DNA of 64,000 nt from contig NC_021592.1 of the NCBI RefSeq assembly GCF_000152265.2, positions 1,674,001 through 1,738,000 on the forward strand, given 5' to 3'. Made by a program: the position numbers and the translations under genes. Below are positions 1 to 64,000 of the stretch, one piece after another. The DNA is from Ferroplasma acidarmanus Fer1 (GTDB taxonomy: Archaea > Thermoplasmatota > Thermoplasmata > Thermoplasmatales > Thermoplasmataceae). The notes under the pieces were generated by a model that was not told the DNA's origin, did not search any database, and saw nothing but the letters and a program-made list of their open reading frames with translations. Numbering within the stretch: position 1 is the stretch's first letter; every line of letters starts with the position of its first letter.

Positions 1-69
1 AGGGACAAAGGCTATCATTACAAATACTGCTGCCATTAATACACCTGTTATTACCCTCTTTTTATTCAC
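1..69 (-). CDS. N-terminal fragment of a probable secreted protein
   Basis: Only the first 23 codons lie in the window; the gene continues past the left edge. Reading from a GTG at 67-69, the peptide starts with Asn and three basic residues and then runs into a hydrophobic stretch rich in Val, Met, Ile and Ala. This is the layout of a signal peptide or N-terminal membrane anchor. An AT-rich TATA-like stretch lies about 25 bases upstream (around 88-100), so the GTG could be a leaderless start. Nothing more can be said about function. It probably lies inside the integrated element ending at the tRNA-Ala gene. Confidence 0.45.
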   Translation of the reverse strand, partial: MNKKRVITGVLMAAVFVMIAFVP

Positions 70-407
70 AACGAAATTAACACATGAATATATATACATA
101 TTTCTGTAATAATACTAGTGAATAATTTATTATTTAATAATTTATCGGTTAATTTTTGTAATACAAACTATCCGTGCATCAGTATTTACTGGATTCGAAT
201 TCATATGAGAATTAAATGTTATAAAAACAGAGCAATTAATTTTGTGGTTTTACACAATATCTAGGTAATTTTTTTTTAATTATATTGTTCTGGTGCATTG
301 CATTCTTTAAATATTGTAAAATGTGGTATTCAGGAAGGACTTCATTTCAAATTGTTAAACTTTTACCATATTTTAGAATATTTTTCTATTATAATTCTAT
401 CAAAAAT
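70..407. other. Intergenic stretch without a recognised gene
   Basis: This gap separates the leftmost gene fragment from a small minus-strand gene. It is AT-rich, with a TATA-like stretch near 88-100 that can serve the leftmost gene. A plus-strand open frame that overlaps it has no recognisable features and mostly covers the opposite strand of the next gene. I see no RNA gene, repeat or motif here. Confidence 0.5.
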
Positions 408-674
408 TTACATTTTCTTTTGTCTATACCAGTCAGTTTCGGTGGTAAAACCGGCTACATTTGATAGAGGAACTGAAATAACTTCTCCCCCTGGTTCACT
501 TAGAGTAACTTCATTTTGGGAAACACGTACAATAGTTACGTACCTATTTTTTTCGCCTTTTAACTGAAGCTTTATATCTTTTCCCTGATTCTCTATTAAT
601 TTTGTTTTGAATTCAGATGGAGTGATCCAGGCACTTTTCTGAATTTCCCCAAATTTATTTCTATCAATTAACAT
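408..674 (-). CDS. Small hypothetical protein (88 aa)
   Basis: The family is not recognised. The product is a soluble, charged protein of 88 residues. Its central part (about residues 35-80) alternates hydrophobic and charged residues, as in a small beta-barrel (SH3 or Sm-like) fold. That fold is a guess. The ATG at 672-674 lies about 25 bases downstream of an AT-rich TATA-like stretch near 695-703, which favours a leaderless start. It sits between a secreted-protein fragment and a transcriptional regulator, within the region that looks like an integrated element, so it may be accessory DNA. Confidence 0.55.
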   Translation of the reverse strand: MLIDRNKFGEIQKSAWITPSEFKTKLIENQGKDIKLQLKGEKNRYVTIVRVSQNEVTLSEPGGEVISVPLSNVAGFTTETDWYRQKKM

Positions 675-761
675 ATACGAATATAGACATTTTCACTATT
701 TAATTATTGGTATATAGAATTTTAAAAGATAACCACAAAGTTACAATAAGTTTTAAAATTT

Positions 762-1115
762 TTATTTATCTAATTTGCTTCCACAATTTTTGCAATACTT
801 TGCATCCTCATCATTTTTAGTACCGCATACAGGGCATATTTTGTATTGTCCACTGGACTTACTGTTTGTTATTTCATTGATATTTTTAAATTGCCCAGCT
901 ATGGCATGTCCGTATTCTGTCAGGGAAATATAAATAATCCTTCTACCAATATATTTCTTCTCTGTACGAATGACGCCTTGTTCTTCCAATCTTTTCACAG
1001 TGCTTTCCATAGTGCCTGTAGATGGGACTACTTTCAACAAATCAGTTTTTTTGACTTTATCATGATCTAATAAAAATATTAGTATTGATGGTGCGTACTT
1101 TCCAAGATTAGACAT
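762..1115 (-). CDS. Winged-helix regulator with C-terminal zinc ribbon
   Basis: The first 70 or so residues form a winged helix: a helix pair ending in a recognition-type helix (TGTMESTVKRLEEQGVI) and a beta wing with GRRIIYISLTEYG, the pattern of MarR/PadR-like archaeal regulators. A C-terminal zinc ribbon follows with two CxxC pairs (CPVCG and CKNCG). It is probably a DNA-binding transcription factor of a plasmid or virus-like element. I chose the ATG at 1113-1115 over an in-frame GTG at 1130 because a TATA-like sequence at 1138-1146 lies about 27 bases upstream, giving a leaderless start. It is oriented opposite to the integrase operon next door. Confidence 0.75.
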   Translation of the reverse strand: MSNLGKYAPSILIFLLDHDKVKKTDLLKVVPSTGTMESTVKRLEEQGVIRTEKKYIGRRIIYISLTEYGHAIAGQFKNINEITNSKSSGQYKICPVCGTKNDEDAKYCKNCGSKLDK

Positions 1116-1208
1116 ATCGATAAATATCACCTTTCATATATCTAAAATAGGAAACGGTATTTAAGTTAAACATATATTTCATATTTCAGCTTTCGAAAAT
1201 AGCAATCA

Positions 1209-1216
1209 TTTATATG
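1209..1216 (+). promoter_or_regulatory. TATA box of the small RHH/integrase operon
   Basis: The sequence TTTATATG is centred 25-26 bases upstream of the ATG at 1238, the standard archaeal spacing for a transcript that starts at or next to the start codon. Confidence 0.55.
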
Positions 1217-1237
1217 CAATTATATACTGTCTTTATC

Positions 1238-1369
1238 ATGAGAATTAAAAAAATGATAACCATAAGCCAGGAGAACTATGATTTTTTGAAACAGCACCCT
1301 GAGATTAAACTTAGCGCGTTAGTAGAGAATGGCATAAATGAGTACCGTACTGTTATTAAGAACAGGTGA
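1238..1369 (+). CDS. 43-aa ribbon-helix-helix-like protein
   Basis: A short open frame of 43 residues begins with a basic N-terminus followed by MITISQENYDFLK, then a helix and KLSALVENGINEYR. This resembles the small antitoxin/CopG-like ribbon-helix-helix proteins common on archaeal plasmids, with a beta strand (MITIS), helix 1, a turn and helix 2. It has its own TATA box at leaderless distance. The integrase reading frame begins 7 bases after its stop, so the two are probably co-transcribed and the small protein may regulate the integrase. The family assignment rests on pattern only. Confidence 0.55.
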   Translation: MRIKKMITISQENYDFLKQHPEIKLSALVENGINEYRTVIKNR

Positions 1370-1376
1370 TAAATTC

Positions 1377-2232
1377 ATGGTAAACTATACTGATTTTGAA
1401 GATTGGATGTATGAACGCTTTTCAAAAAGCACAATAATAGACACTTTAAGGAAAATACGATACCTGGGAAAGCATTTAGATTTGTCTTCGAGGGAATCAA
1501 TGCTTGAATTTTTAAGGAAAGAAAGGAGAAATGGGTCACCTAAACAGAAAGTAAATGGATATATAAAATATTTAAATCGCCTGCTCACATTCGAAGGACT
1601 TGATAAAATAGATTATATTCCCGAATTAAGAAATAATTCTTTCAGAAAAAGGGCATTTGCCACTGACCAGATCCAAACATTAATTGTGAAAAGTAAGGGG
1701 AAAACAATAGAAGACAAACGTAACCATGCAATGATACTGCTTGCCCTTAATACAGGTTTAAGAAGATCCGAAATATGCAATATAAAAGTAGAAGACATAC
1801 ATAATAATTTTTTAACTGTAAATTATGGAAAAGGTGAAAAGAGCAGGGATGTGTTTTTAGATGACAATACTAGGAAGGTAATAATGGATTACTCATTCAT
1901 TAGAAATAACAACGATATGCCATACCTATTCACAACCAAGAAAGGAAAGGTAACTCCAGGATATTAAGAAAAAGACAGGTATAAATGAGTTCAGCTGGCA
2001 TAAATGCAGGCATACATATGCACATAATATGATTAAAAATGACATAGATTTAGAAAGCCTCCGCCAAATGCTGGGCCATGAAGATTTAGCCACTACTGGA
2101 ATATATTCGAGGATGAACACAGAGGAAGCATTAGAAAGGATTAAAGGTAAATCTATAAAATTTTGCAATGAATTTTCCATGTTCAAATCTTCCAAACCCT
2201 GTGACATTGCTAATGGACTCAAGGGGATTTGA
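1377..2232 (+). pseudogene. Tyrosine recombinase/integrase, frameshifted
   Basis: This is a XerC/XerD-type integrase split over two frames. The first part (1377-1967) has the N-terminal SAM-like domain and the start of the catalytic domain with the first arginine (TGLRRSEIC) and the lysine region (GKGEKSR). It ends early at a TAA. The second part, open from 1954 in the next frame, carries HKCRH, LGHED and the tyrosine (GIYSRM), so every catalytic residue exists but not in one frame. The piece between TPGY and KKTGI is shorter than in relatives, which suggests a small deletion (a loss of 2 mod 3 bases). The 3' end overlaps the tRNA-Ala gene on the other strand. The ATG at 1377 was preferred to one at 1338, which lies inside the preceding small gene. 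Confidence 0.8.
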
Positions 2233-2285
2233 ACCCCTGCCCTCTTCCATGCCAAGGAAGCGATCTACCGCTGATCTATGAGCCC
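2214..2285 (-). tRNA. tRNA-Ala (anticodon GGC)
   Basis: The reverse strand folds as a complete 72-nt cloverleaf. The acceptor stem GGGCTCA pairs with TGAGTCC and contains the G3-U70 wobble that identifies alanine tRNAs. The anticodon stem CTTCC/GGAAG holds the loop TTGGCAT with anticodon GGC. The T loop is GTTCAAAT, and the discriminator base is A. CCA is not encoded and no intron is seen. The 3' end overlaps the last codons of the neighbouring integrase gene, which marks it as the likely attachment site of an integrated element lying to its left. Confidence 0.93.
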
Positions 2286-2325
2286 TGATTGCTGTATTGC
2301 CATATCCAGTATAAATTTTATCCTA

Positions 2326-3612
2326 TTAATGTTTTCTTTCTCCCAGAAGCAGCCTGCCGGCATAGGGGACATAAATGGTCTGCAATATTATTGATATAAG
2401 GACGACGAATGAAACAGAGGCATAAATTATTGTTCCATATTCTATTAAAAGTGGGATATGGTTTGCCTGCCCAAGTACAAATGGGACTGTTGAAAGAACC
2501 ACAGGAACAACACCTCTTGGCCCTACCAGCGACATAAACGCCTTTGTCCTGGTATCAAATTTTATTGTATTCTTTCCCATATTTGCCAACCCTATTGAAA
2601 TGAATACGGCAACAGGCCTTACCACAAATATTACTATGAGTGAAATAATAAATCCGAATATAATATAATTGAATATCTGGGTTCTGGTAAGTATGCTCCC
2701 GAGCAGGATAAATATTATAGATTGTGCCATAAATGATAGGTTTTCATTAAAATTTGTTTCCCTGTTCCAGAATATGCTTTTATCAGAAAAATTTCCGACT
2801 ATTGCCCCCGTGGCAATTATTGCGGGGAACGGTGTTATTCCAACTGCTTCAAGGGATGTGAATTCGAACAATACTATACCAAGCGTGAGGGCTATTAACA
2901 ATGATTCAAAATTAAAATATTTGTTGAGGTAAATTATGAAAAATCCAAAGGCAATTCCAACAGCTGCGGGGATTGCAATTTCAAGCAACAGGAAAGAGCT
3001 AGAACCCAGTACAAGACCAACATGGGATGTAAGCAATGTGAAAAAGGATGAATAAGAAACATTTGGGGCAAGAATGCCTATGCCGATGCTTAAAAGTATG
3101 ATGCCAAGTGGGTCGTTAAAAAGGCTTTCACCTATCAGTGTCCCGGATATATCGTCCCTTATATTGAGTTTTTTGAATGTTGGAATAAGTGATGCAGGGT
3201 CTGTTGGAGATATTATAGCTCCAAATATAAAGCCTATAATCATAGGTGCCCCCGTCAACAATGAGAAAAATATTCCCGCACCCACAGCTGTAACAACCAT
3301 GCCTATTGTATCCAGGGCTGCAATTTTGTAAAAATATTTTCTCAGGATACGTGGGCTGAAATTATGTGACTCATAATATAGGATAATCACCAACCCCAGC
3401 ATTCCTACACCTATGGTTGCAAAGGATGATAACATGTATATTGCAAAACTATGCTTTATGAATCCCAGCAAAGGGCCGAAAATTAATCCCATTACTATGA
3501 GTATTGGTATATAAACCATTGAAGCTTTTCTAGATATAGGTATAGAAAAAGCCGCAACAATCAATATGAAGCTTATTTCATAATAATCATATGTGACCGG
3601 GGAAATAATCAT
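2326..3612 (-). CDS. Na+/H+ antiporter, NhaP/CPA1-type
   Basis: This is a polytopic membrane protein of 428 residues with about 12 hydrophobic segments. It carries the CPA1 signatures SPTDPAS near residues 134-141 and GESLFNDP near 160-168, where the Asn-Asp pair binds the cation. It should exchange Na+ or K+ for protons across the cytoplasmic membrane, part of pH and ion homeostasis in an acidophile. It lacks a large cytosolic C-terminal domain. Its ATG follows the stop of nadE by one base, so the two genes form an operon and translation is probably coupled. Confidence 0.88.
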   Translation of the reverse strand: MIISPVTYDYYEISFILIVAAFSIPISRKASMVYIPILIVMGLIFGPLLGFIKHSFAIYMLSSFATIGVGMLGLVIILYYESHNFSPRILRKYFYKIAALDTIGMVVTAVGAGIFFSLLTGAPMIIGFIFGAIISPTDPASLIPTFKKLNIRDDISGTLIGESLFNDPLGIILLSIGIGILAPNVSYSSFFTLLTSHVGLVLGSSSFLLLEIAIPAAVGIAFGFFIIYLNKYFNFESLLIALTLGIVLFEFTSLEAVGITPFPAIIATGAIVGNFSDKSIFWNRETNFNENLSFMAQSIIFILLGSILTRTQIFNYIIFGFIISLIVIFVVRPVAVFISIGLANMGKNTIKFDTRTKAFMSLVGPRGVVPVVLSTVPFVLGQANHIPLLIEYGTIIYASVSFVVLISIILQTIYVPYAGRLLLGERKH

Positions 3613-3613
3613 C

Positions 3614-4333
3614 TCAGTTCATAGCCTTTGGGAGTTCTCTTTTGTGCATTGATTTCAGGTATAGCTCCATAAGTTTTTCATATTTTCCATTAAGTGTATG
3701 ATTATCAAATATATCCGAAAGTATTCTATCTATTTCATGGTAATCCATTTTGAGTTCATCCTCATCGTATTGATTTTCCCACAGGCCTGCCGATGGTTTT
3801 TTGTCTATTATGGATTGGGGAACTTTTAGGATCGATGCAATTTTCCACACATCCGTTTTAAATATTCCTTCAATGGGCTCAATATCGCAGGCACCATCGC
3901 CATACTTTGTGTAGTAACCGAGCAGATATTCTGTCCTGTTTGTTGTTCCTATTACAACTCCTCCCAGCAAATTAGCATGGTAATAAAGTATGTTTGCCCT
4001 GATTCTGGACCTTATGTTCCCCTCAAGTTTTTTATCTGAAGTATCAAGTAATGCTCTATATGATTCAAGTACGCTTTCTATATTTACAGTAATAATATCT
4101 AAACCGGTTGATTCTGAAAGTTTTTTAATGTCTTCATAGTCATCCTGTTTTGTGTATTTATCAGGCATGAATATTGCCTTTATTTTATTATTATCAATAG
4201 AAGTTGCCAGCAATGTCAGTACTAGGGAACTGTCTATCCCGGAACTTATTCCCAGAACTGCATGCTTTTCCCCTATTTTTTCTTTTAAAAATTCGCGTAT
4301 TGCCTGAATTTTATCGACATATGTATCTTTCAC
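3614..4333 (-). CDS. nadE: NH3-dependent NAD+ synthetase
   Basis: It makes NAD+ from nicotinic acid adenine dinucleotide, ATP and ammonia. The adenylation PP-loop is visible at residues 31-36 (SGIDSS), and the family motifs GTTNRTEYLLGYYTKYGDGACDIEP and KPSAGLWENQYDEDEL follow. At 239 residues it is the short ammonia-dependent form with no glutaminase domain. It is the first gene of a two-gene unit with the antiporter. The ATG at 4331-4333 lies about 28 bases downstream of a TATA-like stretch (around 4357-4366), consistent with a leaderless transcript. Confidence 0.93.
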   Translation of the reverse strand: MKDTYVDKIQAIREFLKEKIGEKHAVLGISSGIDSSLVLTLLATSIDNNKIKAIFMPDKYTKQDDYEDIKKLSESTGLDIITVNIESVLESYRALLDTSDKKLEGNIRSRIRANILYYHANLLGGVVIGTTNRTEYLLGYYTKYGDGACDIEPIEGIFKTDVWKIASILKVPQSIIDKKPSAGLWENQYDEDELKMDYHEIDRILSDIFDNHTLNGKYEKLMELYLKSMHKRELPKAMN

Positions 4334-4723
4334 ATTATGATAATAAAATCGAGTTAAATAAATATTTAGTTCCAGTTTTTAAACTATATTTCACAGAACA
4401 GGTGCTTTTCCTATTTACATTTCAATGTTATATTGCCGTTAACTATATTCTGAGATGTAATTTGCCGGGAATAAACTAAAGCGATGAATACGCTTTCCAT
4501 GGTTAATGTTAGCACTTATCCAGAAAATTATTAATATTTTGATAATTTTACTATTTAATAATATTTCTGTAGTTATTTCTTTAATATTATATAAATTTAA
4601 TAACATTAAATATAATATTTTAAATAATATAAAAAAAATACATAATTTTTATTATTCAAAAAATAAAGCTTTATTGATGCATTAATAGGAAAATTTATAT
4701 ATTATGTAATAGTAAACCTTTTA
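4334..4723. other. AT-rich divergent intergenic region
   Basis: This gap lies between nadE (minus) and the DUF3311 gene (plus). The right half, about 4540-4710, is almost entirely A and T with long runs of TTAATA and AATAT type, well above the local average. It contains the promoter of the transporter pair at its right end and that of nadE at its left. I see no gene or RNA in it. Such a tract melts easily and may act as an upstream promoter element, but no origin-type repeats were found. Confidence 0.5.
4694..4701 (+). promoter_or_regulatory. TATA box of the DUF3311/symporter operon
   Basis: TTTATATA is centred 26 bases before the ATG at 4724. There is no SD sequence before that ATG, so the mRNA is probably leaderless. 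Confidence 0.6.
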
Positions 4724-4933
4724 ATGAATCCGATATTGAAATTTATACTATTGGCTTTACCATATATTTTTATGGTAGCCGGGGTAACTATATATACAAG
4801 GGTTAAACCGGAGCTTGGTGGTATACCATTCTTTTACTGGTATCAGCTTGTATGGATATTTATAGCAGCAGCCCTGACGTCAACTGTTTATTTTATAGAG
4901 AACAATGAAAAGAAAAGGAGGGTGGTGCACTGA
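4724..4933 (+). CDS. DUF3311 small membrane protein
   Basis: This 69-residue protein has two hydrophobic helices (about residues 5-25 and 38-60) separated by a loop containing PELGGIPFFYWYQLVW, the hallmark of DUF3311. The family is known to sit directly upstream of sodium:solute symporters and is thought to be a small accessory subunit. Here its TGA overlaps the ATG of the symporter (TGATG), so translation is coupled. It acts in the cytoplasmic membrane. Confidence 0.85.
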   Translation: MNPILKFILLALPYIFMVAGVTIYTRVKPELGGIPFFYWYQLVWIFIAAALTSTVYFIENNEKKRRVVH

Positions 4934-6450
4934 TGTTTACAGATCTCGACCTTGCCCTATTCTTTGCTATTATAGTAATAGTGCTATTCGCAGGTTACAT
5001 GGCATATTTCTGGAGAAAACCGGCAGATATGGATGCCAAGGGAGAATGGAGCCTTGGAGGAAGGAGATTTGGAACTGTAGTAATGTGGTTCCTGCTGGGA
5101 GGTGACCTTTATACTGCGTATACGTTAATAGCCGTTCCTGGTGCAGCAGCAACAGCCGGTGTGGGTGGAGGAGCTTTCGCAATGTTCGCCATAGCATACG
5201 GTGTAATGATTTATCCAATCGTATATGGAACAATGCCCAAATTATGGAATGTCTCAAAAAGGCGTGGATACATTACAGCTTCCGATTTTGTGAAAGACAG
5301 ATTTTCATCAAGGTCGCTGGCAATGCTCATAGCGCTTACAGGAGTCCTAGCAGAACTGCCCTATATAGCACTGCAAATTACAGGAATTAAGTATGTACTT
5401 GCCTCACTGTCACTTCCTATAACAATAAGTCTGATAATTGCTTTCATCCTTGTAGCAGGATTTACATTTGTAAGCGGTTTAAGAGGCCCTGCACTTACAT
5501 CAATATTAAAGGATGCTATTATATGGGTAGCAGTTATAGTAATTATAATATATATACCTATTAAACTGGGAGGATTTGGTGCAATATTCGGGAAAGCAGC
5601 TACAATAAGCCCGCACCTCCTGAATATCTCTCCGGTTATAGATGTGGGATATACCACACTTGCTCTGGGCTCTGCCCTGGCATTATTCCTTTATCCACAT
5701 GCAATTACCGGAACATTGGGGGCTAAAGACTCTAAAACCATACGAAGAAACGCTTCCTTACTACCACTTTACAATGTACTGCTAATGTTTGTAGCTATAG
5801 TAGGAATAATGGCAGTGGTCTATTTCAACAAATATCCAACGGTAAGCAGTGAAGCCCTGCCACGCCTGGTACTCGATCTGTTCCCAGCCTCCTTTACGGC
5901 TTTTGCTTTCGCAGCTGTAGTAGTAGGGAGTATTGTTCCAGCATCCATTATGGCCCTGGCGTCTGCCAATCTGCTTACAAGAAATGTTTATCTGGAATAC
6001 ATAAATCCGAAGGCATCGGAAAGGACACAGACAAACCTATCGAGGGTACTGGTTATCGTTGTAATTCTAGCTGCCCTTGCATTCTCGCTTGTACCTGCAG
6101 CATCAGGAGAAATAGTATACCTGCAGACAATTGGCGGGGCTTTCATAATGCAAACCCTTCCGGCGGTATACCTGGCGCTCTTCACAAGAAAACTAAATAA
6201 GTACCCGGTAGCAGCAGGTTGGGCTGTGGGATTAACGACTACAATAGTTATGCTTGCACAGCTAGACTTCAAAAGTTCCCTGTACAAGGATTTCCATTTT
6301 GTCTATATAGGTGTATTTGCACTCCTGCTGAATCTTATAGTTGTTGGCATAGGAATGGCAATTATGAAAGGAATGAATAAAGTGAAGGATGAGGGAATAA
6401 TAGACAACTCGGAATTTGAGGATATAGAGAATATGGAAGAAGTAGGATAA
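4933..6450 (+). CDS. Sodium:solute symporter (SSS family)
   Basis: The product has 505 residues and about 13 membrane segments, and matches the SSS family. It shows the early GGRRFGTVVMWFLLGGDLYTAYT segment, an SGLRGPALTSILKD loop, and the conserved ALFLYPHAITGTLGAKD region. Pairing with DUF3311 is typical of SSS members that move monocarboxylates or related organic acids, but the substrate cannot be told from sequence. A Na+ or H+ gradient would drive uptake across the cytoplasmic membrane. The C-terminal 30 residues are acidic and cytosolic. The gene ends in a T-rich stretch shared with the convergent next gene. Confidence 0.85.
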   Translation: MFTDLDLALFFAIIVIVLFAGYMAYFWRKPADMDAKGEWSLGGRRFGTVVMWFLLGGDLYTAYTLIAVPGAAATAGVGGGAFAMFAIAYGVMIYPIVYGTMPKLWNVSKRRGYITASDFVKDRFSSRSLAMLIALTGVLAELPYIALQITGIKYVLASLSLPITISLIIAFILVAGFTFVSGLRGPALTSILKDAIIWVAVIVIIIYIPIKLGGFGAIFGKAATISPHLLNISPVIDVGYTTLALGSALALFLYPHAITGTLGAKDSKTIRRNASLLPLYNVLLMFVAIVGIMAVVYFNKYPTVSSEALPRLVLDLFPASFTAFAFAAVVVGSIVPASIMALASANLLTRNVYLEYINPKASERTQTNLSRVLVIVVILAALAFSLVPAASGEIVYLQTIGGAFIMQTLPAVYLALFTRKLNKYPVAAGWAVGLTTTIVMLAQLDFKSSLYKDFHFVYIGVFALLLNLIVVGIGMAIMKGMNKVKDEGIIDNSEFEDIENMEEVG

Positions 6451-6453
6451 TTT

Positions 6454-6798
6454 TTATTTTTTGTTTTCAAGCATAATTTTTATTTTATACCTTATACAAT
6501 CCATGAATCTGTCATGGTGGTCATTTCTTTTTTTTGCGATGTAATCCAGAATCCTTTTATCACCTAGTAGATCATCAGGAGCCATTTTAACAAGAAGTTT
6601 CATCTCATTGGTATCGGGTATGTTATTTACTTTTCTTTCCCCTACAAGTTTATTTATGTATGGGTCTGTATCCATTATCCATTCCTTTATTATTTTTTCA
6701 ATTGCATCTTTTTTTACCCCAAGTGTTTTTGCTATCTGCTTAACCGGTTTATTAACGCACCTCAGTCCGGCAATTGCTTCTTCAAGTTTCGGGTTCAT
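6454..6798 (-). CDS. Hypothetical protein with helix-turn-helix-like N-terminus
   Basis: The family is not recognised. The 114-residue protein starts with a helical segment in which VKQIAKTLGVKKDAIEKIIKEW looks like a helix-turn-helix. A basic, mostly helical C-terminal part follows. It may bind nucleic acid. It converges with the symporter gene and is divergent from thermopsin. The charged, lysine-rich composition argues for a cytosolic protein. Confidence 0.55.
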   Translation of the reverse strand: MNPKLEEAIAGLRCVNKPVKQIAKTLGVKKDAIEKIIKEWIMDTDPYINKLVGERKVNNIPDTNEMKLLVKMAPDDLLGDKRILDYIAKKRNDHHDRFMDCIRYKIKIMLENKK

Positions 6799-6908
6799 AA
6801 TATGATATACTTATAATATAGAAATAATTAAGGAAAATGCAATGTTGTTGAGGTTGTATTTCAACTTTTATAATGATGATTATGGTTATAAATAGTTATT
6901 AAGTAAAA

Positions 6909-6916
6909 TTTTTATA
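6909..6916 (+). promoter_or_regulatory. TATA box of the thermopsin gene
   Basis: TTTTTATA lies about 25 bases before the ATG at 6937. This spacing decides the start in favour of that ATG rather than an upstream in-frame TTG at 6919. Confidence 0.5.
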
Positions 6917-6936
6917 GTTTGAAACGTTTTATTTTT

Positions 6937-9213
6937 ATGAAGAAATTATTAGCGATTGTGGTAGCTATAATATTTGTTGCTTTAGCTTTCGCTGTTGTTT
7001 CATCACAGGGAACAACAGCACCGGCAGCCACACCTGCCGTATCTCATCAGAGTACGCAACAAAATAGTGATTCGAGATTGCTTGCTATTGAGAAAAAACT
7101 TGAAGAAAAAGGGATACCTTTAAAATATGCCAGCATTCCTGCATTTTACAATAATATTACACGGGATAATGGGGTAATCGCACCATCATACCAGAGTGCT
7201 CCGGCTCCTATGGGAATTGGATTCTATGGTACTCAAAACGAATCCGGAAAACTTGTAGGCTATAATTTAACAACACCCAGTGTAATGGCTTCCATAGGCA
7301 TACAAAACATGAGCCAGTTTTACCTGCTGAATGATGGGCCGACAAGTGAAACTTTCCAGTTGAATTCTGTTCTAACCAATGTTACCCTATTTGGTAATTC
7401 AACTTACACATTCTGGACGCAGAACGTTGCATTCTATTCAGAGAGGACACAAACCATTCAGTTCCTTACAAATATATGGAATTTCTCATCCCCCGCAGTT
7501 ACAATTAGCAGCAATGTGTTCCATTCAGATGATGGTATACTATGCGCACCAACGTTCTACTATGCTATAGGTCCTACTATCCACGTGACAACACCATTCT
7601 CACTTAATCTATACCTGAACTCAACTGTAGTGGACAGGGACAGCGCAGTGTTTTTCAACTATTCCATAACAAGTGATAACCATGTCCAGTCCGGGTCATA
7701 TGATTATGCTATATTTAATTCCACATACGGGCAGCCTTCCACATTTACTGCAAAGGCTCCGGAATACCTTGCAAGCGGTACACAGATAACGCCTACCGGC
7801 TATATACCCTATGATTTTGAAATCATGGTTGGAGGGCCAGGCGGAGGAAGCACCACATCCATATATAACGTAAACGCAACAATGAACCTCAGATATATGG
7901 GTAGCAGTGGCTATGTTAATGTACCCTCTGCATACGATGTGGGTTCTGAAACCGGAGAAACTTCAGAAGGTGTAGCAGTTTCATGGGATAACGACACAGC
8001 ATATTTAACACCGGGGCCTTCTTTTATTTATGGCATGTGGAATATATACGGCAGCAATGCAATGACACATTATAGTGGCACGGTGGCACCGTCAAATGCG
8101 TTCATGTTTGTATCTACAGGAAATACCTTTAATGCATCAAATGCACAGTGGGCACCCCTTTCACTATCCGGAAAATATAGTTTTACCCTCCCATCCGGGC
8201 AATACACAGCACAGGCATTGCTGAGCAATTACATGAATGCATACTTCATGCCAGGCCAGAATGTTTCATTGAATCATGATTACAATATGGGCATATACAC
8301 TCCACTATATGCATTTGACAATGCCCAGATTGCAAACATATCATTATACGGAAATGGAACTGCCGGAAATCCCTATATAATGGACAACTATCAGATAATG
8401 CCTATAAGCTCTTTATTCGAGGGATTCAATGATTTCGCATTCCCTGTGTTTGCAGGGGTTCTGCTGCATAACACAAATGCAAGTGTGGTCATGAAAAACA
8501 TGCCTTCACTGTTTATACAATATACAAGCCAGAACCCGGCATATACATCCTATGTATCCGATTACGATCTTCCGGGGTATAACTTCCTGAACTATGAATT
8601 ATACAACGCTTCCAATGTAACCATATGGAAATCAAATGACATAAGTGGATACTTTGCGTCGGCATTAACAGGATTCCCGGTTGGGAACCTTGTTATATGG
8701 AACTCAACAAACGACCTTGTAGGCAGCAACCTGTTTAACGTAATGGATAGCGGGATGTTAATATACAAAAGCCCTAATGTAACTGTATGGGGAAACTATT
8801 TTGTAAACGCACCGCAAACATATAATAGCACCTTTGAGCAGGTAACCGACATATGGGGAGCGCCGCTTGGAATAGCTGAATACAGCTCCGGTGACACAAT
8901 ATACAATAACTTCTTTGACACCACACTAACTGCATACAGCCCAAATACGTCAATATATTCTGGAAATCCTGCTGTTTACATCAACATGTGGAATATAACA
9001 AAACAACCTGCATACATAACACACTACGTGAACGGCTTTGCACTCAGGGGAAGCATAATAGGCACACACTACCAGGGAGGAAACTACTGGAACAACTTTA
9101 ATGGTACAATACCGTACACCAACAACGGCCTTATAGCATACGGTGGGGATTATGCACCTCTATATTACAATATATTTTTCTATGGGATATTTTCCCATCG
9201 CGGAATGATGTAA
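6937..9213 (+). CDS. Thermopsin-family acid protease (peptidase A5)
   Basis: This is a secreted protein of 758 residues. It opens with a signal peptide (MKKLL followed by an 18-residue hydrophobic core) and a Thr/Ala/Pro-rich spacer. The thermopsin domain follows, recognisable by PAPMGIGFYG, the Gly-Tyr-Asn-Leu-Thr-Thr-Pro-Ser-Val segment and YTFWTQNVAFYS. The second half is rich in Asn, Tyr and Ser with many N-glycosylation sequons and repeated beta-type segments, including Asn-rich units of the kind seen in beta-helices. It should degrade proteins outside the cell at low pH. There is no C-terminal membrane anchor. Transcription appears to stop at T tracts just after the gene. Confidence 0.87.
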   Translation: MKKLLAIVVAIIFVALAFAVVSSQGTTAPAATPAVSHQSTQQNSDSRLLAIEKKLEEKGIPLKYASIPAFYNNITRDNGVIAPSYQSAPAPMGIGFYGTQNESGKLVGYNLTTPSVMASIGIQNMSQFYLLNDGPTSETFQLNSVLTNVTLFGNSTYTFWTQNVAFYSERTQTIQFLTNIWNFSSPAVTISSNVFHSDDGILCAPTFYYAIGPTIHVTTPFSLNLYLNSTVVDRDSAVFFNYSITSDNHVQSGSYDYAIFNSTYGQPSTFTAKAPEYLASGTQITPTGYIPYDFEIMVGGPGGGSTTSIYNVNATMNLRYMGSSGYVNVPSAYDVGSETGETSEGVAVSWDNDTAYLTPGPSFIYGMWNIYGSNAMTHYSGTVAPSNAFMFVSTGNTFNASNAQWAPLSLSGKYSFTLPSGQYTAQALLSNYMNAYFMPGQNVSLNHDYNMGIYTPLYAFDNAQIANISLYGNGTAGNPYIMDNYQIMPISSLFEGFNDFAFPVFAGVLLHNTNASVVMKNMPSLFIQYTSQNPAYTSYVSDYDLPGYNFLNYELYNASNVTIWKSNDISGYFASALTGFPVGNLVIWNSTNDLVGSNLFNVMDSGMLIYKSPNVTVWGNYFVNAPQTYNSTFEQVTDIWGAPLGIAEYSSGDTIYNNFFDTTLTAYSPNTSIYSGNPAVYINMWNITKQPAYITHYVNGFALRGSIIGTHYQGGNYWNNFNGTIPYTNNGLIAYGGDYAPLYYNIFFYGIFSHRGMM

Positions 9214-9217
9214 AATA

Positions 9218-9229
9218 AATTTTTTATTT
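9218..9229 (+). terminator. T-rich terminator after the thermopsin gene
   Basis: A run of six T and a second run of four T directly follow the stop codon, as in archaeal oligo-T termination. No clear RNA hairpin is needed or seen. Confidence 0.4.
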
Positions 9230-9262
9230 TAAAATAACTTAGTTTCTTAAATAATGTATGTT

Positions 9263-10471
9263 CTACTTTTTTCTGATCTCTGCCTTCTTTCCATTTTTCA
9301 CCATATTCCCGAGCATTGTATCATATTCCTCCAGTATATACGAATAGTTTTCATTGTTTTTGATAAAGTTTTTTATAGAATCTGTATAGGGTGCAAGAAG
9401 TTTTTTTGTAAATGAATTCATCATTATGTCTATGATTTCCATCTGGGCTTCTTTTATGTCTGTTTTCCTTGCCAGCTCTTCAAGCTCATCCTGTTTTATC
9501 TGGTTGGCAAATTTGTAAAATGCCGCAATAATATCATCGGACTTCATTTCGTTGATTTTGGAGGTGTACAGTGTCAATTCATTCTCAACGATTTCTTCCG
9601 CTTTCTTAATTTCAAGCTTTCTATGCTCCCTTGTTTCCTTGGAAATACTATATATTCTGTCCAGGTCATAAAACGCAATGTATTCATTCATTGCCTGTTC
9701 TATATTTGGGGGGTTGGAAAGGTCAATCATGATTTTATTTTCATTAATAGTGGAATAATCCTCTGCTCTTATTATATAATTCTTTGACGATGTTGCAGCG
9801 ATTATTATCTCGTTAGATTTTATTAGCGACTGAATATTACCGATATCTGAATAATTGGCTCCATACTTTATTGCCAGATCCCTCGCATGATCAATAGTTC
9901 TTCCAGCAACAGTTACAATAGTTTTTGAACCTGCAAGGTAATTTAAGAGTGCAGTAGACATTTTCCCTGTTCCTATTATACATAACTTTTTCCCTGCCAA
10001 ACCATACTGGCTTTCTATAATATCCAGGCTTATGGATGATAGGGACGTTTTTCCATGTGAAATATCAGTGAGTGTCCTCACATCCTTTCCAACAGAAAGG
10101 GCTTTACGGAATGTATAGGATAAAAATTTGTCCAGCTTTCCTCTTTTGGAAGCAATGTCAAAGGATGATTTTATCTGCCTTAAAATATCATTTTCGCCAA
10201 TAGCCATAGATTCAAGGCCTGAAGCCACCATAAACAGATGTTTTACGGACTCGGGATATTCAAGATATAATGATCCTTCAATGCTACCCATTAAAATCTC
10301 TTCAGGCCGGAAATATATTTCAATTCTATTGCATGTAACAAGGATAACATAATTTTTAATGGATCTGGATTCCATCATAGACTCAAAATACCGGTAATCA
10401 CGTTTGATAATTTCGCTGAATGTATCGGGTGTATCTTTATAATTCCATGATAATAATTCGATGTCTCCCAT
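9263..10471 (-). CDS. hemA: Glutamyl-tRNA reductase
   Basis: It reduces glutamyl-tRNA(Glu) to glutamate-1-semialdehyde with NADPH, the first step of tetrapyrrole (heme or siroheme) synthesis. The N-terminal catalytic domain shows the active Cys47 in TCNRIEIY and the conserved GENDILRQI near 92. The NADPH-binding Rossmann domain has GTGKMS at 167-172. A long helical dimerisation domain follows at the C-terminus. The length of 402 residues is normal. No other hem gene lies next to it; the closest tetrapyrrole-like candidate is the radical SAM protein about 900 bases away on the other strand. Confidence 0.94.
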   Translation of the reverse strand: MGDIELLSWNYKDTPDTFSEIIKRDYRYFESMMESRSIKNYVILVTCNRIEIYFRPEEILMGSIEGSLYLEYPESVKHLFMVASGLESMAIGENDILRQIKSSFDIASKRGKLDKFLSYTFRKALSVGKDVRTLTDISHGKTSLSSISLDIIESQYGLAGKKLCIIGTGKMSTALLNYLAGSKTIVTVAGRTIDHARDLAIKYGANYSDIGNIQSLIKSNEIIIAATSSKNYIIRAEDYSTINENKIMIDLSNPPNIEQAMNEYIAFYDLDRIYSISKETREHRKLEIKKAEEIVENELTLYTSKINEMKSDDIIAAFYKFANQIKQDELEELARKTDIKEAQMEIIDIMMNSFTKKLLAPYTDSIKNFIKNNENYSYILEEYDTMLGNMVKNGKKAEIRKK

Positions 10472-10605
10472 AAGGCAACATACATTAATAGTAATTAATT
10501 ATTTAAACGAATTGGTGATTAAACTATATTTCACTCAATAGTTTAGTAATAAACGATATCGGCATTAGACGTAAAATCGTAATAAACATAAACGGATTAT
10601 ATAGC

Positions 10606-10833
10606 ATGGATACAATTGACAGTGATATCATGGAACTGTATAAGCAGAATAAAAGAATTCCTCCTGAAAAATTTATGATAATTTTATTAACTGTCATGGG
10701 CATTAATTCGGCAATCATTATAGCATCTTTTTATCAAAAATCCCTGTTCATTAGGATTGTCCTGGAACTCGTGTCCGGTATTCTCATGGTATCGTATTTT
10801 CTCTGGTTTTTCCTCAGAATTTACAAAAAATAA
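10606..10833 (+). CDS. Small two-helix membrane protein
   Basis: The family is not recognised. The 75-residue protein has a charged N-terminus of about 22 residues, two hydrophobic helices (about 24-42 and 47-70) and a basic tail (RIYKK). It resembles in size and layout the 74-residue protein at 49748, including a FLW near the end of the second helix, so the two may be distant relatives. It lies between hemA (divergent) and the tRNA-Asp gene. Confidence 0.55.
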   Translation: MDTIDSDIMELYKQNKRIPPEKFMIILLTVMGINSAIIIASFYQKSLFIRIVLELVSGILMVSYFLWFFLRIYKK

Positions 10834-10876
10834 AAAATGTTTATATAAAACTATACAATTACGGGAATACAAGGTT

Positions 10877-10949
10877 GCCCCGATAGTGTAGCGGCCTATC
10901 ATACAGGCCTGTCGAGCCTGTGACACGGGTTCAAATCCCGTTCGGGGCG
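10877..10949 (+). tRNA. tRNA-Asp (anticodon GTC)
   Basis: This is a complete cloverleaf of 73 nt. The acceptor stem GCCCCGA pairs fully with TCGGGGC. The anticodon stem CAGGC/GCCTG encloses the loop CTGTCGA with anticodon GTC. The T arm is ACGGG-TTCAAAT-CCCGT, and the discriminator base is G, as expected for aspartate. There is no intron and no encoded CCA. An AT-rich TATA-like stretch (TTTATATAAA near 10840) precedes it. Confidence 0.95.
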
Positions 10950-11339
10950 CTTTCTAAAAATATGTAATCTTTTTATTGATTCAAATATATTTATATCTAC
11001 GGTCATTTATGAAAATGAAAAAGCAAATTTGTGAGCTGAAATACTTCCAAGGCTAAGGCCTGTGGGCTTTCCGATAAAGCACAGTAAATAATCTAGTGAA
11101 TATTTTGTTCTATATATTCTTCAATTATAACCGTCTAAAATTAAAGGCTACAGATCACTATTATTGAGTTCTAATTGCTGATTAAATGTTTTTCATTAAT
11201 TATATGTTAGAGTTAAGTTGAACACTCATATGCTGTTTTTAATTAGCATCTTTCCTTCACTTATTTAATCTATCTGCTTTTTGAAAATATATTCACAATT
11301 TTTCATTATTTTATTATATCTATTGGCATCTGTTAAATT
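10950..11339. other. Intergenic region with a possible small structured RNA
   Basis: No protein gene is seen in these 390 bases. A TATA-like AAATATATTTATATC occurs near 10984-10998. Downstream, around 11054-11078, a bulged hairpin can form: CTGT pairs with ACAG and GCTTT with AAAGC, around the loop CCGAT. Short C-box- and D-box-like words (ATGAAAA and CTGA) also occur nearby but do not form a convincing C/D guide RNA. The right end supplies the promoter of the radical SAM gene (TATTATATC near 11310). Confidence 0.35.
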
Positions 11340-12437
11340 ATGATTAACTATAATGAAAAGCCAATACTCATATTCTGGGAAACTACTAAAGCATGTGGCC
11401 TGGCATGCCGGCATTGCAGGGCCTCTGCACTGGAGAAACCATTGCCAGATGAAATGAACTTTGAAGAAGCATCGGCGTTTATAAAATCAATCCGTGATTT
11501 CGGAAAGCCATACCCTATTCTTATCCTCACAGGCGGCGATATGATGCGCCGTAATGATATAAATAAAATTATTGAAACAGCAAATGAATATGAGATTCCA
11601 GTATCAATAAGCCCTGCTGCTACAGATCTATTGACACCGGAAAGAATAGATTATTTCAAGGCACATCATATACTTTCTGCATCCCTATCACTGGACGGAA
11701 ACCGTGAAATGCACGACTGGTTAAGAGGGGACGGCGTGTACAACAAAACAATTGACATGATTAAACTTTTCAATGCAAAAAATATGAAATTACAGATAAA
11801 TTCGGTGGTAATGAGAAAAAATATACATCAATTACCATCTCTTCTAAAACTACTGATTGACAACAATGTTAAAACATGGGAGGTATTTTTCCTTATACAG
11901 ACAGGCAGGGCCATTGACTCTGAAGATTTAACCCCTGTAGAATTTGAGGATATAAACCACTGGCTGCTATTCGCAACAAAATATGGAATTGTTATAAGGA
12001 CCGTAGAATCACCTATTTTCAGGCGCGTAATGGATGAAGGAAATGAAAACTATTCCGGAGACCTCTATTATGAACTTATGGACCAAACAGTTGATCTCCT
12101 TGGATTGCCGGATTCCAGGAACACTCCTCATGGAACTTCCAGCACCAGAGATGGAAAGGGAATAATTTTTGTGGGACATAATGGGGATGTAATTCCAAGT
12201 GGATTCCTTACATATAAACTTGGGAATGTGAAGCAGAATTCTATTGTCGATATATACAGGAACAATGAAACACTTAAGATGTTAAGGAATAGCAAAAATT
12301 TTGGTGGAAGATGTGGTATCTGCAACTGGGGAGATTCATGCGGTGGGTCCAGGTCAAGGGCATATGCCCGTTACGGAGATATTTTCGCCAGAGACCCTGC
12401 ATGTCTGTATTCTGAATTGCCGGAATCATTAAATTGA
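11340..12437 (+). CDS. Radical SAM/SPASM protein (TIGR04053-like)
   Basis: This is a 365-residue radical SAM enzyme. The [4Fe-4S]-SAM cluster motif is C19-x3-C23-x2-C26, followed by HCRASA, then LTGGD, SLDG and the segment WEVFFLIQTGRA. The C-terminal SPASM region (CGICNWGDSCGGSRSRAYA and DPAC) would bind an extra cluster. These features match the BA_1875/TIGR04053 family, related to the heme-forming decarboxylase AhbD and to peptide-modifying enzymes. The proximity of hemA makes a tetrapyrrole role possible, but the VFFL..TGR and PSGFL segments fit TIGR04053 better than AhbD. No precursor peptide gene is visible beside it. The start is probably leaderless. Confidence 0.8.
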   Translation: MINYNEKPILIFWETTKACGLACRHCRASALEKPLPDEMNFEEASAFIKSIRDFGKPYPILILTGGDMMRRNDINKIIETANEYEIPVSISPAATDLLTPERIDYFKAHHILSASLSLDGNREMHDWLRGDGVYNKTIDMIKLFNAKNMKLQINSVVMRKNIHQLPSLLKLLIDNNVKTWEVFFLIQTGRAIDSEDLTPVEFEDINHWLLFATKYGIVIRTVESPIFRRVMDEGNENYSGDLYYELMDQTVDLLGLPDSRNTPHGTSSTRDGKGIIFVGHNGDVIPSGFLTYKLGNVKQNSIVDIYRNNETLKMLRNSKNFGGRCGICNWGDSCGGSRSRAYARYGDIFARDPACLYSELPESLN

Positions 12438-12540
12438 CCATTTGCAGCCAGAGAGGCAATACCTCTTACTATCTATTTGGTGGTACCCCAAAAATTGATC
12501 CTGTATTACTCCTTAAATTTCCAGATTTGAAAGTGTATTA

Positions 12541-12563
12541 AACATGGAAATAATATCCATGTT
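12541..12563. repeat. Perfect 8-bp inverted repeat between convergent genes
   Basis: AACATGGA at 12541-12548 and TCCATGTT at 12556-12563 form a perfect stem around a 7-base AT loop. It lies between the ends of the radical SAM gene and the MFS gene, so a transcript-end hairpin is the simplest reading. The surrounding 270 bases show no gene. Confidence 0.4.
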
Positions 12564-12707
12564 AATCCATCCAGTATAGGAGTTATAACGGGACTTGTTT
12601 ATTTTATTAAAAAACTGTTTAAAAATATGCAAAAAATTAGTTTCTTTTCATATAGCTATAGATGCCGGTTGCAATTGCAGATGTATATTATATTAAAATA
12701 AATGATA

Positions 12708-14006
12708 TTAATTCTCTATTGGATCTGAAGTGTTCTCCTGCTTTTTATAGAATATTAATCCAAGGATTAAGATTATTCCTGCAATGTACACTTCAACAAT
12801 CCAGAGTGTCCGTATATTTATTATGTGTGCTGGAGCGGTTAGCAGGACAATGGCTGTTCCACCGAATATTGCTCCTCCGTTATATATGAGCCCCACCGCA
12901 GTTGATCTGAATTTTTTGCTGAATGATTCTGCGAGAAACACTGGCAGGGCGGAGAATATAAGTGCCTCAAGGAATAACTGGATTGAGAATACAATGGTGA
13001 AATCCATAATATTCGTTGTATATCCAAATATCACAAAGAGTGCGGTTGGAACTGTAAATATAATTGAGAATATAAGCATAGGGCGCCGCCTGTCCCTGAA
13101 GCTCCTTGCAAGTATTCCCCCGCTCCAGACCCCTATGAGTGAAAAGAAGTTTATAACCAGCAACGCATAGAGTAGCCCGGAGCCAAGGTTAAGAAAATCA
13201 ACACTGCCTACCACCGGATAAAATGAAGCTGTGGCAGTATTCATGAAAAGCAAACCTGCAGTTATCATAAATCCGAACACTATACTGCTGCGATTTTTGA
13301 ACATTTTCCTTACAGGCGATTTTTCAATGCTGTTTTCCGCTTTCATCCGGTCAAATACTGCTGTTTCCTTTGAAAGCCGCCTGATTATAAGTGTTATAGC
13401 TCCGGGTATAATGGCTGTAAGCATCAGTATCCTCCATCCATAGGAAGCAAATGCAGCAGACCCCATTGATCTGAGCAATAAAATCTCCACAAACACAATA
13501 AGAAAATACCCTGTACCATAGCCGGACTGTACGAATGCACCTGCCTGTTCCCTTTTCTCAGGCCTGACACTTTCCATGGACAGTGCTGTACCACCGCCAT
13601 ACTCTGCGCCTGCAAAAATACCATCCAGGAAAAGCAGGGCGTAGAGCAAAATTGGAGATGCAATCCCTGCCTGGGAATATGTTGGCAGAAGCCCTATGGC
13701 AGCAGAGAGCACTGAGAATCCAATAATTGAAATACTCAGCAGGTTCTTCCTTCCCTTCCGATCGCCGATAAAATTGCCCAGTATTACGGAACCTACAGAA
13801 CGCGCAGCTGCGCCAAAAGTGACAGGAAGCAGTGTAAGTATAAGTGCAAGATAACCCAGATACTTAGGAAATATTAAAACACTTATGTATGAGAACACAA
13901 GAAGGTATGCTATTGATGTATAGCCATCCAGTATCCATCCTCCCCATGCAGCCGAGACCTGAAGCAGTTCATTCCGTGTAAATCCTATAAATTTATTCTC
14001 TGACAT
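12708..14006 (-). CDS. MFS transporter, metabolite:H+ symporter type
   Basis: This is a polytopic protein of 432 residues with about 12 membrane helices. The loop between helices 2 and 3 contains GNFIGDRKGRKN, the MFS signature, and helix 4 holds FLDGIFAGAEYGGG, typical of the MHS (ProP/ShiA-like) branch, followed by ESVRPEKREQAGAF. It probably imports an organic acid or other small metabolite with protons. The substrate is unknown. The start is supported by a strong SD (AGGAGGGAT) 5 bases before the ATG. This is unusual for a first gene here, and a short ORF upstream ends inside that SD. Confidence 0.83.
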   Translation of the reverse strand: MSENKFIGFTRNELLQVSAAWGGWILDGYTSIAYLLVFSYISVLIFPKYLGYLALILTLLPVTFGAAARSVGSVILGNFIGDRKGRKNLLSISIIGFSVLSAAIGLLPTYSQAGIASPILLYALLFLDGIFAGAEYGGGTALSMESVRPEKREQAGAFVQSGYGTGYFLIVFVEILLLRSMGSAAFASYGWRILMLTAIIPGAITLIIRRLSKETAVFDRMKAENSIEKSPVRKMFKNRSSIVFGFMITAGLLFMNTATASFYPVVGSVDFLNLGSGLLYALLVINFFSLIGVWSGGILARSFRDRRRPMLIFSIIFTVPTALFVIFGYTTNIMDFTIVFSIQLFLEALIFSALPVFLAESFSKKFRSTAVGLIYNGGAIFGGTAIVLLTAPAHIINIRTLWIVEVYIAGIILILGLIFYKKQENTSDPIEN

Positions 14007-14010
14007 AATA

Positions 14011-14052
14011 CTATCCCTCCTGGTTCAAGTATACAGCATTAAACAGCTGCAT
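14011..14052 (-). CDS. Possible 13-codon leader ORF of the MFS gene
   Basis: A short frame beginning at ATG 14050-14052 encodes 13 residues (MQLFNAVYLNQEG) and ends with TAG at 14011-14013, inside or directly after the SD of the MFS gene and 4 bases before its ATG. The mRNA probably starts near 14072, judged from the TATA at about 14094-14103. Translation of this ORF would bring ribosomes to the MFS start. It may be chance, since the ORF is very short. Confidence 0.25.
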   Translation of the reverse strand: MQLFNAVYLNQEG

Positions 14053-14250
14053 TAAAAATGAATTACTGCGATATAGGCTGAAATGAGTATACTATATATA
14101 AATTTAACTAGAGCTACCTATATTTCTTTACCCCATGCTAAAGTATTCTTTGAGCCTGTTAAAATGATACACGGATATATGGATAACAACTTTTAATGCC
14201 TGGATATATTTATTTAAAAGTTTTCATAAAAATATTTATTAAAATATAGT

Positions 14251-14385
14251 TTATTCCACCCCAAAATCGGCGTACTCAACTTTTTCAGAATAATGTTCCT
14301 TTGAATTTATATGGTTCTTTGAATATCCATAGTAGACAAGAATATATATTCCGAGTCCGATAAGTGATCCGAAGAGTGCCTGGGG
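14251..14385 (-). pseudogene. Detached 3' end of the NCS1 permease gene
   Basis: Reading on the minus strand from the left edge of the IS, this piece encodes about 42 residues (LFGSLIGLGIYILVYYGYS and so on) ending in TAA at 14251-14253. These are the last membrane helix and cytosolic tail of the NCS1 permease whose main part starts at 16966. Removing the IS and one copy of the 9-bp duplication joins the two parts in frame and gives a 478-residue protein, the usual length for the family. Confidence 0.85.
14377..14385. repeat. 9-bp target-site duplication, left copy
   Basis: TGCCTGGGG here is repeated at 15656-15664 just outside the right terminal repeat of the IS. The G run makes the exact boundary ambiguous by a base or so, but a 9-bp duplication restores the broken reading frame exactly. 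Confidence 0.85.
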
Positions 14386-14400
14386 GGGTGTGGGACACTA

Positions 14401-14562
14401 TTATTCGTCCCTGGTTATTACAATGTAAACCCTTTTGCCGAGAAATTCCTTAGGGCAATCCACCTTTGCACCCGATCCGAACTTTGTTACTTTCCTCTCT
14501 ATGAATCCATATATTCCTTTTATAGAGACCTCTGTTGTCTCATGTATTTCCACTTTTCCCAT
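14401..14562 (-). CDS. DUF2080 transposon-encoded small protein
   Basis: A 53-residue protein is encoded divergently from the transposase. Its sequence (GFIERKVTKFGSGAKVDCP, then KEFLGKRVYIVIT) matches the archaeal DUF2080 family, described as putative transposon-encoded proteins. The fold is probably a small AbrB-like or beta-rich DNA-binding unit; this is inference. Its stop codon lies at the inner edge of the left terminal repeat. The ATG at 14560-14562 is about 25 bases from a TATA-like stretch at 14582-14591, so it is likely leaderless and may regulate transposition. Confidence 0.8.
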   Translation of the reverse strand: MGKVEIHETTEVSIKGIYGFIERKVTKFGSGAKVDCPKEFLGKRVYIVITRDE

Positions 14563-14566
14563 AGTA

Positions 14567-14591
14567 ATGTATATATACATTGTATATATAT
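14567..14591. promoter_or_regulatory. Interleaved divergent promoters inside the IS
   Basis: A perfect palindrome ATGTATATATACAT (14567-14580) is followed by a second TATA-like run (TGTATATATATC, 14581-14592). The first is centred about 25 bases before the transposase ATG at 14598 and the second about 25 bases before the DUF2080 ATG at 14562 on the other strand. The two initiation complexes would overlap, so firing from one promoter should hinder the other. Confidence 0.5.
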
Positions 14592-14597
14592 CTATCT

Positions 14598-15638
14598 ATG
14601 GGTCTTGTCAGGAGTGAGGACATACAGTATAAACTTGAGGAGATAAACAATATACTGGGGAAGAAGTATGTACAGGAACATCCGGAAAAGGGGAGAAACT
14701 GGAGAACATACGAATCCGAGTTTTCACGGAGAATTAAAACTGCAATGAAGGAACTTGATCCCCTTATTGAAAAAGCCGTATCCATTATGCATATTGCTAA
14801 AAGGCCAGGGCATCCACATTCATTATTACTTGCCCAGAGGGTGAAATTAATACTTATAAAACAGCTTGTTGGCGAATCAAACAGGATGTTTGTTAATATG
14901 CTCGATATATTTTCTATGCTTTCAGGCATAGATGTATCATATAAAACAATAGAAAGGCTATATTCAGACAATGAAGTTGTAATGGCCATATTCAATCTCC
15001 ATGTATTGTTACTGAAGAATAAGAATATTGCAAATTCAGATGCAACAGGCGATGGCACGGGCTATTCATTAACAGTAAAGAAGAACTACGAATCCTATGC
15101 ACAGAGGTTGAAAGACCTTGCAAAGGAGAATAAAGAAATTGGAAAGGAAGAACATAAGGATAAAAAATCAAAAGGGCATAGAAAAAGATTGTTTGCATAT
15201 TCCTTTTCCATTATGGATTTAAGGACAAGGATGTATATAGCCTCCGGAACAAGCATGAAATCTGAAAGAAATGCATATGACAATGCAATGAGGATTGTCA
15301 ACAAAATAGGTATTAATATAGATTCTATAAGGCTTGACAGGTATTATTCATCACCTTCATATGTAGATAAATTAGGGGATACAAAGGTATACATTATACC
15401 TAAGAAGAATTCTACATTGCACGGTTCACATAAATGGAAATCTATAATAAGGGAATTTCTCAATGACACTATGAATTACCTTGAAAAGTACCATAAAAGA
15501 AGCAATTCAGAATCAGGATTTGCAGCAGACAAGAAGATGCTGGGATGGAATATGGCACAGAGAAGGGATGACAGGATAGGCAATGCACTGTTATGCACCA
15601 ATGTCTGGCACAATTTATTCAATATGGGGAGGTATTAG
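14598..15638 (+). CDS. IS4-superfamily DDE transposase
   Basis: The product is 346 residues from the ATG at 14598, with an in-frame TTG 18 bases upstream as an alternative. A helical N-terminal DNA-binding part of about 120 residues precedes the catalytic domain. The first Asp is in NSDATGDGTG, the second in SIRLDRYYSS, and the Glu in YHKRSNSESGFAADK, which shows the full Y-x2-R-x3-E-x6-K motif. All catalytic residues are present, so it looks active. The stop codon abuts the right terminal repeat. Confidence 0.88.
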   Translation: MGLVRSEDIQYKLEEINNILGKKYVQEHPEKGRNWRTYESEFSRRIKTAMKELDPLIEKAVSIMHIAKRPGHPHSLLLAQRVKLILIKQLVGESNRMFVNMLDIFSMLSGIDVSYKTIERLYSDNEVVMAIFNLHVLLLKNKNIANSDATGDGTGYSLTVKKNYESYAQRLKDLAKENKEIGKEEHKDKKSKGHRKRLFAYSFSIMDLRTRMYIASGTSMKSERNAYDNAMRIVNKIGINIDSIRLDRYYSSPSYVDKLGDTKVYIIPKKNSTLHGSHKWKSIIREFLNDTMNYLEKYHKRSNSESGFAADKKMLGWNMAQRRDDRIGNALLCTNVWHNLFNMGRY

Positions 15639-16966
15639 AATAGTGTCCCACACCCTGCCTGGGGGAAATAGTTAAATATGACATCGTATGGCCCGATTCC
15701 AAACATTGCTATTATGGTGCCTATAAGGGCAGGTATGAGCGCATCAATACGGAGGTTCATGAAGACTGTTCTGGGAATATTGTAATAATCCCCTATTTTT
15801 GTTGTATGCCTGAGGTGTACAAACCAGTCGAATATCAATATGAATGTAAATGGAAATATAATGGATGCAAGGTCATCTATGAATGTTTCTATATGTGCTA
15901 GTATTCCTGCAATTGCCAGTATAATTCCACCAGCACCAAGTAATATGGTTGCTATGGGCTGTGCAAGCTTTTCATTGGGCTTTTTCCTGAATGCAGGCTG
16001 GAGTGCTGCCAGCAAATCAGCGGTTGCAGGATATAAATTCATCGCATTTGTATGTATTATTGCCAGTGATACACCGAGGGCAGCTATGAACACTACTATG
16101 CCAAAAAGCCCGTGGAGCCCGGGGAATGATAATGTTGCTATATTCCACCCACCAGTTGCTACACTGTTGCCTACCAGGCCTATCAGCCCCATTAAAAGTA
16201 CCGGTATCATTATGCCTACCGGGCTGGATATGAAATATTTCAGTTTTTTGCCACTACTGTCATGCTCCGAATATGGATACCCGAACCTGGTCTGTGTTGA
16301 AATTTTATATGACCATGCGAGGATAGAAAATCCGAGAAGGAAATTCAATGCTGCACCCCAGGTAAATGCCCCTATAGGATGCATTAGCATGGAAAAATTA
16401 ATGGTATATGTTGTAAGAAGGAAATATGCAAGTATAATATAGCTTACTATAAGCACAGGTGCACTGTACCTGAAAAAGTATTCCAGCCATTTTGCACCGA
16501 ATAAAACCAGTACAACCTGAATTACACCCATAACAACATACCATATTATAATGTTTGAATGTGTAAGCCCACTGATAATTGCAGCCCCTACAGTATCGTT
16601 GAGGCCGAAAAATCCTAAGTTAAGGAAAGTGAACACCAGAGAATAGGCACCGGAAGTCATAAATCCATATGTTTTCCTGGAAACTACCAGTGAAGGCACA
16701 GGAATCTGCCTTCCCATTTCAGCAACAAGGCCAGCTGGTATAATTCCAATTAATAGGGCAACAATTATAGCTATAGTTGCAAATGGAAGGCCCATATTAT
16801 ACAGTTCCAATCCTACTATGGGTGTTAGTGCAGATGCACTTGCCATTGCCCAGAATATCATAATCTTCCGGGACGACATTGTCCTTGCCTGGTTTGGAAT
16901 CGGGTTTACACCCACTACTTCAAGCCTGTGCTCCACAACATCGTTATCAAAACTCTTAACTACCAT
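15635..16966 (-). pseudogene. NCS1 nucleobase:cation symporter, truncated by IS
   Basis: This is the main part of an NCS1-family permease (cytosine/purine/allantoin type), with about 11 membrane helices and family features such as the N-terminal ARTMSSRKIMIFWAMASAS and GFFGLNDTVGAAI regions. At the IS border the frame runs into the terminal repeat and stops after about 7 foreign residues, so the last helix and tail are replaced. The protein may be non-functional or only partly active. The ATG at 16964-16966 is chosen because a TTTATATA TATA box lies 24 bases upstream. An in-frame ATG at 16987 would start inside that box. In the intact state it would import nucleobases, in line with the salvage genes at 22.8-24.3 kb. 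Confidence 0.85.
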
Positions 16967-17513
16967 ATTACGGTAAAAATATTGCATATATAAATTAATC
17001 TATTTGGGTATTCTCTAATACCTTTTATGTATTTTATGCAGAAATTTACTGTAGCCTTTCCCTATGTCCACATTCATAATCATCCTATTTAAATTGAGAT
17101 ACTCACCAAAGTTTTTGCTGGTAGAATCACATAGAATTTTAAAGAAACAATTGTTTTTATAAATATTATTTTTCCTGGCCAGTATAAAAATATTAATCAA
17201 GAAACTTAGAATGGTATTTCCTTACCTGTTATGATGATGCCGTGTCCGATTCATCATTTCTTTTCTTGCATTAGCAATTTTCACATGTATTTTTATGGGA
17301 TTTAGCATTGCTTACCGTACTTTCAATCTATACAGTTTAGCAAATCCTTAATTTCCAGCATACTTTGCAGGCAGACTAAAATACCTTCCTTGAAATCTAT
17401 TTTTAAACTCTATAATAGTACTGGACTATTTATATAAAGAAAGTACATAGTAAGGACGGATTAAACTGGATTAATCCATGGCACTGCAATTCTATACTTA
17501 TACTATAATATTA
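16967..17513. other. Intergenic region between permease and second IS
   Basis: No supported gene is seen in these 550 bases. The left end holds the permease promoter (TTTATATATG on the minus strand at 16985-16994). A minus-strand frame of about 60 codons at 17015-17200 has the Lys/Asn-rich composition of a decayed coding region, but I recognise no family. A perfect palindrome TGGATTAATCCA lies at 17467-17478, close to the IS border. The rest is AT-rich without repeats. Confidence 0.4.
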
Positions 17514-18513
17514 TAGGGTGTCTCACATTTTAACAATTGACGATTTTCATTATCCCCCTTGGTTTTTCTCCCAGTTCCCTGTTTGATATTACCATGAGAT
17601 TGTACGCAATGGCCTTTAATCCAATTGCAGTATCATAGTCCCTGTTCACAGTGTACCAGATATACTCTGCTTTCATAATCTCTTCAAGTATGCTGAAGGT
17701 ACGTTCTATTTCCCATCTAAGAGGATACATTGAAGCATATTCCTTTCTCAGGTCAATTCCTATTTTCCTGTTTACCGGTAACTTATCATTTACTATTCCT
17801 CTTCTCTTATTTGTATCAATTACAGGTAGAGCATGTGTATTTTCAAATATATAATCATAAATATCTGATGCATCGTAAGCTGAATCTGCAAGAATATATG
17901 AGAAGTCTCTCACAGAATCCACCATATCATGCGACACATGTGAATCATGCATATTTCCCTTTGTAATAAGCCATTCCATTATAATGAGAGAATCTATATC
18001 TATTGACATATGGCATTTTCTACCATAAGACCATCCCTTTGTGGTCTTTGACCATCCAGATACAGGGTCTTTATAATTACCCCATACTTTTCTCCTCATT
18101 GCAGTTGAATGCTTGCATGTATGGATTATAAATGAATCTATTGCAGCTATGGATTCAACTGAATAAAGATAGGTAATTTCGTTGTTTACTGCATGGAGGT
18201 CTATCATCCTTGCCCTCCTTGAAAGGGTCTGGAAGCTTGGTATTTCTGTGATACCAGCCATTCTGATATATTCCTCATGGTTTGTGAGGAATATTCTGGC
18301 TGATCTATAAGATATATTGAAAATCTGTAAAACTATCAGTACCTTCAATATCTGTCTATCTGTGTACTTTCTTTTCCTGTCATCAGGCGAAACAATATTA
18401 TCTATGATTTCCATAATCAATGGGATTTGCTGTGAGGGCATATCCCATTATTGTTTTTTTGTTAATAATGTTCGACATTTGTCTGATATTTTATGAAATG
18501 TGAGACACTCTAA
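17514..18513 (-). mobile_element. IS5/IS4-like insertion sequence
   Basis: This element of about 1.0 kb has imperfect inverted repeats, sharing GTGTCTCACATTT at 17519-17531 and its complement at 18497-18509. It carries one DDE transposase on the minus strand. The 8-bp palindrome TAATATTA flanks both ends (17506-17513 and 18514-18521), which could be a target duplication, though its palindromic AT sequence makes this uncertain. No known gene is interrupted; it lies between the permease promoter and the tricorn gene end. Confidence 0.8.
17530..18441 (-). CDS. DDE transposase of the second IS
   Basis: The product has 303 residues. An N-terminal helix-turn-helix region (YTDRQILKVLIVLQ) is followed by the catalytic core. 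The first Asp is in SIAAIDSFIIHT, the second in YILADSAYDASDIYD, and the Glu in PLRWEIERTFSILEE. This order and the WxIERxFSxxE block are typical of IS5/IS4-like transposases. All key residues are present and the frame is intact, so the element may be mobile. The gene nearly fills the IS and ends close to its left inverted repeat. Confidence 0.86.
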   Translation of the reverse strand: MPSQQIPLIMEIIDNIVSPDDRKRKYTDRQILKVLIVLQIFNISYRSARIFLTNHEEYIRMAGITEIPSFQTLSRRARMIDLHAVNNEITYLYSVESIAAIDSFIIHTCKHSTAMRRKVWGNYKDPVSGWSKTTKGWSYGRKCHMSIDIDSLIIMEWLITKGNMHDSHVSHDMVDSVRDFSYILADSAYDASDIYDYIFENTHALPVIDTNKRRGIVNDKLPVNRKIGIDLRKEYASMYPLRWEIERTFSILEEIMKAEYIWYTVNRDYDTAIGLKAIAYNLMVISNRELGEKPRGIMKIVNC

Positions 18514-18577
18514 TAATATTAAAAATTACCACCAGTAAGAGGGCAATATAAAATGAAATTTTTGATTACATATTCAT

Positions 18578-21500
18578 CTAAGCCAAATCGAGTTTTTTAT
18601 AATCATTCATTTCCTTTAAAATATATTCTATTGCAGTATCGAGCTGCACATCTCTAGATTTTATAAAATCCTGTGGCATATTTTCTACGTAAATATCCGG
18701 ATCTGTGCCATAGTTCTCCATTCCATATTTCACATCCTTAAACCATGTTGCAAATTGTGGCTGTGTTACCGTTGTATTATCAAGCAATTTTATTTTTGGG
18801 TTTATACCAACAACACCACCCCATGTTCTTGTGCCTATAACTTTGCCAAGCCCCATAAGTTTAAAAACATGGGTTCCTATATCACCATCTGACCCTGCAT
18901 ATTCATTTGTTAATCCGACCATAGGCCCATTGACAGAATCTACCGGGTATGGAGTTATAATGCCTCTACGTGGAACATCGTAACCGATCCTCTTCCTTGA
19001 TAATTTCTCCAATAATAACTGTGAAACGAAGCCACCACCGTTAAATCTAAAATCCACTATCAGGCCACTCCTGTTAGCTTCCCGATCATAAATCCTGAAA
19101 AATTCATTGAAACCATTCATTCCCATATCAGGTATATGGATGTATCCAATCTTATCGCCGGTTTTTTCATGAACATATTTTCTGTTTCTTTCAACAAATT
19201 CTCTGTACCTCAAATATTTTTCATCAATCATTGTCTTAACGTAGTATTTCTTAGTTTTATTTCTATTTCCAATTTCAATTGTTATTATTTCATTTGCATG
19301 ACCTGATAATAATTTATCAGGGTTATTTGCTGCGTCAAGGCTCACACCGTTTATGGACTTTATAATATCGTTTTCCTTTATATCTGTGTAAAGCAATGGT
19401 GATTTTTCGTTTTCATTGGATGGGTCTCCCTTATAAATTTTGGTTATTATATAATTGTTGTTTTTGAATTCATAGTCGATACCGAGTTTTCCAACACTTA
19501 TTGACTCTACATTTGAGAGGTCACCGCCTATTTCGTATGAATGGGATGTGCTGTATTCTCCCTGCATTTCCCTAATTAAATCAGACAACTCAAACCTTGT
19601 GCTCACTTTATTTAATAATTTCTTATATTTTAGATAGGGGGCATCTCCCAGTTCTTCAACCTTTTCCTTACTCCAGTAATTCTCTTTGATTAAATTAAAA
19701 GTTTCATATAACATGTTTTTCCATTCATTCATGGGCTCTATTGTAATATTCAATCTTGTTAAATTTATATCCTCATCCTTTTTCGTTTCAATTTCCCTCT
19801 CTATGAATTTATTGCTGGATTTTCCAATTAGCAGGAATTTTTTATTTCCGGATATAAGGTAATTAACAACTTCACTTTCATATAATTCGCTTTTTTTCTT
19901 TTTAAAGTCAAATAGCTCAATATTCCCTGTTTTTTCGCCGTTGTTGAAGAGATAGTATTTCATTGACCCCTCAACCGGATAATGTAGCAGCAGGACACCA
20001 TTATTTACCGGAATGATGTTAGCATAATCTTCTGCCGGTACTGGAAAAACTTCGCTTAATTGTACAATATTGTCAAGCTTGTATTCGCCAGGAGTATTTT
20101 CATGCAATTCTTCAGGTATATCTGAAAACAACGGGAAGATATTTTCCTTCACAGGTATGGCAAATGGCTTGGTTATTTTCGGGTAACCTAAATTAAACAC
20201 AAGCTGGTCTGCAACCGGGTCAAGTGACCGTTTGGACAGGTAAAATAGATAATTGTCGTCGTTACTGAAAACAGGTTTGAAGTCTATAGCACCGGGAGTT
20301 GTTGCGTCATATTTTTTATTGGTTTTTAAATCAAATATCTTTATGGACGAACTGCCGTTATATCCGTAGTATTCTGATTCAGGATAGGAATATGCAAGCA
20401 ATATGGAATCATTTGACCACGAAAAATCGTCTATTGTTCCTGATTCGCTTTCATCTATCTTATTTATGTTTCCATTTTCAAGGTTTAAGATAAATAATTC
20501 AAATCTGTTATTCCCAATTGCGATGTATTTGCCATCAGGTGAAGCTTTCAAGGAAAAAATTATGCCATTTTTGAAGTCAAAGAATTTTTTCAATGTTTTA
20601 TCAACACTGTATAATAATATTTGATTATTCTCTTCATTATAATTATATATTATTATATCGTTATTATTCATAAATTCAATTATCTGATTTTTCAATTTAT
20701 TTATATTCATAACAGGGCCAGTTTTGATGCCTGTAAATAATGCTTGCCCCCTGCTTATCAAGCCAATTAAATTTCCGGTATAATTTATTTTATAATCTGT
20801 CAAATAATCTGTTGCCTTTACAATCCTGCTTTCAATATTCACTGATGGTATATTTATATTTATCTCCAGTTTTTCTACTATGTCATTCTGGAATGTAAAC
20901 AAAGATCCGGATTTCTGAAAGATTATTTTTTTGTTGTCTGAACTGGCATTTCTCACATAGTAATCCTTAAAATCTGTATGTTTTTTGAGATTGCCTCCAG
21001 TAAAATCGGTTGAATATATATTTGCACTCCCCTCATGGTCCGAAATAAAATATAATTCATCGTTGTAAATCATAGGTGAATTTACATTTGATTCCAGGTC
21101 TATTATTATTTTAAAATCATCATTCTTGCATGACAATATTTTTCCCCTTGTCCCTCCTTTATATCGCTTCCAGTGGGGCATATCTATTGTATTTCTGCCA
21201 ATTATGGTATAATCTGCGTAATATATAATATTTAAAGCTGGCCCAAGATTTAGGGGTTCAATATTTCCATTCACTATTCTGTATAACATAGGCGTTCCGA
21301 ATGGATAATATGCATCGGTTGAAATTATCAAATTGCCATTCTTATCAAAGCCTGCAATTGATGTATACATTCTTCTGCTCGTGCTTTTACCACAAAGATA
21401 TGTAACCCTGGTTAAATTGCCCCTCTCAAGGTCTATTGAATATATGTCGGAAGATTCGCCGGATTTTCCTGTCATCAATCTGAAATAGACATATCTTTTA

Positions 21501-21652
21501 TCTGGGCTAATTTTTGGATTTGTAACTATGCCTAAATTGTTAGTCAATCTTTCAATATTTTTTGTGTTAATATTGTATTTCCATAGGTCATTATCATTGA
21601 CAAAAACAACTAAATTATCATTTATATCTGGATACATAAAATATCTTTCCAT
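18578..21652 (-). CDS. tri: Tricorn protease
   Basis: This is a large cytosolic protease that trims peptides released by the proteasome. It has about 1024 residues: an N-terminal six-bladed beta-propeller starting with YPDINDNLVVFVNDNDLW, a seven-bladed propeller, a C1 domain with STSHSYE (catalytic His, near residue 702), a PDZ domain (VGKLGIDYEF to IKSINGVSL), and a C2 domain with the nucleophile Ser in NEYAGSDGD (near 920) and the Glu in GMENYG (near 980). The order and spacing match the Thermoplasma acidophilum enzyme. The ATG at 21650-21652 aligns best with that protein; an in-frame TTG lies two codons upstream. The gene stands alone. Confidence 0.95.
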   Translation of the reverse strand: MERYFMYPDINDNLVVFVNDNDLWKYNINTKNIERLTNNLGIVTNPKISPDKRYVYFRLMTGKSGESSDIYSIDLERGNLTRVTYLCGKSTSRRMYTSIAGFDKNGNLIISTDAYYPFGTPMLYRIVNGNIEPLNLGPALNIIYYADYTIIGRNTIDMPHWKRYKGGTRGKILSCKNDDFKIIIDLESNVNSPMIYNDELYFISDHEGSANIYSTDFTGGNLKKHTDFKDYYVRNASSDNKKIIFQKSGSLFTFQNDIVEKLEININIPSVNIESRIVKATDYLTDYKINYTGNLIGLISRGQALFTGIKTGPVMNINKLKNQIIEFMNNNDIIIYNYNEENNQILLYSVDKTLKKFFDFKNGIIFSLKASPDGKYIAIGNNRFELFILNLENGNINKIDESESGTIDDFSWSNDSILLAYSYPESEYYGYNGSSSIKIFDLKTNKKYDATTPGAIDFKPVFSNDDNYLFYLSKRSLDPVADQLVFNLGYPKITKPFAIPVKENIFPLFSDIPEELHENTPGEYKLDNIVQLSEVFPVPAEDYANIIPVNNGVLLLHYPVEGSMKYYLFNNGEKTGNIELFDFKKKKSELYESEVVNYLISGNKKFLLIGKSSNKFIEREIETKKDEDINLTRLNITIEPMNEWKNMLYETFNLIKENYWSKEKVEELGDAPYLKYKKLLNKVSTRFELSDLIREMQGEYSTSHSYEIGGDLSNVESISVGKLGIDYEFKNNNYIITKIYKGDPSNENEKSPLLYTDIKENDIIKSINGVSLDAANNPDKLLSGHANEIITIEIGNRNKTKKYYVKTMIDEKYLRYREFVERNRKYVHEKTGDKIGYIHIPDMGMNGFNEFFRIYDREANRSGLIVDFRFNGGGFVSQLLLEKLSRKRIGYDVPRRGIITPYPVDSVNGPMVGLTNEYAGSDGDIGTHVFKLMGLGKVIGTRTWGGVVGINPKIKLLDNTTVTQPQFATWFKDVKYGMENYGTDPDIYVENMPQDFIKSRDVQLDTAIEYILKEMNDYKKLDLA

Positions 21653-21823
21653 ATACAAATTATACTTGGTTTTTATTTATATGTTTTGCTTGATGCATAT
21701 TGCCATAGATAAATTTTGCAAAAACACAAAATTTGAGAAATTCAACGAAAGACTACATGCCAGGAATGAATTTAACTAAAAAAATAAATGTTATTTGCCA
21801 GTACTCTTCCAGAGTAACAGGCT

Positions 21824-22786
21824 TTATAGTTTCTTCATCATAATATTCTCTATATTATGTGTTTTCCCTTTCTCAATTATTAATTCTGCACGGTATCTTG
21901 TTTTAACAATATTTTCAGAATAATTTTTGCCATTTATGTTATCCCATATCTTTGATGATAATTCCCTGGCTTCTTCCTTTGTGAGTTCTGAATACTTCTT
22001 GAAATAGGAGTCTTTGTCTTTAAACGCGGTTTCCATGAGCAGGAAAAACCGTTCTACAAACCATTCTTTAATATATTCCACCTTTGCGTCAATAAATATG
22101 GAAAAATCAAGAAAATCGGAGACATAGATCTCATCCTTCTTTCCAGGATTTTTTACTTGCAATATATTCAGCCCTTCCAGTATCAGTATATCCGGGTCAA
22201 CAAGGTCCTGCTTTTCCGGGAGTATGTCATATTTCAGGTGTGAATATACCGGTATCTGCGTGCGGGCTACACCGGATTTGATATCAACAAGAAAATTTAT
22301 GAGGTCCTGGGTTTCATAACTTTCAGGGAAGCCCTTTCTTTCCATAATATTCTCTTCCATAAGCCGGGCATTGCTTTTAAGGAAATTATCCGTTGATACT
22401 ATATAAATTCTCAAATCTGGATTTATTCTCTCTAATAGGGTTTTCAAAAGCCTCGAAGTAGTACTTTTTCCAACAGCAACACTTCCTGTCACCCCGATAA
22501 TAAATGGCATTTTCCTGGGCTTAATGCCCATAAAATCGTTTCTCTCCCTGTAAAGGTTAATGTTATTATTTATTGAGAGCTGCAACAGCCTTGTAATAGG
22601 AAAATAAAAGTCCTGTATTTCAGATGCAGTGATTTTATCATTTAACGCAAGTATCCCTTTAATATCACTTTCTGACAGAGTAATATTAAGATTTCCCCTT
22701 CTCTTTGCCCATTCATCTCTACTAAAGCTAAGATATAGGTTTGAGCTGATGTTTCTCCGGGGCATGTAGGTCTTGTTCATGTCCAT
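21824..22786 (-). CDS. coaA: Pantothenate kinase, bacterial type I
   Basis: It phosphorylates pantothenate with ATP, the first step of CoA synthesis in bacteria. The product has 320 residues with the P-loop GSVAVGKST at 101-109 and the CoaA signatures STDNFL, ERKGFPESYE and PVYSHLKYD, then DILILEGLN. Most archaea use pantoate kinase and phosphopantothenate synthetase instead. A CoaA-type enzyme has been reported from the relative Picrophilus torridus, so it is a lineage trait probably gained from bacteria. It is followed on the same strand by tricorn and preceded by nucleoside-salvage genes. Confidence 0.92.
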   Translation of the reverse strand: MDMNKTYMPRRNISSNLYLSFSRDEWAKRRGNLNITLSESDIKGILALNDKITASEIQDFYFPITRLLQLSINNNINLYRERNDFMGIKPRKMPFIIGVTGSVAVGKSTTSRLLKTLLERINPDLRIYIVSTDNFLKSNARLMEENIMERKGFPESYETQDLINFLVDIKSGVARTQIPVYSHLKYDILPEKQDLVDPDILILEGLNILQVKNPGKKDEIYVSDFLDFSIFIDAKVEYIKEWFVERFFLLMETAFKDKDSYFKKYSELTKEEARELSSKIWDNINGKNYSENIVKTRYRAELIIEKGKTHNIENIMMKKL

Positions 22787-22824
22787 AAATGGTTAAATAG
22801 TATTTAAATTCTTAACCGGGAATA

Positions 22825-23277
22825 TTATCTGTTAATTTTTTCCTTTAATTTTCCTAGAAGCACTTCAAGGCCATTCCAGTCATGCACTATATCATATGAC
22901 ATGCAATAATCCAGCATCAGGTTATTCTGCCCTGATGCAAATCTCCTATTGTCGGTCTGGAATCCGATGCATATTTTGCCAAAGGCATAAGCCATTCCAA
23001 GTTCAACGCAGGCACCTTCATCCGGCACCCTGCCATCCATTACCATAATAAGTGCTGATGAGGATTTAAGGGCATCAACATCCCGGTTAAATACCCTTTT
23101 GCTCGTCTCCGGCCATAAATCAGGGTCTTTCAAAAGCATTTCGTCCTCCCCACCATCCCTCTGTGGGAGGTAGGTTGTAAAGCCACGTTTTTCAAGAAAG
23201 CCTGCCAGTTCCCTGTTAAATTTCAATTCCATCTCATTAAACAGTGGGGCTGAAATATAAAAATCATAAGATTTCAT
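22825..23277 (-). CDS. Nucleoside 2-deoxyribosyltransferase
   Basis: A 150-residue protein of the NDT family, which swaps the base on 2-deoxyribonucleosides. The N-terminal ISAPLFNEMELKFNREL substrate loop and the catalytic Glu (about residue 92) in PDEGACVELGMAYAFGK are visible, followed by KICIGFQTDNR. It acts in the cytosol in nucleobase and nucleoside salvage. It lies 38 bases upstream of the pantothenate kinase gene and 138 bases downstream of a nucleoside hydrolase on the same strand. Confidence 0.88.
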   Translation of the reverse strand: MKSYDFYISAPLFNEMELKFNRELAGFLEKRGFTTYLPQRDGGEDEMLLKDPDLWPETSKRVFNRDVDALKSSSALIMVMDGRVPDEGACVELGMAYAFGKICIGFQTDNRRFASGQNNLMLDYCMSYDIVHDWNGLEVLLGKLKEKINR

Positions 23278-23415
23278 TATGCTTTATTTGAATAATAAAT
23301 AAAGTTTTTTTGAAAAGCATTTAAATTCTATACATCATTATAATTCCAAATAATTATTTAGAAATTCATATGTAGAAAAGCAATTATTTAGCTGGTACCG
23401 ATGCATTGTTCCTGA

Positions 23416-24297
23416 CTATGCCAAATTGCCATATATCCTGTTCACAAGCCCTTTCCGGTAAGCCTGTGGATTTATCCCGGTAGCTATTCTCTTTTTCCCA
23501 TCACGCTTTTCTATAAATTCTGTACTCCCATCAGGTTTGACTGTAATTTCCCCATTCACAAACTTAAAAGCATCAGGTTCTATGAAGGAAAAAACTGCTA
23601 TGGGGTCATGCATTTCAAAAGTGCCATGCTCTTCTATCATAAATTTTGTGGTTTTATGGATAAAATCTTCTAATGGGCTGCCAGAACTACTCGGCGGTAT
23701 ACTTTTTATTGCAAGTTCCCTGTTCATTGTAACGTCCAGTGGAACAATAGTTTCGTTGATATCCTCTTCCATGACTATTTTAGCCGCCTCCGGGTCGTAA
23801 AATATATTAAATTCAGCATTTCCCATATTTCCCTTTCCATATGGGGTAATGCCAAATGCGCCTCCCATGATTATTATCTGTTCTATGTTCTCTTTTATAC
23901 TATTATCCAGTCTCATGAGGATTCCCAGGGAAGTTAAAGGAGATGTACAGATTATGGTATGTTTTTCCCGTTTTAATGCTTCATACATTTTAATTATTCC
24001 ATTATGGTGATCTTTTTCCTGAACCGGATCATTAAATTCGTATGTTCCAAGCCCCTTATCGCCATGAAAATTTTCATAATAATGGGGTTTTATAAGTGGC
24101 CTGGCAGATCCATGGTACACAGGGCAATCAAAATCAAGCAACTTTGCCACACCAGCTGTATTCCTGTAAGTATTCTCAAGCAATGAATTTCCTGAAGAAG
24201 CAACAATGAATTCTGGAGTAATATTGTACTGTTTCAACAAAATCATTGCAAAAGCGTCATCGATTCCAGTATCCACATTAAGAATAACCCTGTTCAT
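23416..24297 (-). CDS. Inosine/uridine-preferring nucleoside hydrolase
   Basis: It hydrolyses the N-glycosidic bond of ribonucleosides to free base and ribose. The product has 293 residues with the Ca2+-binding DTGIDDA at positions 9-15, the VYHGSARPL segment, TSPLTSLG and the C-terminal MHDPIAVFSF that supplies another metal ligand. Length and motifs are normal for the IunH/RihA family. It acts with the neighbouring deoxyribosyltransferase in nucleoside salvage. The permease that would supply nucleobases from outside is broken by an IS 7 kb away. Confidence 0.92.
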   Translation of the reverse strand: MNRVILNVDTGIDDAFAMILLKQYNITPEFIVASSGNSLLENTYRNTAGVAKLLDFDCPVYHGSARPLIKPHYYENFHGDKGLGTYEFNDPVQEKDHHNGIIKMYEALKREKHTIICTSPLTSLGILMRLDNSIKENIEQIIIMGGAFGITPYGKGNMGNAEFNIFYDPEAAKIVMEEDINETIVPLDVTMNRELAIKSIPPSSSGSPLEDFIHKTTKFMIEEHGTFEMHDPIAVFSFIEPDAFKFVNGEITVKPDGSTEFIEKRDGKKRIATGINPQAYRKGLVNRIYGNLA

Positions 24298-24455
24298 TTC
24301 TGATTATAACCTGCTTATAAAAATATTTTGCCATTGTAATTCATTTCAGCCTGTGCAGAAATAATAGCAAATATTGCCATATATAACAATTGAATTCCCA
24401 ATTTAAATACATGTAAACGCTAAAATTAATATCTGTATATATTATACTTTCATAG

Positions 24456-24503
24456 ATGGCAGGAATTCGAGCCTATTTCCTATTCAATGGGTTCAGCCCA
24501 TAA
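24456..24503 (+). CDS. Possible 15-codon leader ORF of the SDR/thiolase-like operon
   Basis: A short frame starting at ATG 24456 encodes MAGIRAYFLFNGFSP and stops at 24501-24503, within the nested hairpin described next. A TATA-like AAATTAAT lies about 27 bases upstream, so it could be translated from a leaderless mRNA. It could equally be chance; no homolog is recognised. Confidence 0.22.
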   Translation: MAGIRAYFLFNGFSP

Positions 24504-24530
24504 TGTATGTAAATAGCCGGCATTCCTGTT
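24458..24530 (+). promoter_or_regulatory. Nested inverted repeats in the operon leader
   Basis: Three helices nest around one loop. GGCAGGAAT (24458-24466) pairs with ATTCCTGTT (24522-24530), with two G-U pairs. CTATTT (24473-24478) pairs with AAATAG (24511-24516). ATGGG (24487-24491) pairs with CCCAT (24497-24501) around TTCAG. The operon ATG at 24556 comes 25 bases later and has an SD-like GGAG at 24541-24544, so a leader RNA is expected. It could be an RNA switch, an operator, or a remnant of a small inverted-repeat element. A strong TATA (TATATATT, 24437-24444) would start the RNA near 24467, inside the outer helix, so which promoter is used matters. Confidence 0.4.
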
Positions 24531-24555
24531 ATTCAATCTTGGAGAATGATAATTT

Positions 24556-25275
24556 ATGTCAGGCAAAATTGTAATAACCGGGTCTAACAGGGGAATAGGG
24601 CGATCAATAGCAGAAAAAATGGCATCAGAAAAATATGGAATTATTATGGTTGACTATGATAATGCCGTACTTGATTCGGCTAAGTCGCTGAATTCCCGAT
24701 ATGGCAATGTTGAAGGGATAAAATGTGATGTATCAAGTTATGATGCCTGCGTTGAGGCTTTTTCAACAATAGATAAAAAAGAGATATACGGCATAGTAAA
24801 CAATGCTGGCATAAACAGAGATGCCCTATTCAAAAATATGTCATTTGATCAGTGGGACGCCGTAATAAAAACTGATCTTTACAGCATGTTCAACGTTACA
24901 AAGCAATTTGTTGATTCAATGATTGAAAATCTAAGTGGAAGAATAGTAAATATTTCTTCTGCAAGCTGGAACGGAAATGTAGGGCAGGCCAATTACTCAT
25001 CTGCGAAGGCAGGGGTTATCGGGTTTACTAAAACGCTTTCACGTGAACTGGGCAGGTATAATATAACATCAAATGCCATTGTTCCGGGATTCATAAAAAC
25101 TCCGATGACAGACCAGATGCCTGAAAAAATAAAGGAAAAGTTTATTGAAAAAATTCCATTAAAACGTATGGGCTCCGGTGATGATGTGGCAAACGCTGTT
25201 TCATTCTTGATGAAAGAGGATAGCAATTATGTCAACGGAATTTTACTTGAAGTAGGTGGAGGAATGTCCCTGTGA
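24556..25275 (+). CDS. SDR oxidoreductase, 3-ketoacyl reductase-like
   Basis: This is a 239-residue classical short-chain dehydrogenase. It shows the cofactor motif TGSNRGIG (8-15), NNAG (82-85), and the catalytic Ser (NISSAS), Tyr147 and Lys151 (YSSAK). Overall it resembles FabG/PhaB, which reduce 3-ketoacyl-ACP or acetoacetyl-CoA with NAD(P)H. Archaea lack a typical fatty-acid synthase, so a CoA-bound substrate is more likely. It is the first gene of a four-gene unit. Its stop overlaps the GTG start of the CoA ligase gene. Confidence 0.85.
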   Translation: MSGKIVITGSNRGIGRSIAEKMASEKYGIIMVDYDNAVLDSAKSLNSRYGNVEGIKCDVSSYDACVEAFSTIDKKEIYGIVNNAGINRDALFKNMSFDQWDAVIKTDLYSMFNVTKQFVDSMIENLSGRIVNISSASWNGNVGQANYSSAKAGVIGFTKTLSRELGRYNITSNAIVPGFIKTPMTDQMPEKIKEKFIEKIPLKRMGSGDDVANAVSFLMKEDSNYVNGILLEVGGGMSL

Positions 25276-26816
25276 AAACCATGGTCGAGGTACTTGAAGA
25301 TTCAAAAAGAAGCGATCCATTTATCACATATTTTAAGAATATTATGACCTATGGAGAATTTGAAGGATATTCAAATGCCGTTGCTGTAGAGTTTTCTATG
25401 TATTGCGATCCGGGTGACATTATAGCAATAATAGCAGAAAATATACCTCAGTTCCCCATAGTGCAATACGCGTCATGGAAAAATTCCTGCATTTTTGTGC
25501 CATTGAGCCCTCTGGATTCTGAGAATGAAATTACAGGGAAAATTAAGTTCATAGATGCAAGGGTGGTAGTAATCAGCAGTGAATTCAGGGAGAAATTTTC
25601 CAGCTTGATGGAGATACAGAGCCTCCATGTCTTATATACAGACCCACAGACTTTCGGGAAACTTCCGGATAATATGGCAGAAAAGTACATCACAGGAATA
25701 ATGAAAGAAGAATTAAACCTTCGACTCAAGAAAGAATTCAAGGGATATTATCCGGAACCAGGGAGTATAGCAATGCTTGTATTTACCTCCGGTACATCAG
25801 GCAGGCAGAAGGCTGCTGAGATAACCCATAGCAATATATATTCAGCTTCGTATATATACCGTGAATGGTATTCGGTACAACCACATGACAAAAACCTGTG
25901 TATCGCACCCTTCTTCCACATAACAGGGCTAATTTTTGGCATATCCCTGACAATGCTGTCGCATTCATCCATGGCATTGACGTACCGGTTTAACCCGGAA
26001 AATGCACTAGAAACTGTAGAATCAGAAAATACAACCATTACCATGTTTGTTGCCACGGCCTACCGGGCCATGATTAATGCATGGTCTAATGTTGATAAAA
26101 TCAAAACCCGGCTCTCATCGATGAGAATGTGGTCGGCAGGCGGAATGCCCATGCCCTATAAAACTGAAATCGAATGGAAAGCAATGTCAGGTAAGTGGGT
26201 ATATATGGCATATGGATTAACTGAAAGCACTTCTCCGGTTGCACTATGGGAATATCCATATACAGACAATATTCCATTATATAATGGCATAGTTACAGCT
26301 GGAAAACCGGCAAATTATACACGCATAGTCAGGGCAAGGGGCGGTGAACTGGTAGTTTCAGGGCCACAGGTTATAAGAAGATACTATAAGAATCCTGAAG
26401 ACACAGAAAAGGCATTTGGAAAATATGGGCTGAAAACAGGTGATATATGCTATATTGATCGCAAGGGATATATCTATATAATTGACCGGAAGAAAGACCT
26501 TATAGACGTATCGGGGTATAAGGTAGTTCCTGCCGAGGTTGAAAATGCAATAAGATCCTGTGATCATGTTGAAGACGTTGTAGTTGTTGGAGAAAATGAT
26601 GAATATAAAGGTGAAGTCCCGGTTGCATATGTTAAACTATCTTCAGTCCCAGACAACTATGAGGAAATGAAGAAAAGTATTTACAGCGTATGCAAAAAAG
26701 AACTGGCTAGATATAAAGTGCCTGCACGGATAATCTTTGTAAGGGACATGCCATTGAATGCATCAGGAAAGATTAAACGTTCAGGAATACATTCTGTAGA
26801 GGTGATTTATCACTGA
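25272..26816 (+). CDS. Acyl-CoA ligase (AMP-forming)
   Basis: The product has 514 residues and belongs to the ANL superfamily. It activates a carboxylic acid to its CoA thioester through an acyl-AMP. The phosphate-binding loop FTSGTSGRQK, the AYGLTEST motif, LKTGDICYID, the hinge DRKKDLIDVSGYKV and the C-terminal Lys in ASGKIKR are all present. The acid cannot be predicted. The GTG at 25272-25274 overlaps the stop of the SDR gene, and an in-frame ATG lies two codons further on. Its own stop overlaps the apparent CTG start of the thiolase-like gene. Confidence 0.88.
   Translation: MKTMVEVLEDSKRSDPFITYFKNIMTYGEFEGYSNAVAVEFSMYCDPGDIIAIIAENIPQFPIVQYASWKNSCIFVPLSPLDSENEITGKIKFIDARVVVISSEFREKFSSLMEIQSLHVLYTDPQTFGKLPDNMAEKYITGIMKEELNLRLKKEFKGYYPEPGSIAMLVFTSGTSGRQKAAEITHSNIYSASYIYREWYSVQPHDKNLCIAPFFHITGLIFGISLTMLSHSSMALTYRFNPENALETVESENTTITMFVATAYRAMINAWSNVDKIKTRLSSMRMWSAGGMPMPYKTEIEWKAMSGKWVYMAYGLTESTSPVALWEYPYTDNIPLYNGIVTAGKPANYTRIVRARGGELVVSGPQVIRRYYKNPEDTEKAFGKYGLKTGDICYIDRKGYIYIIDRKKDLIDVSGYKVVPAEVENAIRSCDHVEDVVVVGENDEYKGEVPVAYVKLSSVPDNYEEMKKSIYSVCKKELARYKVPARIIFVRDMPLNASGKIKRSGIHSVEVIYH
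26799..26806 (+). promoter_or_regulatory. Strong SD sequence that decides a CTG start
   Basis: GAGGTGAT matches the complement of the archaeal 16S 3' end and ends 6 bases before CTG at 26813. The first in-frame ATG lies 60 bases further on and has no SD. Confidence 0.6.
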
Positions 26817-27964
26817 TAAGGGGTTTTTCAGAAGCTATATACAAAAATTATGATGGAACAGCATATGAAATAATGAATGAGGCGCTAAACAAAGCACTTT
26901 CCATGGCAGGATTGGAGAGAAAAGATATTGATGGCTTTATGACAACATTTCTTCCTGGCGTGTTTGATGGAAACGTATACATGCATTTTTTTCCGGACCA
27001 GCTATGCAATTATCTTGGAATTAAGCCAAAATACATAGATTCCCTGGAATATGGTGGGCCTTCAGTGCTTTCTGCATTCTGGAGAGCTGAACACATTATA
27101 AAATCGGGGATGGCTGAAAATATTTTACTCCTGTTCGGAGGCAAAGGTTCAGCAGTAAGGAAAAAGAAACAGACAGTGGATTCTATTGAAAACCTTTATC
27201 CTGAAATTGCCAACACACCATATAAGACCCTGCTGTCAGGATATAATTATACAAATCCAGTTTCGGATTATGCCCTGCTGGCTCAGCGCCACATGAAAAT
27301 ATACGGGACAACAGATGAACAGAGGGCAGCACTCATAGTCAAACAGAGGGAAAATGCCAACAGGTCAGGGTATTCAATGTTTACCGGACCCATTACTGTT
27401 GAGGATGTACTTGGCTCTCCTATGATATCATCTCCACTGCACCTGCTGGAAATAGTATATCCTGTAGATGGATTCCACGCTTTCATTGTGTCAAAAAATG
27501 CAGGTAAGTTAAGGGAAATCCGTATAAAAAAATACGGAGAAGCACACCAGTCAGCACTTCCTACAGAAATAGATGATATAACTATTACTCCTGCAGCTGA
27601 AAGTTCATCCGGCTTCCGTGATAATATTAAAAGATGTGATTTCTATGAACTGTATGATTCATTTAGCATCACCGTAATGATACAGCTTGAGAACACAGGC
27701 ATTGTGCCTCCTGGCAAATCAGGTGAATTTCTGGAAAAAAATTCCATATCAGTTAATGGAGATTTTCCACTGAACACCGGAGGTGGAAGCCTGAACCGTG
27801 GGCAACCTGCCTATATGAGCGGGAGTGTATTGCTCTATGAGGCATTATTGCAGATGAATGGAATGGCAGGCAGAAACCAGGTTAAAAATCCTGACAAAGC
27901 TTTTATAAATGGAATGGGAGGATGGGCAAGGAACCATTCAGTCTCAATGATACTGGGTGAGTAA
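26813..27964 (+). CDS. Thiolase-fold protein without the thiolase Cys and His
   Basis: This 383-residue protein of the SCP2-thiolase/Ltp family continues the operon. Homologous sequence (IRGFSEAIYKN, as in IVGVGETPY) extends upstream of the first ATG at 26873, and the SD points to the CTG at 26813, which overlaps the previous stop as CTGA. Where thiolases have the nucleophilic Cys, this protein has LEYGGPS. The GHP histidine motif reads GQP (SLNRGQPAYMSG). ELYDSF is retained. Such proteins paired with DUF35 include Ltp2-type retro-aldolases, so C-C cleavage or formation by aldol chemistry on an acyl-CoA is more likely than thiolysis. The substrate is unknown. Confidence 0.75.
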   Translation: MIRGFSEAIYKNYDGTAYEIMNEALNKALSMAGLERKDIDGFMTTFLPGVFDGNVYMHFFPDQLCNYLGIKPKYIDSLEYGGPSVLSAFWRAEHIIKSGMAENILLLFGGKGSAVRKKKQTVDSIENLYPEIANTPYKTLLSGYNYTNPVSDYALLAQRHMKIYGTTDEQRAALIVKQRENANRSGYSMFTGPITVEDVLGSPMISSPLHLLEIVYPVDGFHAFIVSKNAGKLREIRIKKYGEAHQSALPTEIDDITITPAAESSSGFRDNIKRCDFYELYDSFSITVMIQLENTGIVPPGKSGEFLEKNSISVNGDFPLNTGGGSLNRGQPAYMSGSVLLYEALLQMNGMAGRNQVKNPDKAFINGMGGWARNHSVSMILGE

Positions 27965-28303
27965 ATGAAATTGAATGAAATTTATGAGGAATATAATAAA
28001 CATTTTTCCACAGGAATATTGCCATACACTAAATGCATGAATTGCGGAAAGGTATATTATTACCCACGTGATAGTTGCCCTGTATGTGGAAAAGGAGACC
28101 TGAAAATTATGCAATCTACAGGAAATGGGAAAGTATACAGCTACACAAAATTCAATAATGGTTTCTACGGCATAATATCGTTCAGCGAGGGGTTCCGTGC
28201 ATATATGGATATTTCTGGCAATAATCCTCAAATTGGAATGGAAGTAGAAATAAAATTTAAGAAAATAAAGGATAACCTACTGCCCTATGCAGAATTAAAA
28301 TAG
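27965..28303 (+). CDS. DUF35 zinc-ribbon/OB-fold partner protein
   Basis: A 112-residue protein with an N-terminal helix, a rubredoxin-like zinc ribbon (CMNCG and CPVCG, about residues 24-41) and a C-terminal OB fold, the DUF35 layout. DUF35 proteins form complexes with thiolase-fold enzymes: with thiolase/HMG-CoA synthase in archaea, where they bridge CoA intermediates, and with Ltp2 aldolases in steroid side-chain breakdown. The ATG directly follows the TAA of the thiolase-like gene, so a stoichiometric complex is likely. It is the last gene of the unit. Confidence 0.9.
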   Translation: MKLNEIYEEYNKHFSTGILPYTKCMNCGKVYYYPRDSCPVCGKGDLKIMQSTGNGKVYSYTKFNNGFYGIISFSEGFRAYMDISGNNPQIGMEVEIKFKKIKDNLLPYAELK

Positions 28304-28305
28304 AT

Positions 28306-29178
28306 TTAAGGTTTAAAATTATATTTTTTGAATGCTTCATTCATTTCCTTTTCCAGTGAACTCCTTTCCTCTTTGCTTAATTTGAAGAATGGCTCACGGG
28401 GGTTTCCAGCATCTATTCCCGTCATAATTTCTACCATATCATAAATAGAAGAAATTGTTCCATATTTCCTTGATAAGTCCGCAAGCTCATTCAATAAGAA
28501 CTGGTATCTGTCACCATCCTTATTATCATGGTTTTCTATAATTTTATTTATTACTTTATATCCATAATTTGAGGCACCGGACACAAAGCCGTCGAGCCCG
28601 AGCCTGTATGCAGAAAGTATGTACTGGTCAGGCCCTGTATACACTTTGAAATCCGGGACGTACATTTTTGTATTGAGTATATCATTCATATTGAACGTTG
28701 TTTCTTTTATTCCTATCACATCTCCCCCGGCTTTCTTTATGTCGTTAACCATATCATAAGTAATATTATATCCAGTTGTTTCCGGATAGTTATATATTAT
28801 TGTTGGATATTCTGAAGAGATCTTTGTGTAATATTTTATGAGCCACTCCCTTTTTATTCCTGTGAAATAGTACGGAGGAAGCGCTGCAACCGCATGTATT
28901 TTGTATTTTTTAGCTTCCCTTGCCAGATTTATTGACTCCTCCAGATTCAGGGAACCAACCTGTAGTATGACATGTTCAGGAATATGGGCATAGGCATCAA
29001 GGAGTTGCAGTTTCTCACCTGAAGCCATAGATGGGCCAAGCCCTGTGGTCCCACCTGGAAATAAATATTTCATGCCGCCCTTAATAACATCCTCTCCATG
29101 CTTTACCGCTTTATCTTTATCTACCTTGTTATCCGTAAATGGAGTTATAACCGGTGTAATAGAATCCAATTTTTGCAT
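28306..29178 (-). CDS. kdgA: 2-keto-3-deoxygluconate aldolase (DHDPS superfamily)
   Basis: This (beta/alpha)8 class I aldolase of 290 residues cleaves 2-keto-3-deoxygluconate to pyruvate and glyceraldehyde in the non-phosphorylative Entner-Doudoroff pathway of Thermoplasmatales. The Schiff-base Lys is in GIKETT and the Tyr in IIYNYPETTGYNI. The pyruvate-binding GGTTGLG region is present. The assignment over other DHDPS-family activities rests on resemblance to archaeal KDG aldolases and is less certain than the fold. It converges with the DUF35 gene and is divergent from aconitase. Confidence 0.8.
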   Translation of the reverse strand: MQKLDSITPVITPFTDNKVDKDKAVKHGEDVIKGGMKYLFPGGTTGLGPSMASGEKLQLLDAYAHIPEHVILQVGSLNLEESINLAREAKKYKIHAVAALPPYYFTGIKREWLIKYYTKISSEYPTIIYNYPETTGYNITYDMVNDIKKAGGDVIGIKETTFNMNDILNTKMYVPDFKVYTGPDQYILSAYRLGLDGFVSGASNYGYKVINKIIENHDNKDGDRYQFLLNELADLSRKYGTISSIYDMVEIMTGIDAGNPREPFFKLSKEERSSLEKEMNEAFKKYNFKP

Positions 29179-29303
29179 AATAATGTAAATCTATTTAGCT
29201 ATATAACATTTCCACTGGCTACATTTATCTAAATAAAAAAATTAAAAGTAAATGACTTACTCCCGGATAAAAATCTTAAAATATCATCTTGGCTTTACAA
29301 TTT

Positions 29304-31817
29304 ATGGAAATACAATATAAGAATATGAATATTAATGGGCGGAACCTGAAATATTTTCCGCTTGCACAACTTGCAGGTAAATATGATATTGAAAATCTGC
29401 CATATTCACTTAAAATTTTGCTTGAAAATGTTTTGAGGAACTATGACGGTGTTGATATTGATGAACGTTCAATTGAAAACATAGCAAATATGAAATCAGG
29501 GTCAGAGATGGCATTCAAGCCTTCCCGGGTTGTTTTTCAGGATTACACAGGTGTTCCAATACTGGTGGACCTGGCAGCTATGAGGGAATACTACAAAGAA
29601 AATAAATTAAATGCCGATGACGTAAACCCTGCAACAAAATCAGATCTTGTAATCGACCATTCCATAATTGTAGATTCTTTCAGGGGAGAAGAGCCAATAA
29701 TATTAAACATGAAGGATGAATTTGAAAGGAATGTAGAACGCTATGATTTTCTTAAATGGTCCCAGCAGTCATTCAAAAATGTGAGAATTGTTCCCCCGGG
29801 ACATGGAATTGTGCACCAGATTAACTTGGAGTATCTATCATCTGTAGCCGTTATAGAAAAGGATGAAATATTCCCAGAAAGCCTTATAGGTGCAGATTCA
29901 CATACAACCATGATAGGCGGCATTGGAGTCCTGGGATGGGGAGTAGGAGGGCTTGAAGCTGAAGCTTCCATGCTCAATGAACCCTATTTCATGAATGTGC
30001 CCGATGTTGTAGGCGTTAATATAAAAGGAACTATGCCTACAGGAGTTACACCTACAGATGTTGTATTGTATATCACAAAAACACTGAGGTCAAAAAACGT
30101 TGTTGGAAAGTTCGTTGAATTCTATGGTAATATATCAGAACTCACTGCACAGGACAGGGCAACCATATCAAACATGGCTCCTGAATATGGCGCAACCATA
30201 GGTTACTTCCCTGTTGACTCTGAGACACTTAAGTATTTAAAAGGGACAAACCGCAGCACGGAATCTGTTGAAAAATACTTTAAGGAGCAGGGATTATTCT
30301 ATAATGGGCCAAAAAAATACACGGAAACTGTTGAAATTGACCTTTCTAAAATCAAAAGTGCAGTTGCAGGGCCGAAAAACCCGGATGAGCTTATCAATAT
30401 AGAGGATTTAAAGGGAAAAATAGAAGACCTGTTAAAAGAGGGCAACGACGGAAAACTTGTTAAAAATGGTGCTGTTGTGCTTTCAGCAATTACCAGCTGT
30501 ACCAACACATCAGACCCATTCGTGCTTCTTGGTGCCGGCCTGATCGCAAAGAAGGCTATTGAACACAACCTTACTGTGGCTAACACAATAAAAGTCAGCC
30601 TTGCACCTGGATCAAAGGTTGTAACAGAATATCTCGAAAAAGCCGGCCTTATGAAATACCTGAACAGGCTTGGATTTGAACTTGTAGGATACGGATGCAC
30701 AACATGCATAGGAAATGCAGGGCCTTTAATTCCTGAAGTACAGGACGATATGCTGAAAAACAATGTAAAGACATTTGCAGTCCTGAGCGGAAACAGAAAC
30801 TTCGAGGGAAGAATAAATCCATATATAGCCGGAGCTTTTCTTGCATCACCCATGCTGGTAGTGGCATTTGCCATAGCAGGGAAAATGAATATTGACCTCA
30901 TAAACGAACCGATAGGCAATGATAATGGAAAACCGGTATACCTGAAAGATTTATGGCCAACAAATGATGAAATAAAAGAATATTTCCATCTTGCCATGGA
31001 CCCTGAAGTTTATAAGAAAGAATATGGAGATGTTTTCAAGGGGGACAATAACTGGGAATCCATGAAATCCAGCAAGGGGCTTCTATTTGATTTCAAGGAA
31101 GATTCCTCATACATTAAAATGCCACCATGGATGTATATGGAGCCGGTTACTGACATTAAGAATGGAAGGATACTTGCAGTATTCGGCGATAAAATAACAA
31201 CAGACCATATATCTCCAGCAGGGCCAATAGCAAAGGATTCTGTTGCAGGAAAATACCTTGCATCAATGGGGATAACTGAAATGAATACATTCGGCGCCCG
31301 CCGTGGGAACCATGAGGTAATGCTACGTGGCGGTTTTTCCAATACAAAGATAAGAAACCTTATGGTCAGCCATGCTGGTGGAAGCACCATCTATTATCCG
31401 GATGGGCAGGAAATGAGCATATACGACGCAGCAATGAAATACATGAAAAATAAAACTCCTCTGGTCATATTCGCAGGCAAGCAATACGGATCAGGAAGCT
31501 CCAGGGATTGGGCTGCCAAGGTAACCGCACTTCTTGGAGTCAAGGCAGTGGTTGCAGAAAGCTTCGAAAGAATACACAGGAGCAATCTTGTGGATATGGG
31601 CATAGTTCCGGTTCAGGTTGATAAACTGCCTGATCTGAAAGGGGATGAGGTAGTTAATATAGATGGAATAAATAATATTTCCATAGGAAAGGAATTGAAT
31701 ATTTCCATTAATGGAAAAACCCTTAAGGGGAAAGCCCTGATAAACACAAATGCCGAATTGAACTACGTTAAAACCGGAAACATCCTGAAATACATTGCCT
31801 TATCTGCAAAAAAGTAA
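29304..31817 (+). CDS. acnA: Aconitate hydratase (AcnA/IRP type)
   Basis: It interconverts citrate and isocitrate in the TCA cycle. The product is about 837 residues with the three cluster cysteines visible in SCTNTSDP and GCTTCIGN, the GADSHTTM substrate loop, and a C-terminal swivel domain with QYGSGSSRDWAAK. The ATG at 29304 is preferred because a TATA-like stretch (TTAAAATATC, near 29275) lies 25 bases upstream; an in-frame TTG at 29289 is the alternative. T tracts after the stop suggest termination. It opens a long block of central-metabolism genes. Confidence 0.93.
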   Translation: MEIQYKNMNINGRNLKYFPLAQLAGKYDIENLPYSLKILLENVLRNYDGVDIDERSIENIANMKSGSEMAFKPSRVVFQDYTGVPILVDLAAMREYYKENKLNADDVNPATKSDLVIDHSIIVDSFRGEEPIILNMKDEFERNVERYDFLKWSQQSFKNVRIVPPGHGIVHQINLEYLSSVAVIEKDEIFPESLIGADSHTTMIGGIGVLGWGVGGLEAEASMLNEPYFMNVPDVVGVNIKGTMPTGVTPTDVVLYITKTLRSKNVVGKFVEFYGNISELTAQDRATISNMAPEYGATIGYFPVDSETLKYLKGTNRSTESVEKYFKEQGLFYNGPKKYTETVEIDLSKIKSAVAGPKNPDELINIEDLKGKIEDLLKEGNDGKLVKNGAVVLSAITSCTNTSDPFVLLGAGLIAKKAIEHNLTVANTIKVSLAPGSKVVTEYLEKAGLMKYLNRLGFELVGYGCTTCIGNAGPLIPEVQDDMLKNNVKTFAVLSGNRNFEGRINPYIAGAFLASPMLVVAFAIAGKMNIDLINEPIGNDNGKPVYLKDLWPTNDEIKEYFHLAMDPEVYKKEYGDVFKGDNNWESMKSSKGLLFDFKEDSSYIKMPPWMYMEPVTDIKNGRILAVFGDKITTDHISPAGPIAKDSVAGKYLASMGITEMNTFGARRGNHEVMLRGGFSNTKIRNLMVSHAGGSTIYYPDGQEMSIYDAAMKYMKNKTPLVIFAGKQYGSGSSRDWAAKVTALLGVKAVVAESFERIHRSNLVDMGIVPVQVDKLPDLKGDEVVNIDGINNISIGKELNISINGKTLKGKALINTNAELNYVKTGNILKYIALSAKK

Positions 31818-31820
31818 AAA

Positions 31821-31836
31821 TTTTTTAATTTATTTT
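31821..31836 (+). terminator. T-rich terminator after aconitase
   Basis: Six T and, shortly after, five T follow the aconitase stop codon. The tract overlaps the end of the convergent GNAT gene and probably serves both directions through A-rich complements. Confidence 0.35.
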
Positions 31837-32292
31837 TGAGTATATTTTTATTAATTCCTTAAAATCAATGCTTTCATAGAATTTTGAAGCCAGGAGGTTG
31901 AGTGATGGGAATTCGGCGCTGACCATTTTTATATTTCTCTGTGCAGCAACTTCCTTCAATTTTCCTATTAATTTCATCCCGATGCCCTTTGCCCTGAATT
32001 CAGGCATAACATAAAATTCCCTTATTCTTGCTTCATATTTCGGGTCGTAATATATCCTGAATATTATATCGGAAGTTATCATCCCGATAACCCTGTTTCC
32101 TTCCTCAGCCACGAGATTTATATGGTTATCTTTATCCTCAATAATCCTGATTATTTTTTCAGATATTTCCTTCTCATTCCCCTCAGACACTTTCAGAAGA
32201 GGATCGAATTCCTCATTCAGGTGTTTTAATCTCAAAAGCTGCTCCATTACCATTTCCACATCTTTTTTCTCCATTAATCTTATATTTACCAT
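31825..32292 (-). CDS. GNAT-family N-acetyltransferase
   Basis: A 155-residue acetyltransferase with the GNAT fold. Motif A is recognisable as FRAKGIGMKLIGKL, preceded by a beta strand ending in REFYVMPE. It would transfer acetyl from acetyl-CoA to an amine on a small molecule or protein; the acceptor is unknown. It follows the malic enzyme gene after 10 bases, and an SD (AGGTGA) overlaps the upstream stop codon. The two genes are therefore co-transcribed and translation is probably coupled. Confidence 0.82.
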   Translation of the reverse strand: MVNIRLMEKKDVEMVMEQLLRLKHLNEEFDPLLKVSEGNEKEISEKIIRIIEDKDNHINLVAEEGNRVIGMITSDIIFRIYYDPKYEARIREFYVMPEFRAKGIGMKLIGKLKEVAAQRNIKMVSAEFPSLNLLASKFYESIDFKELIKIYSKIN

Positions 32293-32302
32293 ATTTAGTC
32301 AC

Positions 32303-33610
32303 CTATAAATCGAATAATTTGTTATACACCTTTCTATTGTTATTTATAATTTCAGACGCTTCCCTGTAAAAACCTTCTGTGGAGTCTGATTTCCTGGCAA
32401 GCCCAGATTCAACGCACTTTCTAGCTACAATGGATGCAACCCTTGGAAACAGGTCAAAATCTTCCATGGATGGCACTATATGGTCTTCAGTTGGCTCTTT
32501 TATGAAGTCGGCAATTGCATAGGAAGCAGCAACCATAATGCCGAAATTTACTCCTTTAGCCCTTGCATCAAGCACCCCACGGAAAACTCCAGGAAATACC
32601 ATGCTATTGTTTATCTGATTGGGAAAATCACTCCTTCCAGTTGCCACAATCCTTGCGCCCGCTTTCTTTGCATCACCCGGCCAGATTTCCGGGAGTGGAT
32701 TGGCCAGTGCAAATATCACAGGGTCCCTGTTCATGGATCTGATCCATTCATCTTTTATGGTTCCCGGAATAGAAACTGATGCAGATATAACCACGTCAGC
32801 CCCCTTAAATGCATTTGCAGGGTCGCCCTTTATCCTTTCCTTATTGGTTTCCAGGGCTATTTTATATTTCCATGGATTTTTAAACATAAGGGCATCAATA
32901 TCCTGCCTGTCAGGTTCTATAATTCCCTTTGAATCTATGGCTATTATGTTTCCCTTGTCGAATCCAGCAGCACCGAATAAATAAATGGCAGCAATGTTGG
33001 CTGCTCCTGCCCCATTGAAAACTATCTTTACTTCTTCTTTTTTCTTATTCAGTATTCTCAGTGCATTTATAACGCCTGCAAGGATGATTGATGCAGTTCC
33101 GAGCTGGTCATCATGCCATACCGGTATATCCATTGATTTCTGCAGGCTTTCCAGAAGGAAAAAGCATCTTGGTGATTGTATATCTTCTAAATTGTACCCT
33201 CCAAAATATGGCTGTATTGCCTTTGCCGCTGTAATAAATTCTTCATTGTTATTTACAACCAGTGGTATGGGAATAGCGTTGACACCACCTAAATAATTGA
33301 AAAGCAGGGCTTTTCCTTCCATAACCGGAATTGATGCCTCAGGACCGACATTGCCTATTCCAAGGACCCTGGTACCATCTGTAAGAATAGCTACAGAATT
33401 CCATTTTCCTGTTAACTCATATACCAGTTCTTTATCGGCCTGTATTTTCTTGGATACTGCTGCAATCCCAGGAGTGTATAAGGATGAAAAATCCCCCATT
33501 CCAGTGATTGGCACCTTTGACAGTGTCCGGATCTTTCCCCTGTATTTTTTTGAGATTTCTATGGCAGTTTTGTCAAAGTATTCTGTTCTCTCAGAATCTT
33601 TCATTATCAT
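32303..33610 (-). CDS. Malic enzyme (oxaloacetate-decarboxylating)
   Basis: It converts malate to pyruvate and CO2 with NAD(P)+. The product has 435 residues and is of the short, bacterial/archaeal type without the phosphotransacetylase domain. It shows SSLYTPGIAAVSK, the DGTRVLGIGNVGPEASIPVMEGK signature, the metal-binding region WHDDQLGTA and the nucleotide loop NGAGAANIA. Two ATGs near the start (33610 and 33604) cannot be told apart. It heads a two-gene unit with the GNAT gene and stands next to TCA-cycle genes. Confidence 0.92.
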   Translation of the reverse strand: MIMKDSERTEYFDKTAIEISKKYRGKIRTLSKVPITGMGDFSSLYTPGIAAVSKKIQADKELVYELTGKWNSVAILTDGTRVLGIGNVGPEASIPVMEGKALLFNYLGGVNAIPIPLVVNNNEEFITAAKAIQPYFGGYNLEDIQSPRCFFLLESLQKSMDIPVWHDDQLGTASIILAGVINALRILNKKKEEVKIVFNGAGAANIAAIYLFGAAGFDKGNIIAIDSKGIIEPDRQDIDALMFKNPWKYKIALETNKERIKGDPANAFKGADVVISASVSIPGTIKDEWIRSMNRDPVIFALANPLPEIWPGDAKKAGARIVATGRSDFPNQINNSMVFPGVFRGVLDARAKGVNFGIMVAASYAIADFIKEPTEDHIVPSMEDFDLFPRVASIVARKCVESGLARKSDSTEGFYREASEIINNNRKVYNKLFDL

Positions 33611-33745
33611 AAAAATATATATAAGTTGATTATTAAAACTTTACGCATAAATCAGAATTCATATTACTGCAATTGCCGATTATATTATAGCCTGCAATAA
33701 CTGCCTGAACCGGTAAACTATTAATAATATGCTATATTGGCTATT

Positions 33746-34636
33746 ATGATAATCAGCCTTCAGGTTAAATTTGCAGGACTCGATATACCGGATGACTTTC
33801 TGAAGATGATGGAAGAGAAGACCGGTTGCAAAATAGTTAAGGGATTTTCGGATGATGCCGATATAGTTGTATTTGCCGGGAAACCAGAACCTGGAAGAAA
33901 AACCGTATTTATGCAGAGTATTTCCGCCGGAGTAAACCATCTGGATTTTAAAAATATAGATAAAAAAATTGTAATATGCAGCAACGCAGATGCATGGTCA
34001 ATTCCGGTTGCTGAACATGCTGTGGCATTAATACTAGCTAAATATAAAAATATCTGCGAATCTAATATAGCTATAAGAAATGGAAATTATAACAGGAAAC
34101 TATCAGAGTCAATATATGGACAGACTGTTGGAATCATGGGATATGGTGGCATAGGAAGGGAAGTTGCCATTCGTGCTAAAGCTTTTGGCATGCACACCAT
34201 CGGTTTAGGAAGGACAGAAAAGAAAGACCCTGCACTGGATGTTTTCTCCATGGACAGTGAATATGTTGCTAAAAATTCGGATGTAATACTCATAAGCCTG
34301 CCCTTAAATATACATACAAGGGGAATGATAGATTATAAATTCCTTTCATCAGTTAAGGGAAATATTATAGTCAACGTAGGCAGGTCTGAAATAGTAAACA
34401 GGGATGATATGATTAAGTTCCTGAAGGAAAATAAAAATAAATGGTTCTTAACAGATGTATGGTGGGGCGAGCCGGAAATCAAAGGAGAAATTCCAGAAAA
34501 TGTGATAATTACGCCACATGTTGCCGGACTTGCTAGAAATTTTATGCAGGTTCCAGTAGAAAAAGCATTTGAAAATGTTGTAGCATATATTCATGGGAAT
34601 CCCCGGAACATTGTTAATAGAAATGACTACATTTGA
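33746..34636 (+). CDS. D-2-hydroxyacid dehydrogenase
   Basis: This NAD(P)-dependent enzyme has about 296 residues and belongs to the family of glyoxylate/hydroxypyruvate reductases and phosphoglycerate dehydrogenase. It shows the nucleotide loop GYGGIGREVA, the catalytic Arg in NVGRSEIV, an acidic residue in WWGEPEI and the catalytic His in TPHVAG. The substrate cannot be fixed; glyoxylate, hydroxypyruvate or a similar 2-oxoacid is likely. The ATG at 33746 is preferred to a TTG three codons upstream. It is divergent from the malic enzyme gene. Confidence 0.83.
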   Translation: MIISLQVKFAGLDIPDDFLKMMEEKTGCKIVKGFSDDADIVVFAGKPEPGRKTVFMQSISAGVNHLDFKNIDKKIVICSNADAWSIPVAEHAVALILAKYKNICESNIAIRNGNYNRKLSESIYGQTVGIMGYGGIGREVAIRAKAFGMHTIGLGRTEKKDPALDVFSMDSEYVAKNSDVILISLPLNIHTRGMIDYKFLSSVKGNIIVNVGRSEIVNRDDMIKFLKENKNKWFLTDVWWGEPEIKGEIPENVIITPHVAGLARNFMQVPVEKAFENVVAYIHGNPRNIVNRNDYI

Positions 34637-34976
34637 GACCATGTATTAAGGAAAAATTTTTTATTTAAATAACTGTGATGGCACAGCCAGGTAAAAACCA
34701 TAAGTGCATACTTTCAGGTTTCACAAAATATTAAAAATAAAGCCAATAAAGAACAGGATATATTATATACATCTGGAATGGCACCTGTTGCCTATGAAAA
34801 GGATGGCCATATCAAATATACTGTGTGACGGAAATACAGCATTATTGCAATGAGAATGCTTTCATATGCAGGAGTCAATATGATTATATAGTTAAGTCGA
34901 ACCACATCATTGCCGGATAAACCATTTTAAAAATTAAATAATTAAGTATATATCGTAATATACTATATCTTATAAA
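34637..34976. other. Intergenic region with a possible gene remnant
   Basis: No intact gene is seen in these 340 bases. A 16-codon frame at 34778-34828 (MAPVAYEKDGHIKYTV) looks like the N-terminus of an enoyl-CoA hydratase, but the sequence after its stop does not continue the family clearly. A TATA-like ATATTATATA lies at 34759-34768. The right end holds the helicase promoter. Confidence 0.3.
34946..34953 (+). promoter_or_regulatory. TATA box of the DEAD-box helicase gene
   Basis: GTATATAT is centred 27 bases before GTG at 34977. This supports that GTG as the leaderless start. Confidence 0.5.
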
Positions 34977-36296
34977 GTGTTAAAATTGTCTAGTTTTGAA
35001 AATATGGATATATCAGAAAATTTAAAGAAATCATTAGGCTTAATGAAGTTTACGGAACCAACAGAAATCCAGGAAAAAGCAATTCCTGTAGTATTGACGG
35101 GAAAGGATGTTATTATACGTTCTAAAACAGGTTCAGGTAAAACAGCAGCATATCTACTGCCTGTATTGAATTCAGTAGAAAAGTTAAAGGGTAAAAGTGT
35201 AAAGGCAATAATAATATTGCCGACAAGGGAACTTGCGCTTCAGACCCACAGGGTTGCCTCAAGGCTCGGAAAAATTTCGGGAATCAAATCAACAATTGTG
35301 TATGGTGGAGCATCCATAATAAGGCAGGTTGAAGAACTTCCCGGTTCAGATATCGTGATCGGGACACCGGGAAGAATACTGGATTTATACAATCAGAAAT
35401 ACCTTAAACTTGACCATGTCAAGTATCTGGTACTTGATGAAGCAGACCTTATGCTTGATATGGGATTTATAGATGACATAAAGAAAATTATCTCATTTAC
35501 CCCTGAAGGCAGGCAAACTATATTGCTATCGGCAACATTGCCTGCAGAGGTTAAGACAATAGCAAACCATTTCATGAACAACCCTGAATTTGTAGATGCA
35601 GGTGGGGATGAAGCTATACCATCATCAATAAAACATCTTTATACTGTGTCTGAGAAGTTTGACAAGTTCTCCACTCTTATGTCCTATATACACAGCTATA
35701 ATTCCAGAAAAGCTATAGTGTTTGTGAAGACTCAGAGGTCCGGTGACCTTTTAAATCTAATACTCTCAAGATCAGGATTCAATAACGTACTGATCCATGG
35801 GGGAATGAAGCAGCATGCCCGTGAGAGGTCTATAGCAGATTTCAGGCATATAGATTCAGGGATACTCGTTGCAACTAACGTGGCCGCAAGGGGATTGGAC
35901 ATTCCAAATATTACAGATATAATCAACTTTGATGCTCCTGATAGTACCGAAACATACGCACACCGTGTTGGCAGGTCAGGGAGAATGGGCAAGGATGGAA
36001 GGGCAATGACAATATTCGACCCAAGCCAGAAAAGCCTTATACAGAGCATACAGAGAAGAAACAGGATAAAAATGGAGAAAATAAACATAGATCTTGAAAC
36101 GGAGTACACCGATATCAATTACGGCAAATTAATAGCACAGTTCCGTGATAATGAAGAAAATGCCCCGGAACCGGATTACCACAGCCGTGGCAGAAGGCCA
36201 TCAGGCGGCAGGGAAAGGAGGTCATCTTCCCGCAGGGAAACCGGAAGCCGGCCAGGAAGAAGCAGTGGAAACTACCGCAGAAGGGAACATCAATAA
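34977..36296 (+). CDS. DEAD-box RNA helicase
   Basis: An ATP-dependent RNA helicase of 439 residues. It has a Q motif (FTEPTEIQEKAIP), motif I KTGSGKTAA, Ia PTRELALQ, Ib TPGRILDL, II DEAD, III SAT, and in domain 2 VATNVAARGLDIP and AHRVGRSGRMG. A tail of about 45 residues is rich in Arg, Gly and Ser (RRPSGGRERRSS), typical of RNA-binding extensions. It should remodel RNA structures, for example in ribosome assembly or RNA decay. The start is a GTG placed 27 bases after a TATA box; a TTG three codons later is the alternative. It is monocistronic. Confidence 0.93.
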   Translation: MLKLSSFENMDISENLKKSLGLMKFTEPTEIQEKAIPVVLTGKDVIIRSKTGSGKTAAYLLPVLNSVEKLKGKSVKAIIILPTRELALQTHRVASRLGKISGIKSTIVYGGASIIRQVEELPGSDIVIGTPGRILDLYNQKYLKLDHVKYLVLDEADLMLDMGFIDDIKKIISFTPEGRQTILLSATLPAEVKTIANHFMNNPEFVDAGGDEAIPSSIKHLYTVSEKFDKFSTLMSYIHSYNSRKAIVFVKTQRSGDLLNLILSRSGFNNVLIHGGMKQHARERSIADFRHIDSGILVATNVAARGLDIPNITDIINFDAPDSTETYAHRVGRSGRMGKDGRAMTIFDPSQKSLIQSIQRRNRIKMEKINIDLETEYTDINYGKLIAQFRDNEENAPEPDYHSRGRRPSGGRERRSSSRRETGSRPGRSSGNYRRREHQ

Positions 36297-36342
36297 TTAA
36301 TGCGGCTAATGGTATATCCCATTGCCTTGATCTAATATTTTT

Positions 36343-36657
36343 TCAATAAATTGACCTTTCAGGGTCTTTTTCTATATTTACATTAACATTGCGTATTTCT
36401 CTCCATGAAAAATTTTTTCTTACCCTTAAGTTGTTATGCAAATAAACTCCTGAGAAAAACAGGTTTCCTTTATCGTTATATTTTATGGACATTATGGATA
36501 GAAATTTATATTCTTCCCGATCTGTGTAAACGTTGACGGTAAAATCATAAAGAAATGCATACGCAAGTGTCTTTTTTATATCTTCCAACTCCATGCTGGA
36601 CCGGCTGTCAGACTCTTCAAGCTTTCCTTCCCTGAAGGATATGGATGCAATTATCAT
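36343..36657 (-). CDS. Hypothetical protein (104 aa)
   Basis: The family is not recognised. It is a soluble protein with alternating beta-type segments in the second half (YKFLSIMSIKYNDKGNLFF). It contains no metal-binding or nucleotide-binding motif. The ATG at 36655-36657 is favoured over an upstream TTG at 36666 because a TATA-like stretch near 36680-36690 lies about 28 bases away. It sits between the helicase gene (convergent) and an aldo/keto reductase on the same strand. Confidence 0.55.
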   Translation of the reverse strand: MIIASISFREGKLEESDSRSSMELEDIKKTLAYAFLYDFTVNVYTDREEYKFLSIMSIKYNDKGNLFFSGVYLHNNLRVRKNFSWREIRNVNVNIEKDPERSIY

Positions 36658-36710
36658 TTCGGTCAATTTATTGATTGAAACATATTATATATATTTATTT
36701 TAACTTAAAA

Positions 36711-37547
36711 TTATAGATTCTTTTCCAGATATTTTATATCATCTTCGTTTAGAAGAATATCTGAATTTTTTGCGTTCTGCAAAACGTGGGCCCTGTTCGA
36801 AGCCCGGGGAATGGGGAATACATTCTGATTCCTGCTTATGAGGTATGCAAGCGCTATATTGGCATTGGGAACGTCCCCTATAGTTTTTCTTACATGGTCA
36901 AAATACTTATTAAATTGTGGCTGTGTTACCTTCCCATGCCCCAGGGGAAAATATGCCATTACAGCTATATGATTTTTATTGCAATAATCTATCATGCCTT
37001 TCTGGCTGTTTCTGTGGAAGACATTATAATTTATCTGGATCGATGTTATTTCATATTTTGAGAGTATTCCCTGTGCACGCTTTAAAAGGTTTAGTGTGAA
37101 ATTGCTGACACCTATATGCCTTATCTTGCCTTTATCTACCATCTTTTCCATGGTACGGAGGGTTTTTTTGATGTCTACTGTAGGGTTTGGAAAATGTATC
37201 TGGTATAAATCAATATAATCTGTATCAAGATTTTTAAGGCTACGGTTCAGGGCCTTTTCAAGGGATTTCGGTGATAGGTGTGTGGGGAATACCTTTGATG
37301 CCAGGAATAATTCATCCCTTTTGTACGATTTTATTGCTGTTCCCACAAGTTTCTCTGTCCGGTACAACTCGGCAGTATCAATAAGGTTAATCCCGTTGTC
37401 TATTCCTGCCCTGTATGCATCTATCTTCTGATCCCTACCAGAATATATGCCCAGGTATGTTTTGAATATCCATCTCATATCGTAGTATGTACCCATGCCG
37501 ATCGTTGAGGTTTTGAAAGATGTGTTGCCGAATTCCCTGTATATCAT
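36711..37547 (-). CDS. Aldo/keto reductase
   Basis: An NADPH-dependent (beta/alpha)8 oxidoreductase of 278 residues. The catalytic tetrad is visible: Asp and Tyr in NLIDTAELYRTE, Lys in LFLASKVF, and His in LYQIHFPNP. The cofactor-binding end has FPIPRASNRAHV. It would reduce sugar or other aldehydes and ketones; the substrate is not predictable. It is preceded by a divergent sucC gene with about 190 bases between them that hold both promoters. Confidence 0.88.
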   Translation of the reverse strand: MIYREFGNTSFKTSTIGMGTYYDMRWIFKTYLGIYSGRDQKIDAYRAGIDNGINLIDTAELYRTEKLVGTAIKSYKRDELFLASKVFPTHLSPKSLEKALNRSLKNLDTDYIDLYQIHFPNPTVDIKKTLRTMEKMVDKGKIRHIGVSNFTLNLLKRAQGILSKYEITSIQINYNVFHRNSQKGMIDYCNKNHIAVMAYFPLGHGKVTQPQFNKYFDHVRKTIGDVPNANIALAYLISRNQNVFPIPRASNRAHVLQNAKNSDILLNEDDIKYLEKNL

Positions 37548-37737
37548 CGTTCTCCTAATGCTAATTCTTATTTAAATATGTTATCATTTAAAATATTACA
37601 TACTTTGAAAATAAACTCAGGTAGCTGTTGAATGACATAAAAATAAAGAAATTTAGAAAATCTGGCAATAATTGCCATTAAACTTATTCCCTAAAAAATA
37701 ATATTATATATCCTTTATTAATGTATAATAGATTTCA

Positions 37738-38838
37738 ATGAATCTTTATGAATACATGGGTAAGGAAATATTCAAAAAATACGGAATACCGGTACCCGAC
37801 GGATATGTAATAGAAAATGTTGGAGAGTTAAGAAAGTTCGAATATCCTGTGGCTATTAAATCACAGATTCTTTCAGGAAAAAGAGGCAAAGCAGGCGGTA
37901 TTAAATTCGCCAGGAACAGCAATGAATTATCAGAGTTTTCGGACAAGCTGTTAAATTCTACCATAAATAATCTTACTGTAAAGAAATTGCTCATAGAGCG
38001 TATGCTTAACATTAAAAAGGAAATATACCTCAGCATTACGCTTGACCGTGCAACAAAAGAGCCTGTTATAATACTATCTGCAGACGGTGGAATGGAAATA
38101 GAGAGCGTTCCGGAAGAAAACATCCATAAAATACATATAGATCCCATGGTGGGGTATTCTGATTATATAGCAAGGGAAGCCCTTTCCTATATTCCAGTTG
38201 AGAACAAGAAACAGTTCAGCAACCTTCTATCTTCACTATATAAGGCCTTTGTGGGTGAAGATGCACTGCTTACCGAGATAAATCCGCTGGTAATAGATGC
38301 AGAAAATAACATAATAGCAGGAGATTCAAAAGTAATAATAGATGACAATGCCCTATACAGGCATAAGGATTACATGATAACAGATCCGGACAAAACTGCT
38401 CTGGAAAATGAAGCAGCATCAAAGAGCTTTACCTTTATAGAAATGGATGGCGACATAGGCGTTATAGCAAACGGTGCAGGATTAACAATGGCAACCATGG
38501 ACTCTTTAACGCTGCACAAACTTAAGCCAAGAAATTTCCTTGACCTAGGGGGTACAGACAATATTGAAATTGTTGAAGACGCATTTTCATTTGTAATGCG
38601 TGCAAGGCCAAAATTGATATTTGTCAATATATTTGGCGGTGTAACAAAGGCAGATACGGTAGCAAATGGAATAGTTTCATCAAAAAAGAAATTTGATATA
38701 AAGCAGCCTATAGTTGTCAGGCTCAGTGGTGTGCATGAAGAGGAAGGGCAGAAAATCCTTCTTGAAAGCGGTATAAAAGCTTTCACCAACATGACAGATG
38801 CTGTAAAAGAATTATCCCGTATACAGGGGGTTGAATAA
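37738..38838 (+). CDS. sucC: Succinyl-CoA synthetase, beta subunit
   Basis: The product has 366 residues with an N-terminal ATP-grasp domain (NLYEYMGKEIFKKYGIPVP, then GKRGKAGGIKF) and a C-terminal CoA-ligase domain ending in NIFGGVTKADTVANGI. Together with SucD it interconverts succinyl-CoA and succinate with substrate-level phosphorylation in the TCA cycle. The sucD ATG follows its stop codon after one base. It is the first gene of the pair. Confidence 0.94.
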   Translation: MNLYEYMGKEIFKKYGIPVPDGYVIENVGELRKFEYPVAIKSQILSGKRGKAGGIKFARNSNELSEFSDKLLNSTINNLTVKKLLIERMLNIKKEIYLSITLDRATKEPVIILSADGGMEIESVPEENIHKIHIDPMVGYSDYIAREALSYIPVENKKQFSNLLSSLYKAFVGEDALLTEINPLVIDAENNIIAGDSKVIIDDNALYRHKDYMITDPDKTALENEAASKSFTFIEMDGDIGVIANGAGLTMATMDSLTLHKLKPRNFLDLGGTDNIEIVEDAFSFVMRARPKLIFVNIFGGVTKADTVANGIVSSKKKFDIKQPIVVRLSGVHEEEGQKILLESGIKAFTNMTDAVKELSRIQGVE

Positions 38839-38839
38839 A

Positions 38840-39694
38840 ATGGTTATAATAAGTAAGGAAACAAAGGTAATAGTCCAGGGAATGACAGGACATCAGGGTG
38901 CATTCCATTCAGGCGAAATGATAAAGTTCGGAACAAATGTTGTAGCCGGCGTTTCTCCGGGAAAAGCCGGAACAAAAGTCAACGGTGTAGATGTTTACAA
39001 TAATGTTGCAGACACACTGGATCTGAAGCCAGATGCTTCGATGATATCTGTTCCAGCTCCATTTGTAAAGGATGCTGCCCTGGAAGCAATAGAAAATGGC
39101 ATAAAATTAATATACATACTTACAGAACATGTGCCGGTACACGATACAATGGAACTTTACCATGAGGCAAGGAGAAAGGGTGTTTTCATGATAGGGCCAA
39201 ATAGCCCAGGAATAACAGTTGCCGGGCAGGCTAAAATAGGAATCATGCCAAATAATATATTCCGCGTAGGGAATGTAGCTGTAGCTTCAAGAAGCGGGAC
39301 ACTTACATATGAAATAGTTAAGGCGGTTACAGATGCAGGATTCGGTGAAAGCACAGTAATAGGTCTCGGAGGAGACCCGATAATTGGAACAACTTTCTCA
39401 GATATAATTAAAATATTCAACGAAGACCCGCAGACAAAGCAGATTGTCCTTGTTGGTGAAATCGGAGGAAGCGAGGAGGAAAAGGCAGCAGAATATATCA
39501 AAAAATATGTAAAGAAACCGGTAACAGGGTATATAACAGGAATCAGCGCCCCACCAGGAAAGAAGATGGGCCATGCAGGTGCAATTATAGAGAAAGGCAC
39601 AGGAACTGCAGATTCTAAAATCAAAGCATTTAAAGATGCCGGAATAAAGGTTGCCAATTATCCTGATGACATACCATCATTGTTGCAGAAATAA
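38840..39694 (+). CDS. sucD: Succinyl-CoA synthetase, alpha subunit
   Basis: The CoA-binding and catalytic subunit, 284 residues from the ATG at 38840. It shows VQGMTGHQGAFH, VSPGKAG, GPNSPGI and the phosphorylated His in KKMGHAGAIIEKG. A TTG at 38831 would extend it three codons into sucC and is less likely. It forms a complex with SucC and lies upstream of the 2-oxoacid:ferredoxin oxidoreductase genes, whose product may be its substrate. Confidence 0.94.
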   Translation: MVIISKETKVIVQGMTGHQGAFHSGEMIKFGTNVVAGVSPGKAGTKVNGVDVYNNVADTLDLKPDASMISVPAPFVKDAALEAIENGIKLIYILTEHVPVHDTMELYHEARRKGVFMIGPNSPGITVAGQAKIGIMPNNIFRVGNVAVASRSGTLTYEIVKAVTDAGFGESTVIGLGGDPIIGTTFSDIIKIFNEDPQTKQIVLVGEIGGSEEEKAAEYIKKYVKKPVTGYITGISAPPGKKMGHAGAIIEKGTGTADSKIKAFKDAGIKVANYPDDIPSLLQK

Positions 39695-39738
39695 TTGGAA
39701 ATATGTTATATTTATATATTTTGATTTAATTTCATTTT

Positions 39739-40023
39739 ATGAAACCAAATATTAATTTTGAAACACTGAAAAATTATGTAATGGAAAATTCATCATACAG
39801 GCTTTACACCGATGGAGATAAATTCGACCTTCATTTTGTACCGAATGCACCTGAAGCTGAAGCGCATTTTCCGGAAGGAGAATCTGTAGAGCACGTAATG
39901 TATGGATACATAGAGGATGGCATAGCTTATTTTACTAAATTCGTAACCATATCTGCATTTGGCAAGACAGAAATGGACATGATAGACGACGATCCCGTCA
40001 TGGAATGGTTAAAATACATATAA
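39739..40023 (+). CDS. Hypothetical acidic protein between sucD and the OFOR genes
   Basis: The family is not recognised. It is a 94-residue acidic soluble protein with a helical N-terminus (FETLKNYVMENSS), a beta-rich middle (YRLYTDGDKFDLHF) and a C-terminus ending DDDPVMEWLKYI. No metal or cofactor motif is seen. It has its own promoter-like stretch (TTATATTTATATATT near 39706-39721) and the same orientation as its neighbours. Its position between succinyl-CoA synthetase and the oxidoreductase suggests, but does not show, a link to this step. Confidence 0.6.
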   Translation: MKPNINFETLKNYVMENSSYRLYTDGDKFDLHFVPNAPEAEAHFPEGESVEHVMYGYIEDGIAYFTKFVTISAFGKTEMDMIDDDPVMEWLKYI

Positions 40024-40146
40024 AAAATTCAATTTATCTACAGAAAAATCGGATTTTTTGAATAAAAAAAGTACCTATTTAAAATTTCATACTTATAATC
40101 CGATGATAAAGTTTTTAAATTAAATTAGGCTTATCATAGGATAACA

Positions 40147-42045
40147 ATGCAGGAAACTGATATCAATCTTCTTGTGGGAGGTCCACAAGGCGGAGGAATA
40201 GATAGTGCTGCAAATATGATTAGTATGGCATTTTCATTGGCCGGCTATAATATTTACGGGATAAGGGAATTCCATTCCAATATTAAAGGAAGGCATAGCT
40301 ACATACATTTTAGAATAAAGCACGAAAGGCCAAAATCACTGAAATATCCGGTGGATATAATGGTGGCTCTTGATCCGGATACCTTATTTGAACACATGTT
40401 CGATGTTGCAAAGGGATCAAGAGTGGTATACGATTCAGCTTTTAACGGATTTAATCTGAAAAATGCCAGAATGATCACATCTGATACACTTGGCAGAATT
40501 GAGGAAGAGCTTTCATCAAGAAATCTTACCTATGATGTACAGGGAGTTCTGGATTATTTTAAAAAGACAGGCATTGATGTAATTGCAATACCATTTGATA
40601 AATTGATAAATGAGAATGTCCACGGTGGGCCGGCAAACCGGTATTATAATACCTTGGGAGCAGGGACAACACTTGCATTGCTTGGACTTGACATATACCA
40701 TGCAAATGATGGTATTAAATTCGCTTTTAAGAAGAAGCCGAAAGTAATTGAGTCCAATATTAATGTAATAAAAGCTGCATATGATTACGTGGAAAATTCA
40801 TCAATTAAGGTTGAAACACTTCCAACATATCCAGCACCTCCTAGAATGCTGTTAACCGGAAACGATTCAACAGCTCTCGGCAAATTGATGGGTGGATTAA
40901 GATTTCAGACATATTACCCGATTACACCTGCCAGCGATGAAAGCACATTGCTGGAAAGCCATGAGGAGATGAAATTCCTTGAAACAGCTGGAAAAGACCT
41001 GAAAAAAGCAGGTCTGGTAGTAGTACAGTGCGAGGATGAACTTTCAGCAATAAACATGGCAAATGGCGCAGCATTAACAGGCACCAGGACTGCAACAGCA
41101 ACATCCGGGCCAGGTTTCTCATTGATGGCAGAGGGTATAGGCTATGCAGGAATGACAGAAATACCTGTTGTGATTACATTTTACCAGCGTGGCGGGCCAT
41201 CAACCGGTTTGCCAACCAGGAACGGGCAGGCAGATTTAATGTTCGCATTGAATACCGGTCATGGTGAATTTCCGAAGATAGTCATGTCATCTGGCGATAT
41301 GGAAGAATGCATATACGATGGAATGAAGTCTTTAAATTATGCACAGAGGTACCAGATGCCAGTTATACATATGATAGACAAAACCCTTGCAAATACAATG
41401 GATCTTGTGCCAGAAATAGATGTTAAAAAGGTAAAGATTGTAAAATACAATGAAAACACAGACCATGAAAACTTCAAAAGGTATTCCTTAAATACTGAGG
41501 ACGGAATATCTCCATACGGAGTATTCGGAAAGGATATATTCTGGATGACAGGAGACGAGCATGATGAGCTTGGCCATGTCACAGAGGATACAAAGATGAG
41601 AGATAGAATGATGGAAAAGAGAATGCAGAAACTCATTACAGCAGACAATGAGATCCCTCTTGAGGACAAGGTCGTACTTTACGGCGATAAAAATGCAGAT
41701 ATAACATATATTACCTGGGGAAGCCAGAAAAGCTTGCTGCTTGACGCAATAGACGAGCTAAAGAAGCAGGGCATATCAGCTAACCTCTTATACCTGAGAA
41801 TGTTCGAGCCTTTCCCTGCAGAATATGTTGAGAAGGTACTGAAGAAATCCCATCTTATAATAGATGTTGAAAGCAATATGACTGCACAGGCTGCAAAGGT
41901 AATAAGAATGAATACCGGCATAAAAATAGAAAATTTCATTTTGAAATATAATGGCAGGCATATGACCCTGGACGAAATTCTAAGGTCAACGAAGAATATA
42001 ATGGAAAAGAAACCTGCCCTGGAAGTACTCCAGGAAGGTTCATAA
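40147..42045 (+). CDS. korA: 2-oxoacid:ferredoxin oxidoreductase, alpha (gamma-alpha fusion)
   Basis: The product has 632 residues. The N-terminal 190 or so residues form the gamma domain (LLVGGPQGGGIDSAANM), fused to the alpha/pyrimidine-binding domain that contains YPITPASDES, the motif of Sulfolobus-type two-subunit enzymes, and ATATSGPGFSLM. With the beta subunit it oxidatively decarboxylates 2-oxoglutarate or pyruvate to the acyl-CoA and reduces ferredoxin. The sucCD context favours 2-oxoglutarate, but two-subunit enzymes often accept several 2-oxoacids. The beta gene follows after 10 bases. Confidence 0.9.
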   Translation: MQETDINLLVGGPQGGGIDSAANMISMAFSLAGYNIYGIREFHSNIKGRHSYIHFRIKHERPKSLKYPVDIMVALDPDTLFEHMFDVAKGSRVVYDSAFNGFNLKNARMITSDTLGRIEEELSSRNLTYDVQGVLDYFKKTGIDVIAIPFDKLINENVHGGPANRYYNTLGAGTTLALLGLDIYHANDGIKFAFKKKPKVIESNINVIKAAYDYVENSSIKVETLPTYPAPPRMLLTGNDSTALGKLMGGLRFQTYYPITPASDESTLLESHEEMKFLETAGKDLKKAGLVVVQCEDELSAINMANGAALTGTRTATATSGPGFSLMAEGIGYAGMTEIPVVITFYQRGGPSTGLPTRNGQADLMFALNTGHGEFPKIVMSSGDMEECIYDGMKSLNYAQRYQMPVIHMIDKTLANTMDLVPEIDVKKVKIVKYNENTDHENFKRYSLNTEDGISPYGVFGKDIFWMTGDEHDELGHVTEDTKMRDRMMEKRMQKLITADNEIPLEDKVVLYGDKNADITYITWGSQKSLLLDAIDELKKQGISANLLYLRMFEPFPAEYVEKVLKKSHLIIDVESNMTAQAAKVIRMNTGIKIENFILKYNGRHMTLDEILRSTKNIMEKKPALEVLQEGS

Positions 42046-42055
42046 GGTGGTAAAA

Positions 42056-43006
42056 ATGCAAAAAAGCGTATCAGATAAGGGTAGTGGTTACAACTTCAGG
42101 AACAATATAACAATAGATTGGTGCCCTGGATGTGGTGACTTTGGTATAGTAAGTGCGGTAACACAGGCTTTGTCAGCTATGAAAATGGATCCTCAAGATG
42201 TTGTAGCAGTATCCGGTATAGGATGCTCTGGAAAAACACCCCATTATCTAAACATAGCCGGGACACATACACTTCACGGAAGGGCAATTCCATATGCAGT
42301 GGGTGTAAAACTCGCCAATCCAAACCTTAACGTGCTCGTTATGGGTGGCGATGGAGACCTGCTGAGTATCGGAGCTGGGCATTTTGTAGGTGAAGGAAGG
42401 AGAAACTCAGGAGTAAAAGTCTTACTGTACAATAATTCAGTATACGGGTTAACAAAGGGACAGGCAGCACCAACACTCCCACTGGGAGAGAAGGTAAAGA
42501 GCCTTCCAAGGCCAAACATATTGGGAAAAATTAATCCTATTACGCTTGCAATGGCATCAGGATACTCATTCGTGGCAAGGGCGTTCTCATCTGAAATAAA
42601 GCAGCTTTCAGAATTAATCCAGAGGGCCATTAAACACGAGGGTTCAGCAGTAATAGAAGTGCTTCAGCCATGCCCTACATACAATGATGTGAACACACTT
42701 GATTGGTACAGGCAGAGAGTGTACAAACTTGAGGATGACAAATCATGGGACCCTGTTGTTAACAGCAAGGAAGAGGATGAGGCAAAATTCGATAGAGGCT
42801 ATAGAAAATCTATGGAATGGGGAGACCACATACCTATTGGAGTATTCTATGAAAACAATACAATACCGAGCTATACCAAAAGGCTTGCTGGTGTAATTCC
42901 AGATTACCTGAAGTACCCGCCGGCATTACAGGATGTTTCCGATAAGGATGGATATACAATAGTAGACCCCATAAAGACATTCTCTGAAAACGATATAGAA
43001 TTATAA
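42056..43006 (+). CDS. korB: 2-oxoacid:ferredoxin oxidoreductase, beta subunit
   Basis: The thiamine-diphosphate-binding subunit has about 316 residues. WCPGCGDFG and the Cys in SGIGCSGKTP supply cluster ligands, and GGDGDLLSIGAGH with the following NN forms the Mg-ThDP site. The ATG at 42056 is chosen because an SD (AGGTGG) lies 6 bases upstream; an in-frame GTG at 42047 overlaps that SD and is less likely. It pairs with KorA in one complex. A strong T tract follows the stop. Confidence 0.92.
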   Translation: MQKSVSDKGSGYNFRNNITIDWCPGCGDFGIVSAVTQALSAMKMDPQDVVAVSGIGCSGKTPHYLNIAGTHTLHGRAIPYAVGVKLANPNLNVLVMGGDGDLLSIGAGHFVGEGRRNSGVKVLLYNNSVYGLTKGQAAPTLPLGEKVKSLPRPNILGKINPITLAMASGYSFVARAFSSEIKQLSELIQRAIKHEGSAVIEVLQPCPTYNDVNTLDWYRQRVYKLEDDKSWDPVVNSKEEDEAKFDRGYRKSMEWGDHIPIGVFYENNTIPSYTKRLAGVIPDYLKYPPALQDVSDKDGYTIVDPIKTFSENDIEL

Positions 43007-43012
43007 AATTAA

Positions 43013-43036
43013 TTTTTTTTTAATTCAAATTTTTTA
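43013..43036 (+). terminator. T-rich terminator after korB
   Basis: Nine consecutive T (43013-43021) and a second run of six T close behind follow the korB stop, a strong archaeal-type termination signal. Confidence 0.5.
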
Positions 43037-43085
43037 AAATATAAATAAAATTACTGGTTAACAATAAAAAAATATTATTAATTGA

Positions 43086-43448
43086 CTATTTCTTAGCTTC
43101 TTTGCTTTTAGCATCTTTGTTTTTCATATCTGTAAGATATTTCTCAATGTACGCAAGATCCTGAGCCAGGGTTTTGTCATTTTCCTTTAGCCATAGGAGT
43201 CCTCCTGCGGAGTCAACCATAGTGCCGGAGAATTTCATATCCCCCACAAGCTGTTTCCAGTTAAAGGGAATTTTAGAAATTACTGACAGGTACATAGCAT
43301 TGTTTAATTTTCTTACATGGAGTTTTCCATAGAAAAGGTCATCTTTTTTATAATAAATTTCAGTGGCAAATGGTGGTTCGCCCGGCCTGGGTGGAACTTC
43401 AGATTGGCCTGTTATTTCAGTACCTTTTAGAAGGTCATCGTAATTCAT
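43086..43448 (-). CDS. Small succinate dehydrogenase subunit (SdhD/SdhF-like)
   Basis: A 120-residue soluble protein encoded as the last gene of the succinate dehydrogenase unit. Its ATG overlaps the TGA of the CCG-domain gene (ATGA). There are no membrane helices; the N-terminus is Pro-rich ([12 protein letters not shown]), the middle is beta-rich, and the C-terminus is Lys-rich and helical. Sulfolobus-type (type E) complexes contain a fourth small subunit in the same position, which is the basis for the call. The sequence alone would not identify it. Confidence 0.65.
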
Positions 43449-44320
43449 GATATGCCTCTTGAACTAAGATATTCCATTGACATTTTTGACAATCCCAATT
43501 CCTTTGGCGAGTAACCGAATGAAAGTCCGATAAGCTGTGTTATGTATAGTGCAGGAAGCCTCCAGTCCTGTTTAAACTGCCTCTGTATCTTAGTCTGTGT
43601 AACATCCAGCTGCAGGTGGCAAAGTGAGCAGGGGTGAACTAATATTTCTGAACCATTGTCCCTTGCACTGCTGAGTACGTTGTTTGCCATTTTGAGTGCC
43701 ACAGTTGGGTTTGATCCCATCAGGGGAAAACCACAGCATGCTGACTTCATCGGGAAAGCTACGGGTGTTGCACCGGTTGCGGCTACAAGGTCCATTACGC
43801 TGTGTGGATTGAATGCAGATTCGAATCCCATTACATTTGATGGCCTCAACAACTGGCATCCGTAATATGTTCCAACCTTTATATTAGTTAAGGGTCTTTT
43901 TACATGTTTCCTGATGTTTTCTATTCCAACGTCCCTTATTAATACCCATATAAAGTGTTCAGATTCAACTCCGTTATCGTATTCCTCCATATTGGCGTTT
44001 TTTAATCTCTGGTCAACATCTTCTTTTAGAACAGGGTCGTTTTCATATTTGTCCACTGCAATTTTGTGTGAATTAAGGCAGACACTGCACGGAGTTGCCA
44101 TTTTGTCATACCCCATTTTTTCTACCTTCTCAAGGTTTCTAAGATTCAAAGATGTATGTGACGATTCATTTTTATCATCCATAAATCCTCCACCACAGCA
44201 GTTCCAGTCGTCAACCTCCATTAACTCAAGGTCAAGATCCTTTGCTATTAACTGTGTGGCTATATCAACATCTTTCGCTATTCCATGGGATGCACATCCC
44301 GGATAATATGCTACCTTCAT
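43445..44320 (-). CDS. CCG-domain subunit of type E succinate dehydrogenase
   Basis: The product has 291 residues and two cysteine-rich CCG domains ([10 protein letters not shown] near residues 38-47 and [12 protein letters not shown] in the second half), as in heterodisulfide reductase HdrB and Sulfolobus SdhC/SdhE. Such subunits replace the cytochrome b membrane anchors of ordinary complex II and carry iron-sulfur clusters towards the membrane quinone. It overlaps sdhB by 4 bases (ATGA) and the next small gene likewise, so translation is coupled along the unit. Confidence 0.87.
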
Positions 44321-45258
44321 TTCTTTTCACCCATTAATTTTTTTATTTCATCCATATTTTTAACTTTGGAATCTTTTTCGAATGCGTATTTGAATTTGCC
44401 TGCTTTCAGCATGTCCACCGCATCTCTCATTGCTTCACCATATCCGAAACTTTTCAAAAATAGTGTTGATTCTTTTATTTTTCCTGTTGACGCTATAAGA
44501 TTTTCTATAGCATCATCATGCTTTCTCGCCGCAACTGTTATCGCAGTATTTCCTTTGTATTCATCCAGATAATTCTTTGTTTTCTTTATTGCTATTACTG
44601 GCTGTACATCCTGCGGGCACACCTCATAGCACATATAACATGATGTACATCTGTATGCACTGTCCATTAAAATGTCTAACCTTTCCTGCCTCTTTGTGTC
44701 CCTTTCATCGTCCACGAACCTGAATCCTTTTGCATGGGCAGCAGGACCAAGGAACTTTTCATCCTCCTTTACAGAAGGGCATGCAGACACGCAAAGGCCA
44801 CAGTAAATGCATTCCTCAAATTTCCATACCTCAGTCTGGTCTTCGGGAGTCATCCTCTGTTCATTTTCACCTGAAAGTACGGAATTATCGGCTACTAACC
44901 TGGGCATTACCTTGTACATCTTGTCGTAAAATACGTCTATATCTGTTATAAGGTCTCTAACTCCGGGATAATAGTCCATGCTCTCCAGATTGATTTCATT
45001 TTTTTCATCTGTAGCCTGCAATGCTATTGTCCTGCATGCCAGTGACGGGACGCCATTTATTTTCATTGAACAGCTTCCACAAACAGCCATATGGCAGGAG
45101 GCACGGTAAGCCAGGGAAGGATCCTGTTCGGATTTTATCCTTCTAAGAACCTCTGTCATCTGTGTGTATTTATCCACACTAAGTTTGTAGGACTTCCAGA
45201 ATGCACCGTCTTTCTCATTATATTTTTTAACATTCACGGTTATTTCTTTTTCTTCCAT
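44317..45258 (-). CDS. sdhB: Succinate dehydrogenase iron-sulfur subunit
   Basis: The product has 313 residues. An N-terminal plant-ferredoxin-like domain binds a [2Fe-2S] cluster through CHMAVCGSC and a distal Cys (LAC). A C-terminal domain binds two further clusters through [12 protein letters not shown] and [12 protein letters not shown]. The second set retains four Cys, as in enzymes that carry an additional [4Fe-4S] in place of [3Fe-4S]. It passes electrons from SdhA to the CCG-domain subunit. Its ATG directly abuts the sdhA stop codon. Confidence 0.93.
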
Positions 45259-46953
45259 TTAATACACCCTCGGTTCAGGTTTCCACCTTGTATACGTAAC
45301 AGGCTTGTAGGATATTTTTATTTCATCTCCGGCAAGATATGTTATGGTATGCTTCATCCAGTCCTTATCATTCCTTTCAGGGAAATCATCCCTGAAATGT
45401 GCACCCCTTGTTTCTGTCCTGTTCAATGCTCCAGTAGCCATAGCATATGCAACATCAATCATATTCCTTGTTTCCAGGGCATTGAATAGTTCGGTGTTGT
45501 AATTTGTGGATTTGTCCGTAACATACATAGACCTTGATCTTGTTCTCAGATCTTTTATCTTTGAAATAGCCTGTGCAAGTTTGTCATTGTCCCTGAATAT
45601 GCCAACGTTGTCCCACATGATATCCCTGAGTTCCTCTGTCAGGACGCCGAAATGTTCACCGCTTTCTCTCTTTATATAGGCATAGGCATTATCTACCAGC
45701 TTGTCCACGTCACTGTTTGACTCTATTTTTTTATGGGATTTAAGGTATTCTACCATGGCATTTCCAGTTTCCCTTCCATATACAAGGGTTTCCAGAAGTG
45801 AATTTGAACCCAGCCTGTTAGCACCATGCACAGAAACACACGCAGCTTCTCCTGCGGCAAATACACCTTTCAGGTCATGGTTTGTTCCTGTTATGTCAAC
45901 ATCTATGCCACCCATGAAGTAATGCTGTGCCGGCCTTACCGGTATCATCTCTTCAGCAGCATCCACGCCGGAGAAGTTCTTTGCTGCATCGTATGCCAGT
46001 GTTAATCTTTCCAGGATATATTTCTTTCCCAGATGCCTGAGATCAAGGCCTAAATATCCGCCTTCGAATCCTCTCCCCTCACGGATTTCAATTGCCATGG
46101 ACCTGGAAACAATGTCCCTTGGTGCAAGGTCAAATTTATGGGGCGCATAGCGTGCCATGAATCTTTCTCCCTTGTTATTTTTCAATATTGCACCCTCAGC
46201 CCTTGCTGCTTCGCTAATTAATATATCGGATGGATAAAGACCGGTTGGATGGAACTGTACGAATTCCGGGTCTTTAAGTGCCACACCGGATCTCAATGCT
46301 ATGCCATGCCCATCGCCGGTGTTGATGTAACTGTTTGTTGAATGTTTATACATCATGCCTATTCCGCCGGATGCTATAAGCAATGCCCTTGATTTCAGGT
46401 ATATGGGGTCAAGCGTTTTCATTTCCATTGCTACTAGCCCATTTACACTATCGCCTTCTCTTGCAATGTCAAGAACATAATATTCATTGTAAAAATCAAT
46501 ATTCTTAAATCCCGTTGAATGCTCGAAAAGGGTATGCAGCAATGCCATTCCGGTTTTATCTGCAATAAATCTTGTCCTTGGATAGGTTTGCCCTCCAAAA
46601 TACCTTAATGCTATCCTTCCATCGGGCTGCCTGTTAAAAGGAGCTCCCCATGCATCCAGCAAATTAACTATTTCTCCAGACTTTTTGGACAGCAATTCAG
46701 CAGCATCCTGATCTACCAGATAATCTCCTCCCTTGACCTCGTCATAGGACATAAAATCAGGATCATCATTCGGGTCAGAATTACCCATAATGTAGGCTGC
46801 TATGCCTCCTTCTGCAGCTGAAGAATGTGAACGTGTTGGAAAAACCTTCGAAACTACAGCAACAGTAAAACCGCCTGCCGCAACCATATTGGCAGCCATT
46901 AATCCGGCTAGCCCACCTCCTAAAATAACTGCATCATATTCTTTTTTTTCCAT
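45259..46953 (-). CDS. sdhA: Succinate dehydrogenase flavoprotein subunit
   Basis: The product has 564 residues. It shows the FAD-binding loop [10 protein letters not shown], the His that binds FAD covalently in [12 protein letters not shown], and catalytic residues in HPTG and [10 protein letters not shown]. It oxidises succinate to fumarate. It is the first gene of a four-gene unit (sdhA, sdhB, CCG subunit, small subunit). A TATA-like stretch lies about 21-25 bases upstream of the ATG, so the transcript is probably leaderless. Confidence 0.95.
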
Positions 46954-47030
46954 GAAATTATCACCAGTATATATTTTTTATGTAATGTTATAATGAAATA
47001 AAATATAATATTTTTGTTTTATACGAATTA

Positions 47031-47999
47031 TCAGTGTGATGCGAAGTAATCATCTGCAAGTTTGTTGTTTTTCTTTACAGATTCTACGCTCTTCATCCAT
47101 TCCTTTGCATCGGCTTCACTGAATTTTAAATCATATATTTCCTCAACGCCATTCTTTCCAATTTTTATTGGCACTCCGATAAAGGCGTTGCTGACTTTAT
47201 AATTTTCAGCGTGTTTTCCTGTAAGGTATGCTGCACATGGAATTACCCTGTGTTGATCGTTAACTACAGACTCAACCATTACAGAAATGGATATTGATGG
47301 TGCATAGAATGCTGTTCCTGTTTTGTAAAGGTTAAGTATCTCTCCCCCTCCAAATCTGGTTCTTTTAATGATTTCCTGTATTTTCTCTTCGCTAAGAAGA
47401 TCAGATATGGGTATTCCTGAAACACTGGAGTAATGTATAAACGGAACCATATCGTCACCATGCCCACCTATTACGAAAGCATTTACATCCCTTACAGATA
47501 CATTAAGTGCTTCAGCCAGGAAAGTCCTGAATCTGGAACTGTCCAGCGACCCGCCCAATCCTATTATTCTCTCTGGGCTAATTCCGGATGCTTTCTGCAA
47601 TGCGTATGCCATTATATCTGCTGGATTTGTTACAGCAACTATTATTGAATCCGGTGAATATTTCTTTATCTGTTCCCCAACATCCTTCATTATTCCTATA
47701 TTCTTTACCAGAAGATCGTCCCTGCTCATTCCTGGCCTTCTTGCAAGCCCGGCTGTAACTACTATTACATCTGAACCTTTTAAATTTGCATATTCCTTAG
47801 GGTCCTGGGTGCAAAATCCCTGCAATTTGCAATCAAAGCCAAAATGTGGTGCTCCTTCCTGTATATCCAGTGCTTTTCCCTCTGCAACGCCCTCAACAAT
47901 ATCAAAAATGCTAATATCTGCGATATTCTTGATAGCCAGAACCTGTGCTACACTTGCACCTACTGCTCCTGCGCCAATAATAGAAATCTTCTTGTCCAT
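47031..47999 (-). CDS. mdh: Malate dehydrogenase
   Basis: An LDH-like malate dehydrogenase of 322 residues. The NAD-binding loop is GAGAVGASVA. The substrate-specificity loop AGLARRPGMSRDDLL carries the two arginines that select oxaloacetate/malate, and the catalytic His is in IGGHGDDMVP. It completes the malate-to-oxaloacetate step next to succinate dehydrogenase. No fumarase gene is seen nearby. It has about 75 bases to sdhA and probably its own promoter. Confidence 0.94.
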   Translation of the reverse strand: MDKKISIIGAGAVGASVAQVLAIKNIADISIFDIVEGVAEGKALDIQEGAPHFGFDCKLQGFCTQDPKEYANLKGSDVIVVTAGLARRPGMSRDDLLVKNIGIMKDVGEQIKKYSPDSIIVAVTNPADIMAYALQKASGISPERIIGLGGSLDSSRFRTFLAEALNVSVRDVNAFVIGGHGDDMVPFIHYSSVSGIPISDLLSEEKIQEIIKRTRFGGGEILNLYKTGTAFYAPSISISVMVESVVNDQHRVIPCAAYLTGKHAENYKVSNAFIGVPIKIGKNGVEEIYDLKFSEADAKEWMKSVESVKKNNKLADDYFASH

Positions 48000-48107
48000 A
48001 GATTGGTATAGCCTTTCAAATTAAATATTTTTGTATTATCCCGAAAGTATTCAAAGATATAGATACATCGGGAAAGTGTAAATATGTAATTATTATATAG
48101 TTTTATT

Positions 48108-49100
48108 ATGCTGGATTTACAGAAGTTGAGATATGGGGATGAATTATTAAAACGCGGATTTGCTAAAATGACAAAGGGAGGTGTTGTTATGGATGTTACC
48201 AATGCCGAACAGGCAAAAATTGCCGAAAAAGCAGGTGCAGTTTCCGTAATGGCACTGGAAAGGGTTCCTTCCGATATACGTGCCCAGGGTGGAGTTGCAA
48301 GGATGTCAGATCCACTTAAGGTTAAAGAAATCCTTGATTCTGTTTCTATACCTGTTATGGCTAAAGTCAGGATAGGGCATTTAAGCGAAGCTTCAATACT
48401 GGAATCACTGGGTGTTGATATGCTTGATGAGAGCGAAGTGCTCACTCCTGCAGACCCATTTTACCATATAAATAAAAAAATGTATAAAGTTCCGGTTGTA
48501 TGCGGTGCAAGGACTTTTCCAGAAGCAGTGAGAAGGATATTTGAAGGCGCAGCAATGATAAGGACGAAAGGAGAGGCCGGAACAGGAAATATAATAGAAG
48601 CAGTCAGGCATATTCGCACTGTTAACGATGGTATATACATATTGAATTCCATCACATCAGACGAAATGTACGCAGTTGCCGAAAATATATCGAAAAGCTA
48701 CACCACTTTGAGAAACCTGACAGCATCAGACCTTTACGGTGCAGATAAGGAAATGCCATATGATAATGTATATTATGGAATGGATTTCAGGGAAATATCC
48801 AATCAGATATATAAAGTTTTAAAGGAGATAAAACATTTAAAGAGGCTGCCACTGGTTAACTTTGCTGCCGGTGGAATTGCAACACCTGCCGATGCGGCAC
48901 TTATGATGAAAATGGGCATGGACGGCGTATTTGTGGGAAGTGGAATATTCAAATCCAGGGATCCACAGAAGATGGCCGAAGCAATAGTTGAAGCAACTGA
49001 AAATTATGAGGACTATAAATTGCTTTCAGATGTTTCATCCGGACTTGAGGGCATGCATGGGCTTGACATATCTGAGATAGAAAAACTTCAAAACAGATAA
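48108..49100 (+). CDS. pdxS: Pyridoxal 5'-phosphate synthase, PdxS subunit
   Basis: The (beta/alpha)8 synthase subunit, 330 residues. It makes pyridoxal 5'-phosphate from a pentose phosphate, glyceraldehyde 3-phosphate and ammonia delivered by PdxT. The family signatures [41 protein letters not shown] and the Lys region [10 protein letters not shown] are present, as is the phosphate-binding [16 protein letters not shown]. It forms a 12-mer with PdxT. The ATG lies about 22-27 bases after TTATTATATA, so it is leaderless. Confidence 0.96.
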
Positions 49101-49117
49101 ATTATTTTTGAATATTT

Positions 49118-49690
49118 ATGAAAATCGGAATACTGGATATACAGGGAGATGTGTCTGAGCATTTCCAGATGATAAAACGATTGCCCGTGAAATACCATGC
49201 TGTTCCCATAATGGTTAAAACTGTAAATGACCTTGCTGGCATATCCGGGTTAATTATACCTGGCGGCGAAAGCACAGTTATATACATGCTTCTTAAAAAA
49301 TCAGGAATGTATGAAAAGATTGTTGAAATGGCACATTCAGGGCTTCATATTATGGGTACATGTGCAGGCGCAATACTCGTTTCCAGGGATACGGGCGACA
49401 AACAGGTAGAGGGGATGAATCTCATCGATATATCCATAAAAAGAAACGCCTATGGAAGGCAGATCAATTCATTTATACAGAAAATAAATATATCTGGAAT
49501 AGGAAACTTTGATGCAGTGTTCATCCGCGCTCCTGAGATTGAATCTACCGGGAATTCAGAAGTGCTTGGTTTAGAAAGTGGAAAACCTGTTATTGTGAGA
49601 GAGGGAAATATAATGGCTTTGACATTCCATCCGGAACTTACAGGAAATACAGGAGTCCATGAACTATTTGTTTCTGGAATCACCGGATAA
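49118..49690 (+). CDS. pdxT: Pyridoxal 5'-phosphate synthase, PdxT glutaminase
   Basis: The product has 190 residues. It hydrolyses glutamine and channels ammonia to PdxS. The class I amidotransferase triad is visible: Cys82 in GTCAGAI, and His and Glu in FHPEL near the C-terminus, plus PGGEST at 48-53. It follows pdxS after 17 bases and is certainly its partner. A run of seven T right after the stop ends the unit. Confidence 0.95.
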   Translation: MKIGILDIQGDVSEHFQMIKRLPVKYHAVPIMVKTVNDLAGISGLIIPGGESTVIYMLLKKSGMYEKIVEMAHSGLHIMGTCAGAILVSRDTGDKQVEGMNLIDISIKRNAYGRQINSFIQKINISGIGNFDAVFIRAPEIESTGNSEVLGLESGKPVIVREGNIMALTFHPELTGNTGVHELFVSGITG

Positions 49691-49697
49691 TTTTTTT
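49691..49697 (+). terminator. T-run terminator after pdxT
   Basis: Seven consecutive T directly after the stop codon. The next gene has its own TATA box, which supports an operon end here. Confidence 0.4.
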
Positions 49698-49747
49698 GCT
49701 ATTCCTATATAATATTGAATTTATACATTTAAAATCCTTAAAATTAT

Positions 49748-49972
49748 ATGCAATTATTCTATACTGAAAGCGTGGAAAATAAGCGGGTTAAAAACCTGAT
49801 AAAAGTTAATATAATAATAGGCATAATCACTGTTATAGAGGTAGTTTATGTCATATCCCATTTTAAACTTTATCTGGCAAATGCGCTTGCTATCGATATA
49901 TTATCCATCGTTCTGGGAATGTCTTTTGCTGCCACTATGTTTCTCTGGGTTGTTGGCATAACAAAGAATTAA
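49748..49972 (+). CDS. Small two-helix membrane protein
   Basis: The family is not recognised. The 74-residue protein has a charged N-terminus (about 20 residues), two hydrophobic helices (about 20-39 and 46-70) and a short tail ending in TKN. A TATA-like TTTATACATTTAAAA lies 18-31 bases upstream, so it probably has its own leaderless transcript. It resembles the protein at 10606 in size and layout. It is followed by a DUF296 gene in the same orientation. Confidence 0.55.
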   Translation: MQLFYTESVENKRVKNLIKVNIIIGIITVIEVVYVISHFKLYLANALAIDILSIVLGMSFAATMFLWVVGITKN

Positions 49973-49994
49973 TACATTTAAAGTATCTGCATTC

Positions 49995-50411
49995 ATGCAA
50001 TCTAATGCTGAAAATAATATAATAGTGGCTAAATTTGAAGCTAATGAAGATGTTCTGTCCAATTTAAATCTTCTTGTTGAAAAATACTCAATTAAAACAG
50101 GATTCATTGATATGGGCATAGGCATGATAAAAAATTTGAAAATCGGGTACTGGAATATAAACAAATACGATGAATTGTTAATAGAGGACAGATCAGAGCT
50201 TGTGGCATTCCATGGTTCAATTGCAAATGACAAAAACAGGTTTCATATACATATAGGGGTGGCAAGAAAAGACCATGGCCTTTATGGCGGGCACTTTTTC
50301 TCCGGAATTGCTGACCCATTGATGGAAGTTAAAATCACTAAATTTGATAACATAGAGTTCACCAGAAAATACAACCCTGAATCAACACTGAATGAACTGG
50401 AAATTCATTAA
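49995..50411 (+). CDS. PPC/DUF296-domain protein
   Basis: A single-domain protein of 138 residues. The PPC (DUF296) fold is recognised from TGFIDMGIGMIKN, ELVAFHGSIAND and the metal-site segment FHIHIGVARKDHGLYGGHFFSG. PPC domains form trimers; in plants they are attached to AT-hooks, while stand-alone prokaryotic members have no settled function. It lies directly before queE-folE-queD. The location suggests a role in pterin or deazapurine metabolism, but this is inference. Confidence 0.85.
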   Translation: MQSNAENNIIVAKFEANEDVLSNLNLLVEKYSIKTGFIDMGIGMIKNLKIGYWNINKYDELLIEDRSELVAFHGSIANDKNRFHIHIGVARKDHGLYGGHFFSGIADPLMEVKITKFDNIEFTRKYNPESTLNELEIH

Positions 50412-50436
50412 TAGCCCTTATTTAAGGTTTTTAAAA

Positions 50437-51081
50437 ATGTATATAAATGAAATATTTCTCAGCATTCAGGGGGAAGGTCTTTATTCCGGTGAAAAGATGG
50501 TTTTCATACGTACGGAATACTGCAACCTCAGGTGTTCATGGTGTGATACAAAGTACTCCTTTTACGAAGGAAAAGAAATGTCAATAGATGAAATAGTTGA
50601 ATCAGCCAGGAATATTAATAGTGGGCATGGAGCATCCTGGATCTGCCTGACAGGTGGAGAGCCACTACTCCAGAAGGATATTTCTGTTCTTGTGGACAGG
50701 CTTTCAGAGGAATATAATATACTGCTGGAAACTTCAGGCAGCCTGAACATAGGCCGTTTTTTGCCCAACCATGTAAAAGTTAAGAAGGACATAGATTTCA
50801 AGCTTCCATCATCGGGAATGTACAGAAAATTCAATGATAAAAATATATCATACATGGAAGAAGGCGATTATATAAAATTTGTTGTAAATGATTTAAATGA
50901 CTTCAACGTTGCAATGGAAGAAATTGAAAAGATAGGCAAAAATGTGAAAATAGTAGTACAGCCTGTATACGGCACAGACATAAAGGTGCTTGCAGATGCG
51001 TTTATTGATAAGGCACCTTCAAACGCACGGTTGATGCTTCAGGAACATAAATACATATACGGGGAAATAAGAGGGGTATAA
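50437..51081 (+). CDS. queE: 7-carboxy-7-deazaguanine synthase
   Basis: A radical SAM enzyme that converts 6-carboxytetrahydropterin to 7-carboxy-7-deazaguanine, the precursor of archaeosine and queuosine in tRNA. From the ATG at 50437 it has 214 residues, with the hallmark EIFLSIQGEG, the cluster cysteines C29, C33 and C36 (YCNLRCSWCDT), and LTGGEPLLQ. The ATG at 50437 is preferred to one at 50392, which lies inside the preceding gene and adds 15 residues with no family counterpart. folE starts immediately after its stop. Confidence 0.93.
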   Translation: MYINEIFLSIQGEGLYSGEKMVFIRTEYCNLRCSWCDTKYSFYEGKEMSIDEIVESARNINSGHGASWICLTGGEPLLQKDISVLVDRLSEEYNILLETSGSLNIGRFLPNHVKVKKDIDFKLPSSGMYRKFNDKNISYMEEGDYIKFVVNDLNDFNVAMEEIEKIGKNVKIVVQPVYGTDIKVLADAFIDKAPSNARLMLQEHKYIYGEIRGV

Positions 51082-51657
51082 ATGGAAGAAAATAGTAGAG
51101 ATATATTAAAAGAAAGCATAAAGGCTCTGGTTTACAACCTGCATGAAGAATACGGGTGGTTCAATGATGAGGAACTTAAAAATACTCCACGCCGCATTGA
51201 AAATTTCTACAGAGAATGGTACGGGGCAAGGAATTTCACTTTCACAAAATTTAAAATTACAGGGCATGAGAGCATGGTGATTGTCAAAAATATATCATTT
51301 TATTCAATGTGTTCACATCATCTCCTGCCCTTTTTCGGAAATATAAATATAGCATACCTTCCACGCCCTGCTGGATACATAGCGGGGGTGAGCAAGCTGG
51401 TACGGTCTGTAAATAAAATAGCAAGCAAACCACAGCTGCAGGAAAACATGACATCCGAAATAGTAAATTTGCTTTATGATAATTTGAACCCGCTCTTTGT
51501 CATGGTCACGGCGAAGGGGCAACATATGTGCATGATGATGAGGGGGGTTAAGCAGGAAAGTGCAACCATGGTAACTTCATCTGTAAAATATAGCGATGTG
51601 GTAAAAACTGAACTGGAATCGCTCAAGAATGAAGCATTGAAGATGATGGGTGAATAA
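51082..51657 (+). CDS. folE: GTP cyclohydrolase I (FolE type)
   Basis: It opens GTP to 7,8-dihydroneopterin triphosphate, the entry to the deazapurine and pterin pathways. The 191-residue protein has the zinc ligands in MCSHHLLPF and the downstream Cys in QHMCMMMRGV, plus PRPAGYIAGVSKLVR. Many archaea use the unrelated MptA instead, so a FolE is a bacterial-type feature. It sits between queE and queD with zero and two intervening bases, an obvious operon, preceded by an SD (GAGGGG). Confidence 0.94.
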   Translation: MEENSRDILKESIKALVYNLHEEYGWFNDEELKNTPRRIENFYREWYGARNFTFTKFKITGHESMVIVKNISFYSMCSHHLLPFFGNINIAYLPRPAGYIAGVSKLVRSVNKIASKPQLQENMTSEIVNLLYDNLNPLFVMVTAKGQHMCMMMRGVKQESATMVTSSVKYSDVVKTELESLKNEALKMMGE

Positions 51658-51659
51658 AA

Positions 51660-52133
51660 ATGTACAGGATTGAAGTTGTAGGGGCATTAAAGGGTTTAAC
51701 ATGGAGTTCTGGCCATTACGTTCCTGATAATGAAAAATGCAAAAATTTCCATGGCCACGATTATTCTATAGATGTTATAATAGACTCAGATGGTGTAAAA
51801 GCCAGTGGAATGGCAATTGATTTCACCATAGTAAAGCAGGCAATAAAGCCTGTGATAGAGAACATGGACCATAAATTCATGATACCTGAAGATGATATAA
51901 GGCAAAATGAAAACCCTGGATTTATAGATATTTATGTAAGGGGCAAATACAGGGGGACAATGTCCCGATCAGACATTTTTGCCTTTCCATATTCTGCCGA
52001 CACAGCAGAATTCATAGCAAAATACTGTTATGATAAAATATTTGCAAAACTACTGGGCCTGATGGAAAATTTCAGGTTAAAGGTTACTATCCACGAAGGG
52101 CCAGGAAATATGGCAACGTACAATGAAAATTAA
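51660..52133 (+). CDS. queD: 6-carboxytetrahydropterin synthase
   Basis: The product has 157 residues and belongs to the PTPS family. It converts dihydroneopterin triphosphate to 6-carboxytetrahydropterin. Zinc ligands are seen in SGHYVP and FHGHDY. The catalytic Cys is in NEKCKNFHGH, and further active-site residues lie in MDHKF, YSADTAEFIA and HEGPGNMATY. It completes queE-folE-queD; queC and the tRNA-guanine transglycosylase are not in this window. The gene converges with the XdhC gene with a single base between the stops. Confidence 0.93.
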   Translation: MYRIEVVGALKGLTWSSGHYVPDNEKCKNFHGHDYSIDVIIDSDGVKASGMAIDFTIVKQAIKPVIENMDHKFMIPEDDIRQNENPGFIDIYVRGKYRGTMSRSDIFAFPYSADTAEFIAKYCYDKIFAKLLGLMENFRLKVTIHEGPGNMATYNEN

Positions 52134-52134
52134 T

Positions 52135-52881
52135 TTATTGCATATGCCGTAAATTTTTCTCTTTTATGATTTCAGCAACTATGCTGATGGCAATTTCATT
52201 TATGGTAATAGCTTTTATATCTATTCCTGCAGGGCATTTTATCAGGGAGGTATCAAGTCCAGGGTTCTGATTTTTAACCTGTTCCATGTCCTTATTGAAT
52301 CTGTTTTTGCTTGAAACTATGGAGAGATACACCGGCTTATTTTTAAGAAAATGTGATATGAATTTTATTTCATTCTCGGTCTTGGTTAGAAGAACTACAA
52401 AGTCTTCACTGTAATCTTCTGACATGAGTTTTTCAGTTTCTTCTTTTTTATTTATATTTATTACAACAGGCTCCATGCCGGTATAATCCATAAGTCCCAT
52501 CATAGCTTCAAGAAGCTTATCATCATTGGATTCCACAAGCATTACTATATTACGTCGGTGTACATATGGCTCAATGAATAATTCTATCATTCCGCCACAT
52601 GTAGTATTCATGGAATAATCCGAGGTCTTGTTGTCCTTATCCAGTGCAATTTTAAGATATTTCGTTTCCTGTTTTTCAATTGAAGCATTTAATTCACCGA
52701 GAACAACCTTATCAAGGGACGGGCTTCCCAGTGTACCGTATAAAATGCTTTTGCCGGATGCGAGAATCTTAAATCCCGGTTTGGCAATTGATGACCCCGA
52801 TGTTTTAATTACAGTGGCTATTGCATAATCTTTCTTATTATTCTGCAAGCTTGTTTGAAGTGGAATTATGTCATCGTACAT
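52135..52881 (-). CDS. XdhC/CoxI-family protein
   Basis: A 248-residue protein with the N-terminal XdhC motif (ATVIKTSGSSIAKPG, then GTLGSPSLD) and CGGMIELFIEP, followed by a Rossmann-like C-terminal domain. XdhC proteins bind molybdenum cofactor and help mature molybdenum hydroxylases such as xanthine dehydrogenase or CO/aldehyde dehydrogenases. No such enzyme is encoded nearby, so its client is elsewhere in the genome. It may alternatively act on another nucleotide-bound cofactor. Confidence 0.83.
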   Translation of the reverse strand: MYDDIIPLQTSLQNNKKDYAIATVIKTSGSSIAKPGFKILASGKSILYGTLGSPSLDKVVLGELNASIEKQETKYLKIALDKDNKTSDYSMNTTCGGMIELFIEPYVHRRNIVMLVESNDDKLLEAMMGLMDYTGMEPVVININKKEETEKLMSEDYSEDFVVLLTKTENEIKFISHFLKNKPVYLSIVSSKNRFNKDMEQVKNQNPGLDTSLIKCPAGIDIKAITINEIAISIVAEIIKEKNLRHMQ

Positions 52882-53095
52882 ATTTATTTAAACGCAAACT
52901 TCCATAAAACTTTTTTCAATATGAACAGGGCAGATGCCAATTTTACCACTTATAAACTTTACTATTTATGCGCAAAAATTGTACATTATAACGGATTATA
53001 GTCAATTAATAAGTATATATCTGGATAGTATTTTAAATTTTGCCGTTATGTATGCAACTACATAACATATATGGGTTAAATTGTAATTCATTATC

Positions 53096-53797
53096 ATGGC
53101 AATAATAAAAGCTGAAAAAGGACAGATAAGTGATAAGGTAGTTATACTGGGAAATCTTGACAGGCAGAAAATTATCAATTCATACCTGAAAAATACAGAG
53201 AAAGTGTCTGAGTTTGCAGGTTATCATACATATACAGGAGAGTACAACGGTAAGAAAATTACAACAGTATTTCATGGAATAGGAATTCCATCCATGGCAC
53301 TTGTTGTGGATGATTTAATAGGAATGGGTGCAAAACAAATTGTGCGTTTCGGTTCATCCTTCTCTGTGTCTGATAAGGTAAAGCCTGGAACACCAATACT
53401 GCCTATAGGATATTCTTATAACTTTGGCGGAGTATTCAAACAGTATCTTGGAGATCAATATTCAATAGCTTTGACACCGGATTACCAGATGCTCAAGGCT
53501 GAAGAGGAAAAACTTTCGGCTGCAGGGCTCGGGCCTGTTGTGGGAAATGTATTTACCAGCGATGCCCTGATGACCCATAATAAAGAATTCGGTCAAAAAC
53601 TGGCAAAAGATGGGAATATTGCAGTGGAACTGGAAGGTGCCGGGCTTTACTTTATAGCTAAATTAAGGGGAGTTAAAGCTCTTTCAGTGCATCTTGCATA
53701 CGGAAATCTGGTAACAGGAGAACAATTGCCAGCCGATAAAATAAGTGAAAAAGAGAAAAAGATCTCTGAAACTTTACTGGAACTTCTCACACAATAA
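53096..53797 (+). CDS. Purine nucleoside/MTA phosphorylase family protein
   Basis: A 233-residue member of the PNP/UDP (nucleoside phosphorylase I) family. It phosphorolyses a nucleoside to base and ribose 1-phosphate. The segments VFHGIGIPSMALVVDDLI, IVRFGSS, VFTSDAL and AVELEGAGLYFIA match the hexameric PNP and 5'-methylthioadenosine phosphorylases of archaea. The exact nucleoside is uncertain. It stands alone, with about 210 AT-rich bases upstream that hold its promoter (CATATATGGG near 53065). Confidence 0.88.
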   Translation: MAIIKAEKGQISDKVVILGNLDRQKIINSYLKNTEKVSEFAGYHTYTGEYNGKKITTVFHGIGIPSMALVVDDLIGMGAKQIVRFGSSFSVSDKVKPGTPILPIGYSYNFGGVFKQYLGDQYSIALTPDYQMLKAEEEKLSAAGLGPVVGNVFTSDALMTHNKEFGQKLAKDGNIAVELEGAGLYFIAKLRGVKALSVHLAYGNLVTGEQLPADKISEKEKKISETLLELLTQ

Positions 53798-53847
53798 ATT
53801 TACCATTTTGTGAAAATATAATATTAAATTTTTATATATTCATTCTT

Positions 53848-54801
53848 TTAAAGCTTATATATGTCCAGTACCGCTTTCAAATCCCGCAGTGCTAATTCTG
53901 GAGGGAAAGGAACCTCAGTATTATTTTTGACACTATCCGCAAATTCCATTATTTCAGCGGTATACACATCATACTTTTTCACATTTGCTTTCTCTCCATT
54001 GAGTATCAGGTCGCCATATACTGTCCTTACAGGCGTTCCAACTTCCCATGATGTCCTGGATTTAACATCCTCATAAATAGAACCTTTCTCCCCTATTATC
54101 TCAAATGCCGGCAATTCAGGTGGGTTTCTGTATGACCATGAATAGAAAAATAATCCATAGGTGCCATTTTCAAATTTGAATAAGGCAGCGGTGTTGTCTT
54201 CACCATTAAGAATAGATCCGCCGTGAATGCTTTTTCCATGAATGCTTTCATAGTTCCCTCCAAAATTCAATAATGTATCTAGAAAATGGATTCCTCCGTC
54301 TATAAGGGCACCTCCACCCATTTGATCCTTATCGGTTCTCCAGCCTCCATGCTCAAAAAATCTCTGGTCACGAACTATTATAGTGTTTATTCTTCCTATT
54401 CTATTTTCTTTTATAAATTTAACAGCCGCCCTTACCGATGGGTCAAAGAAATACTGATCTGTAACCATAAATTTTACCCCGTAATCCTTTGACGCCCGTA
54501 TCATAGCTTCTCCGTCATCCAGTGTAGTGGCAATAGGTTTCTCTACAAGGACATTGCTGCCTGCTTCCATAGCCTTTATAGCCATTTCCTTATGTAGATA
54601 ATGAGGTACCACAAGGTCAACTATGTCAAAGCGGTCTTTTATTGCATCTTCGAAGCTGCTGTACACATTTTCTATTTTGAATTTTTCCACGGTTTTTTCT
54701 ATAACTTCTGGTTTTCTTTCTACTATGCTTATTTCCATGTCCTTTATTCCGGAAAGATGTTTCTGTCCAAAATTGTTAGCCCCAACAACAAGTATTTTCA
54801 T
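53848..54801 (-). CDS. Gfo/Idh/MocA-family oxidoreductase
   Basis: An NAD(P)-dependent dehydrogenase of 317 residues. The N-terminal Rossmann fold starts MKILVVGANNFGQKH. The catalytic-site Lys lies in VLVEKPIAT. The C-terminal substrate domain has GGALIDGGIHFLDTLLNFGG. Members act on sugars, inositols or related polyols; the substrate cannot be predicted. It is encoded downstream of a large surface-protein gene on the same strand, 67 bases away. Confidence 0.87.
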   Translation of the reverse strand: MKILVVGANNFGQKHLSGIKDMEISIVERKPEVIEKTVEKFKIENVYSSFEDAIKDRFDIVDLVVPHYLHKEMAIKAMEAGSNVLVEKPIATTLDDGEAMIRASKDYGVKFMVTDQYFFDPSVRAAVKFIKENRIGRINTIIVRDQRFFEHGGWRTDKDQMGGGALIDGGIHFLDTLLNFGGNYESIHGKSIHGGSILNGEDNTAALFKFENGTYGLFFYSWSYRNPPELPAFEIIGEKGSIYEDVKSRTSWEVGTPVRTVYGDLILNGEKANVKKYDVYTAEIMEFADSVKNNTEVPFPPELALRDLKAVLDIYKL

Positions 54802-54868
54802 AATATCATAATATTAATATATTTAATTATTTTTGCATTTACCGGAAAATCAATGAATACGGCTAAAA

Positions 54869-57160
54869 TTATTTAAATCCATTATTATTTTCTGAATTTG
54901 TATTCCCGTGAACCGGCTCCCTGGTGGATTTTATAAATGATTTATCTGCAAAAATAAATTTATGGTTATCCATATCCTTTTCAATAGATATTTTACCGGA
55001 AATGTTAAGTGCCTTTATTCTGGACTTGATCAATTTCCCGCTAATTCTCTTCCTGCGACCTGATTTCAGTATTTTTTTCAGTGTAGAACCGTTTAATTCT
55101 ATTATCAACTCATCAACGTTTTTATTATTAAAATAAAGAGTTTCAAGCAGAAATATGGCGAGTATGGCAAAAACACCGGCAAACCCGGCATAGTATGGCA
55201 GGTTTCCAGTATAATAAACAATTTTTGAATCAGTATATGTTTTCCCGCCATCAGTTACTTTTACAGATATTTTATCAATTCCTGCGCCCAATTTTGTTGT
55301 AAGGCTTTTTCCTGCATTAGAGTATTTACCATTTACATACCACGCAATGGTTGCATTGGCTGTTAGGTTTCCGTTAATTTTAACATAGAATTTGCCATTG
55401 TCGTTTACTATTCTTACGTTACTTATTTTAGTAACAGTATTATTTATGAGATCTCTACTATTGTTATACTTAAAAACATAGCTACTATTATATGTATACC
55501 CTGCAATGTTCGCCGCCATAAAATCTATTGTGTAATACCCGCTGTGAATGCCTGTAAATGTAAGGTTAAAAGTGCTGTTATTGGTATTGTATGTTTTGTT
55601 CAATGCTACTGCGCTGATATGGTATGGTAAACTTGAGTTTATATCCAGTGTTAATATTGTGTTGTTGAATTTTACATCTTCATTAACAGACCTGATAGTA
55701 ATCTTATATGGCGATGTTATTGAGAAATTACTATACAGTTCTATATTCTGTCCATTCGCGGCTATAATTGTCCCATTTGATGAAGACAGGGTATCCGGAG
55801 CATTAACTCCAAGTGCCTCCATACTACCCTCGCTGCTTTGTACAATATTGCCATTATCAATGCCTATATTATTTGCAATATATGAAAAATGATAGTATAA
55901 ATAACCATTCATAGACCTTGATAAGTTGCCCCTCTCAAAGTATGATGAAATCCCATTGTTAAGATAGAAATATTTAATGTTATATTTTCCTGTTATTTCC
56001 CACCCACCAGTTTTCACTATCCGTCCATCTGCAGTAACAGTATAGTTCTCAATACCTGTTTTATTCATGGCTATAATGTTAATGTCCCTGGAAACATTAA
56101 CTTTCAGGATGGAAACATTGGCAATATTGATCTTATCCCCATTTGCAAACATCATACCGCCATTTAGATTATAAAATACATAGTTTCCATTGAAAAAGAG
56201 TAGATGTGTCATATTATAGTTTCTATAAGTATAGTTTTCCACATTCAAATCAGTTTTATTAATGGTGTATATACTGGTAAATGAATTGTTCCACGTATAA
56301 TAGATATAATGGCTCCCGGATTGGATAGATGATATATTTTCAGTCTGGAAATTGTGTATCTCCCCAAGAGTTGAGTAATTATTTGTATGATAATTATAAC
56401 GTTCAATTACGCCCTTATCGTGAATATAAATTATGGAATTTAAGCTGGAATCTAAAAAGGCAGTCTGATTCTTTTTAATAGGTGCAGGGTTTAAAATTAA
56501 AGATTTTTGATGTGTCAATTTATGTGTGTTCTGGCTACCTGGAAGTAGAAGGCCAGTATAATGTTTAACCGATAATTTTCCTATAGTTTGATGTGAGAAT
56601 TGCCCACCAAACATGAATGATATATTACCAGAATTATAGGAATTTTTAAGGGCAATAACATGGGGGATTGCCGGTTCTTTTCCTTCCCAGATTAGAGCAT
56701 GATTTTGTATACCGTTGTTCATTATTATATGGATACTATACATTATATTCTCCCCGGAAAGATTTAATATCCCATTATAATCCTGTGAACCGGAAACAGT
56801 TGTAATTGTATCCTTTCTTCCATACGAAATGCTAAAAAGTGTTTTGTTCTCCTGTTTTAAAATAATATAATTTTCCGTACCACCATTGTTATCCGGGTTT
56901 ATCCCACCTGTTACGTTAAATGTATATTCAGTGCTTTTATACGCGCTTTCGTTTTCAACATAGTAAGAAGGGGTAGAACTTGAAGTAACAATATTTACAC
57001 TGCCATTGGAGGCATTGGTGACCTGTGTCGTAGTTTTATCCCCAGAAATATATGTAGGTGTTAAGGCATTATTAAATGCATCTGAGACATGAACTGGAAA
57101 CACAGTTACAAATATCAACATAAATATAACAACCATCACAGGAAATGGCTTTAATCTCAT
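54869..57160 (-). CDS. Large cell-surface protein with C-terminal anchor
   Basis: The family is not recognised. The 763-residue protein begins with a signal peptide (MRLKPFPVMVVIFMLIFVTV). About 640 extracellular residues follow that are rich in Asn, Ser, Thr and Tyr, with very many N-glycosylation sequons and repeated beta-strand-like units, compatible with a beta-propeller followed by Ig-like or PKD-like modules near residues 530-650. A membrane helix (YYAGFAGVFAILAIFLLETL, near 665-685) comes next, then a basic cytosolic tail of about 80 residues (GRRKRISGKLIKSR). Such a tail is longer than a simple anchor needs. It may be a surface receptor or cell-envelope component. Confidence 0.7.
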   Translation of the reverse strand: MRLKPFPVMVVIFMLIFVTVFPVHVSDAFNNALTPTYISGDKTTTQVTNASNGSVNIVTSSSTPSYYVENESAYKSTEYTFNVTGGINPDNNGGTENYIILKQENKTLFSISYGRKDTITTVSGSQDYNGILNLSGENIMYSIHIIMNNGIQNHALIWEGKEPAIPHVIALKNSYNSGNISFMFGGQFSHQTIGKLSVKHYTGLLLPGSQNTHKLTHQKSLILNPAPIKKNQTAFLDSSLNSIIYIHDKGVIERYNYHTNNYSTLGEIHNFQTENISSIQSGSHYIYYTWNNSFTSIYTINKTDLNVENYTYRNYNMTHLLFFNGNYVFYNLNGGMMFANGDKINIANVSILKVNVSRDINIIAMNKTGIENYTVTADGRIVKTGGWEITGKYNIKYFYLNNGISSYFERGNLSRSMNGYLYYHFSYIANNIGIDNGNIVQSSEGSMEALGVNAPDTLSSSNGTIIAANGQNIELYSNFSITSPYKITIRSVNEDVKFNNTILTLDINSSLPYHISAVALNKTYNTNNSTFNLTFTGIHSGYYTIDFMAANIAGYTYNSSYVFKYNNSRDLINNTVTKISNVRIVNDNGKFYVKINGNLTANATIAWYVNGKYSNAGKSLTTKLGAGIDKISVKVTDGGKTYTDSKIVYYTGNLPYYAGFAGVFAILAIFLLETLYFNNKNVDELIIELNGSTLKKILKSGRRKRISGKLIKSRIKALNISGKISIEKDMDNHKFIFADKSFIKSTREPVHGNTNSENNNGFK

Positions 57161-57239
57161 TCCTGGTAATTAAAATAAAATATAAAAAGTTCTTTTCCGT
57201 AATTAATTTTCTATAATAATGTGTGTGCCTATAATAGAA

Positions 57240-57314
57240 ATGGGAAAACAATTAATTAGGAAATTGCCTTTAATGTCCTATGTCAAAAATTGCAAAAATT
57301 TCCGAAGGAGGTAA
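57240..57314 (+). CDS. Possible 24-codon leaderless ORF coupled to the MBL gene
   Basis: An ORF starting at ATG 57240 encodes MGKQLIRKLPLMSYVKNCKN followed by FRRR, and ends at TAA 57312-57314, inside the SD of the next gene. A TATA box (CTATAATAA, 57211-57219) is centred 25 bases before its ATG, the leaderless distance. This suggests a first cistron whose translation feeds the MBL gene. The peptide is basic. No homolog is recognised and it may be chance. Confidence 0.4.
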   Translation: MGKQLIRKLPLMSYVKNCKNFRRR

Positions 57315-57320
57315 TTTTCC

Positions 57321-58079
57321 ATGGAGATAAAATTTCTCGGGAACTGGGCTTCCCATATTCAGGCCGGGAAAAGAAATGTTTCCATTATTATTGATGGCCA
57401 TATTCTTCTGGACTGTGGCCCGCATACAATAGAATCTATGCTTGAAAGTGGGATTAACCCGGCACAGGTGGATAAAATACTGATTAGCCACATGCATCTT
57501 GACCATTATGGTGGACTTGCTGAAATACTCTGGTATAGGGCAGCCAGAGAAGCAAAAGATGAAGTAATAATCCTTGGGCCAAAGGGAATAATGAAAAATA
57601 CTGAACAGCTCTTGAAGATATATAACACTCCTGACCATTATATGTTTAGCATGAAATCTAATTATGTTGAAATAAACAATAATGGAGAGATATATGAAGT
57701 TAAAACAAAGTTTACGGATAAGGTTAAAAATGATTATATTGAAGCATTTACAGGGAATCACAGCATTCCTGACAATATGTACAGGCTGGAATATCGTGGG
57801 AATACTGTAGCTTATACAGGGGATACCGCTTATAATGATAATATCTCACAGGTGGGGGAAAAGGCTGACATATTTTTACATGAGATGACGTTCACAGATG
57901 AGGACGCTGAAATAGCTAAACTATCCAAACACTCAACCTATTCATCTGCATTGAGAGGTTTCAGCGAGAGCCATGCAAAGAAATTGGTGCCGGTACATCT
58001 TACAGATAAAACGGTTTCAACTTTAAAAGCGAAGTCCAGTGAAAATATTATCCTGCCATTTACTGATATAAATTTGTGA
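57321..58079 (+). CDS. Metallo-beta-lactamase-fold hydrolase
   Basis: A 252-residue MBL-fold enzyme with the metal motif SHMHLDHYGG (near residues 55-64), a downstream His in TGNHS, Asp in AYTGDT, and a further His in VPVHLTDK. It is closest in style to RNase Z/arylsulfatase-like hydrolases, but it lacks features that would fix the substrate. The ATG at 57321 has a strong SD (AAGGAGGTAA) 6 bases upstream. Confidence 0.83.
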   Translation: MEIKFLGNWASHIQAGKRNVSIIIDGHILLDCGPHTIESMLESGINPAQVDKILISHMHLDHYGGLAEILWYRAAREAKDEVIILGPKGIMKNTEQLLKIYNTPDHYMFSMKSNYVEINNNGEIYEVKTKFTDKVKNDYIEAFTGNHSIPDNMYRLEYRGNTVAYTGDTAYNDNISQVGEKADIFLHEMTFTDEDAEIAKLSKHSTYSSALRGFSESHAKKLVPVHLTDKTVSTLKAKSSENIILPFTDINL

Positions 58080-58249
58080 GTGCCATATGCAAACTAAAAA
58101 ATGAATTACGATCCCTTAGGAGAAAGCCAGCGTTTAGCTCCAGGATGAACGCGTAAATGTAATGATAGTGTTAATCATAGGTGGGCTTGCCGAAGTGATG
58201 CTTGGACCGAATTGAGACTGGAGAGCCTGGAAAAAGCATCAAAGGATAA
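58080..58249. other. Convergent intergenic region with strong hairpin potential
   Basis: These 170 bases lie between the ends of the MBL gene and the HAD gene and are more GC-rich than other gaps. A perfect 7-bp stem, GATGCTT (58196-58202) with AAGCATC (58234-58240), encloses a 31-base segment. Upstream, GGAG and CTCC (58120-58142) can pair, and TGAT/ATCA form another small stem. It may be a small RNA, a transcript-end structure, or the tail of a decayed IS; I could not decide. Confidence 0.35.
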
Positions 58250-58915
58250 TTAATTTTTAAGGAAATCAAGTAATTTATTTATATCTTTAAAATTTTTCAG
58301 TGTCAGATCGGCTGCACTTAAATCGGTGATAGGGTATACGCCCGTAGCAATGCCTACAGCACCGGTTGAAGCCTCCCTTGCAGCCTTTATATCTAGTGGA
58401 GTATCCCCTATGAGATAAATTTCAGAACGGTTAATATTACTTCCATATCTCTGTATTGCATAATCAACAAGTTTTGACCTGATTATACTATCACTTCCAT
58501 ACCCACCGGTAATAAAATACTCTTCTATACCAGCATGCTGGAGCCTTATTTCGGCGATAGGCTGTAGATTCCCTGTTAGGATGCCCGATATATGCCCGTT
58601 AACCTTTACCGCGTCAAGCACATTTTTAACATTGTTAAGCAATTTATAGTCCGCAGGTTGCAGATTGGTTGATACATATCCTATCAAAGCCTGAAATGCA
58701 ATATCCAGTTTAGCCTTAATTTCCACTTCAGGAATTCCCTGTTTTTTCAATAATCCATACATAATGCCAGTATCGGTCATCCCATGCCTCGGGAATGATT
58801 TTATATCGGTATCCACACCGTAAATTTCCTTGCATACATAATCAAAAGCTGCAGTATGGGTAGGGGATTCTTCCATTAATGTACCATCTATATCAAATAA
58901 AATCAGTTTAACCAT
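58250..58915 (-). CDS. HAD-superfamily phosphatase
   Basis: A hydrolase of 221 residues with motif I DIDGTLM (nucleophile and acid/base Asp), motif II GILTGN, and motifs III/IV with RSKLVDYAI and YLIGDTPLDIKAA. The helical cap between motifs I and II is of the C1 type, as in phosphoglycolate phosphatases. The substrate is not predictable. It is divergent from the 3-hydroxyacyl-CoA dehydrogenase gene with about 220 bases between them holding both promoters. Confidence 0.85.
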   Translation of the reverse strand: MVKLILFDIDGTLMEESPTHTAAFDYVCKEIYGVDTDIKSFPRHGMTDTGIMYGLLKKQGIPEVEIKAKLDIAFQALIGYVSTNLQPADYKLLNNVKNVLDAVKVNGHISGILTGNLQPIAEIRLQHAGIEEYFITGGYGSDSIIRSKLVDYAIQRYGSNINRSEIYLIGDTPLDIKAAREASTGAVGIATGVYPITDLSAADLTLKNFKDINKLLDFLKN

Positions 58916-59137
58916 AGAGCTAAATACAAATTTAATTTATAGCTTTTTCATCGGTTTAATGTACTTTACATTTCAGATCTGGATGCGAGATGGGTAATTT
59001 TAATCTAGATTATTTGGCTTCTCAACATGGCAATCTATTTTCTATAATTGTAAGTTTTATACAGTATTTCTTAGCATTCCCTATTGTCATTCTGCAAAAT
59101 TTTATATATCCAGTGAAAATGAAATGGCGGTGTTAAA

Positions 59138-60088
59138 TTGATAGAAAAAATAGGAATAATAGGTGCAGGAGCAATGGGTTCTTCTATTGCCGAGGTATTT
59201 GCTTTTAATGGTTACAGTGTATATTTAAAAGACCAGAATATGGAATATGTCAACAGAGGTATTTCCCATGTGAGAAAGGTACTGGATGACTACCAATCAT
59301 ATATGGATTCCATGCCCGACAAGGAAATAAAGAGAATAGAAAGAAATGGGATAGAACTGACGGAAACCCAGAAAAATACTATTAAAAAGAATCTCGGCAA
59401 GCAGCTCGATATAGATGGAATTATTTCCAATATACATCCAGTTGAATCATACAAAGAACTGTCACAGTGTGGGCTTGTAATAGAGGCTGTTTTCGAAAAA
59501 CAGGAAATCAAGAACGATCTGTTCAGAGAACTATCCAGTTATTTTGGTGAAAATACGATACTTGCTTCAAATACATCATCACTGAGTATAACAGAGATGG
59601 CAGCCAATTATAAATATCCGGAGAATAATATCATTATCCACTTCTTCAATCCTCCATACACAATGCCACTGGTTGAGATTGTACCAGCTCTCCAGACAGG
59701 CAGTAAAACTGTTGAAACAGCATATTCACTTATTTCTGGATTGAGAAACCATAGGGATGCAATGGTTCCCGTAAAAGCGAAGGAAAGGTCAGGGTTCATA
59801 GTGAACAGGATACTAATCCAACTTATAAATGAAGCAATAAAGATAGTTGAGGAAGGCATAGCAGATGAGAAATCTGTTGATATAGGAATGAAGAAGGGAG
59901 CAGGTTTTCCAATGGGCCCATTCGAACTTGGCGATTATGTCGGGCTGGATATTGTCTATGATGTATTGAAATCATTTAACAAAGCATACGGAGATGCATA
60001 CATACCTCCGGAAAGGCTAAAAAATATGGTCATAGCAGGATATCTTGGAAGGAAAACTGGAAAAGGGTTCTATGAGTACACAAAATAA
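59138..60088 (+). CDS. 3-hydroxyacyl-CoA dehydrogenase
   Basis: An NAD-dependent dehydrogenase of 316 residues. It shows the cofactor loop GAGAMGSSIAE (9-19), the catalytic Ser/His region SNTSSLSIT and HFFNPPYTMPLVEI, and FIVNRILIQLINEA in the dimerisation domain. It would oxidise 3-hydroxybutyryl-CoA or a similar substrate. A charged helical insertion near residues 48-85 makes it about 25 residues longer than the typical stand-alone enzyme. The start appears to be TTG at 59138; no ATG or GTG is available in this frame near the conserved N-terminus. Confidence 0.87.
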   Translation: MIEKIGIIGAGAMGSSIAEVFAFNGYSVYLKDQNMEYVNRGISHVRKVLDDYQSYMDSMPDKEIKRIERNGIELTETQKNTIKKNLGKQLDIDGIISNIHPVESYKELSQCGLVIEAVFEKQEIKNDLFRELSSYFGENTILASNTSSLSITEMAANYKYPENNIIIHFFNPPYTMPLVEIVPALQTGSKTVETAYSLISGLRNHRDAMVPVKAKERSGFIVNRILIQLINEAIKIVEEGIADEKSVDIGMKKGAGFPMGPFELGDYVGLDIVYDVLKSFNKAYGDAYIPPERLKNMVIAGYLGRKTGKGFYEYTK

Positions 60089-60123
60089 AAATTAATAACG
60101 TATAGTATAAATATTTAATGCAT

Positions 60124-60315
60124 TTAGTTTTTCTTTTTCATTGAAAATTTATTTATTCCTTCATATCCCTTATCTGTATAGAATACTCTGCCACAATTGG
60201 GACATACGTAGGCTTCAAATTCACCAAGAGTAACATTATTCTGTTCGTAAGGTGCAGTTTTCAATTCCATATCAAGATTGCAGTGCGGGCACACTGTTAT
60301 GTTATTTATAGACAT
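60124..60315 (-). CDS. Small zinc-ribbon protein
   Basis: A 63-residue protein with two Cys pairs (CPHC near the start and CPNCG about 28 residues later) that form a zinc ribbon, and a basic C-terminal tail. It resembles YgiT-type zinc-finger modules. The ATG at 60313-60315 is chosen over one at 60330 because a TATA-like TTAATATATA lies 16-25 bases upstream of the former. Its function is unknown; nucleic-acid or protein binding is likely. Confidence 0.65.
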   Translation of the reverse strand: MSINNITVCPHCNLDMELKTAPYEQNNVTLGEFEAYVCPNCGRVFYTDKGYEGINKFSMKKKN

Positions 60316-60450
60316 AGTCAAAACATGCATTTAATATATATAATATATTTGTGGCAACAGGATAGTAGGAAAGTATAATATGTGCAAATTTTTAGATATG
60401 AGAATATTAATGGTTTAAGTATTTTCAGAATATAATCACTGAATTAAATG

Positions 60451-60458
60451 ATTTTATA
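60451..60458 (+). promoter_or_regulatory. TATA box of the sugar-porter gene
   Basis: TTTTATAT is centred about 27 bases before GTG at 60482, which supports a leaderless GTG start. Confidence 0.5.
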
Positions 60459-60481
60459 TACAAACACTTACTTTTATTTTT

Positions 60482-60904
60482 GTGAATAACACTTCTAATG
60501 AAACTACAGACCCGGTTTTAAATGAATTGAACGGTAAAATTACCACAAAATTTTACTGGGCAGTGACATTGCTGGCTACGATAGGTGGTTTCCTATTTGG
60601 ATATGATACTTCCAACATAGGAACTGACCTAAGTTTTATACCCTTTGCGAAAAATCTTGCAACAACAGACCCATTTGTATACGGCTATTTAATAGCAGGA
60701 GCATCACTTGGTGCTGCAGTAGGTGCATTAATAGCTGCACTTCTTACGGATAAATACGGAAGAAAATTCCTGCTAATAACGGATGCTGCTATATATACAA
60801 TAGGGGCAATTCTTTCAGCTGTCTCGGTGAACCTTGTAATGCTTCTTGGTGCGTACCCTTTATTATTTAGACAGTTATCAAGTGGAATATATAGAAATGG
60901 ATAA
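60482..60904 (+). pseudogene. Sugar-porter MFS transporter, 5' part (broken)
   Basis: The first 120 or so residues of an MFS sugar porter: helix 1 with [13 protein letters not shown], helix 2, and the loop [12 protein letters not shown]. The family-like sequence stops after VNLVMLLGA, about base 60854, and the remaining codons read into IS sequence. The rest of the gene resumes at 62406 on the far side of the insertions. About 100 residues (helices 4-6) are missing between the two parts, so the gene cannot be repaired by simple IS loss. The start is a leaderless GTG. Confidence 0.85.
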
Positions 60905-60931
60905 ATATAAATTAGAATATAATGAGGTGAT

Positions 60932-61204
60932 ATGATGGAGAAATTTACAGCAGATGAAAAGGTAGCAATAGTAATGGAATCATTTACAGCAAACAATATA
61001 GCAGAGCTATGCAGAAGGCATGGAGTATCTGTATCAAACTTCTATAAATGGAGGGATAAGTTTATAGAATCAGGGAAAAAGGGATTCTATGGTTCTGGAG
61101 TAAACAATGGGTATGAGAAGGAGATTGATAAACTAAAGAGGCTGGTAGGTGACCAGGCCTTAGTCATAGACGAATTAAAAAAAAATTACAGAGGGAGGAG
61201 ATAA
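60932..61204 (+). CDS. IS3-family transposase OrfA
   Basis: A 90-residue protein with an N-terminal helix-turn-helix (IAELCRRHGVSVSNFYKWRDKF) and a C-terminal leucine-zipper-like coil (EIDKLKRLVGDQALVIDELKK), the normal OrfA layout. It binds the IS ends. The stop TAA overlaps the ATG of orfB. A run of nine A near its end may allow a -1 frameshift to make an OrfAB fusion. An SD-like GAGGTGAT lies right before its two adjacent ATGs. Confidence 0.9.
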   Translation: MMEKFTADEKVAIVMESFTANNIAELCRRHGVSVSNFYKWRDKFIESGKKGFYGSGVNNGYEKEIDKLKRLVGDQALVIDELKKNYRGRR

Positions 61205-62142
61205 TGGAAACAGTGAATAACCTTGGAGATAAACTGTCTGTATCAAGGTTCTCTAAAATAACAGGAATACAGAGGTCATATATCCACTATAACAGGAAAA
61301 GTACAGTAAGGCATAGGAAATCAAGGATACCTGAAAATATAATAAATAAGGTACTGGAAATATCAGGAAAAAGGGTAACATACGGGCACAGGAGAATATG
61401 GGCTGTATTAAGGAATGAAGGGGTTAAAATAAACATAAAAACAGTAAGGAGAATAATAAAATCTAATAATTTACAGCTCCCATATGCAAAGCATAAGAAC
61501 AGGACAAATAAAAGGAATTTAACAAAGCCCTCAGACATAAACCAGCTATGGGAAACTGATATCCATTATGTCAGGACACATAATGGGATGTGCTATTTAA
61601 TGGCTGTAAAGGATTGTTTCTCTAAAAGGTGGCTATCATATAATTTCTCAAGGGCATGCACAGCTAAAGACTGTGTAAAGCCTATAGAAGATGCATATGC
61701 CATAAGATACAAAGATTCTAACTTAAACAATCTGGTACTTAGGACAGACAATGGCCCACAGTACATAGCCAGGGAATTCAAAACTCCTGCAAGGCTATTG
61801 AATATACCTCATGAGTACATAGAGAAACAGACACCTGAGGACAATGGTGATATAGAATCATTCCACAATTCATTGAAAACTGATTATATATGGCTAAATG
61901 ACCTTGAAAGCTATGAAGATGCTAAGGAATTAATAGAATATGCATTCAATGATTACAATAATTACAGGCCACATTCTTCTATAGGCTATTTAACACCTGT
62001 AGAATTTGAAAAGCAATGGAACAGCAGTGAAGAATTCAGGAATAAGTTTCTGAAGGAGAGAAAGAAAAAGGAGGAAAGAAGATTGAAAAACAGGAAAATT
62101 AATATAAGCAGGAGGAATGAAAGTGTCTCAATATTACACTAA
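61204..62142 (+). CDS. IS3-family transposase OrfB (rve integrase)
   Basis: The product has 312 residues. The catalytic rve domain has Asp in LWETDIHYV, Asp in VLRTDNGPQY and Glu in EDNGDIESFHNSLK, the DDE triad with its usual spacing. The N-terminal HTH_21-like region contains RVTYGHRRIWAVLRNEG. The C-terminus is basic. It lies in the -1 frame relative to OrfA and overlaps it by one base. The triad is intact, so the element may still move. Confidence 0.92.
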   Translation: METVNNLGDKLSVSRFSKITGIQRSYIHYNRKSTVRHRKSRIPENIINKVLEISGKRVTYGHRRIWAVLRNEGVKINIKTVRRIIKSNNLQLPYAKHKNRTNKRNLTKPSDINQLWETDIHYVRTHNGMCYLMAVKDCFSKRWLSYNFSRACTAKDCVKPIEDAYAIRYKDSNLNNLVLRTDNGPQYIAREFKTPARLLNIPHEYIEKQTPEDNGDIESFHNSLKTDYIWLNDLESYEDAKELIEYAFNDYNNYRPHSSIGYLTPVEFEKQWNSSEEFRNKFLKERKKKEERRLKNRKINISRRNESVSILH

Positions 62143-62157
62143 AAAACTGTCCAAATT

Positions 62158-62400
62158 TTGGGGGAACAGATCACACATGATTCTAAGGCTGCCAGAAAAC
62201 TATTGAGTAAGATGAAAAATAATATTCTAAGAATATTTGGAGATAGGGGATATGATTCAAAATATATCTACAATATGTTTGGATATAATGCAGTAATACC
62301 ACCCAGGAAAAATGCTTCTACCAAATCCAGAGGTTCATATGCAAGGGCTAAGATTGTGAGATTTATAAAAAAGAACTCCATGGAACAGTGGAAAGAGAAT
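62158..62400 (+). pseudogene. Internal fragment of another DDE transposase
   Basis: The segment translates to about 80 residues with IFGDRGYDSKYIYNMF, then AVIPPRKNA and SMEQWKE, matching the middle of an IS4/IS5-like transposase around the second catalytic Asp. The beginning and the C-terminal Glu block are absent, and no inverted repeats remain. It lies between the IS3 element and the resumed sugar-porter gene, so an older IS seems to have been cut down by deletions after the IS3 element arrived. Confidence 0.75.
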
Positions 62401-62405
62401 AATAA

Positions 62406-63257
62406 TCTCCAAGATGGCTGATACTGCATGAAAAATACGATAAGGCAATAGCATCACTGAAACGTTTTAATGTTACGGCAAAGTTGTCTGAAATTAAAAA
62501 TACACACGATTACCTTGTTGCAAAAGAAACAAAGCAAAAAGCAACACCCGGAATAAAAAGGGCTTTTGTTATAGTAGGGCTTTTTATGATGTTCCAGCAA
62601 ATTACCGGTATAAACATTCCCTTCTATTATGGCCCGGTTGTTATTGCGAAACTCCACATATTCGGTTCAACAGGTGGAACTGCTATATCAAGTGCAGTTT
62701 TTGGAATTGAAGCATCATCAATACTTGCCATTATAAATGTACTTGCCACACTTATCGGTTTCAGGCTTATAGATTCATACGGCAGGAGATCCCTGGCACT
62801 TCTAGGATACTCTGGCATGGCATTTTTCGATGTGCTGGGTGCAGTACTGTACCTTTCACATATAGATATTGGCCTGCTCATAGGATTCGCCGGGTTCATA
62901 ATATTCTTTGCTTTCGGTGTTGGTGGTACCGGCTGGATCATCCAGGGAGAATATTTCCCGACACAGTACAGGGGATTATTTGCTTCCCTTATTGCCGTTG
63001 TGGACTGGATATCAAACTTTGCAATAATTGAGCTGTTTCCTGTGATGGATCTGAAAATAGGGCTTGGATACACCATGGCTGTGTTTGCAGTGCTTTCAAT
63101 AATGGCAGTTGTTATCTTCTTCTACATAATGCCAAAAACTAAGGGCAAGAGTGTGGAGGAGATTAATGATATATTTGAAAACAATACTCTGGCAACAGTT
63201 AGAAACGCATCCATGTCGGGATATTCCGATAACTCTAAAACAGATAAAAAACAATAA
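62406..63257 (+). pseudogene. Sugar-porter MFS transporter, 3' part (broken)
   Basis: The frame resumes at SPRWLILHEKYDKA, the conserved PESPRWL loop after helix 6, and continues through the second half: QQITGINIPFYYGP (helix 7), LIDSYGRRSLALLGY, GWIIQGEYFPTQYRG and the C-terminal PKTKGKSVEEIN. All six C-terminal helices and the sugar-porter motifs are intact, which indicates that the break is recent. An ATG at 62484 could start a half-transporter, but this is unlikely to function. Confidence 0.85.
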
Positions 63258-63260
63258 ATA

Positions 63261-63268
63261 TTTTTTTT
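63261..63268 (+). terminator. T-run after the sugar-porter gene
   Basis: Eight consecutive T follow the stop codon closely, an archaeal-type terminator. Confidence 0.4.
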
Positions 63269-63315
63269 AAAATTTATTTAAATTTAGCTAAAAATTGTAT
63301 TTTTACAGGAATAAT

Positions 63316-64000
63316 TTATCCGCCATGCCTGAAATCTGGATATATCAGCATTCCGCCATCAACGACAATTGTAGTTCCTGTTATGTATTTTGCCATATCA
63401 CTTGCTGCAAACAGGACTGCATCCGCTACATCTTCTGCATCTCCCGGGAATCCCATGGCTATTTTATCATCAAGGTCTTTAAGGGTATCCGGATTTTCCC
63501 AGACAGATTTATTTATAGCAGTTTTTATGGCACCTGGTGCAATTGATATAACTCTGATGCCCATAGTCGCCGTTTCCTGTGCCAGTGTTTTAGCCATCAT
63601 GTCCAGACCAGCTTTTGAACTGCAATATGCACTGTAACCCTGCCAGGGAATATTAACATGGTCAGAGGTAATATTGATGATTACTCCCCTATTTTTCTTC
63701 TTCATTCTCTGAATTGCCATTCTGGAACAGAAATAAGGCCCGTAAAGGTTTATAGATATTACCTTTTTCCAGTTTTCTATATCATCATCTCCTAGCATTG
63801 CACGGACACCATCTATCCCTGCTGAATTCACAAGAATATCAACAGGCCCAAGGGAAGAATCTACTTTCCTGAACATTTCCTCAACAGCCACCGGATCTGC
63901 CATATCTGCACTCACTGCGATGGCTTTCCCCCTAGCTGCCACAATTTTATTTACTACTTCATCTGCAGCATTTTTGTTCCTGCCAAAATGGACTGCAACG
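63316..64000 (-). CDS. SDR dehydrogenase, glucose 1-dehydrogenase-like (partial)
   Basis: The 5' end lies beyond the right edge; the frame is open to the last base. The visible 228 residues lack the N-terminal TGxxxGIG loop but include NSAG, NITSDH, the catalytic YCSSK and the C-terminal block GTTIVVDGGMLIYPDFRHGG. That block closely resembles the end of Bacillus-type glucose 1-dehydrogenase (DGGMTLYPSF). It may oxidise glucose to gluconolactone, the entry to the Entner-Doudoroff route that ends with the KDG aldolase at 28.3 kb. It is convergent with the broken sugar-porter gene. Confidence 0.78.
   Translation of the reverse strand, partial: VAVHFGRNKNAADEVVNKIVAARGKAIAVSADMADPVAVEEMFRKVDSSLGPVDILVNSAGIDGVRAMLGDDDIENWKKVISINLYGPYFCSRMAIQRMKKKNRGVIINITSDHVNIPWQGYSAYCSSKAGLDMMAKTLAQETATMGIRVISIAPGAIKTAINKSVWENPDTLKDLDDKIAMGFPGDAEDVADAVLFAASDMAKYITGTTIVVDGGMLIYPDFRHGG

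Follow-up and report, generated by a model that had tools for sequence, protein, structure and literature searches.

In the 64,000-nucleotide stretch of Ferroplasma acidarmanus Fer1 DNA analysed here (the window), positions 24556-28303 hold a tight unit of four genes, all on the forward strand. They encode an SDR oxidoreductase resembling FabG and acetoacetyl-CoA reductase (24556..25275), an AMP-forming acyl-CoA ligase (25272..26816), a thiolase-fold protein without the thiolase Cys and His that is a putative CoA-dependent (retro-)aldolase (26813..27964), and a DUF35 protein, its presumptive partner, consisting of a rubredoxin-like zinc ribbon and a short OB domain (27965..28303). The junctions are those described in the sequence-only reading: the stop TGA of the SDR gene (25273-25275) overlaps the GTG start of the ligase gene (25272) as GTGA, the ligase stop TGA (26814-26816) overlaps the CTG of the thiolase-fold gene (26813) as CTGA, and the stop of the latter (27962-27964) directly adjoins the DUF35 ATG (27965). 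The CTG at 26813 is the likely start of the thiolase-fold gene, because the orthologues have ATGA exactly at that point; the window strain reads CTG where they read ATG, including an orthologue whose protein is 100% identical. A start at the ATG at 26873, given in a mechanical list of open reading frames, was rejected, since the conserved N-terminus would be lost. A scan for sigma-70 promoters and terminators stayed at chance level, the sigma-70 model being unsuited to archaea.

The SDR was assigned by family search to PF13561 (2e-52), with further matches to the FabG structure PDB 2p68 (3.5e-54) and to NCBIfam TIGR01830 (8e-76, under the cut-off). Both the Ser-Tyr-Lys and the TGSNRGIG motifs are present in the orthologue alignment, and the residues VDYD after beta-2 suggest NAD(H) as the cofactor. 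The ligase belongs to PF00501 (2e-47) and PF13193 (9e-19) and its motifs TSGTSGRQK, YGLTE, TGD and PLNASGKIK are all intact. Its best solved structure is the malonyl-CoA synthetase of the PDB (2e-43), a closer relative being absent, and an assignment of the substrate by this route was abandoned, as the nearest structures (malonyl-CoA, succinylbenzoyl and feruloyl/coumaroyl ligases, 1e-35 to 1e-43) are unspecific. The same holds for the neighbouring genes: those that flank the cassette here, for a nucleoside hydrolase, a deoxyribosyltransferase and a member of the dihydrodipicolinate-synthase family, are inconstant, and a sugar-porter-like MFS gene upstream of the cassette in one genome is too little for inferring a substrate. 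The DUF35 protein matches PF12172 over the cut-off (2.4e-9) and PF01796 under it (1.7e-3), the OB part being weak. Its zinc-ribbon residues Cys24, 27, 38 and 41 are invariant, so that the Cys4 site and OB domain of a ChsH2-type partner are both found, and the family profile matches PDB 6htj (1.5e-36), 6ok1_B (1.1e-25) and 9myr_B (1.8e-23).

The thiolase-fold protein has PF22691 (Thiolase_C_1, 8e-32) as its sole family, and its active-site columns were read against the Cys thiolases 6esq, 7yvy and 6hsj. The column of the nucleophilic Cys (VEAAC or NNNC in thiolases) falls within Y80-G81-G82-P83-S84 (27050..27064) on Gly82, which corresponds to CtSal Gly89 (PMC12329534) and is Gly in nine of nine orthologues. 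The thiolase motif HDCF/HDAF reads Y281-D282-S283-F284 (27653..27664), with Tyr281 at the base site of Sal Tyr302 and Ltp2 Tyr294 and Ser283, present in all orthologues, facing Sal Cys304 and Ltp2 His296. The GHP/GHA motif lies in G330-Q331-P332-A333-Y334 (27800..27814), where Gln331 occupies the His column, as does CtSal Gln352. The earlier claims that the nucleophilic Cys is missing (YGGPS) and that GHP reads GQP are thus borne out, and no substitute Cys or His occurs in the three active-site columns in any of the nine orthologues, so that the alignment named there as a refutation is not what the sequences give. Columns 82, 281 and 331 are invariant among the orthologues, Gly81-82 as far as the bacterial relatives, and Tyr281, Asp282 and Phe284 across 19 sequences. 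Tyr334 aligns with Ltp2 Tyr344 by pairwise comparison and HMMER gap placement, while MAFFT puts Tyr344 on Gln331. An AlphaFold2 model built from seven sequences reached a pLDDT of 39.7 and carries no weight in the conclusions; relatives sought in viral contigs to deepen the alignment were not found there. The mevalonate-locus thiolase of this archaeal family has likewise lost both the Cys and the GHP His.

As regards ancestry, the best PDB match of the protein is 9myr (8.6e-45), which was recognised as CtSal by its residue numbering: with an offset of 24 residues, its Tyr and Cys come to stand at 302 and 304 and two Gln at 347 and 352. In the tree the protein lies inside a Cys-less "GG" clade that also holds Ltp2 and numerous uncharacterised proteins from bacteria and is separate from the thiolases (100/99). 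The window clade is the sister of Sal, not a part of the Sal clade, with a support of 99/97 when four long rows are dropped; with these rows included, the window clade, G016a and Sal group at 96/94. The likeness to Ltp2-type Cys-less retro-aldolases proposed in the sequence-only reading therefore stands as far as the grouping with Sal/Ltp2, the adjoining DUF35 gene and the retained Tyr base are concerned, but the nearest characterised protein is Sal. Two features have to be qualified as well: the Gln in the His column is real but is a Sal-like trait, and the loss of Cys is real but not unique, since many bacteria, and haloarchaea too, have Cys-less proteins of this kind adjoining DUF35.

From these data, and judging by sequence, the cassette probably represents a small acyl-CoA C-C lyase or aldol synthase system, in which the ligase supplies a CoA-dependent (retro-)aldolase paired with DUF35 and the SDR handles the carbonyl. 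The ligase would turn an acid into its CoA thioester, and the thiolase-fold protein, in complex with DUF35, would act by aldol-type chemistry on a 3-hydroxyacyl-CoA. Tyr281 would remove the proton of the beta-hydroxyl group, cleavage of the C2-C3 bond would give an aldehyde or ketone besides an acyl-CoA enolate, and the enolate would take up a proton from a second group. In Sal the catalytic Cys304 is essential and acts as general acid, and the CtSal C304S variant had no detectable activity (PMC12329534). Since this Cys corresponds to Ser283 here, the known mechanism is not simply transferable, and the best candidate for the second group is Tyr334, possibly the counterpart of Ltp2 Tyr344. The SDR may reduce or oxidise the freed carbonyl, or interconvert 3-oxo- and 3-hydroxyacyl-CoA. 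In favour of this reading, the four-gene cassette is whole in the genus and in the sister genus (Ferroplasma- and Acidiplasma-like genomes), with varying neighbours, and is under purifying selection (dN/dS 0.07-0.36 among comparisons with unsaturated dS); this selection and the invariance, in the orthologues, of the residues replacing Cys and His speak against chance or decay. Besides the Ser at the Cys304 column, Pro at the Gln161 and Arg216 columns, an identity of about 30% to any characterised aldolase, the long branch of the window clade (1.6-1.9) and the operon's want of a hydratase count against the aldolase reading.

The thiolase superfamily carries out varied chemistry, and the matches include PhlC and further proteins paired with DUF35. 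The protein might perform some other superfamily reaction on a CoA ester, such as decarboxylation, hydrolysis, a condensation or C-acylation of the PhlABC type, and its active-site residues are indeed unlike those of every characterised member. We regard this as unlikely, as the tree (computed without PhlC) unites the protein with Sal, apart from the Cys-bearing rows. Superfamily members that perform C-acylation or Claisen chemistry, moreover, use a nucleophilic Cys, which is missing here.

A catalytically dead protein, serving as scaffold or regulator in the manner of chain-length-factor-like subunits, has a similarly small probability. Both the catalytic groups of thiolases and the acid of Sal are gone, and the mevalonate-locus case in the same genome indicates that decay of thiolase sites does occur in the lineage. 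On the other hand, the thiolase-fold protein is slow-evolving (dN/dS about 0.07-0.14). The conservation of Tyr281, Asp282, Phe284 and Gly81-82 out to the bacterial relatives and the lack of an adjoining active paralogue also argue against a dead subunit.

For the aldolase itself, cleavage is the more likely direction. Relatives at about 33% identity adjoin DUF35, and most of their examined clusters also hold MaoC or enoyl-CoA hydratases, acyl-CoA dehydrogenases, ligases and SDRs, a neighbourhood that would be expected of cleavage after hydration. No hydratase able to make the 3-hydroxyacyl-CoA lies within the operon; enoyl-CoA hydratase-family genes exist elsewhere in the genome, in which a profile search gave no MaoC (PF01575) match. 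Aldol reactions are reversible, the operon contains neither hydratase nor dehydrogenase and its SDR is FabG-like, all of which would suit a synthetic aldolase that condenses aldehydes or ketones with an acyl-CoA enolate while the SDR adjusts the redox state. This direction appears improbable, given that the presence of a ligase suggests that a free acid is taken up, that the relatives sit in catabolic-looking clusters, and that NAD(H), suggested for the SDR, is presumably commoner in catabolism. That the protein is a true thiolase with a nucleophile from another residue is highly improbable: homology models call its relatives thiolases and it contains Cys65 and Cys275, but no Cys stands in the active-site columns of the nine orthologues, three catalytic positions (Gly82, Tyr281, Gln331) are replaced, and three further thiolase genes, all of classical type, are present in the genome together with a beta-oxidation cluster, so that the protein is not needed as a thiolase.

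The aldolase reading, as advanced earlier, may mean that this archaeon runs an undescribed acyl-CoA route. Thermoplasmatales from AMD are said to encode full fatty-acid oxidation (PMC3750248), and no mention of the cassette was found in the literature on Ferroplasma acyl-CoA metabolism. There is no sign of a steroid substrate. In its boldest form, which we consider rather unlikely, ligase, aldolase/DUF35 and SDR would together form a complete archaeal acyl-CoA aldolase route for a hydroxy acid other than a steroid, and the enzyme would combine a Tyr base, Gln, Ser and a second Tyr in a way not seen in any characterised thiolase-fold aldolase. The substrate might be, for instance, a 3-methyl-branched acid from the cell's own isoprenoid lipids, the tertiary 3-hydroxyacyl-CoA of which ordinary beta-oxidation cannot oxidise. 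Every characterised thiolase-fold aldolase in the literature considered belongs to steroid degradation in bacteria. That acidophilic archaea have fixed a Sal-related enzyme, in the smallest gene context seen in this analysis, suggests a chemistry broader than steroids and points to uncharted C-C bond breaking or making on CoA-bound acids. With four genes and predicted residues to mutate, the system is small and tractable, and the functional answer would extend to many bacterial homologues that still lack an assignment.

Among known systems, the bile-acid side-chain aldolase Sal-Shy(DUF35) of Comamonas testosteroni (PDB 9myr, PMC12329534), which cleaves 22-hydroxy bile-acid CoA, shares the thiolase fold, the Gly at the Cys site, the base Tyr of YDxx, the Gln352 column and a DUF35 partner. 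It differs in YDCY with the essential Cys304, against YDSF with Ser283 here, and in Gln347, which is Ser326 in the window protein. CtSal oxyanion Gln161 and CoA-contact Arg216 align, by eye, with Pro149 and Pro203, so that the oxyanion hole and CoA contacts would differ. Shy is a DUF35 fused to a MaoC hydratase whereas the window DUF35 stands alone, and no steroid genes were seen. The cholesterol side-chain aldolase Ltp2-ChsH2(DUF35) of Thermomonospora curvata (PDB 6ok1) is likewise Cys-less, with YGG before the pocket, YDxF and a DUF35 partner, but is farther in the tree. Its residues Tyr294, His296 and Tyr344 are those given in the Sal study (PMC12329534); its YDHF has His296 in place of Ser283, and the window loop at Tyr344 is three residues shorter, making the match with Tyr334 a possible one only. 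TbSLP, an SCP2-thiolase-like protein, has YDCF and no DUF35 partner, in contrast to YDSF and the adjoining DUF35 here. Cys-bearing SCP2-type thiolases with a DUF35 subunit have the fold type and DUF35 in common with the window pair, but carry Cys, HDCF and GHA and an HMG-CoA synthase partner that is absent from the window operon. The short zinc-ribbon/OB architecture is also that of the Sulfolobus translation recovery factor Trf (a DUF35 protein, PDB 6htj), the strongest profile match of the window DUF35 family; Trf is known for aIF2/mRNA release, whereas the window gene lies directly next to a thiolase-like one, the position expected of a scaffold subunit. The uncharacterised bacterial pairs of a 'thiolase domain-containing protein' and an OB-fold protein (and PDB 4u4e, Sphaerobacter) share, at about 33% identity, GG, YDSF, the adjoining DUF35 and often a ligase and SDR nearby. 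They keep His (NHP or THP) at the Gln331 column, however, and their operons are richer, including hydratases as well as acyl-CoA dehydrogenases.

The thiolase-fold protein (26813..27964, + strand) of the cassette at 24556-28303 is rather probably a CoA-dependent aldolase, more likely acting in the direction of cleavage; we infer its complex formation, chemistry and substrate alike. Its gene stands in a 1.935 Mb, single-contig genome whose relatives are Thermoplasmata, with the SDR, AMP-forming acyl-CoA ligase and DUF35 genes, all four on the + strand. Reading of the junctions bore out the two start-stop overlaps, GTGA and CTGA, and the one direct abutment claimed by the sequence-only reading. 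The start of the thiolase-like gene was placed at 26813, since the orthologues have a start at that site, reading ATGATAAGG or ATGATCAGT where the window reads CTGATAAGG. The window has CTG at 26813-26815 and all orthologues checked have ATG, including the copy with a 100% identical protein, so that either the start codon changed recently or the CTG is an error of sequencing.

The protein was aligned by MAFFT with the Cys thiolases 6esq, 7yvy and 6hsj, the bile-acid aldolase Sal of Comamonas testosteroni (CtSal, 9myr), Ltp2 of Thermomonospora curvata (TcLtp2, 6ok1), 4u4e, orthologues and bacterial relatives, the PDB rows being the stretches matched in sequence searches. As the sequence-only reading had proposed, both the nucleophilic Cys and the GHP His are missing: against the three thiolases, YGGPS stands in the nucleophile column versus EAACAS, YDSF opposite HDCF or HDAF, and GQP opposite GHP or GHA. 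Tyr281 is well supported as the putative base. Tyr334 is invariant among the orthologues.

A maximum-likelihood tree was built from 31 proteins and repeated without four long rows; both set the thiolase side apart from a Cys-less clade, at 100/99 in the repeat. Within the Cys-less clade, the window group falls with Sal, as its sister at 99/97 in the repeat; the bacterial YDSF/NHP proteins with 4u4e branch next, and Ltp2 outside these. The branch leading to the window group is long (1.6-1.9 changes per column), and long-branch effects on its placement are possible; leaving out the long rows raised the support for the position beside Sal. Furthermore, every row of this clade with the column filled has GG at the Cys site.

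In searches of 293 and 390 genomes from the phylum, orthologues (70-100% identity) were found only in the window's genus and its Acidiplasma-like sister genus, the next relative having about 30-33% identity; one member of the window's genus, at 99% completeness, is without the thiolase-like gene. The four genes are kept together while the flanks vary: a nucleoside hydrolase gene, common to most Ferroplasma-like genomes, is replaced by an MFS gene in G002 and by other genes in the sister genus. The G002 gene (L043:111-1427), sugar-porter-like and directly upstream on the same strand, is a possible hint to an imported acid. A metagenome-assembled genome (G003) carries two cassette copies on different contigs (L041 and L042), with thiolase-like proteins 100% and 79% identical, possibly two strains binned together. 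The thiolase-like gene has a dN/dS of 0.07-0.14, the ligase one of about 0.18 and DUF35 one of 0.24-0.36, with several of the underlying dS values saturated.

The DUF35 protein has four zinc-ribbon Cys and a shortened OB domain. Its family profile best matches Trf (6htj), with the DUF35 partners of Ltp2 and Sal following. Trf is described as an mRNA-release factor in a paper that also underlines its resemblance to scaffolds of CoA enzymes (PMC6996347); because the gene abuts the thiolase-like gene, a role as scaffold is favoured here.

Relatives were also found in about 540 plasmid records, a count that takes in true thiolases. In annotated relatives, the thiolase-like/OB-fold pair adjoins MaoC or crotonase hydratases, acyl-CoA dehydrogenases, CoA ligases or transferases and SDRs, a gene order that, by guilt by association, would be expected if hydration yields a 3-hydroxyacyl-CoA for a retro-aldolase. 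The window operon has no hydratase gene. Elsewhere in the genome there are four matches to the crotonase family, one of them carrying an internal stop, and none to MaoC, besides acyl-CoA dehydrogenases, a cluster for beta-oxidation and three thiolase genes of the classical type. The ligase could itself supply a 3-hydroxy acid as its CoA ester, without a hydratase. The substrate is not readable from the ligase's sequence relatives nor from the cassette neighbours.

Two other SCP2-type thiolase-fold genes of this genome are Cys-less. The first (G000:C1:1010032-1011180; L082:5973-7184) adjoins, at the mevalonate entry, DUF35 and a gene of 351 aa that is probably HMG-CoA synthase, a name resting on its position and on a weak match to PF00108; the thiolase gene has Thr for the nucleophilic Cys (VESSTASGG) and GDP, not GHP. 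Among its relatives (L015-L032, L090, L091), those of the family carry Thr or Ser in place of the Cys and, in most cases, GNP, GFP or GDP, two other families, f3 and f4, have Ser, and a Thermoplasma-like genome and the outgroups retain Cys and GHP. Judging from these motifs, it seems that within the order the thiolase subunit of the AACT/HMGS/DUF35 complex lost its chemistry step by step, acetoacetyl-CoA presumably being made by the classical thiolases instead; a literature search found no mention of this Cys/His loss. The second (G000:C1:673107-674375; L083:5108-6376), has a DUF35 of its own as well as an acyl-CoA dehydrogenase gene that overlaps; here too the Cys is missing (IEGGGATGG), and the protein has YDAY but retains GHA.

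The closest comparison is with CtSal, in which Tyr302 is the base, Cys304, tuned by Gln347 and Gln352, is the acid, Gly89 occupies the position of the missing Cys, and the C304S variant has no activity (PMC12329534). The 9myr entry was taken as CtSal because its YDCY Tyr and Cys and two Gln, at 326, 328, 371 and 376, match these residue numbers (302, 304, 347 and 352) after an offset of 24. CtSal and the window protein share the Gly (82), the Tyr (281) and the Gln (331), whereas Cys304 is replaced by Ser283 and Gln347 by Ser326. In TcLtp2, on the other hand, Tyr344 serves as the acid and lies in a loop that is shorter; this Tyr falls on Tyr334 in the pairwise and HMMER alignments and on Gln331 in MAFFT, the placement depending on gaps. 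Moreover, the Sal partner Shy, a DUF35-MaoC fusion, carries out the hydration that makes the 3-hydroxyacyl-CoA for Sal, whereas the window operon is without a hydratase.
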